This document shows, piece by piece, positions 1-64,000 of a DNA stretch of 64,000 nt. Both the position numbers and the translations under genes were made by a program. Origin of the DNA: an uncultured Planctomycetaceae bacterium (lineage in GTDB: Bacteria; Planctomycetota; Planctomycetia; Pirellulales; UBA1268); assembly GCA_903885565.1 (NCBI GenBank), contig CAISJI010000055.1, positions 65,563 through 129,562 on the forward strand, in the 5' to 3' direction. Below the pieces are notes generated by a model, which worked only from the letters and a program-made list of their open reading frames with translations, did no database searches and was not told the DNA's origin. How positions within the stretch are numbered: position 1 is the stretch's first letter; the number at the start of each line of letters is the position of its first letter.

Positions 1-969
1 ATCGACGAGCAAAACTTCGATCTGTTCCGCCTGCCCCGCAGCTGGGATGACATCCGCAACGGCACCGCCTTCCGCGGGGCTGGCCAGCGGTTTCGTCTGG
101 AGGCTGCTCCGGGCACACAGCTGCAGCGCTACACTGCCACGTTTCAGGAGCCCTATCTATTCGATACCCGCATCGGACTGTCGACCAGCGCCTCCTACTT
201 CACCCGCTATTTCTACGACTGGGCAGAAGGTCGGGTGGGTGGCCGCGTCGGTCTGGGGTATCAGTTTGCCTTTGCCCCCGATCTCTCTGTGAACACCGGC
301 TTCCGCGGCGAGAGCGTTGACATCTACAACCCGCGGGTCAACACCCCCGCCATCAACGACATGCTGGGAACCAATTCCCTCTACGGGTTCAGCACGGGCA
401 TCGTCCACGACACCCGCGACAGCCCATTCATGCCCACGCAGGGGCATCTGGTGACGTTTGAGTTCGAACAGGTGATCGGCACGTTCGTCTACCCGCGCGG
501 CATCCTCGAAGGGCGGCAATACTTCCTGATGAACGAGCGGCCCGACGGCTCCGGTCGCCACGTGCTCTCAGTGGGCTCGGTGCTCGGCATGTCGGGTCCC
601 AACACCCCCGCCTACGACAACTTCTTCGCGGGTGGCTACAACACCCTGCGCGGCTTCGTGTTCCGCGGGGCCAGCCCCCGGCAGAACGGGGCCATCATCG
701 GTGGTCCGTTCGAGTGGCTCAACACCGTCGAATACATGTTTCCGATCACAGCCGACGACACGCTGCGTGGTGTGGTCTTCACCGACTTCGGTACGGTTGA
801 ATCGAACGTGTCTATCAACACCATGCGCGTTGCCCCCGGCTTCGGTCTCCGCATCACGCTCCCGGCGATGGGGCCAGCACCGATCGCCCTCGACTTCGCC
901 TTCCCGGTCGCCTACGCCGAGGACGACAGCCAGCAACTCTTCAGCTTCTTCGTCGGATTTGCCCGATAG
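1..969 (+). CDS. BamA/Omp85-family outer membrane protein, C-terminal part (5' truncated by window)
   Basis: Frame 1 is open from base 1 to the stop at 967-969. Beta-barrel C-terminus motifs: GGYNTLRGFVFRG, GGPFEWLNTVEYMFPI, VFTDFGTVE, PGFGLRITLPAMGPAPIALDFAFPV, terminal aromatic-rich FSFFVGFAR. Confidence 0.85.
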   Translation: MDEQNFDLFRLPRSWDDIRNGTAFRGAGQRFRLEAAPGTQLQRYTATFQEPYLFDTRIGLSTSASYFTRYFYDWAEGRVGGRVGLGYQFAFAPDLSVNTGFRGESVDIYNPRVNTPAINDMLGTNSLYGFSTGIVHDTRDSPFMPTQGHLVTFEFEQVIGTFVYPRGILEGRQYFLMNERPDGSGRHVLSVGSVLGMSGPNTPAYDNFFAGGYNTLRGFVFRGASPRQNGAIIGGPFEWLNTVEYMFPITADDTLRGVVFTDFGTVESNVSINTMRVAPGFGLRITLPAMGPAPIALDFAFPVAYAEDDSQQLFSFFVGFAR

Positions 970-995
970 CTTTTCCACCTCTCCCGCTTCCGGCC

Positions 996-2123
996 ATGGC
1001 CCCATCTCCCGCCAACCCGAGTCGCCCGCTGGGCGAGGAACGCATCCTTGTGGTGCGAACCCGGTTCGTCGGCGACACCGTTTTGGCGATTCCATTTTTG
1101 CGCAATCTCCGCCGGGCGTTTCCCGCTGCGGTCATCGACGTGCTCGTGGAACCGGCATCCGGCGGCGTGCTGGCCGACTGCCCCTACAAGGACGAGTTGA
1201 TCACCTGGTCTCGGCCGCCCCGTCGCCGCCGTCTGCTGCCGGAATCGTTGACGAATCTCGTGGCCTACGCCGGCTGGCTGCGGGGCCGCGGCTACACGCG
1301 GGCCTACGTGCTCAAGCGGGCGCTGTCGAGCACGCTTCTGGTCCGCCTGGCGGGCATTCCCCATTCGGTCGGCTTTGCAGGGCAGGGGGGCGGGCTGCTC
1401 CTCTCACGTTCGGTGCCGATCGCCGAGGATCGGCACGAAGTGGAGGTGTTTCTCGATCAACTCCGGGCCGATGGTTTGCCTGTGGACGATGCCCACAATG
1501 AGAACTGGGTTTCAGCAGCCACCGCCGCGAAGGTGGAGGCGCTGCTGGAGGCCGTGGAGGACGGGGGCAGGCCCCGCGTCTTCATCGCTCCCAAATCGAC
1601 CTGCTGGGAAAAGCAGTGGCCACTCGACCGTCTCGCAGCCGTGATCGCCCGGCTGGTGGAGGAGCAGGGGTACGAATGTTTCCTGTGCGGTGGCCCTGGC
1701 GATGCTGCCACGCACCAGACACTCAAGCGATTGCTGGGACCGGGACCGGCATCCCATCTGCACGACTTCTCGTCCAGCCTCAATCTGCGGGAAACAGGCG
1801 GCTTGCTGGCGCGCATGGATCTCTGTTTGGGAATCGACACCGGCCTGCTGCACATCGCCGCTTCCTTTGGCGTGCCCGTGGTGGCGCTCTTTGGCCCCAC
1901 CAATCCCAACCAGTGGCGGCCATGGGGCACTCCCTGCGAAGTGATCCGGTCTCCCCGGGTCATGCATTCCCGGCATCATCGGCTTCGGGAAGTGAATGCC
2001 GCCTCTGCGCGGAAGAGCCGCTGGCCGCGTGTCGCAGCATCGATGGACGACATCGGGGTCGAGGAGGTCATGGCGGCGATCGATCGCCTGCTCGCTGCCC
2101 GCCTCTGCCCGACCCGCGCCTAG
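996..2123 (+). CDS. Glycosyltransferase family 9 (ADP-heptose:LPS heptosyltransferase-like)
   Basis: ILVVRTRFVGDTVLAIPFLRNLRRAFPAA N-terminus; CLGIDTGLLHIAASFGVPVVALFGPTNPNQWRPWG motif typical of GT9. Confidence 0.85.
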   Translation: MAPSPANPSRPLGEERILVVRTRFVGDTVLAIPFLRNLRRAFPAAVIDVLVEPASGGVLADCPYKDELITWSRPPRRRRLLPESLTNLVAYAGWLRGRGYTRAYVLKRALSSTLLVRLAGIPHSVGFAGQGGGLLLSRSVPIAEDRHEVEVFLDQLRADGLPVDDAHNENWVSAATAAKVEALLEAVEDGGRPRVFIAPKSTCWEKQWPLDRLAAVIARLVEEQGYECFLCGGPGDAATHQTLKRLLGPGPASHLHDFSSSLNLRETGGLLARMDLCLGIDTGLLHIAASFGVPVVALFGPTNPNQWRPWGTPCEVIRSPRVMHSRHHRLREVNAASARKSRWPRVAASMDDIGVEEVMAAIDRLLAARLCPTRA

Positions 2124-2162
2124 CAGGCCTTCGCAATCCCCTGGGAATGTGTCCGCCAAGCG

Positions 2163-3449
2163 TCAGCCGGGGGCAGAGGCGCGGGCCGCCGCCGTGCCGG
2201 CAACGAAGCCGCTCGCCCAAGCCCACTGGAAATTGAATCCACCGATCCGGCCGTCGACATCGAGCACCTCGCCGGCGAAGTGGAGCCCGGGACAGATCCG
2301 GCTTTCCATCGTCTCCAGCCGCACTTCAGCAAGCGGCACCCCACCGGCCGTGGCTTCGGCAATCGTGAAGCCGCGATCCCCCACCACCGGCAACTCCATT
2401 CCCTTGACGATCGCCACCAGCCGCCGCCGCGCCTCGCGGGGGAGATCGCCCGTCGGCGGGGCGGCGGCCGCGGCACAGAGATGCCTCGCCAGCCGCTCGG
2501 TGAGATGCTGACGCAGCGCCCAGAGCGCTCCTTTCGCGCCACACTCTAGGAGCAGCTGTTCGAGTGCGGATTCCGGCATGTCGGGGAGCCAGTCGAGGAG
2601 CAGCCGCGCCAACGGATCGGTCGTGCGCGACACGAGCCAGTGCCGACTGATGTCGAGCGTGGCCGGGCCCGAGAGGCCGGTGTGGGTGCAGAGCGTGCTG
2701 CCGCTGCTTGTCGCCACGCTCTTCCCCTTCGCGGAGAGCAGCGTGAACCGGCAGGGGAGCGCGAGGCCGGTGAGCTCACGGATGAAATGGTCGGCCGGCA
2801 GCACCAGCGGCACCAGCGCCGGAACGACAGGCGCCGTGAGCGAATGGCCGAGCATGGCCGCCAGCGCAAAGCCCGTGCCATCCGATCCCGATTTGGGCAG
2901 CGACTTTCCGCCGGTGCAGAGGATCACTTTCCGCACGCTCATCGTGCCGCCAGCGGTCTCGAGCCGGAGGCGGTCGCCGTCGCGCTCAATGCCCGTCACC
3001 TGCGCCGGATGATGGAACGCCACACCGGCTGCCCCGGCCTCATGGAGGAGTGCGGCAAGGATTGAGCGGGACGAATCAGACTCCGGAAAGAGCTTGCCGG
3101 TGTCGGCCTCCCGGTAGAAGCCGACACCGGCCGACTTGAAGAACTCAACGGTCCGTTCGACCGGAAAACGGCCGAGCACCTTGCGGATCGCCGGAGACGT
3201 GCTGCCGGCGAAGTCGCGCTCGTCGACCCGCCAGTGCGTGACATTGCAGCGTCCCCCGCCTGAAACGAGGATTTTGGCTCCCAATTTCCGGGCGCCGTCC
3301 AGAGCCACGATGTTCAGCGTCTGCCCGGTTCCTTGGGCAGTCCGCCCCGCCCAGATCCCGGCGAAGAGGCCCGCCGCCCCGGCACCGATAATCGCCAGAT
3401 CGGCCGGCGGCGGGGCTGGGACGGTGGTAGGGGGGGTTGGAAGGGACAT
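2163..3449 (-). CDS. NAD(P)/FAD-dependent oxidoreductase, HI0933/BaiN-like family
   Basis: DLAIIGAGAAGLFAGIWAGR dinucleotide fold; ARKLGAKILVSGGGRCNVTH; C-terminal GVPLAEVRLETMESRICPGLHFAGEVLDVDGRIGGFNFQWAWASG. Start placed at MSLPTPP. Confidence 0.88.
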   Translation of the reverse strand: MSLPTPPTTVPAPPPADLAIIGAGAAGLFAGIWAGRTAQGTGQTLNIVALDGARKLGAKILVSGGGRCNVTHWRVDERDFAGSTSPAIRKVLGRFPVERTVEFFKSAGVGFYREADTGKLFPESDSSRSILAALLHEAGAAGVAFHHPAQVTGIERDGDRLRLETAGGTMSVRKVILCTGGKSLPKSGSDGTGFALAAMLGHSLTAPVVPALVPLVLPADHFIRELTGLALPCRFTLLSAKGKSVATSSGSTLCTHTGLSGPATLDISRHWLVSRTTDPLARLLLDWLPDMPESALEQLLLECGAKGALWALRQHLTERLARHLCAAAAAPPTGDLPREARRRLVAIVKGMELPVVGDRGFTIAEATAGGVPLAEVRLETMESRICPGLHFAGEVLDVDGRIGGFNFQWAWASGFVAGTAAARASAPG

Positions 3450-3588
3450 GGCTGAGCGGATGGATTCTGCGCAGATTCGCCGGAAAATCAGACTAGTATG
3501 CCTGTTTTCCAGGCCCACACGTGGCAGGTAGAATCAAAAGTCGGGATTTGGGCGTCCTTGCTCCCTCTGCTACCCAGTCATCAGGCCG

Positions 3589-6189
3589 ATGCTCTTCATC
3601 CCTATCCATTCTCGCGCTGCCATCGCCCAGACTTCCGGCGGGAGGCTTTTCCAGGGCTTGGGAGCGGTTTTACTGCTGGCTGCGCAGGGCTGGGGGCCGG
3701 CCGCCGCCGGTGACACCGGCCCGATCGATTTCAACCGCGATATCAGACCGATCCTGGCGGAAAACTGTCTCTACTGCCATGGTCAGGATGCCCAGAAGCG
3801 TCAGGCCGACCTGCGGCTGGACGTGCGGGAAGGGGCTCTGGCCGGGGGGGCCGTGGTGCCGGGTGACGCCGGCGCGAGCAGCCTCGTGGAGCGGATCCAA
3901 TCGAGCGATGCCGATGTTGTCATGCCCCCTCCGCATTCCAATCGGCGGCTTTCGGATGCCCAGAAAACGCTCCTCTCAGCTTGGATCGCCAGCGGGGCCG
4001 AATATGCCCCACACTGGGCGTTTGTGGCCCCTCAGCAGCCGGCTTCCCCCAGCGTCCAACGGGCCGACTGGCCGCGGCAGGAGATCGACCGCTTCATTCT
4101 GGCCGGCCTGGAGGAGGCTGGTCTGGCTCCCTCCCCGGAAGCCGATCGCCCCACACTCATCCGCCGGCTCCACGCCGATCTGATCGGCCTGCCACCCACT
4201 CCCGCGGAGATCGATATCTTCATCGCCGACACCGATCCACAGGCCTATGAAAACCTGGTCGATCGCTTGCTGGCCAGCCCGCACTACGGCGAACGGATGG
4301 CCCTGTCTTGGCTCGATGCAGCCCGCTATGCCGACTCCAACGGCTTTCAGCAGGATGGCGACACGTGGCAATGGATGTGGCGTGACTGGGTGGTGCAGGC
4401 CCTCAATGCCGACATGCCGTTCGACCAATTCTCCACGGAGCAACTCGCGGGCGATCTGCTGCCGGAGGCCACCGCCGCCCAGAAGATTGCCAGCGCCTTC
4501 AATCGCAACCACCTCTTGAACGGCGAGGGAGGAGCGATCGCCGAGGAGCAGCGGTTCAACAACCTCTTCGACCGCGTCGACACCACCGCCACCACCTGGC
4601 TGGGGCTCACGATGGCCTGCGCCCAGTGCCACGACCACAAATACGATCCCCTCACGCAGCGCGACTACTACGGCCTGCTCGACGCCTTCAACCGCGTTCC
4701 CGAAACCGGGGCCCCCACCTGGTTTTCGCCGCGGATCCGCGTGGCGCCGCCGGTGCTGGAGCTGCCCACGCCCGAAAACACCGCCCGCCTGGAGGCCCTC
4801 GAAGCTGAACTCAAGCAGGCCCAGGCCGAGGCCCAAACGATTGAAAATGCCGCCTACGCCGGCTGGCGGGCTGGCCTCTCGGCCACCGGCCATGCCGAGG
4901 ATGCCACGGGGATCCCGGAAAAACTCGCCGCAGGACTGAAGGTGGCCGAAGGGGAGCGGACTCCCGAGGAACAAACCGCCTTGGAGGCCGATCTGCGCCG
5001 CCATTTCGACGAAAAGGTGAAGAAGTCGGTGGTGGGGAAATATCCGCAACTGAAGAAACGGGGCGACCTGGAGGGCCAACGCGATTCCTACCGGGGCGAC
5101 CAGATCCCGCGCGTCATGGTGATGAGTGACGCGCAGCCGCGCGAAACGAAGATCCTGGAGCGGGGCGACTACCTCTCGCCGCAGGGTGAGGTGGTGGCCT
5201 TCGCCGTGCCGGCCTTCCTGCCGCCGCTGCCGCCGGAGAGCCCGCCCAACCGGCTGGGGCTGGCGCAGTGGCTGTTTCGCCCCGACCATCCGCTCACCTC
5301 GCGCGTGCAGGCCAATCGGATGTGGCAGCACTTCTTCGGGGCTGGTCTGGTGAAAACCACGGAAGATATGGGGGTGCAGAGTGCCTACCCGCACCACCTG
5401 CCGCTGCTCGACTGGCTGGCGGTGGAGTTTCAGAAGCGTCACTGGAGCATGAAACAGATCCACCGGTTGATCGTGACCAGCGCCACCTACCGGCAGTCGA
5501 GTCGGCTCACCCCTGAACATGCCGCCGGCGATCCGGAAAATCGACTCTTTGCCCGGGCTGCCCGGGTTCGAATGCCCTCGATGGTGCTGCGTGACTGGGC
5601 CCTGGCGGCCAGCGGCCTGCTCGACACCCGCGTCGGCGGCCCGCCTGTTTACCCCTACCAGCCGGAGCAGATCTGGGAGGCGCTGGCCATCACAAAAGAG
5701 CGCGACTTCACCTACCCCGCCTCCCACGGCAGCGATCTCTACCGCCGCAGCCTCTACACCTTCTGGCGCCGCACCGTCAGCCCCGCCAACCTGTTTGATG
5801 CAGCCAACCGGCAGACCTGCCATGTCCGCGGCGGCACCACCTGCACCCCCTTGCACGCCCTCACCATGCTCAACGACACCACCTGGGTGGAGGCCAGCCG
5901 GGTGCTGGCCACAGCCTGCATGCGGAGCGCTGCCGACACCGACGGGCGACTGCGGCAGGCCTTTCGCTTGGTGCTGGGCCGAGACCCGACCGGCTACGAC
6001 ATGGAAGCGCTGCGGGGCATGCTCGCCCGCCAGCGGGCCCTCTATGCGGCTGATCCGGCCGCCGCTGCGGCTTTGGTGGCGGTGGGCGAGGCCCCTCAGG
6101 CGGCAGCCCTCGACCAGGTTGAGCAGGCGGCCCTGTCGGCTGTCTGCCTGGCGATTTTCAATCTCGATGAAGCCCTCACGCGGGAGTGA
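3589..6189 (+). CDS. PSCyt1 / DUF1549 / DUF1553 planctomycete cytochrome-like protein
   Basis: N-terminal IDFNRDIRPILAENCLYCHGQDAQKRQADLRLD (CXXCH); WLDAARYADSNGFQQD; NRNHLLNGEGG; CAQCHDHKYDPLTQRDYY; NRLGLAQWLFRPDHPLTSRVQANRMWQHFFG. Confidence 0.92.
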   Translation: MLFIPIHSRAAIAQTSGGRLFQGLGAVLLLAAQGWGPAAAGDTGPIDFNRDIRPILAENCLYCHGQDAQKRQADLRLDVREGALAGGAVVPGDAGASSLVERIQSSDADVVMPPPHSNRRLSDAQKTLLSAWIASGAEYAPHWAFVAPQQPASPSVQRADWPRQEIDRFILAGLEEAGLAPSPEADRPTLIRRLHADLIGLPPTPAEIDIFIADTDPQAYENLVDRLLASPHYGERMALSWLDAARYADSNGFQQDGDTWQWMWRDWVVQALNADMPFDQFSTEQLAGDLLPEATAAQKIASAFNRNHLLNGEGGAIAEEQRFNNLFDRVDTTATTWLGLTMACAQCHDHKYDPLTQRDYYGLLDAFNRVPETGAPTWFSPRIRVAPPVLELPTPENTARLEALEAELKQAQAEAQTIENAAYAGWRAGLSATGHAEDATGIPEKLAAGLKVAEGERTPEEQTALEADLRRHFDEKVKKSVVGKYPQLKKRGDLEGQRDSYRGDQIPRVMVMSDAQPRETKILERGDYLSPQGEVVAFAVPAFLPPLPPESPPNRLGLAQWLFRPDHPLTSRVQANRMWQHFFGAGLVKTTEDMGVQSAYPHHLPLLDWLAVEFQKRHWSMKQIHRLIVTSATYRQSSRLTPEHAAGDPENRLFARAARVRMPSMVLRDWALAASGLLDTRVGGPPVYPYQPEQIWEALAITKERDFTYPASHGSDLYRRSLYTFWRRTVSPANLFDAANRQTCHVRGGTTCTPLHALTMLNDTTWVEASRVLATACMRSAADTDGRLRQAFRLVLGRDPTGYDMEALRGMLARQRALYAADPAAAAALVAVGEAPQAAALDQVEQAALSAVCLAIFNLDEALTRE

Positions 6190-6196
6190 TCGCCCC

Positions 6197-7651
6197 ATGC
6201 ACGAACTGTGGAACGACAACCAGCAGGCTGTCACCCGCCGCCGCCTTTTCGGCTCGGCAGGCATGGGGATCGGCGGCGTGGCGCTGGCCTCGCTGCTGGC
6301 CCGCGATGCACCAGCAGCCGCTCCGGGGAGAGTGCCGGGGCTGGCCGGCCTGCCCCATCATCCGCCCACGGCCAAACGGGTCGTCATGCTCTGGCAGGGG
6401 GGCGGGCCGTCGCATGTCGATCTGTTCGACCCCAAGCCGGTGATGCGGGCCCGGGCCGGGGAAGACATTCCGGAGAGCGTCCGGGGCACCACGCGGCTCT
6501 CCACGATGTCCAGCGGCTATGCGAAGTGGCCCACGGTGCCTGCCATCCGTCCCTTCCACCGCTGCGGCTCCTCCGGCATCGAACTGAGCGAACTGCTGCC
6601 GTCTGTCAGCGGCATCGCCGACGAGATCTGCCTCGTGCGCAGCATGCACACCGAGGCGGTCAACCATGCGCCAGGCGTCACGTTTTTCATGACCGGCGCG
6701 CAGGTGCCGGGGCGGCCGAGCATGGGAGCCTGGCTGAGCTACGGTCTCGGCTGCGAAACCGACAACCTCCCCGCGTTTGTCGTGATGACCTCCTCCGACA
6801 AGGCAAAGACCTGCGGACAGCTCTTCTTCGACTACTACTGGGGCAGCGGCTTTCTGCCCAGCCGGTATCAGGGAGTGAGGCTGCGCAACACCGGCTCCCC
6901 GGTTCCCTATCTGGAGAATCCCCCGGGCGTCAGCCGCACCTCCCGCCGGGCCCTGCTCGACGGCATCGCCGCCATAAACGCCGCCCACCGGGCCGATTAC
7001 GGCGATCCCGAGATCGACACGCGGATCCAGCAGTATGAAATGGCGTTTCAGATGCAGGCCAGCATGCCGGAACTGGTCGATTTCTCAGCGGAGCCACAGC
7101 GTGTGCTCGACCGCTACGGGCCCGACGTGCATGTGCAGGGGACGTTCGCCTCCAACTGCCTCATCGCCCGTCGGATGCTGGAGCGGGGCACCCGCTTTGT
7201 GCAGTTGATGCACGCCGGCTGGGATCAGCACAACAACCTGTTCACGCAACTGGAGCAGCAGTGCCGCGACACCGAGGGGCCGTCTGCAGCCCTGGTGCTC
7301 GACCTCAAGGAGCGGGGCATGCTCGATGACACGCTGGTGGCATGGGGGGGTGAATTCGGCCGGACCCCCTTTGGGCAGGGCAACCCGGCCGAGCCGAAGG
7401 GGCGCGACCACTTTGGCCGAGCCTACAGCTGGTGGCTGGCCGGCGGCGGCATCCGGCCTGGCCATGTGTATGGATCGACCGACGACTATGCCTGGAACAT
7501 CACTGCCGATCCCGTCCATGTCCACGACATGCAGGCCACAATCATGCATTTGGCCGGGATCGACCACACCGCCCTGACATTTCGCTACCAGGGGCGGCAA
7601 TTTCGGCTGACCGACGTGCATGGGCATGTGGTGCGGGGAATGCTGGCCTGA
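6197..7651 (+). CDS. DUF1501 domain-containing protein (Tat-exported)
   Basis: Twin-arginine-like N-terminus TRRRLFGSAGMGIGGVALASLLA; MLWQGGGPSHVDLFDPKP; GGEFGRTPFGQG. Directly downstream of a DUF1549/1553 gene. Confidence 0.92.
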   Translation: MHELWNDNQQAVTRRRLFGSAGMGIGGVALASLLARDAPAAAPGRVPGLAGLPHHPPTAKRVVMLWQGGGPSHVDLFDPKPVMRARAGEDIPESVRGTTRLSTMSSGYAKWPTVPAIRPFHRCGSSGIELSELLPSVSGIADEICLVRSMHTEAVNHAPGVTFFMTGAQVPGRPSMGAWLSYGLGCETDNLPAFVVMTSSDKAKTCGQLFFDYYWGSGFLPSRYQGVRLRNTGSPVPYLENPPGVSRTSRRALLDGIAAINAAHRADYGDPEIDTRIQQYEMAFQMQASMPELVDFSAEPQRVLDRYGPDVHVQGTFASNCLIARRMLERGTRFVQLMHAGWDQHNNLFTQLEQQCRDTEGPSAALVLDLKERGMLDDTLVAWGGEFGRTPFGQGNPAEPKGRDHFGRAYSWWLAGGGIRPGHVYGSTDDYAWNITADPVHVHDMQATIMHLAGIDHTALTFRYQGRQFRLTDVHGHVVRGMLA

Positions 7652-7925
7652 GAGCAGCCCGCAGATTCGATCTGCCCCGGTTTTTCGGCAGCGTGGCCGC
7701 CTCTTTGCAGGGGCAGCGCGGTTCGGGCAAGCCGGGGAATACCGGACGGCGACGAAAAATCGGCATATGGTATCGGTCGTGCCGACCAGAAACCGGCCAA
7801 ACCGGGGAAAAACTGGGGAAAAATCTTGATCCCGCGGTGTGCGTTGGTATCGTCATTTGTGTTGGCCCGCGGGCTCGGGCATGCGTCAGAGCCCGACCAC
7901 GCTTCACCCTGGAAGTACCACCGGC

Positions 7926-8501
7926 ATGCCTCTCGCTCACCATCCAGAACCGGAAGAAGTCGACTGCCTCCTGCGCAACGCGGAACTGCGCGATGCCATC
8001 GAGCCCTATCTCGACGAGTCGATCTGCGAAATCGATTTCTGTGCGCTCCCCACGGCTGTTGAGAATCGCTTCCTGGAATCGATGCTTGCCTGGGAACAGG
8101 CCCCGATGGAGCCGATCGCCCGCTGGTTTGAGCCGACGCTGGCACTCCAGCCGGCCTGCACGCTCGATGACGAGCAGGTGCGTGAGCGGCTGTGGAACAC
8201 GATCGATCGGCTCTTCGAGAAGCGGGTTGTTCTCGATTTCACCGACCACCTGTCCGACCGGGAACTCTATGCCCTGATCCGTCGCGACATCCTCCCCTCG
8301 GCTGTGAAACGTGTCGACCTTCCCGACAACTATTTCCACTGGGATTGCAGTGCCACCGATACGGGAGAGCCGACACACTGGCTGATGTATTACGCGTCAG
8401 AACAGGAGCGGGAGGAATGGAGCCTGGAAGAGGGCCGCGAACTTCCAGAGCGTCGCGTGCCTTCCTATCCCAGGGCCTTGCCGACAGCACCGGTGATGTA
8501 G
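7926..8501 (+). CDS. Hypothetical protein
   Basis: Open frame from MPLAHHPEPEEVDCLLRN to stop at 8501; no family recognised. An upstream in-frame start at 7839 is possible. Confidence 0.65.
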   Translation: MPLAHHPEPEEVDCLLRNAELRDAIEPYLDESICEIDFCALPTAVENRFLESMLAWEQAPMEPIARWFEPTLALQPACTLDDEQVRERLWNTIDRLFEKRVVLDFTDHLSDRELYALIRRDILPSAVKRVDLPDNYFHWDCSATDTGEPTHWLMYYASEQEREEWSLEEGRELPERRVPSYPRALPTAPVM

Positions 8502-8649
8502 GCCTGGCTGGCAGGCTGTGGATCGAGTGTTGCGCCGCTCCCGCCGCAGGCTGGTACACTCTCAGGGGACCCGATTCTTCACGGATTGCCCCCAGATCGG
8601 CCGTCTTCCCCTTGGTCCATCCCCGCCCTTTAGGTGCACCGGCGAATCT

Positions 8650-10305
8650 ATGAGTGTTTTGGTCTTTGGGCATCGCAATCCCGACACCGATGCCATCTGC
8701 TCGGCCATCGCTTACGCCGATCTTCTCCAACGCACCACCCGCCCCGATGCCGTGGCCGCCTGCTGCGGGCCGCCCAACAACCGCACCGAATTCGCTCTCC
8801 GGCGGGCGGGAGTCGCCGCGCCACGGATCGTGATGGATGTCCGCCCTCAGGTGGAGGATGTCTGCCGCCGCGACATCGTGACAGCCTCCTTCGGGGAGGT
8901 GTTCCATGAGGCCTACCAGCGGATGAAGCAGTCCGACCTGCGGGCGATTCCCGTGATCGATTCGTCGCGCAAGGTGGTCGGCGTGCTTTCGGTGCTGCAC
9001 CTGATGGATCTGTTCTTCCACAACGAGGACGATCCCATCCGCTCGCGCACCGTGGCCACCTGTCTCCAGAAGATCTGCAACGTGTTGGGCGGCACATTCC
9101 AACATGCCATCCAGCCAGAACAGCGCGACGAACTGCTGGTGATGGTGGGGGCCATGAGCGCCGAGGGCTTCACCGAACGAATGCAGCAGTTCCCCGCCAA
9201 GCGACTGATCGTCGTCTGCGGAGACCGCCCCACCATCCAACTGCCAGCCATCGAGCATGGGGTTCGGGCGCTGGTTCTCACCGGCGGGTTTTCCCTCTCG
9301 CCGGGGCTGGTGGAGCTGGCCAAAATCCGTGGTGTTTCGGTGATCATCAGCCCCTTCGATACCGTCAATACGACACTGCGGCTGAAGTCGTCGCAGTTCA
9401 TCGACCCGGTCGTCGATCAGCAGTTTGTCACGGTGCTGGGGCGTTCCACCGTCACCGAGGCGCGGGCCATTGTGGAACGCTCGCAGCAACCGGTGTTTCC
9501 GGTGGTGGATGATGACGGCGTGCTGGTCGGGCTCTCGTTCAAGTCGGACCTGATCAATCCGCCAAAGCCTCAACTCGTGCTCGTCGATCACAATGAACTC
9601 GGCCAGGCTGTCAGCGGTGCCGAGGAGGCGGAGATCGTCGAGGTGCTCGACCACCACCGCCTCGGGGGAGGCCTGAAATCGACGCAGCCGATCCGGTTCA
9701 TCAACGAACCGGTCGGCTCGACCTGCACGCTGGTGGCCCGGCAGTTTCGTGCCGCCGGCATCACTCCCACTCCGGGCATCGCGCTGTGCATGGCTTCCGG
9801 GATCATCTCCGACACGCTCTACCTGCGTTCCCCCACCACCACCGACATCGATCGCGAGGTGCTGGCCTGGCTGAAGCCGCTGTGCGGAACCGTTGATGTC
9901 GACGAGTATGCGAAGGAGTTCTTTGAGATCGGTTCGGCGCTCCGCTCGAGCACGCCCCTGCAGGTCATCTCCGAAGACTGCAAGGAATTCAGCGAGGATG
10001 ATGTCCGCTTTTCCATCTCCCAGATCGAGGAGACGGGCTTCGATCTGTTCTGGGACCGCAAGGACGAACTGCGGGCGGCGCTGGAGGACTTTGCCGCCAA
10101 AAACCGTCTCGATTTCTCGGCGCTGCTGGTGACCGATGTCGTCAGCAACGGTTCGCTGCTGTTGCTCTCCCATGAATCGGAGGCCTGGGAGGAGATCAAC
10201 TATCCCCGCCTCGATCGCAGTTTGTATGCCCTCAAGGGGATCGTCAGCCGGAAGAAACAGCTGCTGCCATTGCTGGCGCAGTTGATCAGCACGGCGTCGG
10301 CCTGA
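8650..10305 (+). CDS. ppaC: Manganese-dependent inorganic pyrophosphatase (family II) with CBS/DRTGG-type regulatory insert
   Basis: DHH motifs MSVLVFGHRNPDTDAICSAIAYADLL, LVDHNELGQAV, VEVLDHHRLGG; CBS-like segments VIDSSRKVVGVLSVLHLMDLF and PVVDDDGVLVGLSFKSDL. Confidence 0.88.
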   Translation: MSVLVFGHRNPDTDAICSAIAYADLLQRTTRPDAVAACCGPPNNRTEFALRRAGVAAPRIVMDVRPQVEDVCRRDIVTASFGEVFHEAYQRMKQSDLRAIPVIDSSRKVVGVLSVLHLMDLFFHNEDDPIRSRTVATCLQKICNVLGGTFQHAIQPEQRDELLVMVGAMSAEGFTERMQQFPAKRLIVVCGDRPTIQLPAIEHGVRALVLTGGFSLSPGLVELAKIRGVSVIISPFDTVNTTLRLKSSQFIDPVVDQQFVTVLGRSTVTEARAIVERSQQPVFPVVDDDGVLVGLSFKSDLINPPKPQLVLVDHNELGQAVSGAEEAEIVEVLDHHRLGGGLKSTQPIRFINEPVGSTCTLVARQFRAAGITPTPGIALCMASGIISDTLYLRSPTTTDIDREVLAWLKPLCGTVDVDEYAKEFFEIGSALRSSTPLQVISEDCKEFSEDDVRFSISQIEETGFDLFWDRKDELRAALEDFAAKNRLDFSALLVTDVVSNGSLLLLSHESEAWEEINYPRLDRSLYALKGIVSRKKQLLPLLAQLISTASA

Positions 10306-10425
10306 AACTGCTGTTTCGGGCCCATATTTCGGTTTCCTGCGGCAATGCCGTATTCTGGAAAAGCCGCCCGGCCCCTGGCCGCTCACCTCGTCTCTCTCCG
10401 CTGCCCTCTCGAGGTTTTATCAACC

Positions 10426-11565
10426 ATGCCTGCCACCTCTTTCTCGCCGCGGCATTTCAGGCGCCAGACTCTCACTGCTCTTACAGCCCTCACAGCCCTG
10501 ATGGCGCTGGGCCTCTGCGGGCCTGTTCTACCTGCTGCCGAGCCGGCAGCGGTGCGGGCGGCGATTGCCAAGGGTTCCCGATTTCTCCTGGAGCAGCGGC
10601 AGGCAGCCGACGGCAGCTTTGTGGCACCGGCCGGCCCGGCCGTGACGGCCCTGGCGGTGACGGCCTTGGTGCGCAGCGGCACGCCGATCGATCAGGCCGG
10701 CGTGCAACGGGGCCTTGCCCATCTGCTCTCGTTCCGGCAGGCCGATGGGGGCATCCATCCACAGGGCTCGGCCGTCGCCAACTACGAAACGTCGATCGCC
10801 CTGCTCGCCCTGGTGGCCTGCAACAAAGACGGCCGTTACGATCGGGATATCAGAGGCGCGGAGGCCTTTGTGAAGGGGCTGCAATGGGATGAAACGGAGG
10901 GAGCTTCCCCGGCCGATCCCGCCTATGGCGGCGCCGGATATGGGAAGAAAAACCGGCCCGACCTCTCCAACACCTCCTTTCTCATCGAGGCCCTGCGCAC
11001 CGCCGGCACCGATGCCGACGACGCGGCGATCCAGCGGGCGCTGGTGTTTGTCTCGCGCACCCAAAACCTCCCGGGCCCTGACAACACACTCCCATTCCCT
11101 GAGAAAAATCCCGATGGCGGCTTCTACTACACGCCCGCCGCCGGCGGCGAGAGCCAGGCCGGCACGACGCCGGAGGGGGGCCTGCGCAGCTATGCCTCCA
11201 TGACCTACGCCGGCCTCAAGAGCATGATCTTTGCGGGGCTCACGCGGGATGATCCGCGGGTGAAGGCCGCCGTGGCCTGGCTGGAAAAGCACTACACGTT
11301 TGCGGAGAATCCCGGCCTCGGCGACGCGGGGCTCTTTTATTATTTCCACACCGCCGCCAAGGCGCTCGATGTCCTTGGGGAGGAAACATTCACCGACGCC
11401 CAAGGGGTAGAGCACCGGTGGCGCAGTGAACTGGCTGATGCGCTTCTGGCCCGTCAGCAGGCGGATGGTTCGTGGGTCAATTCCAACAGCCGCTGGATGG
11501 AGGGAGAGCCCACGCTTGTCACCAGCTACAGCCTGCTGGCTCTGGCCTACTGCCTGCCGCGGTAG
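10426..11565 (+). CDS. Prenyltransferase/squalene-cyclase-like repeat protein (secreted)
   Basis: Signal-like N-terminus; repeats QAADGSFV, QADGGIHPQGSAVANYETSIALLAL, QQADGSWVNSNSRWMEGEPTLVTSYSLLALAYCLPR. Confidence 0.75.
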   Translation: MPATSFSPRHFRRQTLTALTALTALMALGLCGPVLPAAEPAAVRAAIAKGSRFLLEQRQAADGSFVAPAGPAVTALAVTALVRSGTPIDQAGVQRGLAHLLSFRQADGGIHPQGSAVANYETSIALLALVACNKDGRYDRDIRGAEAFVKGLQWDETEGASPADPAYGGAGYGKKNRPDLSNTSFLIEALRTAGTDADDAAIQRALVFVSRTQNLPGPDNTLPFPEKNPDGGFYYTPAAGGESQAGTTPEGGLRSYASMTYAGLKSMIFAGLTRDDPRVKAAVAWLEKHYTFAENPGLGDAGLFYYFHTAAKALDVLGEETFTDAQGVEHRWRSELADALLARQQADGSWVNSNSRWMEGEPTLVTSYSLLALAYCLPR

Positions 11566-11571
11566 GGCACA

Positions 11572-11660
11572 AGAAAAAGGTGCCGGCCACCAAATTTGGG
11601 CAGTCTCGGCAACCTGCCTTTACTTATCTTCCCTAGATTTGGTGGCTGTCACCTTTTTCT
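11572..11660. repeat. Imperfect long inverted repeat between convergent genes (possible bidirectional terminator or REP-like remnant)
   Basis: Left arm 11572-11597 AGAAAAAGGTGCCGGCCACCAAATTT; right arm 11635-11660 AGATTTGGTGGCTGTCACCTTTTTCT; 23/26 complementary positions. Confidence 0.8.
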
Positions 11661-11685
11661 CCGACGCTCTGCGAAAGTCGGCAAG

Positions 11686-12960
11686 TCAGTCCTTCAGATC
11701 GAACAGCCGCTTGAGGGCGTCGAGCAGGCCGTGCGGCGGACCGGAGCGGCTCTCCTTGCGCAGGGATGCCAGCGGGGAGTGGAGCAGCTTCGCGGCATAG
11801 CGGTCGAACGCCTGTCTGATCTCAGCCCGCGCTGATTCGTCGAGCGCCGGCAGCCGGCGGAAGAGACGGTCGAGTTCCGTCTCGCCCGTTTCCGACCAAC
11901 CCGCCCGCAACTGCTCAATGACAGGCGCCGTGGAGCGATGGTGCAGATCGCCCATAAACCGGTAGGTCTCCTCCTCCACAATGGCCATCGCCGCCGGAAT
12001 TTCCCGCTGCCTGCTGCGCCGGTTGGCGGCGCAGGCAGAGGCGAGGTCATCGATGGAATAGAGCCATACCCCCGGCCGATCGCCAATCCGCGGATCGAAG
12101 TCGCGGGGCACGGCCAGATCGAGCACCACCAGCGGCCGACTGCCGCGATCGGCCTCCACCACGGAATAGAGTTCCGGAGTCACAATCGGCGTCGTGGCCC
12201 CGGTCGTGCTGACCACCAGATCGGCCGCCGCCAGTTCCGCCGCCAGCGACTCAAACCGGCCGGTCCGTGCCCCCAACTGCGTGGCCAGAGCGGCGGCGCG
12301 TTCGGCGGAGCGGTTCACGACCACCACATCGCGGGCCCCCGCTTCCCGCAGATAGCGGAGCGTCTCGGCCGCCATCTTGCCGGCACCGATGAGCAACACC
12401 CGTTTGTCGTCAAAGTGCTCAAAGACCCCACGGGCAAAATCGGCCACGGCAATACTGGGAATCGAGAGCCGCTCGCGACCGATTGAGGTTTCGCTGGCCA
12501 CCCGCTTGGCGGTGCGGAAGGCCGCCTGGAACATCTCTCCGGTGAGCGGACCGGCCGTCTGATTCTGCTGGGCGAGCGACCAGGCCTGCTTGACCTGCGC
12601 CACAATCTGCGGCTCACCGAGCACCATGCTGTCGAGGCCTGCGGCAACGCTGAAGAGATGACGCGCAGCAGCGCCATCCGATTCCCCTGATAACACCCCA
12701 CGCAACACATGGGCATCGATCCCCCGGCATTCCGCCAGAAAGGAGACCATCTGTTCAGGGAGGGGCGGTACCGCGTCATTCTCACCGGCGGTGTAAAACT
12801 CCACCCGGTTGCAGGTGGAAAGCAAAACCCCCTCTCGGCCGGGAAACCGTTCGCGGAACCGACGCAGCGCCTCTGTCGCCTGTTCTGTCGAAAAGGCCAG
12901 CCGCTCGCGCAGGGCCAAGGGAACGGTGCGGTGGGTGCCGCCTACAAAAGCCAGATTCAT
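11686..12960 (-). CDS. hemA: Glutamyl-tRNA reductase
   Basis: MNLAFVGGTHRTVPLALRERLAF; LSTCNRVEFYTAG; SMVLGEPQIVAQVKQAW; VLLIGAGKMAAETLRYL; VVVNRSAERAAALA. Confidence 0.93.
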   Translation of the reverse strand: MNLAFVGGTHRTVPLALRERLAFSTEQATEALRRFRERFPGREGVLLSTCNRVEFYTAGENDAVPPLPEQMVSFLAECRGIDAHVLRGVLSGESDGAAARHLFSVAAGLDSMVLGEPQIVAQVKQAWSLAQQNQTAGPLTGEMFQAAFRTAKRVASETSIGRERLSIPSIAVADFARGVFEHFDDKRVLLIGAGKMAAETLRYLREAGARDVVVVNRSAERAAALATQLGARTGRFESLAAELAAADLVVSTTGATTPIVTPELYSVVEADRGSRPLVVLDLAVPRDFDPRIGDRPGVWLYSIDDLASACAANRRSRQREIPAAMAIVEEETYRFMGDLHHRSTAPVIEQLRAGWSETGETELDRLFRRLPALDESARAEIRQAFDRYAAKLLHSPLASLRKESRSGPPHGLLDALKRLFDLKD

Positions 12961-13844
12961 GGCAGGGCTCCCCGCGCGGTCGGCTGCGCCATCTCCACCG
13001 GCGGCACCCCATGGCGGGTGGTGCCGAAGAGCCCCCACAGAATCGAAATCATCAGCACGCAGAGGCTCACCACCGACAGCACCGCCCTGGTGCGGGCGGC
13101 ATCCGGCCTGCGGCGCACGGCGCGCGACATCAATGCGGCGACCACCAGCCAGGCCACCAGCCCGCCCATCCGCAGCACGACAGGGTCGTTCCAGGGGACT
13201 GTTTCCAAGAGCCCCCGCTGGCGATTAACGGCATTGAGCACAAGGCCGGAGACAAACCCCGCGGCGGCGGTCCAGGCTGCGGTCAGCAGCGTGCGTCTGC
13301 AGGTGTGGGAGAGTTTTTCCAAACTCGGCATGCGAAATCCTTGCAGCGGCGCCTGCTTCCGCGCCAGCCGGCCAGCCTGGATCAGCCACATCAGCCCCGA
13401 GATCGCCCCGATCGCCACAGCCACGCTCGCCGCCAGATTGAATCCTCCGTGAATCGCTCCCCAAATCTGCGTGGCCGGGCTCTGCGGAAAGGGATCGCGG
13501 CTGGAGAGTTGGGATCCACCGATCAGCCCCAGCACCAACGGCAGCATGAACAGCCCCACCGGGGTGCGGGGGTTCGACACCGTCAGCCAGAGCGATCCAC
13601 CCGCCAACACCCAAGCCGCCAACAGATACCAGTCAAACGCACTGGAGAGGGGCACGGCCGGCTCGTTGACCCCGCGCCACACCAAGAAGAGCGTATGTGC
13701 CAGGAGGCCAGCGGCCATGAAGCCAACCATGGCTGCGCCGCGCAGGCCGGAGCGGAACCACAGCCGCGACACTTCGCACGCCAAGGCCACCAGATAGCTG
13801 GCGGCAAAACAGACCACCGAAATGCCGGAGACGAATTCGATCAT
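12957..13844 (-). CDS. CcsA/HemX-like cytochrome c assembly integral membrane protein
   Basis: Multi-TM protein with IWGAIHGGFNLAASVAVAIGAISGLMWLIQ; 4-bp overlap with hemA start; start placed at MIEFVSGISVVCFAASY. Confidence 0.75.
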   Translation of the reverse strand: MIEFVSGISVVCFAASYLVALACEVSRLWFRSGLRGAAMVGFMAAGLLAHTLFLVWRGVNEPAVPLSSAFDWYLLAAWVLAGGSLWLTVSNPRTPVGLFMLPLVLGLIGGSQLSSRDPFPQSPATQIWGAIHGGFNLAASVAVAIGAISGLMWLIQAGRLARKQAPLQGFRMPSLEKLSHTCRRTLLTAAWTAAAGFVSGLVLNAVNRQRGLLETVPWNDPVVLRMGGLVAWLVVAALMSRAVRRRPDAARTRAVLSVVSLCVLMISILWGLFGTTRHGVPPVEMAQPTARGALP

Positions 13845-13968
13845 GCGGGTCCTTGCGGGAAGACTCCCATATTGTAGTTTGCCTACAGCGGTTGCCGATG
13901 GGGGGCGGCAAACTGCCCGTCGTTCCCGCCCTTTGCCCACATTCCCTCTATACTGACCACTTGCCATC

Positions 13969-15090
13969 ATGCCGACTCCCCCCCCCACCACTGCCGTTCC
14001 GCCTGCCCTTTCCAAAGCGGAGGGGCCGGGGGTGCCACGCTGGCAGGATTCGTTGATGATGCGGGCCTGCCGCCGGGAACCGGTGGAGCGCACGCCTGTC
14101 TGGCTGATGCGGCAGGCGGGGCGTTACCTGCCGGAATACCGCCGCATCCGGGCTCAGGTCGGATTCCTGGAGCTGTGCAAAAATCCTGCGCTCTCGGCCG
14201 AGGTGATGATCGCCACCGTCGACAGGCTCGGCGTCGATGCCGCCATCATCTTCAGCGACCTCCTGCCGATCCTCGAACCGATGGGGATGCAGTTGGAATT
14301 TCTGGCGGGCGAGGGGCCGGTGATCCATAATCCCATCCGCGAGCCGGCCGATGTGCACAGGCTTCTGGAACTCGACCGCCTCGATTCGCTCGGATTTGTG
14401 ATGGACTGCGTGCGGGCCACGCGGGCCAGTCTGGATGACGGAATCCCGTTGATCGGCTTTGCCGGAGCGCCGTTCACACTCGCCAGCTACTGTATCGAAG
14501 GAGGTTCCAGTCGCGCCTGGCTCCATACCAAATCGCTCATGTACACACACCCGTCTGCCTGGCACGACCTGATGGATCGGCTGGCCCGGGCCGTGAGCGG
14601 CTATCTTCTGGCCCAACTCGATGCCGGCGCCCAGATCGTCCAGCTCTTCGATAGCTGGGTGGGGTGCCTCGCGCCTGAAGATTACCGGCGGTTCGTCCTG
14701 CCGCACACCCGCACGGCACTGGCGGCAGCGGCGGCGCGGGCCCCGGTGATCCATTTCGCCACCGGTAATCCGGCCCTGTTGCCGCTGTTGCGGGAGGCTG
14801 GGGGAAGCGTGATCGGCATCGACTGGCGGGTTGAACTGGCCGAGGCGTGGCACACCGTTGGCTACGATCGGGCCGTGCAGGGCAATCTCGATCCGGCAGT
14901 GCTGCTCTCCGACCGCGATACCGTGCGGCAGCGGACGCTCGATGTGCTGGAACAGGCCGCGGGACGCCCCGGCCACATTTTCAACCTCGGCCATGGCGTT
15001 CTCCCCCAGACACCGGTGGAAAACGTGCTGGAACTGATCGCCACGGTGAAGGGATTCCGCTTGAATCCGCCGGCGCCAGCGTCGCTGTGA
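13969..15090 (+). CDS. hemE: Uroporphyrinogen decarboxylase
   Basis: RTPVWLMRQAGRYLPEYRRIR; IFSDLLPILEPMGMQLEF; GFAGAPFTLASYCIEGG; FNLGHGVLPQTPVENV. Confidence 0.95.
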   Translation: MPTPPPTTAVPPALSKAEGPGVPRWQDSLMMRACRREPVERTPVWLMRQAGRYLPEYRRIRAQVGFLELCKNPALSAEVMIATVDRLGVDAAIIFSDLLPILEPMGMQLEFLAGEGPVIHNPIREPADVHRLLELDRLDSLGFVMDCVRATRASLDDGIPLIGFAGAPFTLASYCIEGGSSRAWLHTKSLMYTHPSAWHDLMDRLARAVSGYLLAQLDAGAQIVQLFDSWVGCLAPEDYRRFVLPHTRTALAAAAARAPVIHFATGNPALLPLLREAGGSVIGIDWRVELAEAWHTVGYDRAVQGNLDPAVLLSDRDTVRQRTLDVLEQAAGRPGHIFNLGHGVLPQTPVENVLELIATVKGFRLNPPAPASL

Positions 15091-15191
15091 GGCGATGACT
15101 CAGCAGACCTTTTGCTTCCCCCCTCCCGCCAGCCCCGCTGGCAGGGTACAACAGCGTGTTGCGCGCCGAACATCCTGCGAAGATAGGTTCG

Positions 15192-18100
15192 ATGTGCGCA
15201 GCCAACTTCCTCGCAGGCATTCACGGCATGACGAGTCTGGAAAAGCGGCTGTTTCATCTGTTCGACCCGGCCGACATACTTGCTGCCCGGCAGCTGACCG
15301 GGGTGCGGGTGACCTGCCCCCGGGTGGGGCATGTCCATGCCATCGTCGAAGCCGGCGGGGCGGAACCCAACGATGTCGTCCTCGAACTCTCCGCCGGACG
15401 GCGCGGGGGGATGACACTGGAGGTTCAGTGCGACAGCCAGCGCGGACGCGCTGGTCAGCCCTGCACGGTTCTGGCGGCGGTCTTTCTGGAAGTTGATCGC
15501 CGCGGCCTGTTTTCCGGGGTGCAGGAAAATACCCCGATCGTCCTGAGCATCATCGCCGCCGAGGCCTCCGAAGAGGTGGACGCGGAAGATGAGGACCTCC
15601 TCGACTCCGAGGATGGGGAGGCTGAGGGGGACGCCGAGCCGGCCACGGTGGCGGGCATCTCCGGCCCCACCGCCACGCCCGCTTCCCCAGCCACGACTGC
15701 TGGCCAGCGGCCCGTTTCCACCCGGCAGCCGGCATGGGCCCTCGATCTTGAGGAACGCCGCCGGTTGGTCGAACCGGCCCTCCGCACGCGGGCCTTGGCC
15801 ATCTCCGATGCTCGGCGTTCCGCCGGATCGCTCGTCTTCATGCTCGATGTGGGGGCTTCCACGCATGCCCACGCCGCAGTTCTCATTCCCTGCCGGATGC
15901 AGCTGGATGTCGCCGGCAACACCACCGGACGCCCCCGCCCTGTTGCCATCTCCCTCGGGGCAGGTGCCGATTCCGAAGCGGAACAGCTCGACACCCAGGA
16001 ACGCCTCCTCGTCGCCCAATTGGTGGGAACCGTTGCCGTCAGCGAAACAGGCACCACCGATGGCCTCGATCGCCGGTCGATCAGCCGCATCGCCGTCAGC
16101 CCGCAGGCGGCCCCGACACAGCTGGCGATGCTGTGCGAAACCGGCCGGCTGATTGTGCAGCCGGAGCCGCGTCGCAATCCGGAAAATATCGTTTCGCTGA
16201 CGTGGGACGGCGGACGCCCGTGGGAATTCGCCCTCGTACTCGAGCCGGACGATCTGGTCAGCACGCGGGCCGAAACGCTCCGCGAACTCAACGACGGAGA
16301 AGAGAAACCGCTGCCCCGTCCAGGGAAGGCGACGCTCCGGGGCATGCTCGTTCGCGGGAGCGAACGCCGCGATCTGCGCGACCCCCGCGCCATCCTCCGA
16401 TCGGGGTTGGTTGTCTTTGCCGACCGGCTGGCCCGGCTGTCGACTGGAGATACCGCTGGCTCTCCCTGCACCAACGGCTGGTTGGAGCAGTTTGAGCGGC
16501 GTGGTCCGATCGAATTGGCCGGCTCCCAAACCGACGGGCTCATCGAACGGCTGGCCGGACTGGCCGATGTGCCGCGCCTCCTTCTGCCCGCTTGGACCGG
16601 GTGGCGGATCGAGTCGGGGGCGCCCCGTCCGAAGCTGGTGCTTGACGATTCGCGGGCCGCCGTCAGTAGCGACGACGAGGATGACCCTCAGGGCGGCGGG
16701 CGAGCGGCCAAGCGCCGCGCCGCTCCCAGGGTTCAACTGGCAGGGCGGATCTGGTTTGACTACGGGGGCATGCAGGTCGAGGCCGACAATCCGGCCGGTG
16801 GCACTGCCGATCCTGCCCGGCGCATCTTCGTGCGCCGCGATCGGATGGCCGAACGGGACGCCCTCTCCCTTCTGCCGCGTTATGGGGCCAGCATTCCCCG
16901 CACGGGTGAACCGGGCAGCGAACCGGTAACCCACCACGTGGAGATTCCTCGGGCCCGGCTGGATGCATCGGTCTCGCAACTGGCGGCTGCGGGCTGGGCG
17001 GTCGAGGTGTCCGGACGACGGTATCGGCCAGCTGGCAGCGTGGCTTGGAACGTCACCAGCGGCATCGATTGGTTCGAACTTTCAGGCACCGTCGATTTCG
17101 GCGGCGTGTCGGCAGAGATGCCGGCCCTCCTGGAGGCGTTGGCCAAGGGAGCCACTTCGGTGGAACTCTCCGACGGTTCACTCGGCATCCTGCCGGAGGG
17201 CTTTGCGGCCCAGTTGGAACCGATGGTGGCGCTCGCACAAAAACATGACGGCAGGCTGCGCTACGGCCGCATTCAGGTCGCTCTCCTGGATGCCCTGCTC
17301 GCCGGTCAGCCGCAATCGCATGTGGACGAAGCCTTTGAAAAAATCCGCGCCGAACTCTCCAGAGGGGAGCGTCCCGAGGCGGAGAACGAACCGGAGGGTT
17401 TTCAGGGCACGCTGCGGCACTACCAGCGCGAGGGCTTGGGCTGGCTGTCGTTTCTCGAACGGATGGGTCTGGGTGGATGCCTGGCTGACGACATGGGTCT
17501 GGGCAAAACGATCCAGGTTCTCGCGATGCTGATCCGTCGGAAACGCGAGGTGCGGGATACTGGCGTTCAGCATCGGCCGACGCTGGTGATCGTGCCCAAG
17601 AGTCTGGTTTTCAACTGGATGGAGGAGGCGAAGAAGTTTGGCCCGGAACTCCGGGTGCTCAATCACACCGGCAATCAGCGCACCGGGGCATCTGAATCGC
17701 TCTCCGATTTCGACCTCGTGCTCACGACCTACGGCACATTACGCCGCGACGTTCTCCAACATCGGGAGATCGAATTCGATTACATCGTTCTCGACGAGGC
17801 GCAGTCGATCAAAAATGCCGGCAGCCAAGCGGCCAAAGCCTGCCGACTGCTCCGGGCCCGCCACCGTCTGGCCCTGACCGGAACCCCGGTTGAGAATCAC
17901 ATCGGCGAGCTCTGGAGCATTTTCGAATTTCTCAATCCTGGTCAGCTCGGCAGTGCCACGCGTCTCAAGCGATTTCTCGCCGGCGGTCGGGCTGGGAGCG
18001 CAGCCGAGGTGGTGGCCAGAGCGGTGCGCCCCTTCCTGTTGCGACGCACCAAGTCGCAGGTGCTCTCCGATCTGCCTGAGAAAACGGAGCAAACCCTCTT

Positions 18101-18797
18101 CTGCGAACTCGGCGAGACGCAGCGCAAGGCCTACGACGAACTGCGCGAGCATTACCGCCTGGAACTTTCCGGACGCATCGGCCGGATGGGGATTGGGCGC
18201 TCCCGGATCGCCGTATTGGAAGCGCTCCTGCGACTCCGCCAGACTGCCTGCCACCCCGGATTGGTCGATCCCGCCCTGTTGAATGAACCGGGGGCGAAGC
18301 TCGAGACGCTCCTCGAGCAGCTTGGGGAGGTCCTCGATGAAGGGCACAAGGTTCTCGTCTTTAGCCAGTTCACCAGTTTCCTGGCCATCCTGCGCAAGCA
18401 GCTCGAGACGCGGGGGATTGCCTACGAATATCTCGACGGCAAGACGACCGATCGGCAGGCACGCGTCGCCCATTTCCAGGAGGATCCCGACTGCCGGTTG
18501 TTCCTCGTGAGCCTCAAAGCTGGAGGCCAGGGTCTCAATCTGACCGCCGCCGACTATATTTACATTCTCGATCCCTGGTGGAATCCAGCGGTTGAGGCAC
18601 AGGCGGTCGATCGTGCCCATCGCATCGGCCAGACGAGGCGGGTGTTCGCCTACCGGCTCATCGCCCGCGATACCGTCGAGGAGAAAATCCTCGCCTTGCA
18701 GGATCGGAAACGCGATCTGGCGGAGTCGATCGTGCGGGCAGACGACAACATGATCTCCACGCTGACCGCCGAGGATGTCGAGCTGCTGCTCTCGTAA
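15192..18797 (+). CDS. SNF2-family DEAD/DEAH-box helicase with long N-terminal region
   Basis: LRHYQREGLGWLSFLERMGLGGCLADDMGLGKTIQVLAML; DYIVLDEAQSIKN; LALTGTPVENHIGELWSIFEFLNPG; FSQFTSFLAILRKQLE; LVSLKAGGQGLNLTAADYIYILDPWWNPAVEAQAVDRAHRIGQ. Confidence 0.93.
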   Translation: MCAANFLAGIHGMTSLEKRLFHLFDPADILAARQLTGVRVTCPRVGHVHAIVEAGGAEPNDVVLELSAGRRGGMTLEVQCDSQRGRAGQPCTVLAAVFLEVDRRGLFSGVQENTPIVLSIIAAEASEEVDAEDEDLLDSEDGEAEGDAEPATVAGISGPTATPASPATTAGQRPVSTRQPAWALDLEERRRLVEPALRTRALAISDARRSAGSLVFMLDVGASTHAHAAVLIPCRMQLDVAGNTTGRPRPVAISLGAGADSEAEQLDTQERLLVAQLVGTVAVSETGTTDGLDRRSISRIAVSPQAAPTQLAMLCETGRLIVQPEPRRNPENIVSLTWDGGRPWEFALVLEPDDLVSTRAETLRELNDGEEKPLPRPGKATLRGMLVRGSERRDLRDPRAILRSGLVVFADRLARLSTGDTAGSPCTNGWLEQFERRGPIELAGSQTDGLIERLAGLADVPRLLLPAWTGWRIESGAPRPKLVLDDSRAAVSSDDEDDPQGGGRAAKRRAAPRVQLAGRIWFDYGGMQVEADNPAGGTADPARRIFVRRDRMAERDALSLLPRYGASIPRTGEPGSEPVTHHVEIPRARLDASVSQLAAAGWAVEVSGRRYRPAGSVAWNVTSGIDWFELSGTVDFGGVSAEMPALLEALAKGATSVELSDGSLGILPEGFAAQLEPMVALAQKHDGRLRYGRIQVALLDALLAGQPQSHVDEAFEKIRAELSRGERPEAENEPEGFQGTLRHYQREGLGWLSFLERMGLGGCLADDMGLGKTIQVLAMLIRRKREVRDTGVQHRPTLVIVPKSLVFNWMEEAKKFGPELRVLNHTGNQRTGASESLSDFDLVLTTYGTLRRDVLQHREIEFDYIVLDEAQSIKNAGSQAAKACRLLRARHRLALTGTPVENHIGELWSIFEFLNPGQLGSATRLKRFLAGGRAGSAAEVVARAVRPFLLRRTKSQVLSDLPEKTEQTLFCELGETQRKAYDELREHYRLELSGRIGRMGIGRSRIAVLEALLRLRQTACHPGLVDPALLNEPGAKLETLLEQLGEVLDEGHKVLVFSQFTSFLAILRKQLETRGIAYEYLDGKTTDRQARVAHFQEDPDCRLFLVSLKAGGQGLNLTAADYIYILDPWWNPAVEAQAVDRAHRIGQTRRVFAYRLIARDTVEEKILALQDRKRDLAESIVRADDNMISTLTAEDVELLLS

Positions 18798-18872
18798 CTC
18801 GACTGCCTCATCGAAATCTAACGTTCCGTATGCTTCCTGCGGCGCGGCCCAGGGGAATAGACTGCTGGCTGG

Positions 18873-18983
18873 CTGTGGAAAAAGCCTTCCATGGCCTTTT
18901 TCCACGAAGTCGCCCGGTGAAAAAGCCGAGGTTTTCCACGGTCGACGGGCATCGCATCCAGCGATGCCGCACTTTATCCACAG
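18873..18983 (+). repeat. Dispersed repeat copy 1 (about 111 bp, two hairpins, CTGTGG(A/T)AAA-like inverted ends)
   Basis: CTGTGGAAAAAGCCTTCCATGGCCTTTTTCCAC...GGCATCGCATCCAGCGATGCC...ACTTTATCCACAG; its reverse complement aligns end to end with 35235-35347. Confidence 0.85.
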
Positions 18984-19066
18984 TCTCCAAGGCGAGAGTC
19001 TCATTTCTCGGAGCGCATGCCTTGTTCCATTCCAGTGCCGCCATGCCCTTGAATCCCGGGGCCATC

Positions 19067-19795
19067 ATGAAGCAGCCGCTGCAGAAATCAAAGCTTGGTG
19101 ACGCCTCGGTGCCCTATCAGGTGCTTGTCGTTGACGACGAGGAAGACCTGCTGGAGCTGGTTCGATACAACCTGTCACGCGACGGCTACAAAGTGACCTG
19201 CGTGGCCACGGGCGAGGAGGCTTTCCGGTCGGCCCGCAAGCAGACTCCCGACCTGATCGTGCTCGATTTGATGCTGCCCGGCGTCGATGGGCTGGAGGTC
19301 TGCCGGCGGCTCAAGAGCGAGCCGAAGACCCGCGACATCCCCATCATCATGCTGACTGCAAAAAGTGAGGAAAGCGACATGGTGGCAGGCCTCGAGCGGG
19401 GGGCGGACGACTACATCACAAAACCCTTCAGCCCCCGCGTTCTCTCCGCACGGGTCAAGGCGCTGCTGCGGCGGAGGGAAGTGGAACGGCACGCCGAAAT
19501 CGAGAACACGATCGACGTGCACGAATTATCGATCCATCCCGGCAGGCATGAAGTAACGCTCGCCGGAGCCCCCCTTGAACTCACCTACACTGAGTTTGCC
19601 CTTCTGCAATTTCTGGCAAAACGGCCGGGGTGGGCCTATACAAGAGCCCAGATAGTCGACGCGGTGAAGGGGGAAGATTATCCTGTCACGGAGCGCTCGG
19701 TGGACGTTCAGGTCGCCGGCCTGCGCAAGAAGCTCGGCGATTTCGGTTTGTATATTGAAACGGTGCGCGGCGTGGGATACCGATTCCGACCCTAG
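19067..19795 (+). CDS. OmpR/PhoB-family response regulator
   Basis: YQVLVVDDEEDLLELVRYNLSRDGYKV; LIVLDLMLPGVDGLEVCRRLK; IIMLTAKSEESDMVAGLERGADDYITKPF; winged-helix C-terminus EDYPVTERSVDVQVAGLRKKLGDFGLYIETVRGVGYRFRP. Alternative start at 19043. Confidence 0.92.
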   Translation: MKQPLQKSKLGDASVPYQVLVVDDEEDLLELVRYNLSRDGYKVTCVATGEEAFRSARKQTPDLIVLDLMLPGVDGLEVCRRLKSEPKTRDIPIIMLTAKSEESDMVAGLERGADDYITKPFSPRVLSARVKALLRRREVERHAEIENTIDVHELSIHPGRHEVTLAGAPLELTYTEFALLQFLAKRPGWAYTRAQIVDAVKGEDYPVTERSVDVQVAGLRKKLGDFGLYIETVRGVGYRFRP

Positions 19796-19845
19796 TCGCT
19801 CTGCCCGAAAACCCTTGATCCAGCCGTCACAGTCAGCATTTTTTT

Positions 19846-21666
19846 ATGCCCAGACCCCGGTACAGCTGGCATCTCTTCGCCGGCTGGTGCGCTCTGGTTT
19901 CCCTCGTGCTCGGCGCATGCTATTGGCTCGCCTCAGTGGAACTTGCCCGACTGGCTGACCAAGCGCAGGTTCGCCGGATGCGCGAGGTGGCAACCGGGCT
20001 GGCATCGGCAGCGAAAACGGCTGCCGAACCTGTGAACCCCAGCGCCTTCGTCGCTGCCGCCACGCAGGTGGAACGCACCTGCCGATTCGGTTGCTTTCTC
20101 CTCGACCCTCAGGGAACCGTGCTCGCCTCGGTAGAAAACCCTGACGGCCCCCGCCCCGGCATGGAGGGCGGCGGCGATTCGCTTCTGACCGCCAAGGGCT
20201 TCGCCGCAGGGGGTGGATCAGCCACCATCTCCAGCCGCTATGAAGCCGCCACCGGGAGACGCTTGGTCTCGCTCGTCGAGCCGATCGGACCGACCAACGC
20301 CCCCGAGGCTCTTGTGCAGGTGGTGGCCGACACCAGCGCGGCCGACGGTGAATTAGCCGGGGCGCTGCGCCGCATGCTGCTGGGCTATCTGGCCCTCGGC
20401 GGAGTGGCTCTGGCCGCCGGATATCTGCTCGCCAACCGGGCCGCGCGCCCCGTACAGGAACTCGCCGAAGCCGCGCTCCTCCTGGCGGGAGGAGAGGTAG
20501 ACGCCCCAATCCCCACCTCGGAGCCTGCGGAACTCGCCAGCCTGGCCAGCGCGATCTCCACGCTGCGGGAGCAGTTGGTCGAGCGCGGTCTGACGATCGG
20601 CCGCCAGGGGTCGCAGCAGGAAGCTGTCCTGGGCAGCATGATCGAAGGAGTGTTGGCGATTGACGCCCGTCAGCGCATTGTGAGTATCAATCGTGCCGCA
20701 GCAGATCTCCTGGGGGCCGATGCCGCCGCCGTTGTCCGTCGGCCGCTGCAGGAGGTGGTGAGGAACGCCGATCTGAGGCGATTTGCCCTGCTGGCCATCG
20801 ATTGTCGCGAGCCTGTCGAAGACAACCTGCTTCTGCGTGGCATCCGCGATCGCACCATCCGCGTCCGCGGCACCGCCCTGCGCGATGAATCGGGCGAGGG
20901 TGGGGCCGTGATCGTGCTCAACGACGTCACCGATATCCACCATCTGGAAAATGTGCGCCGCGATTTTGTCGCGAATGTATCGCATGAACTGCGTACCCCG
21001 ATCGCCTCGATCAAGGGCTTTTTGGAAACGCTCCTCGATGGCGCGGCGGAAGATCCGGCAGACAATCGCCGATTCCTGGAGATTGTGGCCAAACAGGCCG
21101 ACCGCCTCGGGGCGATCATCGAAGACCTTCTGGCCCTGTCGCGGATCGAGCAGAAGGAAGGCACGGGCGATCTGCCGCTGGAGCCGGCGCTGGTGTCTGA
21201 TGTGCTCGCGGCCGTCGAGAGCGACTGCCAGCCCCGGGCCGCCGACCGCGCGATCACCTTGCTGGTGACATGTGATCCAGAGTTGGAGGCCGACCTCAAC
21301 GCCCCGCTGCTGGAACAGGCGCTGATCAATCTGGTCGACAACGCCATCAAATACAGCGAACCAAGCCGCACGATCTGGATGTCGGCGACACTGGAAACGC
21401 CCCCTCTGGCCCCCACGTGTCTCCTGTTCACCGTCCGCGACGAGGGGTGTGGGATTGAAACGGAACATCTCCCCCGGTTGTTTGAACGGTTCTATCGGGT
21501 GGATAAGGGGCGCAGCCGCAAGCTGGGGGGAACCGGGCTGGGGTTGTCGATCGTGAAGCACATCGTTCAGGCCCATGGCGGCACCGTGGCGGTGGAGAGC
21601 CAGCCGGGGGTGGGCAGCACGTTCCAGATTCGCCTCCCCGTGGACGGCAGCCGCAGCGGGGCCTAG
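19846..21666 (+). CDS. PhoR-like sensor histidine kinase (HAMP/PAS, HisKA, HATPase)
   Basis: DFVANVSHELRTPIASIKGFLETLLDGA; NLVDNAIKYSEPSRTIWM; VRDEGCGIETEHLPRLFERFYRVDKGRSRKLGGTGLGLSIVKHIVQAHGG. Confidence 0.93.
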   Translation: MPRPRYSWHLFAGWCALVSLVLGACYWLASVELARLADQAQVRRMREVATGLASAAKTAAEPVNPSAFVAAATQVERTCRFGCFLLDPQGTVLASVENPDGPRPGMEGGGDSLLTAKGFAAGGGSATISSRYEAATGRRLVSLVEPIGPTNAPEALVQVVADTSAADGELAGALRRMLLGYLALGGVALAAGYLLANRAARPVQELAEAALLLAGGEVDAPIPTSEPAELASLASAISTLREQLVERGLTIGRQGSQQEAVLGSMIEGVLAIDARQRIVSINRAAADLLGADAAAVVRRPLQEVVRNADLRRFALLAIDCREPVEDNLLLRGIRDRTIRVRGTALRDESGEGGAVIVLNDVTDIHHLENVRRDFVANVSHELRTPIASIKGFLETLLDGAAEDPADNRRFLEIVAKQADRLGAIIEDLLALSRIEQKEGTGDLPLEPALVSDVLAAVESDCQPRAADRAITLLVTCDPELEADLNAPLLEQALINLVDNAIKYSEPSRTIWMSATLETPPLAPTCLLFTVRDEGCGIETEHLPRLFERFYRVDKGRSRKLGGTGLGLSIVKHIVQAHGGTVAVESQPGVGSTFQIRLPVDGSRSGA

Positions 21667-21680
21667 CCGGCCCCGATCGC

Positions 21681-22445
21681 TCAGGCAGTCGGTCGGCCGG
21701 CGAAGGCTGGCAGAGCCTCGTGCGCCTTGAGACAGACCCCGTTCACCTCCGGGTGTTCCAGCAGCCACACCACCCGCTGCACAACCTCCGGGATCTGGCT
21801 GGCGCGTGTTGCTAAAGCCTCTGCCGCCCCGTGACCGGCAGTCGCTCCGTGGCTGTGCAACACACCATTGACCCGCACTCTCTTGTGGAGGGCGGCTAAC
21901 TCTGTCGCCAGGCAACCAACCAGCGCTGGAATCGAACTGCGGCCGATCATGGCCGCAGTGCTGCCGGAAGTGAACGGCGGACGGCACTCCTCCCCCAGGG
22001 CCACGATATTCCCTCCGTCAGCCTGGCGCACCATGAAAGCGCCAGCCTCCTGAGCCGTGACAAACGTGCCCACGCAATTCACCTCAAAGTGTACGCGCAG
22101 ATCCTCGGCAGTGAGGTCTGCCCAGGCGCTCGAGCGCCTGAGCCCCACGCAACTCACCAGCGCATCGATCCGACCAAAATGGTCTGCCACGCGCTGCACC
22201 ATCGCCCGCACCGGGCCCTCCTCACGCATATTGGCCGTGACCGCCAGACTTTCAATGCCGCTGACCGTGAGGGCCTCGGCCATGGCTCGCGCCTCACGCA
22301 GTGAAGCATGGGCATGAATGGCAATTGAATACCCGCGGTCCGCCAGGGCACGCACCACCGCCGCACCACTGCCGCGGCCGCCGCCGGTCACCAACGCCAC
22401 GCGTCGCGACTCGACTGCCTCACTCACAATGGCAGGCTGCGTCAC
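21681..22445 (-). CDS. SDR-family oxidoreductase
   Basis: RRVALVTGGGRGSGAAVVRALADRGYSIAIHA; DALVSCVGLRRSSAWADLTAEDLRVHFEVNCVGTFVTAQ. The catalytic YxxxK is not obvious. Confidence 0.8.
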   Translation of the reverse strand: MTQPAIVSEAVESRRVALVTGGGRGSGAAVVRALADRGYSIAIHAHASLREARAMAEALTVSGIESLAVTANMREEGPVRAMVQRVADHFGRIDALVSCVGLRRSSAWADLTAEDLRVHFEVNCVGTFVTAQEAGAFMVRQADGGNIVALGEECRPPFTSGSTAAMIGRSSIPALVGCLATELAALHKRVRVNGVLHSHGATAGHGAAEALATRASQIPEVVQRVVWLLEHPEVNGVCLKAHEALPAFAGRPTA

Positions 22446-23365
22446 GCCGGCGCACCCCCGCCGGGCGTGTGGAAGTCGACGATCTTCTGCCAGGCTTCCT
22501 GAGGCGTTTCGGCCCAGGAAAAGAGTTTCAGGTGATCGTCAGCGATCACCCCCTCGTCTGCCATCTGCTGAAAATCGATCACCTTCGACCAATACTCCCG
22601 GCCGAAGAGGATGATCGGCACTGGCTGCATGCGGTGGGTTTGACGCAGGGTGAGCGTTTCGAACATCTCGTCGAGCGTGCCGAATCCGCCCGGGAAGAGC
22701 ACAACGGCAGCGGCGCGGAGAATGAAGTGGAACTTTCTCAGGGCAAAATATTTGAACTGAAAACAGAGATCGGGCGTGATGAAGGGGTTGGGCTGCTGCT
22801 CGGAAGGGAGCTTGATGTTGAGTCCGATCGACTGGCAGCCAACGTCAAATGCCCCCCGGTTTGCCGCCTCCATGATGCCCGGTCCGCCGCCGGTGACGAT
22901 GCAGAAGTCGCGCCGATCGTCGCACTGGTTGTCGATCGAGACCAACCGGGAAAACTCTCGCGCCGCGTCGTAATAGCGGCTGCGTTTGAGCAACCGTTCG
23001 CTCCGGACTACCTCGCGGGCCCGCAGGGGATCGGTGGGAACCGCCGCCGCATGGCGACGGGCCTCCGACAGACGGCGTTCCGCAGCCCCCCTCTCCACGA
23101 TCTGGGTTCCCCCAAACACAATCACCGTTGAAGTGATCTTGTGTGCCTGAAACGCCAACTCCGGTTTGTGCAATTCCAGAAGCATGCGCACCCCGCGCAA
23201 CTCCGGCTTGTCGAGCAGGGAGCGATCGTCCTGAGCCAGGCAGTAGCTGGGAGAGCGCAGAATCTGCTCCATGTTCTCCGCCACCAGCGCGACCTCATCG
23301 CCGAGGATGGTGTCGGGCAGGATGCTGCAGACCTTGGGAGGCAGTTCCTTCGGTTTTTTGGGCAT
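22442..23365 (-). CDS. LOG family protein (TIGR00730-type)
   Basis: STVIVFGGTQ; DFCIVTGGGPGIMEAANRGAFDVG; LFPGGFGTLDEMFETLTLRQTHR. Overlaps the downstream SDR start by 4 bp. Confidence 0.9.
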   Translation of the reverse strand: MPKKPKELPPKVCSILPDTILGDEVALVAENMEQILRSPSYCLAQDDRSLLDKPELRGVRMLLELHKPELAFQAHKITSTVIVFGGTQIVERGAAERRLSEARRHAAAVPTDPLRAREVVRSERLLKRSRYYDAAREFSRLVSIDNQCDDRRDFCIVTGGGPGIMEAANRGAFDVGCQSIGLNIKLPSEQQPNPFITPDLCFQFKYFALRKFHFILRAAAVVLFPGGFGTLDEMFETLTLRQTHRMQPVPIILFGREYWSKVIDFQQMADEGVIADDHLKLFSWAETPQEAWQKIVDFHTPGGGAPA

Positions 23366-23385
23366 AGGTGGGGGGTCCGGGAAGA

Positions 23386-24777
23386 TCAGGAGGAAAGATC
23401 AAAGCCATCGCCAATGGCGGGAACCGTCGATTCCCAGCCAAAAGCCTGGTGCAGTTGTTCGGCCATGGCGCGGGCGGCGGGGGGTTCACCATGCACTAAA
23501 AATGTCTGCTTTGGTTTTGGCATGCCAGAGAGCCAGCGACAGAGTTCCGGGCCGTCGGCATGCCCGGAGAGGGCGTCCACCTTCTTGATGACGGCCCGCA
23601 CCGGGATGTCGCGGCCGTGAATCCTCAGAAACTTGGCGCCATCGATCAGGGTTCGCCCTCGCGTGCCGATCGCCTGAAAACCGGCGACGAGCACGGTGGT
23701 GCGCGGATCGGGGAGTCGCCTGGCAAGATGGTGGAGGATCCGTCCGCCATTCATCATGCCGCTGGAGGCGATCACGATGCCCGGGCCGTCATACTCATTG
23801 ATCGCCTTCGATTCCTCAGCTGTTTTCGCCATTTTTACAAATGGTGAGGCAAGCGCATCGGCCACTCCCTCCATGCGGGCCTCGGTAAAATCATGCTCCT
23901 CCACATGCCGGCGGAACACCTCAGTCGCCTCCACTGCCATGGGAGAATCGACCCAGATCGGTGCCTCCGGAATCCGGCCCGCGGCCATCAGTGTTCGCAA
24001 CAGATAGACCAGTTGCTGACAGCGGCCGATCGCAAAGGAGGCCACGAGCATCAATCCACCGCGGGCGAAGGCCTGTTTGGTCGCCGCCTCAAGCTCATCG
24101 AGCGGCCGGCTGGTGGGATGATTGCGATCGCCATAGGTGCTCTCGCACACCAGATAATCGCACGGCGTGGGGGGAATCGGATCGTTGTAGAGCGGCGCGT
24201 CAAACCGCCCCACGTCGCCGGAAAAGAGAAGCCGGAGGGGCTCCGGCGAGGAACCGGAAAGTTCCATTTGGATAAAGGAACTGCCCAGCATATGCCCCGC
24301 ATCGTGAAACTTGCAGCGCATCCCCGCCACCGGCGCAAACCATTCCTCGCGGCGCACAGCGCGCACCTGCCGGAGCGTTCGCTCCACGTCGCGCTCGTCG
24401 TAGAGCGGCAGGGCAGGGCTGTGCTTGGAAAATCCTTTGCGGTTGGCGTATTTGGCATCCTCGTCCTGGCACTTGGCCGAATCGTAAAGCAACAGCCCCA
24501 GCAGATCGGAGGTGGCCGGGGAGGTGAGAATGTGACCCTTGAACCCTTCGCGGGTGAGCCGCGGCAGCCAGCCGGAGTGATCGATGTGGCCGTGGGTCAG
24601 CACCACCGCATCGATCGATGAGGCGGGCACGGGAAACCGGGCCCAATTACGCTCGCGCAATCCCTTCTCACCCTGGAACAATCCGCAATCGACGAGCACC
24701 CGTCGGCCATCATGCTCAAGCAGATGACGCGATCCCGATACCGTGCCAGCCGCTCCCAGAAACGTGATCCGCGCCAT
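23386..24777 (-). CDS. MBL-fold metallohydrolase with beta-CASP / RNA-specificity domain
   Basis: MARITFLGAAGTVSGSRHLLE; VVLTHGHIDHSGWLPRL; VCESTYGDRNHP; GIVIASSGMMNGGRILHHLARRLPDPRTTVLVAGFQAIGTRGR; VDALSGHADGPELCRWL. Confidence 0.93.
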   Translation of the reverse strand: MARITFLGAAGTVSGSRHLLEHDGRRVLVDCGLFQGEKGLRERNWARFPVPASSIDAVVLTHGHIDHSGWLPRLTREGFKGHILTSPATSDLLGLLLYDSAKCQDEDAKYANRKGFSKHSPALPLYDERDVERTLRQVRAVRREEWFAPVAGMRCKFHDAGHMLGSSFIQMELSGSSPEPLRLLFSGDVGRFDAPLYNDPIPPTPCDYLVCESTYGDRNHPTSRPLDELEAATKQAFARGGLMLVASFAIGRCQQLVYLLRTLMAAGRIPEAPIWVDSPMAVEATEVFRRHVEEHDFTEARMEGVADALASPFVKMAKTAEESKAINEYDGPGIVIASSGMMNGGRILHHLARRLPDPRTTVLVAGFQAIGTRGRTLIDGAKFLRIHGRDIPVRAVIKKVDALSGHADGPELCRWLSGMPKPKQTFLVHGEPPAARAMAEQLHQAFGWESTVPAIGDGFDLSS

Positions 24778-24805
24778 TCTTGGCTCCGTTGCGTGTGGTG
24801 CCCGC

Positions 24806-25675
24806 TCATTCCCGCGGTGAGGGAAGCCCGTCCCCCGCCGACATAATAACCCCAGCAGCCTCGTTCCGGGCAGTTCCTGCCAGCATCGCCTCGCCGGGCT
24901 CAAGTTGCAGCGCTGTGAGTTGCCAGCCGGCCCCAGCGCCGTCAGCCTGCCGATCGGTGTAGAGCACCACTCCCATCCGCCCGTCGATCGGCCGCATATC
25001 CCCCGGCAGCCCCCATTCCGCCAGCCGATCGGCCAGCCGCTTCGCGCACGCCGCCCGCGGCAGGGGGAGGGCCCCCAGCCCTGCTTGGTTCACCACGACG
25101 ACGATTTGATTCACCCCCCGCAACTGCACCCCGACATCACACCAGATGACGGCCGATAGAAAGCCATAGCCGACCCGGGCCCCCACCTGCGCCCGCCTCG
25201 GCTGCAGGCAAACCCGCGGATCGCTCAGGCCAGAGGGGAGGAGCGTGGCATGGTTGCGGGGCAGGTCGAGCGCCAGCCAAGCGTTGATCTCCCCCTCCGA
25301 AATCAACGCCTCCCACGCGCCATCCTGCCGCATCGCGGCATGCAGCGACACCGCCTTCGTCATCATCCGTCCTGCCAACCGCTCCAGATCCGCGCCTGCT
25401 CCGTCCGATCCGTTCGCCACCCCAACGCCCCATCGGCCTCCGGTGCGCGATCCGTAGAAGGCTGGCTCCCAGAGCAATCCACTCGCCAGCAGCACCAGAC
25501 CGACCAGCACCAGCGCCGCTCCAGCCAGCAGAGGTTTTTTCCTCCCCATAGGTTTCCCCCCGACAGGTTTCCCCACAGGTTTCCCCGCAGGTTTCCCCGC
25601 AGGGTCCGGGCGGGAAGGACGCGGAAGGTTTGGCTGTTGCGGCATTCCAAGTCTCGCCACCGGCACGATCGACAT
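24806..25675 (-). CDS. Hypothetical membrane-anchored protein with N-terminal Lys/Pro/Gly repeat
   Basis: Long ORF; KPAGKPVGKPVGGKPMGRKK followed by a TM segment LLAGAALVLVGLVLLASGLLW. Confidence 0.65.
   Translation of the reverse strand: MSIVPVARLGMPQQPNLPRPSRPDPAGKPAGKPVGKPVGGKPMGRKKPLLAGAALVLVGLVLLASGLLWEPAFYGSRTGGRWGVGVANGSDGAGADLERLAGRMMTKAVSLHAAMRQDGAWEALISEGEINAWLALDLPRNHATLLPSGLSDPRVCLQPRRAQVGARVGYGFLSAVIWCDVGVQLRGVNQIVVVVNQAGLGALPLPRAACAKRLADRLAEWGLPGDMRPIDGRMGVVLYTDRQADGAGAGWQLTALQLEPGEAMLAGTARNEAAGVIMSAGDGLPSPRE
25549..25602. repeat. Short tandem repeat, about 12 bp unit (CAGGTTTCCCCR)
   Basis: AGGTTTCCCCCCGACAGGTTTCCCCACAGGTTTCCCCGCAGGTTTCCCCGCAGG inside the 24806-25675 ORF. Confidence 0.85.
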
Positions 25676-25735
25676 ACAACGGGTTGAAGGGCATCCGTCC
25701 AGCCGACCGGCCGGTGGCAGTGAACCAAACGTCTG

Positions 25736-25987
25736 CTAGCCGGCGGCCTCCAGCAGATTTTGCAATTTCACAGCGGAAAGTGGCAATTCCGCTGTCAGCG
25801 TTCCCGCTCCTAATTCCAATGCGAAGGGCTCGGTTCGCTCGATCGGGAGTTCATCGCGGAGCACGCGGACATGCGCCGGAGCCTCGATGCCAATGCGCAC
25901 CCTGTCGCCACTGACACGCACCACGGTCACCACCACGGAATCGCCGACCCGAATCCGTTCGTTCTGTTTGCGGGAGAGCACAAGCAT
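25736..25987 (-). CDS. csrA: Carbon storage regulator CsrA
   Basis: MLVLSRKQNERIRVGDSVVVTVVRVSGDRVRIGIEAPAHVRVLRDEL; 83 aa; GGAGG SD 6 nt upstream of ATG. Confidence 0.95.
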   Translation of the reverse strand: MLVLSRKQNERIRVGDSVVVTVVRVSGDRVRIGIEAPAHVRVLRDELPIERTEPFALELGAGTLTAELPLSAVKLQNLLEAAG

Positions 25988-25993
25988 GAACAG

Positions 25994-26055
25994 CCTCCGT
26001 TCTGGAAGAAAAGTGAAGATGAATTGTTGTAACTGGCATACTGTACGCCTGTCAA
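25994..26055 (-). promoter_or_regulatory. Putative csrA promoter and SD: TTGACA-N18-TACAAC then GGAGG
   Basis: On the minus strand: TTGACA (26055-26050), 18-nt spacer, TACAAC (26031-26026), GGAGG (25998-25994). Confidence 0.45.
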
Positions 26056-26281
26056 CCTGCGTCCGCACTGAGCGGCGGCCACGTCCCCAGCGTTCTCGAG
26101 CGGGGACACCTGGCTGTCTGGGCGAGCTATGCGACAAGGGTAATATCGTCCGATCGCGCAGACTTTCTTGGGTCGCGCCGAGACAATGCCAGTGAAACGC
26201 TTTGTAGCGAACCGACACGATATGCCGGAGGGGGATGGCTGGCCCGATCGGAGACAGCTCGCGGTGCCGGGCTGCGGCTCT

Positions 26282-27202
26282 TTATTTGGCAGCCTCGGTT
26301 GCGCTTGCCTGCACCACTTCCGATCGATCGGCAAAGGCGGCCAGATCGACCGCAGTGGCCATCGCAACCCGCGCCTCCGCGTCTTCGATCCGCTTCACGT
26401 CTTCAGTCAACAGGCGCGGATGGAGTTTGTGTACCGAGCGCATCAGCCTCGGTCGGCCGCCGAAGGCTGCTGCCGGTGAGGCCAACTCGAGCGTTACCTG
26501 CGTGGGAATCCCTTCTGCGGCCGAGACGCGCCGATTGATGGCCAGCCGGGGAAACGGCGGAAGTCCACCGGGATGGAGCAGGGCCTTCACCAGCAGGGCC
26601 GTGTCGGCGAAGCGTCGATAGGCATTGGCAGCCTCGGCAGATGGGGCTTTGGTGTATTCCACCGCATAACGCACCCGGGGCCCCTGCAGGGAGATGTTTT
26701 GGTCCTCGTCCTCTTCCATGCCCGCACCAAAGTCGGGGCCACCGGCCCACTGCACCAGACGATCATCCGACTTCCGCGCCCAGGCCGACAGCGACACGCT
26801 CAGCCGCTCCAGCCTGATTGTTTCGATCTGTGTTTTGATATTGCGCCCTGGGTCGATCAGCACCACCCGTTCCCGGGCCGGGTCATGGAGCACGATTTCC
26901 GGCTTTCCCGCTGGGGCATCGGTAGTCCCGGCGGGCTTATCGAGAAAGTCCCAGGCGATGCCATCGCGAAAGAGCGTGAGGCTCCGCGCCACTGGCTCCT
27001 CGTCGTCGTCGGTGAACACCTCGCTCTCGACCCGCATCACGCACGGCCGCAGGAGATCGGCGTCGGCGGCGAGTGCCACAATGCCCGGCAATCCGCCCCA
27101 GAGCCAGCCCGCGGCGAGCAGAATCGCCCAGCCCGCAGCCGGTCGATTCCAGCCAGCGGAGAGCCTGTCGGCGGCCATCACAGAGATCAAAGACGCGTGC
27201 AT
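26282..27202 (-). CDS. Hypothetical secreted/periplasmic protein
   Basis: Signal-like N-terminus (AAGWAILLAAGWLWGGLPGIVALAADADLL) and a full-length ORF; no family recognised. Confidence 0.65.
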   Translation of the reverse strand: MHASLISVMAADRLSAGWNRPAAGWAILLAAGWLWGGLPGIVALAADADLLRPCVMRVESEVFTDDDEEPVARSLTLFRDGIAWDFLDKPAGTTDAPAGKPEIVLHDPARERVVLIDPGRNIKTQIETIRLERLSVSLSAWARKSDDRLVQWAGGPDFGAGMEEDEDQNISLQGPRVRYAVEYTKAPSAEAANAYRRFADTALLVKALLHPGGLPPFPRLAINRRVSAAEGIPTQVTLELASPAAAFGGRPRLMRSVHKLHPRLLTEDVKRIEDAEARVAMATAVDLAAFADRSEVVQASATEAAK

Positions 27203-27441
27203 AGTGGGGGAACTCCCGAGGGTTTGCCGCGGGAACGGTAGCAATTTCCCCCCGCCAGCCCAAGACTGAAACCGGCCTCGTCACCCCTGAAAATCGCGAT
27301 TTTGCCCGCTCTTTAGGCGGTGGGGGCCGGTTTTCATCACGCCCTGGCACTGCCGGAACCTCTGTGGCTGTGGCAGACCAGCCGGAGCACAATGGCGGCC
27401 TGCCCCCGTTTCCACCCCACCGCCCGCGAAAGCACCCCTCG

Positions 27442-29592
27442 ATGCACCCCTTGATGCTCCCCACCATTCCTGCCCGCCGACGTCGCCCCACGCTCTCCCT
27501 TCCCACCGCTGGGCTCCTCTTCTGTATGGCCAGCTGCATGGCTGCCGGCGCGGTTGTCGGCGCTGCGCGAGCGGCCGAGCCGCTGCCGACGTTTGCCGTG
27601 CCCGGCTCTGAACCGCAGATGCAGCGGCTCAACGCCCTCCATGCCCTCCATCACGGCGGGGCCTTCAGCGATTGCACGCTCTGGGATCCCTGGCTGCCAC
27701 ACGCCACGCTCTGGACCGGCCGCGAGCCAGTGGCCCGCTACCGCGCTTCGCTGCTGCGCCGGCGGATCGATTCCGAAGGCTACGTCGCCATGCAGCAGCA
27801 CCGGGGGATGGCCCATAGCGACGGCTGGCCCTTTCCCGCCTGGCAACAGAGCACCGGCAGCGGCTGGCACTTCTCCGTGGCTGGCGATGAGTGGGGGGTG
27901 CAGCAGCTGGGGCTCAAGGCGCTTCAATCGGCGGCAGGTTGGGAGATCGAGGGGGCGACCGTGGAGGGGATCGATCCGGGCCGGGGGCTCCTGCTCAAGG
28001 CGACGGCCGACAGCGTGACGATCACAACTCCGCCGCTGCACTGTGGAACGATCGTGGCCCCGTTTGTGCGTCTGGAGTGGGGGGCGAGCGGCCTGCCAGC
28101 GGGCGCCATGGCCCGCATGGAGTGGCAACTGAAAGGAGAGGCTTGGCAACCGGCCGGGGGAGTCGCGTTCCCCGCGCCGCCGGCCGATGGCAGCCTGCAG
28201 TATGCCAACGTCCCTCTCTACCGGCAGTCCGGCTACGCCGGCATTGTCACCCGCTATCGCATCGCTCTGCCAGCAGCCTCTGGCGCGAGTATCAGCTTGA
28301 AGTCGGTGCTCACCGCGATCGATTCGCGCCACCCCATCACCAACAGCCTCTTTGTGCGGGCCAGTTGCGAAACCTTCCTCTGGACGCACGACCTTGCCTT
28401 CCTGCGCGACAACCTCCCGCGGATGCGGCAGGCGCTGGCGTTTGCCTTGGATGAATTTCGGGTGCGGGAAACCGGGCATGTGCATGTGCCCTGGGTTGGC
28501 CATGACGGCCGCAGCGGGCTGGAATTTACCAGCGGCGAAAAAAAACTGCTGCCGGGCCTCGGAGTGGGAAATAACTACTGGGATCTTCTCCCCTTTGGCG
28601 GTGACGATGCCCTCGCCACGATCTATCTCACCGATGCCCTTGACTCCCTCGCCGCGGTGGAGGAGGGAGTGGCGGCCCACCCTGAGTGGAACATGCCGGC
28701 CGATCCCCGCGCTGTCGCGGCCGCCGACCTGCGTCGCCTTGCCAGCGACGTTCGCACTGATTTTCAGGCCCGGTTCTGGAATCGGGAGACGGGCCGGTTC
28801 AACGGTTGGATCGACGGCGAGGGCCGCGCCTATGACTATGGCTTTACATTCGTCAACCTCGAGGCGATCTCATATTCGCTGGCCACACCAGCACAGGCAG
28901 CAGAGATCTTCGCCTGGCTTGATGGGCAGCGGCTCGTGGCTGGCGACACCTCCCAGGGTGCCGATATCTACCACTGGCGCTACGCCCCGCGGGCCACCAC
29001 CCGGCGCAATATCGAAACCTATGCCTGGATGTGGTCGGGGCCGGAGACGATCCCCTGGGGCGGGCAGGTGCAGGATGGGGGAGCGGTGCTCGGGTTCAGC
29101 TATTTCGATCTGATGGCCCGGCTCACAACGCTCGGTCCCGACGACGCGTGGCAGCGGCTGGAAGAGATTCTGACCTGGTTTGCCGAGGTGCAGGGGGAGG
29201 GGGGCTACCGCCGCTACTACTCCGCCACGTCCGGCCGAGGCACACTGCAGGGGGGAGGCACAGCCGGAGGCTTGGGAGTCGACGCGGAATTTCTGGAGAG
29301 CGTGTTGGTGCCGCAGGTGATGCTCTATGGCTTTCTCGGCTTCCAGCCGACTGTCGATGGCTGCACGATTGCTCCCCGGCTGCCCTCCGCCTGGCCCGAG
29401 CTTTCCGTAGAGGGGATCCTGATCCACGACCAGAGGATCGCTGTCACTGCCAGCAGATCAGGCGGCGTGACGGTGCGGCGCACCGATGCCGGCTCCGCGG
29501 CGCTTGCCATCACCTGCAGTGGCACCACCCACGTGCTCCCTCTGGAAGCAGACGCGAGTGTGGCATTCCCCGCCCAGCAGGGATCGCCATGA
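27442..29592 (+). CDS. Secreted six-hairpin glycosidase-like protein
   Basis: SLFVRASCETFLWTHDLAFLRDNLPRMRQALAFAL; GVGNNYWDLLPFGGDDALATIYLTDAL; ARFWNRETGRFNGWID; NIETYAWMWSGPETIPWGGQVQDGG. Confidence 0.7.
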   Translation: MHPLMLPTIPARRRRPTLSLPTAGLLFCMASCMAAGAVVGAARAAEPLPTFAVPGSEPQMQRLNALHALHHGGAFSDCTLWDPWLPHATLWTGREPVARYRASLLRRRIDSEGYVAMQQHRGMAHSDGWPFPAWQQSTGSGWHFSVAGDEWGVQQLGLKALQSAAGWEIEGATVEGIDPGRGLLLKATADSVTITTPPLHCGTIVAPFVRLEWGASGLPAGAMARMEWQLKGEAWQPAGGVAFPAPPADGSLQYANVPLYRQSGYAGIVTRYRIALPAASGASISLKSVLTAIDSRHPITNSLFVRASCETFLWTHDLAFLRDNLPRMRQALAFALDEFRVRETGHVHVPWVGHDGRSGLEFTSGEKKLLPGLGVGNNYWDLLPFGGDDALATIYLTDALDSLAAVEEGVAAHPEWNMPADPRAVAAADLRRLASDVRTDFQARFWNRETGRFNGWIDGEGRAYDYGFTFVNLEAISYSLATPAQAAEIFAWLDGQRLVAGDTSQGADIYHWRYAPRATTRRNIETYAWMWSGPETIPWGGQVQDGGAVLGFSYFDLMARLTTLGPDDAWQRLEEILTWFAEVQGEGGYRRYYSATSGRGTLQGGGTAGGLGVDAEFLESVLVPQVMLYGFLGFQPTVDGCTIAPRLPSAWPELSVEGILIHDQRIAVTASRSGGVTVRRTDAGSAALAITCSGTTHVLPLEADASVAFPAQQGSP

Positions 29593-29695
29593 CGGTCCGA
29601 CGAGTGTGACTTACAGCGATCGATAGATCTCCCGAGGCTATAAACTAAACTTAAAACTTACACGAGCAAATCAGGATCGGATTCTAATAATCAAG

Positions 29696-30718
29696 GTGAC
29701 GGCCGCAGTGGGACACGATCGCTGTTGCGTTTACGGCTATGATTTCGTGCTCCGCGGCGACTGCACGGCGGCACAGGAGAGCCTCGCGGAAGACTTCACG
29801 TTTTTCGCGGGGGAAGCGGCCGACGTTGCCCCCGTGGAACTGTTCCTCAATCAGGGGCAGCCCGATTACGAAGGCCTCCCGGAGATCGACGCGTCGTTCT
29901 ACACGCCGCGGAACGTGGTCTACCGGGATGGCGGAAGACGCATCCTCGATTTTGGCGGACGCGGGATAGGCATCTACGAACCGGCCCTGCGGCGGTTCAC
30001 GATGACGAGCGAATCGGTCGATCTGCTCTACGAGGCCGGGTATCTATTCCTGCTCTCGCAGATCGGGCAGGCGGCCGATCGGCAGGGGATGAGCCGGGTG
30101 CATGCCGCGGCGATGAGCCACAACGGGCGGGCCATTCTGGCGATGCTGCCGATGGGTGGCGGGAAGAGCACGCTGGCGGCGGCACTGCTGCAGCATCCAA
30201 ACCTGCGCATCCTCTCGGATGACTCCCCCTTTCTCGACCGCAATGGCCGCGTCCACGCGTTTCCACTGCGGCTGGGATTACTCAAAGGGCAGGAACAGAC
30301 GGTGCCGGCAGATCAGGTACGGCTGATCGAGCGGATGGAGTTTGGTCCGAAATACCTCGTGAACTACTCCTATTTTGCCGACCGTGTGGATGCGACGGCG
30401 GAGCCGGGCCTCCTGCTGATCGGCCGCCGCACGCTGGCGGCGCAAGGCCGGCTCGAAAAGGCTTCCTACCGGACGGCGATGGCGTCCATGGTGCCGCATA
30501 GCATCGTCGGGCTGGGGCTGTTTCAGGGGCTGGAGTATCTGTTGTCGCGGAGCGGCCGCGAAGTGGTGGGGAAGGTGGGGGTGGGCCTGTCGCGGGCGCG
30601 GAACGCGCACCGGCTGGTGCGGGGGTCCCACTGTTTTATCCTGCACATGGGACGCGATCCAAAGCAGAACGCACAGCTGGTGCTGGACGCAGCGGAGAAA
30701 CTGCTTGAGAACAGCTAG
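29696..30718 (+). CDS. HPr-kinase-like P-loop protein (GTG start)
   Basis: MSRVHAAAMSHNGRAILAMLPMGGGKSTLAAALLQHPNLRILSDDSPFLDRNGRVHAFPLRLGL: Walker A GGGKST plus the LSDD segment typical of HprK-related kinases. Confidence 0.7.
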   Translation: MTAAVGHDRCCVYGYDFVLRGDCTAAQESLAEDFTFFAGEAADVAPVELFLNQGQPDYEGLPEIDASFYTPRNVVYRDGGRRILDFGGRGIGIYEPALRRFTMTSESVDLLYEAGYLFLLSQIGQAADRQGMSRVHAAAMSHNGRAILAMLPMGGGKSTLAAALLQHPNLRILSDDSPFLDRNGRVHAFPLRLGLLKGQEQTVPADQVRLIERMEFGPKYLVNYSYFADRVDATAEPGLLLIGRRTLAAQGRLEKASYRTAMASMVPHSIVGLGLFQGLEYLLSRSGREVVGKVGVGLSRARNAHRLVRGSHCFILHMGRDPKQNAQLVLDAAEKLLENS

Positions 30719-31811
30719 CAGTTGGCTCTACGAGGCAGCGGGGCGGATCGTGGCGCCGCTGCTGCGCCTGAAATTCGTCGAACAGATCTACATCCGGCGG
30801 AGCGTGGCCGCGGGGGAGGCGGAATTTCCCTGGAGCGATCTCGACCTGGGACTGGTGATCGGGCCGGCCTCGGGGGCAGACCTGTGGGGCTTGTGGCGGC
30901 GGTTCCAGATGGCGAACCTGGCGTTCCCGCGGATGGGCGAATGCCAGATCGCCACAGCGGCCGAACTGGCCGAGATGACGGAGATGGACCCCTACCGGGG
31001 ATCGCTCGACCGTCGTTATTCAATCGCGCTGGTTGGTGGGCCACCGCCGATTCCGGCGCTCCCGGTGACACCCGCAGCGGCAGCACGCCGGTTGGTGTTT
31101 TGGTTTGAGCATTACCTGCCGCTGGCGATGCGGCAGACAAACATTCGAAACCAGCGGAAGTTTGCCCGGGAGATGGCCAACGCACTCGGAGTGGTGGAAG
31201 GCCGGCGGGCCGAGCCACTGCGTTCGCGACGGGAGGCGGATGTACCGGCGGAGTTGCACACCCTGCCGCCGTTTGCGCAGTGCTGCGCGATGGCCGAGCG
31301 GGCTCACTCTTTGCTCCGTGGGCCGGCGCCAAAAGTGGCGGAGCTCGTGCGGCTGCCGGGGTTGATCCTGGTGCCCAACGCCCAGACTGCGGTGCCGGAA
31401 TTTCCCGCGAAGACGATGGTCGTGACGCCAGCAGTGCTCGACCTCCTGGTGACGACGCAGAGTCCGGGCCTGTGGCTGAAGTATGGCGAGGCCCTCAAGA
31501 ACTTGGGATTCGCGGCGCCCCAGCGGCAGGTCTGGCGGGCGTGGTGTTACCGGCAACTGAGCGGAGAGCGGTTTCGGCTGCCGGGGTTTGGTGAGACAGG
31601 GCCAATCGAGCAGCCCAACCGCCTCGCAAGCGCCGAGGCGATTCTCGAGGCGCTGGAGGCGGACCGCATGCCTGAGGCAGGCGTTGTGCGACCAGTGGTA
31701 GCCAGCAGAAATCTGCGCAGCTATTACCAGAGAGATTACGATCGGCTGGCGGAGCGGGGGGCGAACCTGCGGCAGGCAGTGCGGGCGCTGCGAATCCAGG
31801 AGAATGCCTGA
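30705..31811 (+). CDS. Nucleotidyltransferase-like protein, translationally overlapping the HprK-like gene
   Basis: IYIRRSVAAGEAEFPWSDLDLGLVIGP resembles the NTase GS..SDLDL motif; 14-bp overlap with the upstream ORF. Confidence 0.55.
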   Translation: MRTASSWLYEAAGRIVAPLLRLKFVEQIYIRRSVAAGEAEFPWSDLDLGLVIGPASGADLWGLWRRFQMANLAFPRMGECQIATAAELAEMTEMDPYRGSLDRRYSIALVGGPPPIPALPVTPAAAARRLVFWFEHYLPLAMRQTNIRNQRKFAREMANALGVVEGRRAEPLRSRREADVPAELHTLPPFAQCCAMAERAHSLLRGPAPKVAELVRLPGLILVPNAQTAVPEFPAKTMVVTPAVLDLLVTTQSPGLWLKYGEALKNLGFAAPQRQVWRAWCYRQLSGERFRLPGFGETGPIEQPNRLASAEAILEALEADRMPEAGVVRPVVASRNLRSYYQRDYDRLAERGANLRQAVRALRIQENA

Positions 31812-31843
31812 GCAATTCCACGTCACCGCGCCGCGCGCGGGCG

Positions 31844-31922
31844 CTACCGGCCCGCGGGCTCGGTGGCCAACCGATTGAGCATGTACCAGCCGGTGTCGTG
31901 CAACAGCGGCATTTCTGTGACA
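31844..31922 (-). pseudogene. Vestigial 3' end of a PVC-type dehydrogenase gene (duplicate of 36658-36736)
   Basis: Reverse translation VTEMPLLHDTGWYMLNRLATEPAGR* versus VTGLPLLHDTGWYMLNRLATDPVGR* at 36658-36736; 43 bp identical (31860-31902 = 36674-36716). Confidence 0.8.
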
Positions 31923-32204
31923 CAGAGTGCTTGAGATGTGTCGCTGTCGCTTTGTCGACTAGCATCCTCCTTCCTGGTACTTCCGGGAATGTGGGAGCAC
32001 CGGGGCCGAGACTGCGGCGATTGTGTCGTTCCTGCGCGATCACAAAGCACCTCTTTATATTCTCCCGCCTACTCGGGGGGTGGCAAAAGACGGTCTGGGC
32101 ACATGGGCAGGAGAGCCCGAGCCGCTGCACTGCGGGCCGGATAAAGCACATTTTTCTGATTGGAATGCGCCCGACACGGCCCGCCAAAAACTTTTTTTTA
32201 TTTT

Positions 32205-32233
32205 TTGACAGCCTTACAAAGGTTTGCTATTTT
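32205..32233 (+). promoter_or_regulatory. Putative sigma70-type promoter TTGACA-N17-TATTTT
   Basis: TTGACA at 32205-32210, 17-nt spacer, TATTTT at 32228-32233, in an AT-rich patch upstream of the 32450 ORF. Confidence 0.5.
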
Positions 32234-32449
32234 TCCATTTGGGGGGGTTCGCTCAAGGGAATTCGGGAAGAGAAGGCTGGGGAAAACAGAGTCCACCGTC
32301 GGAAAACGCAATCGTCGCCGCGAGAAGTCCTTTGCGTTTCCTGTGGTTAACCGAGTGGGCTCTTTCGATCCAGCGTGGAAGGGTGACTTTTCTCACGGAT
32401 AGCCCACAGGCAGCAAGCTCATCTGGGAAATCTCGGTTGGAGCAATCGA

Positions 32450-33355
32450 ATGCACCGGCTTCCAGGCAAATCCGTTTCAGCGTTTCAGCGATGGGCCGCT
32501 TTCGTCCTAGCGGTGTGCGCAGTCATGGTTGCCTCACTTGCAGCATCCCAGGGGCGACTGGCTGGCGGTCGGCCGGTGGTTCAGGCGTCCTCCGACTCTC
32601 GGACCATCGATTTGGGCGAGCTTGAGCCCGATGCCGAGGCCCGCCACACATTCACGCTCACCAACACCACCGCTTCAACCCTCGAAATCTTGGGGGTCCA
32701 CACATCCTGCGGCTGTGAACTGGCGGCTGTCCGAATCGGAGAGCAGATCGGGCCGGGGAAATCCCTCCCCATCGTCTATGCCCTTTCCAACCGCGGCGGG
32801 GGACTTCGCAAGGGAACGCTCACCATCGATACCTCGGCAGACGATCCCAACCTCAAGCAGATCGTCTATTCCCTGTCCGCCACGATTCCCCGGCAGATCT
32901 GGACCGAGCCCGAGACGATCGAGTTTCGCACCGGCGATGGCAGCGTGCCTCCGGAGCCGATCAGGCTTATGGTTTTCACGACTGACCCCGCCTTGGCCTT
33001 AAGCGCCTGTCGCGTCTCAACGAGTCGGCAGTTGGCGAGCGCCGAGCCGGTCGCCCCTGTCGCGCTTTCATCTCCTGAGGAATCGGAGAACGAGCCGGGA
33101 AATGCACCAGGACGGCTGTCGTTTCTGGTTCACCTCAAGGAAAATCCCCCCGTGGGGATGACGATGGACTATCTCGCTCTGGAGTTTGCAGACCGGCCCG
33201 AGGCGACGCTCAATGTGCCGGTCATTGCGGCGGTCGATACCGCTGCCAGCGTGCTGATGGTCTCACCTGACCCTGCCACTTCGAGCCCTGTCCTTATCCC
33301 AGTGCCTGCACCTGCCCCCGCCGCGCCACTAGCCCTTCCGAAGGAGATCGAATAA
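32450..33355 (+). CDS. DUF1573-type exported protein
   Basis: Signal-like N-terminus; IDLGELEPDAEARHTFTLTNTTASTLEILGVHTSCGCELAAV typical of DUF1573. Confidence 0.8.
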   Translation: MHRLPGKSVSAFQRWAAFVLAVCAVMVASLAASQGRLAGGRPVVQASSDSRTIDLGELEPDAEARHTFTLTNTTASTLEILGVHTSCGCELAAVRIGEQIGPGKSLPIVYALSNRGGGLRKGTLTIDTSADDPNLKQIVYSLSATIPRQIWTEPETIEFRTGDGSVPPEPIRLMVFTTDPALALSACRVSTSRQLASAEPVAPVALSSPEESENEPGNAPGRLSFLVHLKENPPVGMTMDYLALEFADRPEATLNVPVIAAVDTAASVLMVSPDPATSSPVLIPVPAPAPAAPLALPKEIE

Positions 33356-33357
33356 CT

Positions 33358-34362
33358 ATGACTCACACATTTTTGGTGGCCCTCCTTGGATTAACGCTTT
33401 TTGCCGCCGCGGCGGCGCCGGCTTCTGCCGCGCCAGAGATGACCGCCGACGAGATTATGGCCAAGTCGCAAGTTGCCATGGCCCCGCCGATCCAGTATCG
33501 GATGGTGATGGGGGGAGTCGATTCGATCGTTTCAATAAAGGATTTTGGGGGCGAGATCGGCATCGCGACGCGCGTCGAGACAGTCAGTCCGTACTTTGAA
33601 CAGACGGCGATCGCAACTGCCAAATACGCCTATGAATGGCAGCCGAAGATCGGCTTGGCAATCGACAAAACGCTCCTCGGGGAAGCGATGATGGCCCAGG
33701 CGGCGGCCCTCAAGCAAGCCGTTCCCGCCGGTGCCACGATGCGCCTGCTCAAGTCGGAGTTGATTGATGGCGCTGAGCACTACGTAATCGAAACAACCTA
33801 CCCGCAGGGGCTTATCGACGCCGTCACGAAGATGCTGTCGATCGCGACCCCCTTCTCAGGAAAGGTGCGGTCGTGGATCAACACCGAAAACTTCCAATTA
33901 CGGCGGATGACTAACCTAACAGGCGAGATGCAGTATCTCGATATCAAGCAGGGTATCGACCTGCCGAATGAACTCTTTCTTCCCCCAGAGGGGATGACCT
34001 TCCAAAAGCCGACGACACAAAGAAAATACCTTGAAATCATCACCAAAGCGATGACTCCGAAGCCGATACCAAGAGAAAAGATTGAGCCTCGGATCATCGC
34101 CCCTCCCTTCTGGGATCCGGTGGCGAAGACCTGGAAAGCATCGGCGCCGCCGGGCTGGGACCAGAAGGAGTGGGAAGCCCATATAGACTCGTTGCCACGC
34201 CAAACGTCAGAACTCGAAAAGCAGGCTCAACAGACGACGGAACCGACCAAGTCATACCGCTCTTGGCTGCTCTACGGAAATCTGGCGATTATCGCCGCGC
34301 TTGTGACCTATGCCTATGTCCGCAGGCGAGGAGCAAAAGCCGCCCCCGGCGATCCCAAGTAG
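33358..34362 (+). CDS. Exported protein, LolA-like fold suspected, C-terminal single TM and basic tail
   Basis: N-terminal signal (FLVALLGLTLFAAAAAPASAA), MTADEIMAKSQVAM..., C-terminal SWLLYGNLAIIAALVTYAYVRRRGAK; 2 bp after the preceding stop. Confidence 0.65.
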   Translation: MTHTFLVALLGLTLFAAAAAPASAAPEMTADEIMAKSQVAMAPPIQYRMVMGGVDSIVSIKDFGGEIGIATRVETVSPYFEQTAIATAKYAYEWQPKIGLAIDKTLLGEAMMAQAAALKQAVPAGATMRLLKSELIDGAEHYVIETTYPQGLIDAVTKMLSIATPFSGKVRSWINTENFQLRRMTNLTGEMQYLDIKQGIDLPNELFLPPEGMTFQKPTTQRKYLEIITKAMTPKPIPREKIEPRIIAPPFWDPVAKTWKASAPPGWDQKEWEAHIDSLPRQTSELEKQAQQTTEPTKSYRSWLLYGNLAIIAALVTYAYVRRRGAKAAPGDPK

Positions 34363-34460
34363 TCGTCTTTTAATTGTTGACGCGTAATTTGTTGACACGT
34401 TTCGTTTCTCGCGACAGGACTCAGCCTGGTAAATCCCCACTGAAAGGAATAGCGATACCC

Positions 34461-35054
34461 ATGAAGATGCGGCATAATTCATTCCGTTCCGGGCAGCTTC
34501 ACAGCTGGCTGGTTGTGAGCCTCTCGCTGCTTCTGCTCGTCGGCGAACCGGCAATCCTTCGAGCCGGTCCTTGCGAAGAAGGCTGCGAGAATACCAAAAT
34601 CGCCGCGCTGAAGGCTTGTGATACAGCTTTTCAAACCAATGAGAAACTATGTGTTACAGATACCGAAACCGCACAAACCATTTGCATTGACAATAAAACC
34701 ACCGCATTCGCAAATGCCCAAGTGGATCGCGATTCAAGCTTTTATGCAGCGGAAGCGGGGTATTTGCTCGCGAGCTCTGCTTGTCTGTACCTTCTAAACC
34801 CAGCTTGCCTTGCCACTGTTACTGCCGGTTATCTTGGCGCCCTTGGTGGGATTCATCTCAGCTATGCATCCAAACTCGCCGTAGCAGAAATCGAGTGGAA
34901 AAACTGCACAAAAAGCTGGAAGACAGCTTTCGACGGATGCCGAAAGAGGGCAGATATCGCTCGCGACGGATGCGTAAAGATAGCCATTGATGCAAACGCC
35001 GCCTGCCATAAAAAATGCGGTGGCAACGACGGCGGTAACGACGGTGGGGGCTAG
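34461..35054 (+). CDS. Exported 12-cysteine protein with mirror-symmetric Cys spacing and Gly/Asn/Asp tail
   Basis: Signal WLVVSLSLLLLVGEPAILRAGP followed by CX3C(X10C)3-X32-C-X7-C-X32-C(X10C)3X3C and GGNDGGNDGGG; translated codon by codon from the sequence. Confidence 0.75.
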   Translation: MKMRHNSFRSGQLHSWLVVSLSLLLLVGEPAILRAGPCEEGCENTKIAALKACDTAFQTNEKLCVTDTETAQTICIDNKTTAFANAQVDRDSSFYAAEAGYLLASSACLYLLNPACLATVTAGYLGALGGIHLSYASKLAVAEIEWKNCTKSWKTAFDGCRKRADIARDGCVKIAIDANAACHKKCGGNDGGNDGGG

Positions 35055-35234
35055 TAGGCGAAGGCAGTCGCCCGCGGCCGGCCTTTCGCTTTACGGCGGA
35101 GGCGGGCTGGGGGCGGCTGCGCGGCTGGTGATGTTCACCGGCGACTAGGCCCATTCCAAGCCTTTAAGTCGTTTCGCCTCGAAAATTGCCGCAGAGCCCC
35201 TCCACAGCAAGCGCGCTCACGATGGCCTAGCAGG

Positions 35235-35347
35235 CTGTGGAAAAAAAGTGCGCCATCGCCGGATGCGATGCCAGTCGACCGTGGAAACCCTCGGCGTTTT
35301 CACCGGTCGACCGAGTGGAAAAAGGTCATGGATGACTTTTTCCACGG
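35235..35347 (-). repeat. Dispersed repeat copy 2 (inverted relative to 18873-18983)
   Basis: CTGTGGAAAAAAAGTGCGCCATCGCCGGATGCGATGCCAGTCGACCGTGGAAACCCTCGGCGTTTTCACCGGTCGACCGAGTGGAAAAAGGTCATGGATGACTTTTTCCACGG. Confidence 0.85.
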
Positions 35348-35518
35348 GCAGCTAGATTCCCTCGGCGGCTGTCGCCGGCAGCCGGCAGACCTCTTCGGCG
35401 TCGGTGTGCTCAATGATCGGCACTCGCCATATTCCGTTGCCGACGTCATTCGTGGCCGATTGCTCTGCGTCTGTCGCTTTCAAGTTTTTCGTGGATGAAT
35501 CACGTTGAGGAGGTAGCC

Positions 35519-36661
35519 ATGATCGGTATAAATCGCCGGAGTCAAAACCCTGTTTTCCTGTTTCATGGTGGAGCAAGCTTTATTTGGGTGCTTGTTCTGA
35601 GCGCCATGATCGCCACTGTGGCGGCGCACTCCGGGTTCGCACAGACTCCCCCGTCCGACGCGGATGTGGCCTTGATGCTGCGCCTCCGGGAGCAGGTGAT
35701 GGCGGTTCCTGAGGAACGCCGGGAAGCGGAGGGCGTGAAATTTCCGCTGGAGAGTGTCGATGCATTCCAGGATGAAACAACCAAGAAACGTGTCTATCTC
35801 TCAATCGCCGAATTGTTGGCCAAACTGGGGGACAAGCAGCAATCGCTCGCCTTTTTCGAAAAGGCAGGAACCACAGGACCCGACGAGACCGATTTGAGCG
35901 GGATCGACGTCGTTTCGCGCTCGCGTCTGCTCGACCTATTAAACGAAACGGGAAAACGGAGCGACGTCGAGGAAAAAGCGTTGGCCTTTCGCGATAAGCC
36001 GGATGTTTCCGATAACGAATATGCCGAGTTGACCTATAGGGCGGGCCGCGCATTGATCCAAGCCGGCCAAGTGGACGAGGGAATCAAACTCGGAATGGAG
36101 GCCGCAAAGAACCGCCCCTGCGAACCGGCGTATGAGTATCTGGAAAATCTCGCGGCAGATGCCTCTATTCACGGTAACAATTCTGTGGAGTTGGAAACCA
36201 ACCGCTGGATCTGGAAACACAGCGGCGCCTTCGGAGTCTCGGAGCGATTTCTGTCGAATCTCGCTCATTGTGAGGAGAATTCAGGAGATCTTGCCGCAGC
36301 GATTCGTGTTCTCGAGCAATTGACGGAGTCTCATCCAACGTCGCCCCGGCTCGGGGACCAAATTTTAAGGCTTTCGGCGCTGTACGACGAAGTCGGCGAT
36401 AAAGAGAAGTCGAAATCGCTCACCACCCGAGTCAGGGACGGGGATTTCCCGGCTGAGGTCAGGGCGCGGGCGACAAGGGCCCTGGAGTTTGACGCTCAAG
36501 GGACCCTGCCGCCCATGAATCGCCAGCCGATCAGCGCGCCGCCAGTCCGCAGGTTCCCACTTCTCCTGCTCAACGGCGGTTTGATACTCGTGATCCTAGC
36601 GCTCGTGTTAACGCGGAGAGGATGGTTCGGGGCCCGATTCGCCCGGGGGGCTTTTTTCTAG
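35519..36661 (+). CDS. Exported TPR-like protein with C-terminal TM and basic tail
   Basis: SD-like GAGGAGG upstream of ATG; helical repeat content (YLSIAELLAKLGDKQQSLAFFEKAG; LTYRAGRALIQAGQVDEGIKLGMEAA); C-terminus PLLLLNGGLILVILALVLTRRGWFGARFARG. Confidence 0.65.
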   Translation: MIGINRRSQNPVFLFHGGASFIWVLVLSAMIATVAAHSGFAQTPPSDADVALMLRLREQVMAVPEERREAEGVKFPLESVDAFQDETTKKRVYLSIAELLAKLGDKQQSLAFFEKAGTTGPDETDLSGIDVVSRSRLLDLLNETGKRSDVEEKALAFRDKPDVSDNEYAELTYRAGRALIQAGQVDEGIKLGMEAAKNRPCEPAYEYLENLAADASIHGNNSVELETNRWIWKHSGAFGVSERFLSNLAHCEENSGDLAAAIRVLEQLTESHPTSPRLGDQILRLSALYDEVGDKEKSKSLTTRVRDGDFPAEVRARATRALEFDAQGTLPPMNRQPISAPPVRRFPLLLLNGGLILVILALVLTRRGWFGARFARGAFF

Positions 36662-38178
36662 CGGCCCACAGGATCGGTGGCCAACCGATTGAGCATGTAC
36701 CAGCCGGTGTCGTGCAGCAGGGGCAGCCCCGTGACGCTCCGCACGCCCGGTGCCTTCACCTCGTGGATCACGCCTTCACGCAGGGACGCAAGCGTGAGTG
36801 TCACACGCCGGCCGTCGGCTGAGGCCACCGCCTTTTCCACCGGGCAGGGGGCCTCGTCGACCACCGGGCTGCCGTAGTCAGACTGATAGATATAGGTAAA
36901 GCCACGGGCCGCATAGTGCTCGAGATTCGTCGCCGTGGCTGGGTCGACTGGCTCCGTGAACTCCAGCTCAAAGCCCCCCGGCACCGCCCGCATCGCCAGA
37001 ATTTCAAACGGTGTCCTGCCGGTCCAGGTCACCCGCTCGAGCGCAAAGTCGCCCGCCCCGCGCGAGCCCCAGCCCCGGTTGGTGCCGCCGACATAGAGCG
37101 AACCGTCGGCGGCAAACTGCAGGGCGAGTGAGCCACTGGAAAATCCCTCGCGAAACTTGAAGCAGGCCCCCTGCATCACGCCGTCGATCGTCTCCAGAAA
37201 ACAGCGCATCAGCATCGAATGCGATTGATCGCTCACCAACATCTGCCCGGCAAAGGGACCAAACTTCCCGGCGCTTGTATCGCACACCACCCCCGCGGCG
37301 CTGTTGCCCATCAGGCCATACGGAAAGACCACCGCCGGCGGCCGCAGGCGGCCGATCCGTTTCACCTCATCGGCCCAGCGGCTGCCGCTCTTCGGCTCGG
37401 CCGGCCTCTCCCCCATCTCCGGTGCGAGGTCATACCACTGAAATCCTCCCGGATGGCCAACGAAATCGCCCGGCACAAGATGCTTCAGCGCGCACGAACC
37501 GTTCCATGGGCCCTGGTTGTCGGTGTAGAGCACGTTGCCGGCGCAGTCGAAACCGATCCCACCGGGGGAACGCACGCCGGAGGTGGTGGGAATCGTGCGC
37601 CCATCGGGCGTGATGCGCATCGCCCAGCCGCGAAAGGGCACCTTGCTGTCAAAGCTGCCGGTGAGGCAGAGCACCACCCAGATATTGCCGTCGGCGTCGA
37701 ACTTCGAGCCAAACGCATATTCGTGGTAGTCGCCCGAGACACCCCAGCCATCGGCCACCGTTTCGTAGGTGTCGGCTGTGCCGGTGCCGGCCGAGTCGCG
37801 CAGGCGGCTCACCTCCGGCCGCTGCGTGGCATAGAGCCAGCCGTCGCGCCAGGCCAGCCCCAGCACCTCATGGAGCCCATGGGCAAAGCGTTGCCAGCGC
37901 GGCGCGCTGCCAGCCGGGTCGCTCACCATCCAGATTTCTCCCCGGCGGCTGGCCACCGCCAGCCGGCCGTCGGGAATCGCTTCCAGCGCCCCCACCTCGA
38001 TCACCTCGCCGCGAGGAATCTCCAGCGGAGCAATCGCATAAAAATCGGCCTCGGTCGGCCGGGCCGGTTTTTTTTCGGCGGCTCGAGCCCACGGCCCCAG
38101 CCAGACGAGGCCACACAGCAGTGCCCACCGCCAAGCCTGCCTCCGCCCCACAGCCGCCAGATAAGAAAGAGTCACCAT
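36658..38178 (-). CDS. PVC-type membrane-bound dehydrogenase / sorbosone-dehydrogenase-like beta-propeller protein
   Basis: EVGALEAIPDGRLAVASRRGEIWMV; GLAWRDGWLYATQRPEVSRLRD; LCLTGSFDSKVPFRGWAMRITPDG; ends LHDTGWYMLNRLATDPVGR*. Confidence 0.75.
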   Translation of the reverse strand: MVTLSYLAAVGRRQAWRWALLCGLVWLGPWARAAEKKPARPTEADFYAIAPLEIPRGEVIEVGALEAIPDGRLAVASRRGEIWMVSDPAGSAPRWQRFAHGLHEVLGLAWRDGWLYATQRPEVSRLRDSAGTGTADTYETVADGWGVSGDYHEYAFGSKFDADGNIWVVLCLTGSFDSKVPFRGWAMRITPDGRTIPTTSGVRSPGGIGFDCAGNVLYTDNQGPWNGSCALKHLVPGDFVGHPGGFQWYDLAPEMGERPAEPKSGSRWADEVKRIGRLRPPAVVFPYGLMGNSAAGVVCDTSAGKFGPFAGQMLVSDQSHSMLMRCFLETIDGVMQGACFKFREGFSSGSLALQFAADGSLYVGGTNRGWGSRGAGDFALERVTWTGRTPFEILAMRAVPGGFELEFTEPVDPATATNLEHYAARGFTYIYQSDYGSPVVDEAPCPVEKAVASADGRRVTLTLASLREGVIHEVKAPGVRSVTGLPLLHDTGWYMLNRLATDPVGR

Positions 38179-41093
38179 GAAATCTCCTCCACAAAGCGGG
38201 CTGTTGTTCCAGGCTGCAGGCGGATCGGATACCGCAGTTCGGTTTTCCCTTCGGCCTGCACGCGCTGCACAGGACCGAGATCGGCACCACTCACGCGCAC
38301 TCTGCCGAGGCTATCCAGCCGCAGCCAGCCCTCCGGCTCGGCGCTGATTGTGGTGGCCGTCGCCGCCCGGAAAAAGGGTCTTCCCTCCGGCGCGCCGGCG
38401 GCAGCCGTCACTTCAAAGCTGCGGTTCAGCCCCGGTGCCGCCCCTGCCAGTGGGGCAAACGATTCCCGCACCGTGAGGCCTCCGAGCGACCAGATGAAGA
38501 TCGGCTGGCCGGCGGCGTCGAGCGAGTAGCCCCGGAACCTGCATCCCCGGCTGCGGGCGGGATCGGTCGGCCAGCTGGCATCGACGTTGGGCAACTGTTC
38601 TACGCTGGCCGCCGCGTCGGGGGTGAAGATCCCTTCCCCCAGCGGCGGCTGCCAGCCTTCGCCGCGCCCGCTCCAGTGCCGGCGGGCATCGATGAAGCCC
38701 CCCCGCCACACCAGCGCCGTGCGCAGCTTCTCGGCATCCCAGGCGATGTTGACGCCCCCCGGAAAGCCGACGCCAATCCCCCGTGGACCGCCCCCCTCAA
38801 TGAAGTTGCGGTAGAGGATCGGCCGGTCTTTGGGCTCAAGCTCTATCGGTTCGGTGCCCAGCCCGACCGGCAACCGCGGCTTCTCAAGGGAAAGATAGCG
38901 CCACACCGCCTCAATCTGCCCGGCTGCCGTGCCATCGAGAATCGTGGGAAAGAAAGCCTTCCCTTCGGGCCAGCTGGCGGGCATGCGGGTGCCGGGGCGA
39001 AACTGCTGCGGATTGGCGACATAGGCCAAAAACCATTCGTGCCGCAAGCGCTTCGGCATGCGCGTCATGTCGATCACACCGAGGCTCTGTCCCTTGTCGC
39101 CGGCGAACGAGTGGCACTTGATGCAGCCGAGCCCCTTGGAGCCGACCAGCTCGCGAGCCCGGTCGTGAATCTCTGTGGCGGGAAATTCGCCAAGCGCCGG
39201 CACCGGCACTGAGGTGTGGGGATCCTGTGCCATGCGATCGGCGAGCGGCTCCGCCAGTCGCGGCGCCCACTTCGGCATCAGCGTGTGCATTGTCAGCCGG
39301 CGATCGACGCCCCCTTTCACCAGCACCTCGCCCAAAAATTCCCGCGTCAGCTTGTCGCCCACGCCGGTGAGCGTCGGCGGCAGACGTCCCTCGTCGCCGA
39401 TTTCCTGCACGATGCCCTGAAAGAGCGCATCGCGTTTGGCCTCCTTGAGGATCGGCTCACCATCCTCATCGAACGTGGCCACCGCGGGGATCGTGCCGCC
39501 ACGGCCATCGCGCGCGTGGCAGGCATAGCAATTGAGCGCCGTGAGCGAGCGGGCGATCGCCTGCTCCCGTGCCGGCACCGCCATCCCCTCGGGCGTGGCC
39601 AGCCAGCCAAGTGCCGCCATGAGGGCCTCCCGCTGCGCGTCATCGAGAGCATAGCGGGGCACCCCGGAGGCCGTTGCAGCGGGGGCTAAACACCCTGCCG
39701 CTGGCCTGGCCGCAAGCGCAGCGACTGCCGGCGACACCAGCGTCGAACGCACAGGCTTCCCATCCCCTCCCGGCAGTTGGTGGCAGTTGGCACAGCCGAC
39801 CGTTTCAAAGGCGAGCCGTCCCTCCGCCACGAGGGCTGCATCGAGCACCCACGGCGGGCGCACCATCTCCGGATGCTCAAGTGCCGGTGGAACGCCCGTG
39901 GCCTCCGGGGTGATCCAGGCGAGCGCCGACTGTCGCGTCTGCCCGGGGACCGCCACATCGAGATTGAACGCCGCGCCGCCCCCTCCCTCGAAATACTCCA
40001 CCACAATTCGGTGCACGCCGGAGCCTAAGTCGATCTCGCCATTGCGCTCCTGGCGTGGATGGATGCCGTCGTTGTCGATCACTTTTTCGCCGTTGACAAT
40101 CAGCCGGCTGCCGTCATCGCTGGCCAGATAGAAGCGATGGATGCCAGCGGTGCGGACATGCAAACTGCCGCTTAATCGCACCGCATAGGCGTCGCCGCCG
40201 CCGGCAAACGGACCGATATTGAAGGCGGTGACGGGGCCGGTGTTCGCGGCGGCACCGAGGGAGAGAAAATCGGGCAGCTGGGAAAATTTCCCCCGCCAGG
40301 CCTCGCCGCTGAAGGCCACGACAGAGCGCAGCCGCTCGTCCGTCTGCCCCTGGGGCACCAACAGGCTCGCCACGATATGCCGCCGCTGCGTGTCGTCGAG
40401 CGGCAGACTGGGCATGCGGCCAGCGGGGCGTATCTCCAGCGGATTTTTCACAAATGCATCGAGCGCCGCCGGAGACCATTTTTCCGCGAGGTTGCCCAGC
40501 GGAATCTGATCGGGCAGGGGGTGGCCCTCTCCTCCGAGCGCCCCATGGCAGACCTGACAGCCGACTTTTGCATAGAGCGCCGCCCCCTCCTCGACGATCG
40601 CATCGCTGGCGCCGGCGGCCAGCCCGGGCTGAAACGGCCCGGTGGAGGCGAGAAAGTGGGCCAGAGCGGTGGCCGTGTGAGCCCGCTTGTCCTCAGGGAA
40701 TCCAGCCAGCAGATCGGGCATCGTGGTGCCGGGCTTCTTGCTGGTTGGATTTTTGAGGTAGTCGACCAGCCACGCCGGATCGATCCGCTCCCCCACTTTC
40801 TCAAGCACAGGACCGGTTTTGGTCAGCAGATGCGCGTCAGTGTGATCGCTCCCCGCATGGCAATTCACGCAGCCGAGTTCCCCTGCCAAGAGTAGCCCCG
40901 CCTCGATCTGCGCTGCCGGGTCGGCCGTCGCTCGGCCAAAGCGCTCATATCCCGGCACGAGCGGCGCTGCCAGGGCGGGAGCCATGCTCGAGAGCGAGCT
41001 CGACAGCAAGACTGCAAGCAAGCCGCAGCCAAAGCCCCACGCCGCTGCTCGCTGCGGCATACTCAAAAACAGTCTGGGCAAACACGTCCTCAT
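38172..41093 (-). CDS. Multi-heme c-type cytochrome protein with PA14-like domain
   Basis: Five CXXCH motifs (CVNCH, CQVCH, CANCH, CYACH, CIKCH); PA14-like SGSLHVRTAGIHRFYLASDDGSRLIVNGEKVIDNDG; start placed at MRTCLPRLFLSMPQ; overlaps the downstream dehydrogenase gene. Confidence 0.82.
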   Translation of the reverse strand: MRTCLPRLFLSMPQRAAAWGFGCGLLAVLLSSSLSSMAPALAAPLVPGYERFGRATADPAAQIEAGLLLAGELGCVNCHAGSDHTDAHLLTKTGPVLEKVGERIDPAWLVDYLKNPTSKKPGTTMPDLLAGFPEDKRAHTATALAHFLASTGPFQPGLAAGASDAIVEEGAALYAKVGCQVCHGALGGEGHPLPDQIPLGNLAEKWSPAALDAFVKNPLEIRPAGRMPSLPLDDTQRRHIVASLLVPQGQTDERLRSVVAFSGEAWRGKFSQLPDFLSLGAAANTGPVTAFNIGPFAGGGDAYAVRLSGSLHVRTAGIHRFYLASDDGSRLIVNGEKVIDNDGIHPRQERNGEIDLGSGVHRIVVEYFEGGGGAAFNLDVAVPGQTRQSALAWITPEATGVPPALEHPEMVRPPWVLDAALVAEGRLAFETVGCANCHQLPGGDGKPVRSTLVSPAVAALAARPAAGCLAPAATASGVPRYALDDAQREALMAALGWLATPEGMAVPAREQAIARSLTALNCYACHARDGRGGTIPAVATFDEDGEPILKEAKRDALFQGIVQEIGDEGRLPPTLTGVGDKLTREFLGEVLVKGGVDRRLTMHTLMPKWAPRLAEPLADRMAQDPHTSVPVPALGEFPATEIHDRARELVGSKGLGCIKCHSFAGDKGQSLGVIDMTRMPKRLRHEWFLAYVANPQQFRPGTRMPASWPEGKAFFPTILDGTAAGQIEAVWRYLSLEKPRLPVGLGTEPIELEPKDRPILYRNFIEGGGPRGIGVGFPGGVNIAWDAEKLRTALVWRGGFIDARRHWSGRGEGWQPPLGEGIFTPDAAASVEQLPNVDASWPTDPARSRGCRFRGYSLDAAGQPIFIWSLGGLTVRESFAPLAGAAPGLNRSFEVTAAAGAPEGRPFFRAATATTISAEPEGWLRLDSLGRVRVSGADLGPVQRVQAEGKTELRYPIRLQPGTTARFVEEISW

Positions 41094-41259
41094 CAGCTGC
41101 TCTCTCCGGGGGCATCTTTTGCGGGAAGTAGGATAGCTGCTGCCGGGAACGGCGCCTGATTTTTTGCACAAACGCTCCGCGTGCCAGCCGCTGCGGGGAG
41201 AGTGCTGCCAATCCTCGCCTCACGGGGATGCGGCGTCGGATTGCCTCCGGAGACCACTG

Positions 41260-42240
41260 ATGACTCGCCTTTTCGATCAACTCGCCAATGCCTTTCCGAT
41301 CTGGGTTCTGGTCGCCTGCGGGCTGGCGCTTGTCGAGCCGGGCCTCTTCACCTGGTTTCGCGGCAACGCGATCGTCGTCGGCCTTGCCGTGATCATGCTC
41401 GGCATGGGGCTCGGACTGACGTTGGAAGACTTCCAGCGTGTGACCACCCGCCCCGCAACGGTGGCGGCAGGATTTGCGGCGCAGTTTCTGATCATGCCCA
41501 CCGCCGGCTGGCTGGTCGCCGAAATGATGCAGCTCGACACCCCCTTCGCCGTCGGCCTGATTCTTGTCGGCTGCTGCCCGGGGGGCACCGCGTCGAACGT
41601 GGTGACGTATCTCGCGCGGGCGGATGTGGCGCTCTCGGTGCTGATGACCACCTGCAGCACGCTCGGTGCTGTCGTGCTGACGCCGCTGTTGACGCAGCTG
41701 CTCGCCGGCAAGCTCGTGGCGGTCGATGGGTGGGGGCTGTTCCTCTCGACGCTGCAGGTCGTCGTGCTGCCGGTGGTGGCCGGCATGGTTATCAACCGCT
41801 GGCTGCCAGGAGCGGTGCAGCGGGTGTTGCCCGTCGCCCCGCTGGTGAGCGTGGTCACAATCGCGCTGGTCTGCGCGAGCATCGTGGGGCAAAACGCCGC
41901 CGCGATCCGCTCCAGCGGCCCGCAACTGCTCATCGCTGTGGCGATGCTCCATGGAATCGGCTTCGGCGTGGGGTATCTCTTCGCCAGGCTCCTCGGCTAC
42001 GACCGCACCATCTCCCGCACGATCTCGATCGAGGTCGGGATGCAGAACTCGGGGCTCGGCGTGGTGCTGGCCCAGCGCCACTTTCCCACTGAGCCGCTCA
42101 CTGCCGTCCCCTGTGCCATCTCCAGCGTGACGCACTCGGTGATCGGCAGCCTGCTGGCAGGGTGGTGGCGACTGCGTGGGCCCGGCGAGCCTGTTACCGC
42201 GTCCCCCGCGAACCACGTCTCGGCCTCGCCCCCGCTGTGA
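41260..42240 (+). CDS. Bile acid:sodium symporter (BASS) family transporter
   Basis: VIMLGMGLGLTLEDFQRV; LVGCCPGGTASNVVTYLARADVALSVLMTTCSTLGAVVLTPLLTQLL; SIEVGMQNSGLGVVLAQRHF. Confidence 0.92.
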   Translation: MTRLFDQLANAFPIWVLVACGLALVEPGLFTWFRGNAIVVGLAVIMLGMGLGLTLEDFQRVTTRPATVAAGFAAQFLIMPTAGWLVAEMMQLDTPFAVGLILVGCCPGGTASNVVTYLARADVALSVLMTTCSTLGAVVLTPLLTQLLAGKLVAVDGWGLFLSTLQVVVLPVVAGMVINRWLPGAVQRVLPVAPLVSVVTIALVCASIVGQNAAAIRSSGPQLLIAVAMLHGIGFGVGYLFARLLGYDRTISRTISIEVGMQNSGLGVVLAQRHFPTEPLTAVPCAISSVTHSVIGSLLAGWWRLRGPGEPVTASPANHVSASPPL

Positions 42241-42322
42241 AAAGCTCGCCTCCCGGGCAGGCGTTCGCTTACAATCCAAGCTCGGGGGCCGGGCACTGCC
42301 ACACATTCCGGGAACGACAACG

Positions 42323-44572
42323 ATGCATCAGGATGAACCCAATCCTCCTGGCGCCCGTCGTCGGCAGCACAAGCGGCAGCACCTGGCGCCAGCTGTGAAC
42401 GAAGTCGTCACCACCGATCCTGTGCCCATCCAAACCGTTGAGGTTTCCTGCGGGCCGAAGGGTGTCACCACAGACTCAGGCAGCCACGATGATTCCCATC
42501 CGCTGCACGAGGCGTTGGCGGGGCTGGAAGCCCGGTTGCTCAAAGAACGGTATCGAATCGGCAATGAAATCGGCCGAGGGGGCATGGGGGTCGTCTTTGC
42601 AGGCTGGGACACCCAGCTGGAACGTCCCGTGGCTATCAAGGTGCTGGCGGTCAGCCCGCGGCGGCCGGCGCAAACACAGCGGTTTCTGCGCGAGGCACGC
42701 ATCGCCAGCCGGCTCAACCATCCCGGCATCATGGCCGTGCATGAGTTCGGGATGTCTGGGGACGGCCTCGCATTCATTGTGATGCGGCTGCTGGATGGCC
42801 AGACGCTCAAAGCCCTCCTCGCCTCCTGCCAGAATCGGTCGGCCGATCTGCCCCGCTTCCTGACGATCTTCCTGCAGGCGTGTCAGGCGGTGAACTTTGC
42901 CCACGATCAGGGAGTGATCCATCGCGATCTCAAGCCCGACAACATCATGGTGGGGAATTACGGCGCGGTCACCGTGATCGATTGGGGCCTGGCAAAAATA
43001 CTCTCCGATCTGGACCGGCAGGCCGACACTACGGCGCACGACGAGACGCCCGACAGAGACCCGTTCGCAGAGCAGATTCCACTGACCACCGAACTGCACA
43101 CCGTCTGTGGAGCCATCTTCGGCACTTCCTGCTACCTCCCACCCGAGCAGGCGCGAGGTGACAAAGGACTCATCGACAGACGATCTGATGTGTTCGCCTT
43201 AGGCGCCATCCTCTGCGAGATCCTCACCGGGTTTCCCCCTTTCACATCTGGCTCCGCAGCCTCCAACTGGACCCAATCGGCGCAGGGGTGTTTGGATTCG
43301 GCACTGGAGCGGCTGGATGCCAGCGGGGGGCCTCCGCCGATCATCACTCTTGCCAAACGGTGCCTGGCGGCGGCCCCGCAGGACCGTCCCTGCTCGGCCC
43401 AGGCGCTGGTGGAGGACGTGACCGGCTATCTGGAGGCCGGACAGCGGCGGGCCGAGCAGCAACTTGTGCAGTTCTTCGATCTCTCAGTCGATCTCTTCTG
43501 CATCGCCGGCCTGAATGGCTATTTCAGCCGGGTGAACGAGAATTTCCCGCGCCTGCTCGGGTACCCCACCGCCGAACTTCTGAGCCGGCAATTTTTTGAT
43601 TTCGTGCATCCCGAGGATCTCCAGACGACTGTCGCGGAAGTCGAGCGGCTTGGTCGCGGGGAGCCGACGATCCAGTTTCTCAACCGCTACCGGCATGCCG
43701 ACGGACACTACCTCTGGCTGGAATGGACTGCCCGCGCAATCCCGCAGGAGGGCCTGATCTATGCGGTGGCCCGCGATGTCACCGAGCGGGTTTCTGCCAC
43801 CGCGGCGCGGGTGCAACTGGAACACGAACGCTTTCGCCTCGCTGAGATCGTCGACTCCACCGATGACGCCATCGTCAGCAAGGATCTCAACGGTGTGGTG
43901 CAGAGCTGGAACACGGGCGCCGAAAAACTCTTCGGCTACACCGCGGAGGAAATGATCGGCCGGTCGGTCACCCACCTCATCCCCCCGGAAAAACTGGCTG
44001 AGGAGGATACGATTCTCCGCCTGATACGCGCCGGCAAGAGCGTGGATCATTTCGAGACCGTCCGCATCGCCAAAGATGGACGCCGCATCGACATCTCTGC
44101 CTCTGTATCACCGATCCACGACACGCAGGGGCGGGTTATCGCAGCAGCCAAGATTGCCCGCGACATCGGCGATCGCAAGAAGCTTGAGGCCGACCTGGAG
44201 AGAATTCGGCGGGAGCTCACAGACTTTATTGAGAATGCCGTCGTCCCACTGCACTGGGTCGATGGCAGCGGCATTATCCTGTGGGCCAATCAGGCCGAAC
44301 TCGACTTCCTCGGCTATTCACGGGATGAATACATCGGCGTGCCGATAACGCGATTCCACGCTGATCCACCGGTGATTGCCGACATCCTCTGCCGGCTGGG
44401 AAGTGGGGAGTGCCTCACCGGATACGAGGCCCGACTCCGCGCCAAGGACGGCTCCATCAAGCACGTCGCGATCCACTCCAGCGTGTACACCGACGAGGGG
44501 CGGTTCGTGCACACCCGCTGCTTCACGATCGACATCACCGCTCAGAAGCAGTTGCTGGCTGCCAGGGGATGA
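42323..44572 (+). CDS. Serine/threonine protein kinase with C-terminal PAS/PAC modules
   Basis: YRIGNEIGRGGMGVVFAGWDTQLERPVAIKVL; VIHRDLKPDNIMVGNYGAVTVIDWGLAKIL; PAS segments DLFCIAGLNGYFSRVNENFPRLLGY and DDAIVSKDLNGVVQSWNTGAEKLFGYTAEEMIGR. Confidence 0.9.
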   Translation: MHQDEPNPPGARRRQHKRQHLAPAVNEVVTTDPVPIQTVEVSCGPKGVTTDSGSHDDSHPLHEALAGLEARLLKERYRIGNEIGRGGMGVVFAGWDTQLERPVAIKVLAVSPRRPAQTQRFLREARIASRLNHPGIMAVHEFGMSGDGLAFIVMRLLDGQTLKALLASCQNRSADLPRFLTIFLQACQAVNFAHDQGVIHRDLKPDNIMVGNYGAVTVIDWGLAKILSDLDRQADTTAHDETPDRDPFAEQIPLTTELHTVCGAIFGTSCYLPPEQARGDKGLIDRRSDVFALGAILCEILTGFPPFTSGSAASNWTQSAQGCLDSALERLDASGGPPPIITLAKRCLAAAPQDRPCSAQALVEDVTGYLEAGQRRAEQQLVQFFDLSVDLFCIAGLNGYFSRVNENFPRLLGYPTAELLSRQFFDFVHPEDLQTTVAEVERLGRGEPTIQFLNRYRHADGHYLWLEWTARAIPQEGLIYAVARDVTERVSATAARVQLEHERFRLAEIVDSTDDAIVSKDLNGVVQSWNTGAEKLFGYTAEEMIGRSVTHLIPPEKLAEEDTILRLIRAGKSVDHFETVRIAKDGRRIDISASVSPIHDTQGRVIAAAKIARDIGDRKKLEADLERIRRELTDFIENAVVPLHWVDGSGIILWANQAELDFLGYSRDEYIGVPITRFHADPPVIADILCRLGSGECLTGYEARLRAKDGSIKHVAIHSSVYTDEGRFVHTRCFTIDITAQKQLLAARG

Positions 44573-44583
44573 GGGAATCCCCA

Positions 44584-44660
44584 GCTGGCCGTGGAAAAAG
44601 CCATCCCTGGCCCTTTTGACTGAAGACAGCCCACTCGGTCGCCCGTAGCCCCCCCGAGGA
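44584..44660 (+). repeat. Degenerate dispersed repeat copy 3
   Basis: GCTGGCCGTGGAAAAAGCCATCCCTGGCCCTTTT...CCACTCGGTCGCCCG matches the 5' half of the 18873/35235 family with an interruption. Confidence 0.5.
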
Positions 44661-44743
44661 GCGACCAGAAGGCGGGCTCTCTCTGCCCATTTTGGCCGCA
44701 AAACGCGTGTATTGGCCACGGGACCGCCCGGCCACACCCCCTG

Positions 44744-44752
44744 TGATATAAT
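44744..44752 (+). promoter_or_regulatory. Putative extended -10 promoter element TGATATAAT
   Basis: TGA followed by TATAAT at 44747-44752, about 110 bp upstream of the ATG at 44862; no good -35. Confidence 0.35.
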
Positions 44753-44861
44753 TGCAAGGTTCGCCGGGCGGGCGGTTGCTGAGGCGGCCCCGGCCCACAG
44801 GGGGCACCCGCTGGGTGGATACTGGCCCCACAGAAACAGGGCAAGGAACGGAGTGTTGTTC

Positions 44862-48076
<3,215 letters not shown>

Positions 48077-48080
<4 letters not shown>

Positions 48081-49582
48081 ATCCCTTTTCTTCCAATCTC
48101 CTGCTGCCGCAGAATGAGCTGGCGCTCAACCTCACCCGCCGCCGATTCTTCGAACGCGGCAGCCACCTGCTCGGCGGCGCGGCTCTGGCCACGCTCCTGC
48201 CGCAGGCCTTTGCGCCGACAGGAGCCCGAGGCGACGCGGGAGCAGGTGCCGTCGAGAGAGTGCCTGGTGCCATCGGCCCCCATTTTGCCCCGCGGGCCAA
48301 GCATGTTATCTACCTGCACATGGTGGGTGGGCCACCGCAGATCGATCTCTACGACCACAAGCCGCAGATGAACGACTGGTACGACAAGGATCTGCCGGAA
48401 AGCATCCGCAACGGGCAGCGGCTCACCACGATGACGTCGGGACAGAAGCGGTTTCCGATCGCGCCGAGCCGGTTCAAGTTTTCCCAGCATGGGAAATCGG
48501 GCATGTGGGTGACCGAACTGCTGCCCCACACGGCGAAGATGGTCGACGACATGTGCTTCATCCGCAGCATGCACACCGAGGCGATCAACCACGAGCCGGC
48601 GATCACCTACATGCAGACCGGCAACCAGATTCCGGGCCGCCCCTGCCTGGGTGCCTGGGCCAGTTATGGCCTCGGCTCGCTCAATCAGGATCTGCCGACC
48701 TTTGTGGTGCTGGTGGCCCGCCCCAGCAATACCGAGCAGGTGCAGGCGATCGGTGCCCGGCTCTGGTCGAGCGGCTACTTGCCGGGGGAGCATGCTGCAG
48801 TGAGCTTCCGTTCCGCCGGCGATCCGATCCTCTACATCAACAATCCGCCCGGAGTTTCAGGCGAGGTGCGGCGCAAGACGCTCGACGGCCTGCAGGCGAT
48901 GAACCAGCGGACGCTCGAGCAGATAGGGGATCCCGAAACGCGCACCCGCATTGCGCAGTATGAGATGGCCTACCGCATGCAGGCCAGCGTGCCCGATCTC
49001 ACCAACCTCGCCAACGAGCCGGAGAGCACGTTTGGCTGGTATGGTCAGGAGGCGAAGACCCCTGGCACGTTTGCCAACAACGTGCTGATGGCCCGCCGGA
49101 TGGTGGAGCGTGGGGTGCGCTTCGTGCAGATCTATCTCAACAACTGGGACACCCACGGCAACGTCGCTGGCCGGCTGCCGAGCCAGTGCAAGGACATCGA
49201 CCAGGCCTGCTGGGGTCTGGTGCAGGATCTCAAGGCCCGCGGCCTCTTCGATGAAACGCTGATCATCTGGGGGGGCGAGTTTGGCCGCACCATCTATTCT
49301 CAGGGAGGCCTCTCCAAGGACAACTACGGCCGCGACCACCATCCCCGCTGCTTCACAATGTGGATGGCCGGCGGCGGTGCTCGGCCCGGCACGGTGCATG
49401 GGGAGACTGACGATTTCTCCTACAACATCATCAAGGATCCGGTGCACATCCACGACTTCCACGCGACGGTGCTGCAGTTGCTCGGATTCGATCACGAGCG
49501 GTTCGTCTACCGGCATCTGGGGCTCGACCAGCGTCTCACCGGCGTGGAACATGCCCGCGTGGTGAAAGAACTGATCGCCTAG
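48077..49582 (+). CDS. DUF1501 domain-containing protein (Tat-exported)
   Basis: LTRRRFFERGSHLLGGAALATLLP; IYLHMVGGPPQIDLYDHKP; MHTEAINHEPAITYMQTG; GGEFGRTIYSQG; 4-bp overlap with upstream gene. Confidence 0.92.
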
Positions 49583-49814
49583 CAGCCTGGGGATACACAT
49601 GCGGCGTCTGTGGGCCGACGACTTGCTCGAGTGGGTGGTGCAGGCGGAGGGGTCGGCGAACGCTCGAGGAGCGCTAGCGACGAGACTTTTGCCGCCCCGC
49701 AGCCGGCGCTCCACGGAAGTCGCATGCGCTTTGGCCGGATCAGGAGACCGTGGCCCATCGCTACGGGCCTCACTTCCTCGGTCCTATCCGGCTATACTAA
49801 GCCACTTGTACATC

Positions 49815-49832
49815 CCCCGCCGCGAGGCGGGG
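49815..49832 (+). other. 5' leader hairpin with GCGA (GNRA) tetraloop
   Basis: CCCCGCC-GCGA-GGCGGGG, perfect 7-bp stem ending 30 nt before ATG at 49863. Confidence 0.6.
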
Positions 49833-49862
49833 CAGATCGAAAACGGCCTGTGAGGAATTACC

Positions 49863-52800
49863 ATGCGCGGTGGAGCGAAGGTGGGTGGATGGAAGCAACT
49901 GGGGATCGTCATGCTCGCCGGCATCGGCCTGACGGGGAGCACCTGGCTGGCCAACTGGGCCGCCACAGCCGCTGATTCCCCCCCACCGGCCGCGTCAGAC
50001 GATGCCGCCGCTCAGGCTGCTGCGGAAAAAGCCGCTGCTGAAAAAGCTGCTGCTGAAAAGGCGGCCAAGGAGGCAGCCGCCAAGGCGGAGCGGGACGCGG
50101 CCTTTCGCACCGCCCGCGAACTGCTCAAGCCAGCGCCCCGGCCCGCCCGAGCGACACTTGCCGCCAGCAGCCTGCCGCTGCAACTGCTCGATGGCGAGCG
50201 GGTGGCATTGCTGGGCAATTCGACCGCTGAACGGATGAACCTCTTCGGGCAGTTTGAAACGCTCCTTCACCAGCGGTTTCCTGGCAAGAATCTGGTCGTG
50301 CGCAACTTCGCCCGGCCGGCTGACGAGGTTGCCAACCGGCAGCGCGCAGGCGACTACACCGCCCTCGACGATCCACTCGCTGCCTTTGGCGCCGACACCT
50401 TCCTGCTCTTCTTCGGGTTCAACGAATCGTTCGCCGGCCCGGAGGGCGTGGCGGAATTCCGCGCCAACTACGAGAAGCTGCTCGATGAACTGGCCAAGAA
50501 ATATCCTCGCGACGACACCGGCGCCGCTCCGCGGTTTGTGATCGTTTCGCCGATCGCCGTGGAGGCCTCCGGCGATCCGCTCCTCCCCGATGCCGCTGCG
50601 CAGAATGCCACGCTGGCTCTCTACCGCGACGCCGCCCGCGACGTGGCCAAGGCCCGGGGCATCGCCTTTGTCGATCTCTTCCCGGAAACCGAGAAGGCCT
50701 TCGCGGCAACGCCCGGCCTGCAGTTCACAATCAACGGCTGCCATATAAATGCCGCCGGCGATGCGCTCGTGGGCAACCTGCTCGATCGGCTGCTCTTTGC
50801 CGGGCCCGGCGTGGCGCCGGTAACGCCCCTGCCGAAGGATCGCTTTGAAAAGCTGCGGGCCGCCGTAAACGACAAGTCGTGGATCCATCTCCAGGACTAC
50901 CGCATGATCAACGGCTGGTATGTGTATGGCGGTCGCCGCACGTTCGACACCGAAACCTTTCCCCGCGAATATGCCAAGCTGCGGCGGATGGCGGAGGTTC
51001 GCGATGCCTATGCGTGGGATCTCGCTGCCGGTCGAACGGTCGCCCCCAAGCCCGACGATTCCGCCACCGGCGATCTGTTCAAGCCGGACTCGCGGTTTGG
51101 CAATCCCGGGCAGGCCTATAGCGAAAACCAGTCCGGCGGCCCCGTGATTGCGCCTCCCGCCGATCTGATCAAGTCGTGCACGCTCCCCCCAGGCTTCGAG
51201 ATGAAGCTGTTTGCTGATGAATCCAAGTTTCCCGAACTGGCCAAGCCGGTGCAGATGTCGTTCGATGGCCGGGGCCGCCTGTGGGTCAGCACGATGCCGA
51301 GCTATCCGCAGTGGCAGCCGGGCGATCCTCACCCGCAGGACAAGCTCGTGATTCTGGAAGACACCAACAGCGACGGCACCGCCGACAAGAGCACCGTCTT
51401 TTACGACCGGCTGCATTGCCCCACCGGCTTTGCCTTCTACAACGGCGGCGTGCTCGTGGTCGACCAGCCCCGGATGCTCTGGCTCAAGGATGGCGATGGC
51501 GACAACCGCGTCACTCCCGGCAATCCCGCCGACAGCATCGTGCATGTGCTCGATGGCTGGGCGACGGAAGATACCCACCACACCGTCGGCGCCTTCGAAG
51601 CGAGCCCCGCCGGTCTGATCCATATGCTCGAAGGGGTGGCGATGAGCACTACGGTGGAAACTCCGTGGGGCCCGTTCCGCAACTACGGCTCCTCCGGGAC
51701 CTACGTCCTCGATCCCCGCACCTGGCGCATCAGCCACTTCGTCACCCCCGGCTACGGCAATCCCTGGTGTTATGTGTTTGACCAATGGGGACAGGGATTC
51801 TGCGGCGACGGCACCGGTGCCAACCAACACTGGGACACGCCGCTGTCGGGCAAGCAATACCGGGGCCGCAAAGGGATGAACGCGGTGTTTGACACCGAGG
51901 GAATGCGGCCGGTGGTGGGAAGCGAATTCCTCCATACCAGGCAATTTCCCGATGATGTTCAGGGACAATTTCTCTATGCCTGCGTGATCAACACCAACGG
52001 CCTGCCGCGCTGGACGTTCTCCGACGATGGCGGTGGCTTCAAGGGGGTGCGGGTGCGGCACGATCCAGCAGACCCCAAGACGGCGTTCGATCTGATCAAG
52101 AGCACCGACAAGCATTTTCGCCCTGTCGATCCGCAGATCGGTCCCGACGGGGCTCTCTGGTTTGGCGATTGGGCCAATCCGCTCATCGGCCATATGCAGT
52201 ACAGCCAGCGCGATCCCAACCGCGACCATGTCCATGGCCGCATCTACCGGCTCTTCTATAAGGAAAAGCCGCTGCTCAAGCCCGACACGCAGGTCGGGAA
52301 GCCGATCGCTGTCGTCCTCGACCAGTTGAAGTCGCCAGAGTGGCGCACCCGCTGCCGGGCCCGCGACCACCTGCAGGCCCTGCCCAAGGCCGAGGTGCTC
52401 GCCGCCGCCGCCACCTGGCTCAAATCCAACGCCGGCGACGCTACCGCCGATCGGCTCGCCAGCGAGGTGCTCTGGCTGCAGCAGAGTTTTCATGCCGTCG
52501 ACAGAGAGTTGCTGGAAAAACTGCTGAAGGCCAGCACGCCCGAGGCCCGTGCTGCGGCGACGCATGTGCTGTCTGACGAACGCGCCCGCCTGGAGGGAGC
52601 CGAGACGCTGCTGATCGCACAGTCGCTCGACTCCCATCCGCGGGTGCGTACAGAAGCCCTGCGGGGCCTGAGCTTCTTTCCCACGCAGGCGGCGATGGCG
52701 GCGGTTGTCGCCGCAGCCAATGCCGATTCCTCAGACCGCTTCATCGCCTACACGGCCGATGCGGCGCTGGGCGCCAATGTCGATGTGTGGCGCGGGCAAC

Positions 52801-53384
52801 ACCTCAAGGGTGAACTGGCTGCCAAGGATTCCCCCGCTGCCAAAACCCTCGACAGCGTCATCGCGCTCGATAAGAAGGCCGCAGAACTGGTCCCCTACCT
52901 GCAGATCCTGCTGAGCAAGGATCCCAGTCCCGAGGAGCAGCGATCGAAGGCGATCCAGGCGATCGCCGACGTGCAGGGGGGCAATGCCGGCAACGGCCAG
53001 GCTGTCTTCCGCCGGCTCTGCATCAGCTGCCACAAGGTAGGGGATGCGGGCGCCGATTTCGGTCCCGACATGACGAAGGTGGGGGAGCGGCTGACCGGTC
53101 CGAAGCTGGTGCAGTCGATCATCGATCCCAATGCTGATATCGCCGAGAAATATCTTTCAACCTCGGTGCTCACCCACGATGGGAACAGCATCACCGGCCT
53201 CGTCGTACGCGAAACACCCGTTGAGCTTGTGATCTTCGACGGCAAGGAGCAGAAGTCGATTCCAGTCAATCAGATCGACGAACGGACTGTGCTGCGTCAA
53301 AGCAGCATGCCCGAAGGGCTCGCCGGCACGCTCTCGCCGACCGAGTTTCTCGATGTTGTTGAATATATGCGGCAGCTGAAGTAA
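49863..53384 (+). CDS. PVC-type fusion: SGNH-like + dehydrogenase beta-propeller + HEAT-like + c-type heme domain
   Basis: GERVALLGNSTAERMNLFGQFETLL (SGNH-like); PVQMSFDGRGRLWVSTMPSYPQWQPGD; FCGDGTGANQHWDTPLSGKQY; CISCHKVGDAGADFGPDMTKVG. Confidence 0.85.
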   Translation: MRGGAKVGGWKQLGIVMLAGIGLTGSTWLANWAATAADSPPPAASDDAAAQAAAEKAAAEKAAAEKAAKEAAAKAERDAAFRTARELLKPAPRPARATLAASSLPLQLLDGERVALLGNSTAERMNLFGQFETLLHQRFPGKNLVVRNFARPADEVANRQRAGDYTALDDPLAAFGADTFLLFFGFNESFAGPEGVAEFRANYEKLLDELAKKYPRDDTGAAPRFVIVSPIAVEASGDPLLPDAAAQNATLALYRDAARDVAKARGIAFVDLFPETEKAFAATPGLQFTINGCHINAAGDALVGNLLDRLLFAGPGVAPVTPLPKDRFEKLRAAVNDKSWIHLQDYRMINGWYVYGGRRTFDTETFPREYAKLRRMAEVRDAYAWDLAAGRTVAPKPDDSATGDLFKPDSRFGNPGQAYSENQSGGPVIAPPADLIKSCTLPPGFEMKLFADESKFPELAKPVQMSFDGRGRLWVSTMPSYPQWQPGDPHPQDKLVILEDTNSDGTADKSTVFYDRLHCPTGFAFYNGGVLVVDQPRMLWLKDGDGDNRVTPGNPADSIVHVLDGWATEDTHHTVGAFEASPAGLIHMLEGVAMSTTVETPWGPFRNYGSSGTYVLDPRTWRISHFVTPGYGNPWCYVFDQWGQGFCGDGTGANQHWDTPLSGKQYRGRKGMNAVFDTEGMRPVVGSEFLHTRQFPDDVQGQFLYACVINTNGLPRWTFSDDGGGFKGVRVRHDPADPKTAFDLIKSTDKHFRPVDPQIGPDGALWFGDWANPLIGHMQYSQRDPNRDHVHGRIYRLFYKEKPLLKPDTQVGKPIAVVLDQLKSPEWRTRCRARDHLQALPKAEVLAAAATWLKSNAGDATADRLASEVLWLQQSFHAVDRELLEKLLKASTPEARAAATHVLSDERARLEGAETLLIAQSLDSHPRVRTEALRGLSFFPTQAAMAAVVAAANADSSDRFIAYTADAALGANVDVWRGQHLKGELAAKDSPAAKTLDSVIALDKKAAELVPYLQILLSKDPSPEEQRSKAIQAIADVQGGNAGNGQAVFRRLCISCHKVGDAGADFGPDMTKVGERLTGPKLVQSIIDPNADIAEKYLSTSVLTHDGNSITGLVVRETPVELVIFDGKEQKSIPVNQIDERTVLRQSSMPEGLAGTLSPTEFLDVVEYMRQLK
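50016..50060 (+). repeat. 15-bp x3 coding tandem repeat (AAAEK)
   Basis: GCTGCTGCGGAAAAA GCCGCTGCTGAAAAA GCTGCTGCTGAAAAG, followed by degenerate AAKEAAAKAERDA. Confidence 0.85.
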
Positions 53385-53484
53385 CGCTGCTGTCGCCGCG
53401 TCTTGCCATGGGGCGAATCAGGCAGCAGGGGATCGATCCCTGCTCTTCGGTGTCTTCCCTCCTTAAAAGTTCTGGAGTGTTTTG

Positions 53485-58566
<5,082 letters not shown>

Positions 58567-58579
58567 AAGTGCCCCCGTC

Positions 58580-59308
58580 ATGGAGAACAGCTCAGAACCA
58601 TCCCCCGGCTCCCGCGTCCGTCCCCTCGATGCGATCGAGCGGCGGGTGCTCGGGGTGTTGATTGAGAAGGCCAAAACCACTCCCGATCAGTATCCGCTGT
58701 CGCTGACGGCGCTCGTGACAGGGTCAAACCAAAAGAGCAACCGCGACCCGCTGATGACGGTGGATGAAGACTCGGTCGGGCGGGCGCTGGAGAGCCTGCG
58801 GGAGTGCGGGGTGGTGTCGGAGATCTTTGGCAGCGGCCGGGTGCCCCGCTACCGGCACCATGCCTATGAATGGTTTGCTGCCGGGAAGGAGGAGGTGTCG
58901 ATCCTCGCCGAACTCCTGCTGCGGGGGGAACAGAGCGAGGGAGATCTCCGCGGTCGGGCCAGTCGGATGGATCCCATCGCCGATCTCACGACGCTTCGCA
59001 CCCATCTCGACGCCCTTGCCGCCCGCGGACTGGTGGTCTGGCTTTCCCCGCCGGGCCGGGGAAGGATCCTCACCCATGGCATGTTGCCTCCAGAAAAGCT
59101 GGAAAAGGTGAAGGCCAAGGTGGGAGTGGCGCTGGAGGCCGCAGCGGTCGGCCAGGGAACGGGCGAAGAAAAATCATCAACAAGCGTCCCACACTCCCGC
59201 GCCCCACTGGCCCCGGATGCGCTGGCCGATCTGGTGCAACGGGTGGAACTGCTGGAATTGGAACTGGCCGAACTCAAGCAGCAGGTGCGATCCTCTGCCG
59301 AAGCCTGA
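58580..59308 (+). CDS. YceH/DUF480 family protein
   Basis: LDAIERRVLGVLIEKAKTTPDQYPLSLTALVTGSNQKSNRDPLMTVDEDSVGRALESLRE; RYRHHAYEWF; C-terminal VELLELELAELKQQV. Confidence 0.93.
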   Translation: MENSSEPSPGSRVRPLDAIERRVLGVLIEKAKTTPDQYPLSLTALVTGSNQKSNRDPLMTVDEDSVGRALESLRECGVVSEIFGSGRVPRYRHHAYEWFAAGKEEVSILAELLLRGEQSEGDLRGRASRMDPIADLTTLRTHLDALAARGLVVWLSPPGRGRILTHGMLPPEKLEKVKAKVGVALEAAAVGQGTGEEKSSTSVPHSRAPLAPDALADLVQRVELLELELAELKQQVRSSAEA

Positions 59309-59333
59309 ACGGTCGGCCATCCCCGAGGCCTGT

Positions 59334-62132
<2,799 letters not shown>

Positions 62133-62152
62133 CTGGAGTCAGCACGAACACC

Positions 62153-63646
62153 ATGGCCCCCCACCTCTCATTCGCCGGTCGCCAACTGCTCGACCGCCGC
62201 GATTTCCTCGCCGGTAGTGCCACCGGGCTCGGCGGCGTGGCCTTGGCGGCGCTGCTCGGCGGAAACAACCTGCTCGGTGCCTCCCCGCCCCCCGCCGGCC
62301 CACTCCGACCGCTGATCGATCCGGCCCGCCCCTGCCACGCCCGCCCCCCGCACTTTCCCCCACGGGCATCGCGGGTGCTGGTCATCTTCTGCTCCGGTGC
62401 GCTTTCCCACATCGACACCTTCGACTACAAGCCGGAGCTGATCCGCCGGCACGATACGCCGATGCCTGACATCGGGGAGAAGCTGATCACGTTTCAGGGG
62501 GAGAACGGCAATCTCATCCGCCCGCAGTGGGAATTTCGTCCCCGCGGAGAGAGCGGCACGATGACGAGCGATCTGCTGCCGCACTTGGGAGCGCTCGCTG
62601 ATGAGATGTGCTTCATCCACTCGATGACGGCCAAGAGCAACACGCACGGCCCGGGGGAAAATCAGATGGCTACGGGCTTCACGCTCGACGGCTTCCCCAG
62701 CATGGGAGCGTGGGTGAGCTATGCCCTCGGCAGCGAGTGCGACGATCTCCCTGCATTCGTGGCGATCCCCGATCCGCGCGGGGTGCCGCAGGTGGGGCCG
62801 CGGCAGTGGGCGGCGGCCTTTCTCCCCGCCGTGTTCCAGGGCACGCCCCTGTCCGCCGACAAGCCGATCCCCAACCTCGCCCGGCCCGCCACGCTCTCGC
62901 CTGAGAACGACCGGGCCACGCGTGCCTTCCTGGCCCGCCTCAACGACGACCACCTCCAGCGGCATCCTGGCGACACCGAACTGGCGGCTCGCATCGCCAG
63001 CTACGAACTGGCAGCCAGAATGCAGCTCGCCGCCCCAGCCGTGGCCGATCTGTCAGCGGAATCGCCTGCTACGCTTGCGCTCTATGGCGCCGACGATGCC
63101 ACCAATCCCACCAAGGCGCGGTTTGCCCGCAACTGCATTCTCGCCCGCCGGCTTTTGGAGCAGGGAGTGCGGTTTGTGCAGCTGTTCAACGGCTCCTATG
63201 CGATGGGGGAGGGGGTGGGCAACTGGGACGGCCACCGGTCGCTGGTGCAGCAATACTCCATCCATGCCCCCATCCTCGATCAGCCCGTGGCCGGACTCCT
63301 CCGGGATCTCAAGCAGCGCGGACTGCTCGACGACACGCTCGTCGCCTTCGTCACGGAATTCGGCCGGATGCCAACATTCCAGAAGGGAGCCAGCGGCCGC
63401 GATCACAATCCAGCCGGGTTCACTATTTTTTTGGCCGGTGCGGGGGTGAGGCGGGCACACCATCACGGCGCGACCGATTCCTTCGGCCACCGGGCGGTGG
63501 AGAATGTCTGCAGCGTGTACGATCTGCATGCCACGATCCTGCACCTGTTGGGGCTCGATCACACCCGGCTCTCCTTCTATCACAACGGTATCGAGCGTCG
63601 GCTGACCGATGTCCACGGGCAGGTGATTCATCAGGTGCTGGGGTAG
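62153..63646 (+). CDS. DUF1501 domain-containing protein (Tat-exported)
   Basis: [88 protein letters not shown]. Confidence 0.92.
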
Positions 63647-63679
63647 GTGGCGAACCGAATCCTGCGGAGCATGTTTTCA

Positions 63680-64000
63680 TGGCCAAGTCATTCGCCTGCC
63701 CATCTCTCTATGTCCAGGAGCCGGGCGCCACGGCCACGCTCGGGCAAACGCTATCGAAGCTGGGGCTGAAGGGCCCGGTGCTGGTCCTTGCCGGCCGCTC
63801 ATCCGGGCAGCAGCTTGGCGGCATGCTCGCCGCCACATTTTCTGCCGCTGGGCTCGCCCACAGCCTGATCATTTTTTCCGGCGAGTGCTCCGATTCTGAG
63901 ATTGCCCGGGTGGCGGCTGCTGGCCATGCGCTCGGTGCCCGCACGGTGCTCGGCCTGGGAGGTGGCAAGGCGGTCGATACCGCCAAGGCCGCGGCGGAGA
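63680..64000 (+). CDS. Iron-containing alcohol dehydrogenase / glycerol dehydrogenase-like, N-terminal part (3' truncated by window)
   Basis: MAKSFACPSLYVQEPGATATLGQTLSKLGLKGPVLVLAGRSSGQQL...TVLGLGGGKAVDTAKAAAE. Confidence 0.8.

Follow-up and report, generated by a model that had tools for sequence, protein, structure and literature searches.

The open reading frame at positions 34461–35054 (+ strand) of the window, which is the whole 64,000-nucleotide stretch of planctomycete DNA analysed here, raises the question of what fold and what role might go with twelve cysteines placed in mirror symmetry. Its translation (197 aa plus stop codon) has Cys at residues 38, 42, 53, 64, 75, 108, 116, 149, 160, 171, 182 and 186. 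The palindromic spacing 4,11,11,11,33,8,33,11,11,11,4, described in a sequence-only reading of the locus, was recovered from this translation, with a sum of 224 for all six mirror pairs. When twelve cysteines were placed at random positions, six mirror pairs arose in 0 of 20,000 trials; with the set of spacings fixed and their order permuted, the exact palindrome of this window-type ladder had P = 0.0014. The empty 11th positions inside the 33-residue gaps are A86, A97, A127 and K138, so that three of four are Ala, in line with the earlier remark on small residues at intervening positions, and the three Ala are invariant across five homologues. Residues 1–35 (34461–34565, +) form a putative Sec-type signal segment with the hydrophobic stretch WLVVSLSLLLLVGEPAILRA upstream of the first Cys, ending in a GExAILxAG motif conserved in five homologues. 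The protein closes with the Gly/Asn/Asp tail GGNDGGNDGGG (35019–35051, +), which is predicted to be disordered (pLDDT <50) and is not conserved, as tails vary among relatives. Third codon positions of the hairpin gene have a GC content of 0.51, versus 0.65–0.79 in its neighbours.

The genome of the window contains a second copy of the cassette on contig C141 with a hairpin paralogue of 50% identity, and three more genomes from the same family carry relatives. Full-length identity of these four proteins to the window protein is 41–50%. The expectation that homologues would keep the cysteines held: 12 of 12 are invariant in the five proteins, while the rest is conserved down to approx. 40% identity. 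Within the hairpin, insertions and deletions were confined to two places, a single residue between C38 and C42 and three residues in the tip region, which leaves the register of the arms intact. Two of the relatives (L008 and L010) start with CX2C, and their outermost pair is one residue off the mirror register while the other five are exact. The NG86 method gave dN/dS values of 0.50/0.97 for the window protein versus its paralogue and 0.28/0.51 for L008 versus L010, and YN00 gave 0.63/0.55 for the former pair; the ratio is not firm, as YN00 was unstable across several pairs. Conserved homologues, NG86 dN below dS and the invariant cysteines together mark the reading frame as a real gene, judged from sequence comparison.

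The mature protein was modelled as a monomer with AlphaFold2 from an input of four sequences. The model had a mean pLDDT of 88.8, a pTM of only 0.60 and a disordered tail. Helices were predicted for mature residues 2–76 and 79–151 (full-length 37–111 and 114–186). They correspond to arm A (residues 38–111; 34572–34793, +), with Cys 38, 42, 53, 64, 75 and 108 and block pLDDT values of 86–95, and to arm B (residues 114–186; 34800–35018, +), with Cys 116, 149, 160, 171, 182 and 186. The turn falls at residues 112/113 and the mirror centre of the cysteines at 112. This prediction agrees with the proposal of an exported protein of two long antiparallel helices that turn at LYLLNPA. Two helices of approx. 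73 residues joined at 112/113 pair residue i with residue ∼224-i, and the mirror cysteines would thus face each other. The distances C42–C108 and C116–C182 are both 66 residues (6 × 11), and 11 residues amount to 3.06 helical turns. A Foldseek search with the model returned no significant match (best E-value 0.15 in the PDB and 0.016 in BFVD).

The hairpin gene is preceded by two genes on the same strand. The first one (32450–33355, +) encodes an exported, Ig-like DUF1573 protein with an SCGC motif (Pfam PF07610, E = 6e-11) that passes the curated cut-off with 42.7 versus 26.1 bits. DUF1573 is a general family and not specific to this operon. After a gap of 2 bp follows gene B (33358–34362, +), whose exported product of 334 aa has a transmembrane segment at the C-terminus and a basic tail; 98 bp separate gene B from the hairpin gene. 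Gene B had no match in Pfam, NCBIfam or a search of PDB sequences; its LolA-like character is a sequence impression only, with an AlphaFold2 pLDDT of 39. It is 59–74% identical among close relatives and thereby better conserved than the hairpin protein. The order DUF1573–gene B–Cys protein is common to L008, L068, L069, L070, L071 and L113, and a CxC motif is present in all nine aligned DUF1573 copies of the operon. A selenoprotein form of DUF1573 is reported in which the motif reads UGC (PMC9312934; PMC13188914), which suggests redox chemistry. One genome (G025) has the DUF1573 gene and gene B, with the hairpin gene absent downstream. An Rfam search gave nothing specific. In two relatives, a shortened second copy of gene B follows immediately 3' of the hairpin gene (L008:2656-3408 and L010:2983-3513); these copies look as though the cassette duplicates and then decays. 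In three loci of one genus (L008, L010 and L068), the direct neighbours of the operon look like genes for type IV pilus ATPases and PilC, a likeness read from the translations only; no such neighbours were seen at the window operon. A TPR protein with a signal segment and a C-terminal membrane segment is encoded further downstream in the window (35495–36661) and is outside the conserved operon in relatives.

In a blind test, gene B was used as sole query against 74 genomes of the family and divergent operons were found in G063, G044, G055 and G048. In the first three, the third operon gene encodes an exported protein with a different palindromic ladder, namely 33,11,22,22,22,11,33 (L069, three extra Cys ignored), 33,11,22,12,22,11,33 (L070) and 33,11,22,14,22,11,33 (L071, one extra Cys ignored). 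The same query against 248 genomes of the order revealed operons in G542, a member of another family, and in G568; the contigs of G048 and G568 end before the third gene. A phylum sample of 249 genomes yielded no further operons. In G542, the third gene has the ladder 4,11,11,11,11,11,18,12,18,11,11,11,11,11,4. Counted from the tip Cys, rungs are located at 0, 33, 44, 55, 66 (and 70) residues in the window type, at 0, 22, 33 and 66 in the second type (33,11,22) and at 0, 18, 29, 40, 51, 62, 73 (and 77) in the third type (G542). Arms of the second type span 66 residues from base to tip like those of the window protein, with other rungs filled, and the spacings 4, 11, 18, 22 and 33 are all near whole helical turns. 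With spacings fixed, the palindrome had P = 0.0095 for the second and 0.0005 for the third type. The relatives contain 8–16 Cys with a tip Cys gap of 8, 11, 12, 14 or 22 residues.

Each new ladder type would have required a coordinated change in both arms. Such mirror-paired shifts of rungs are expected if the cysteines of an antiparallel hairpin face each other and are bonded, and they constitute the strongest evidence for the facing arrangement that had been proposed from the window protein. The three types are not fully independent, being related through operon position. Gene B is 26–36% identical between types. The hairpins themselves are only weakly similar in sequence, with between-type E-values that come from a six-sequence database, so that operon order is the main argument for their kinship, ahead of alignment. 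The hairpin protein itself had no match in Pfam (E < 1), NCBIfam, PHROGs or PDB sequences, and the family was not described in papers on planctomycete helical hairpins or DUF1573 among the openly licensed literature. The protein is not alone, however: it is one member of a small family in which three or more kinds of ladder occur.

Taken as a whole, the gene probably encodes an exported, rigid antiparallel hairpin rod on an 11-residue lattice that is accompanied by a conserved operon. The rod would have arms of approx. 73 residues and ∼11 nm in length (1.5 Å per residue) with up to six mirror disulfides, the facing cysteines presumably being bonded. A known design of disulfide-stapled helical hairpins is extended by this protein. 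The closest system is that of the alpha-hairpinins, which likewise consist of antiparallel helices with one CX3C per arm, pair Cys1–Cys4 and Cys2–Cys3 in mirror fashion and are partly made as tandem precursors (PMC7191063). In the alpha-hairpinin EcAMP1, Cys7–Cys29 and Cys11–Cys25 are paired (PMC7191063); both sums are 36, and the same sum rule thus applies as in the hairpin protein. The cysteine positions of the latter are compatible with this pairing and its predicted fold is an antiparallel helix-turn-helix. However, alpha-hairpinins are short plant antimicrobial peptides with four Cys and a short loop, whereas the window protein has twelve Cys, arms of approx. 73 residues, 139 residues between the terminal CX3C motifs and a place in a bacterial operon. 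No sequence similarity between them was found. By analogy, the protein would work like a much-extended alpha-hairpinin outside that family.

Cysteine-lined four-helix copper-storage proteins are a model for another reading, according to which the facing cysteines are metal ligands (for Zn or Cu) or remain reduced, perhaps with four Cys per rung in a dimer. DsbB (PF02600) and VKOR (PF07884) both went undetected in the window genome, which is 95% complete; this would suit reduced cysteines, and a dimer could bring four of them to each rung. Yet the protein is exported, its rungs are 11 residues (∼16 Å) apart so that no Cys clusters form along the helix, and it matches no Pfam family at E < 1. 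Moreover, the mirror rule is shared by alpha-hairpinins, whose cysteines form disulfides (PMC7191063). Metal-bound or reduced cysteines appear improbable. The window genome, in which DsbB and VKOR were not detected, encodes two exported proteins of 12–13 Cys.

A periplasmic chaperone-like hairpin that shields hydrophobic clients by its tip or helices was considered improbable as well. It would resemble the small Tim proteins, chaperones whose two helices carry twin CX3C motifs (PMC12114033), and the tip of the hairpin protein is hydrophobic. Tim9/Tim10 and the twin CX9C (CHCH) proteins share with it two helices stapled by mirrored Cys pairs (PMC12114033), but they are mitochondrial, are built as CX3C-X15/16-CX3C or CX9C with two disulfides per hairpin and do not possess an 11-residue ladder. 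The spacings of the hairpin protein are 11 and not the 10 of CHCH proteins, and the small Tim spacing is not present either. No Pfam match relates its sequence to either group, and its CX3C motifs are at the free ends, distant from the turn.

A homodimer, in which two uninterrupted long helices run antiparallel and residue i pairs with residue 224-i of the partner chain, would explain the cysteine pattern equally well, as this pattern alone fits intra- and intermolecular mirror pairing. The centre, however, usually bears Pro or Gly and absorbs the length variation (8, 11, 12, 14 or 22 residues), and AlphaFold2, albeit in a monomer model, put a turn there, which makes such a dimer very improbable.

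Around the turn, residues 99–137 (34755–34871, +) form a charge-free stretch of 39 residues, and stretches of 37–48 residues are found in eight of nine relatives. The description of the tip as hydrophobic and membrane-inserting was upheld in part: the tip is indeed charge-free in most members, but the hydrophobicity of each arm is borderline for a transmembrane helix and the tip of L070 is charged, so that hydrophobicity is not obligatory. Judging by its conserved Cys pair, the tip is probably located in an oxidising compartment and not in the cytoplasm. The suggested bacteriocin or pore-forming toxin that inserts this uncharged tip into a target membrane was abandoned as highly improbable despite a generic Foldseek likeness to AhlB and similar helical pore formers (E ∼0.4, not significant), because the gene is chromosomal and narrowly distributed in a conserved operon with two exported partners, the DUF1573 protein and the membrane-anchored gene B product, no immunity-like gene was recognised, no relative was detected in the phage and plasmid collections searched, and L070 has its charged tip.

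The tentatively favoured function of the hairpin rod, which is presumably bonded, would be that of a stalk or spacer in the envelope, with the uncharged tip docked in a membrane or in a partner. It is also possible, with more doubt, that the operon partners aid in hairpin folding and tip handling: the CxC-bearing DUF1573 protein would help to make or reshuffle disulfides, and the membrane-anchored gene B product would hold or escort the hydrophobic tip. A broader version, which is rather unlikely in all its parts, would be a modular zipper scaffold with rungs gained and lost in mirror pairs, DUF1573 as disulfide catalyst in a genome where DsbB and VKOR were not detected, and gene B handling the tip. 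The hairpin is apparently a natural long two-helix rod with regular cross-link rungs, in which the covariation of Cys pairs is visible by eye. Its spacing rule would be of use in the design of disulfide-zippered helices, and an unnamed family of envelope proteins would become open to testing. The protein would also pose the question by which route 12–16 Cys are oxidised in bacteria in which DsbB and VKOR go undetected.

Hairpins of a similar design occur in other planctomycete families, where long exported proteins consist of tandem C-x3-C-x10-C-x(7-11)-C-x10-C-x3-C units. L050 (G213:C145), L052 (G467:C764) and L053 (G461:C738) are ∼700–1050 aa long, and 34 short units were taken from them; no Pfam family covers these units. 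Like the window protein, they are exported and palindromic with 11-residue rungs (4,11,10,11,4 or 4,11,11,11,4 within 39–43 aa). Unlike it, they have many units per protein, Pro-rich linkers and, in L052 and L053, dockerin-like repeats at the end. Neither DUF1573 nor gene B was near them in the loci examined. The short tandem units are built on the same mirror rule, a likeness in design and not an established ancestry. A profile of the short units had strong matches in only two of 297 genomes. A six-Cys DNA pattern was run on 395 genomes and gave mostly low-complexity noise, with the reversed control matching too; only in-frame tandem hairpin proteins and the single short hairpin of G437, which is followed by a dockerin-like region, were kept. 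With a four-Cys pattern in eight genomes, no more convincing ladder proteins were seen by eye among the matches listed. L006, L007, L018 and L019 were judged to be chance matches. L013 was rejected as a family member (weak match with E = 0.002, unequal arms, no gene B nearby). The exported L013/L072 (G351:C2) shows a CX3C, a long Cys-free arm, a tip Cys pair, a second arm and another CX3C and is possibly a ladder-less analogue. Further exported tandem short-hairpin proteins are encoded on G281:C40 and G213:C58.
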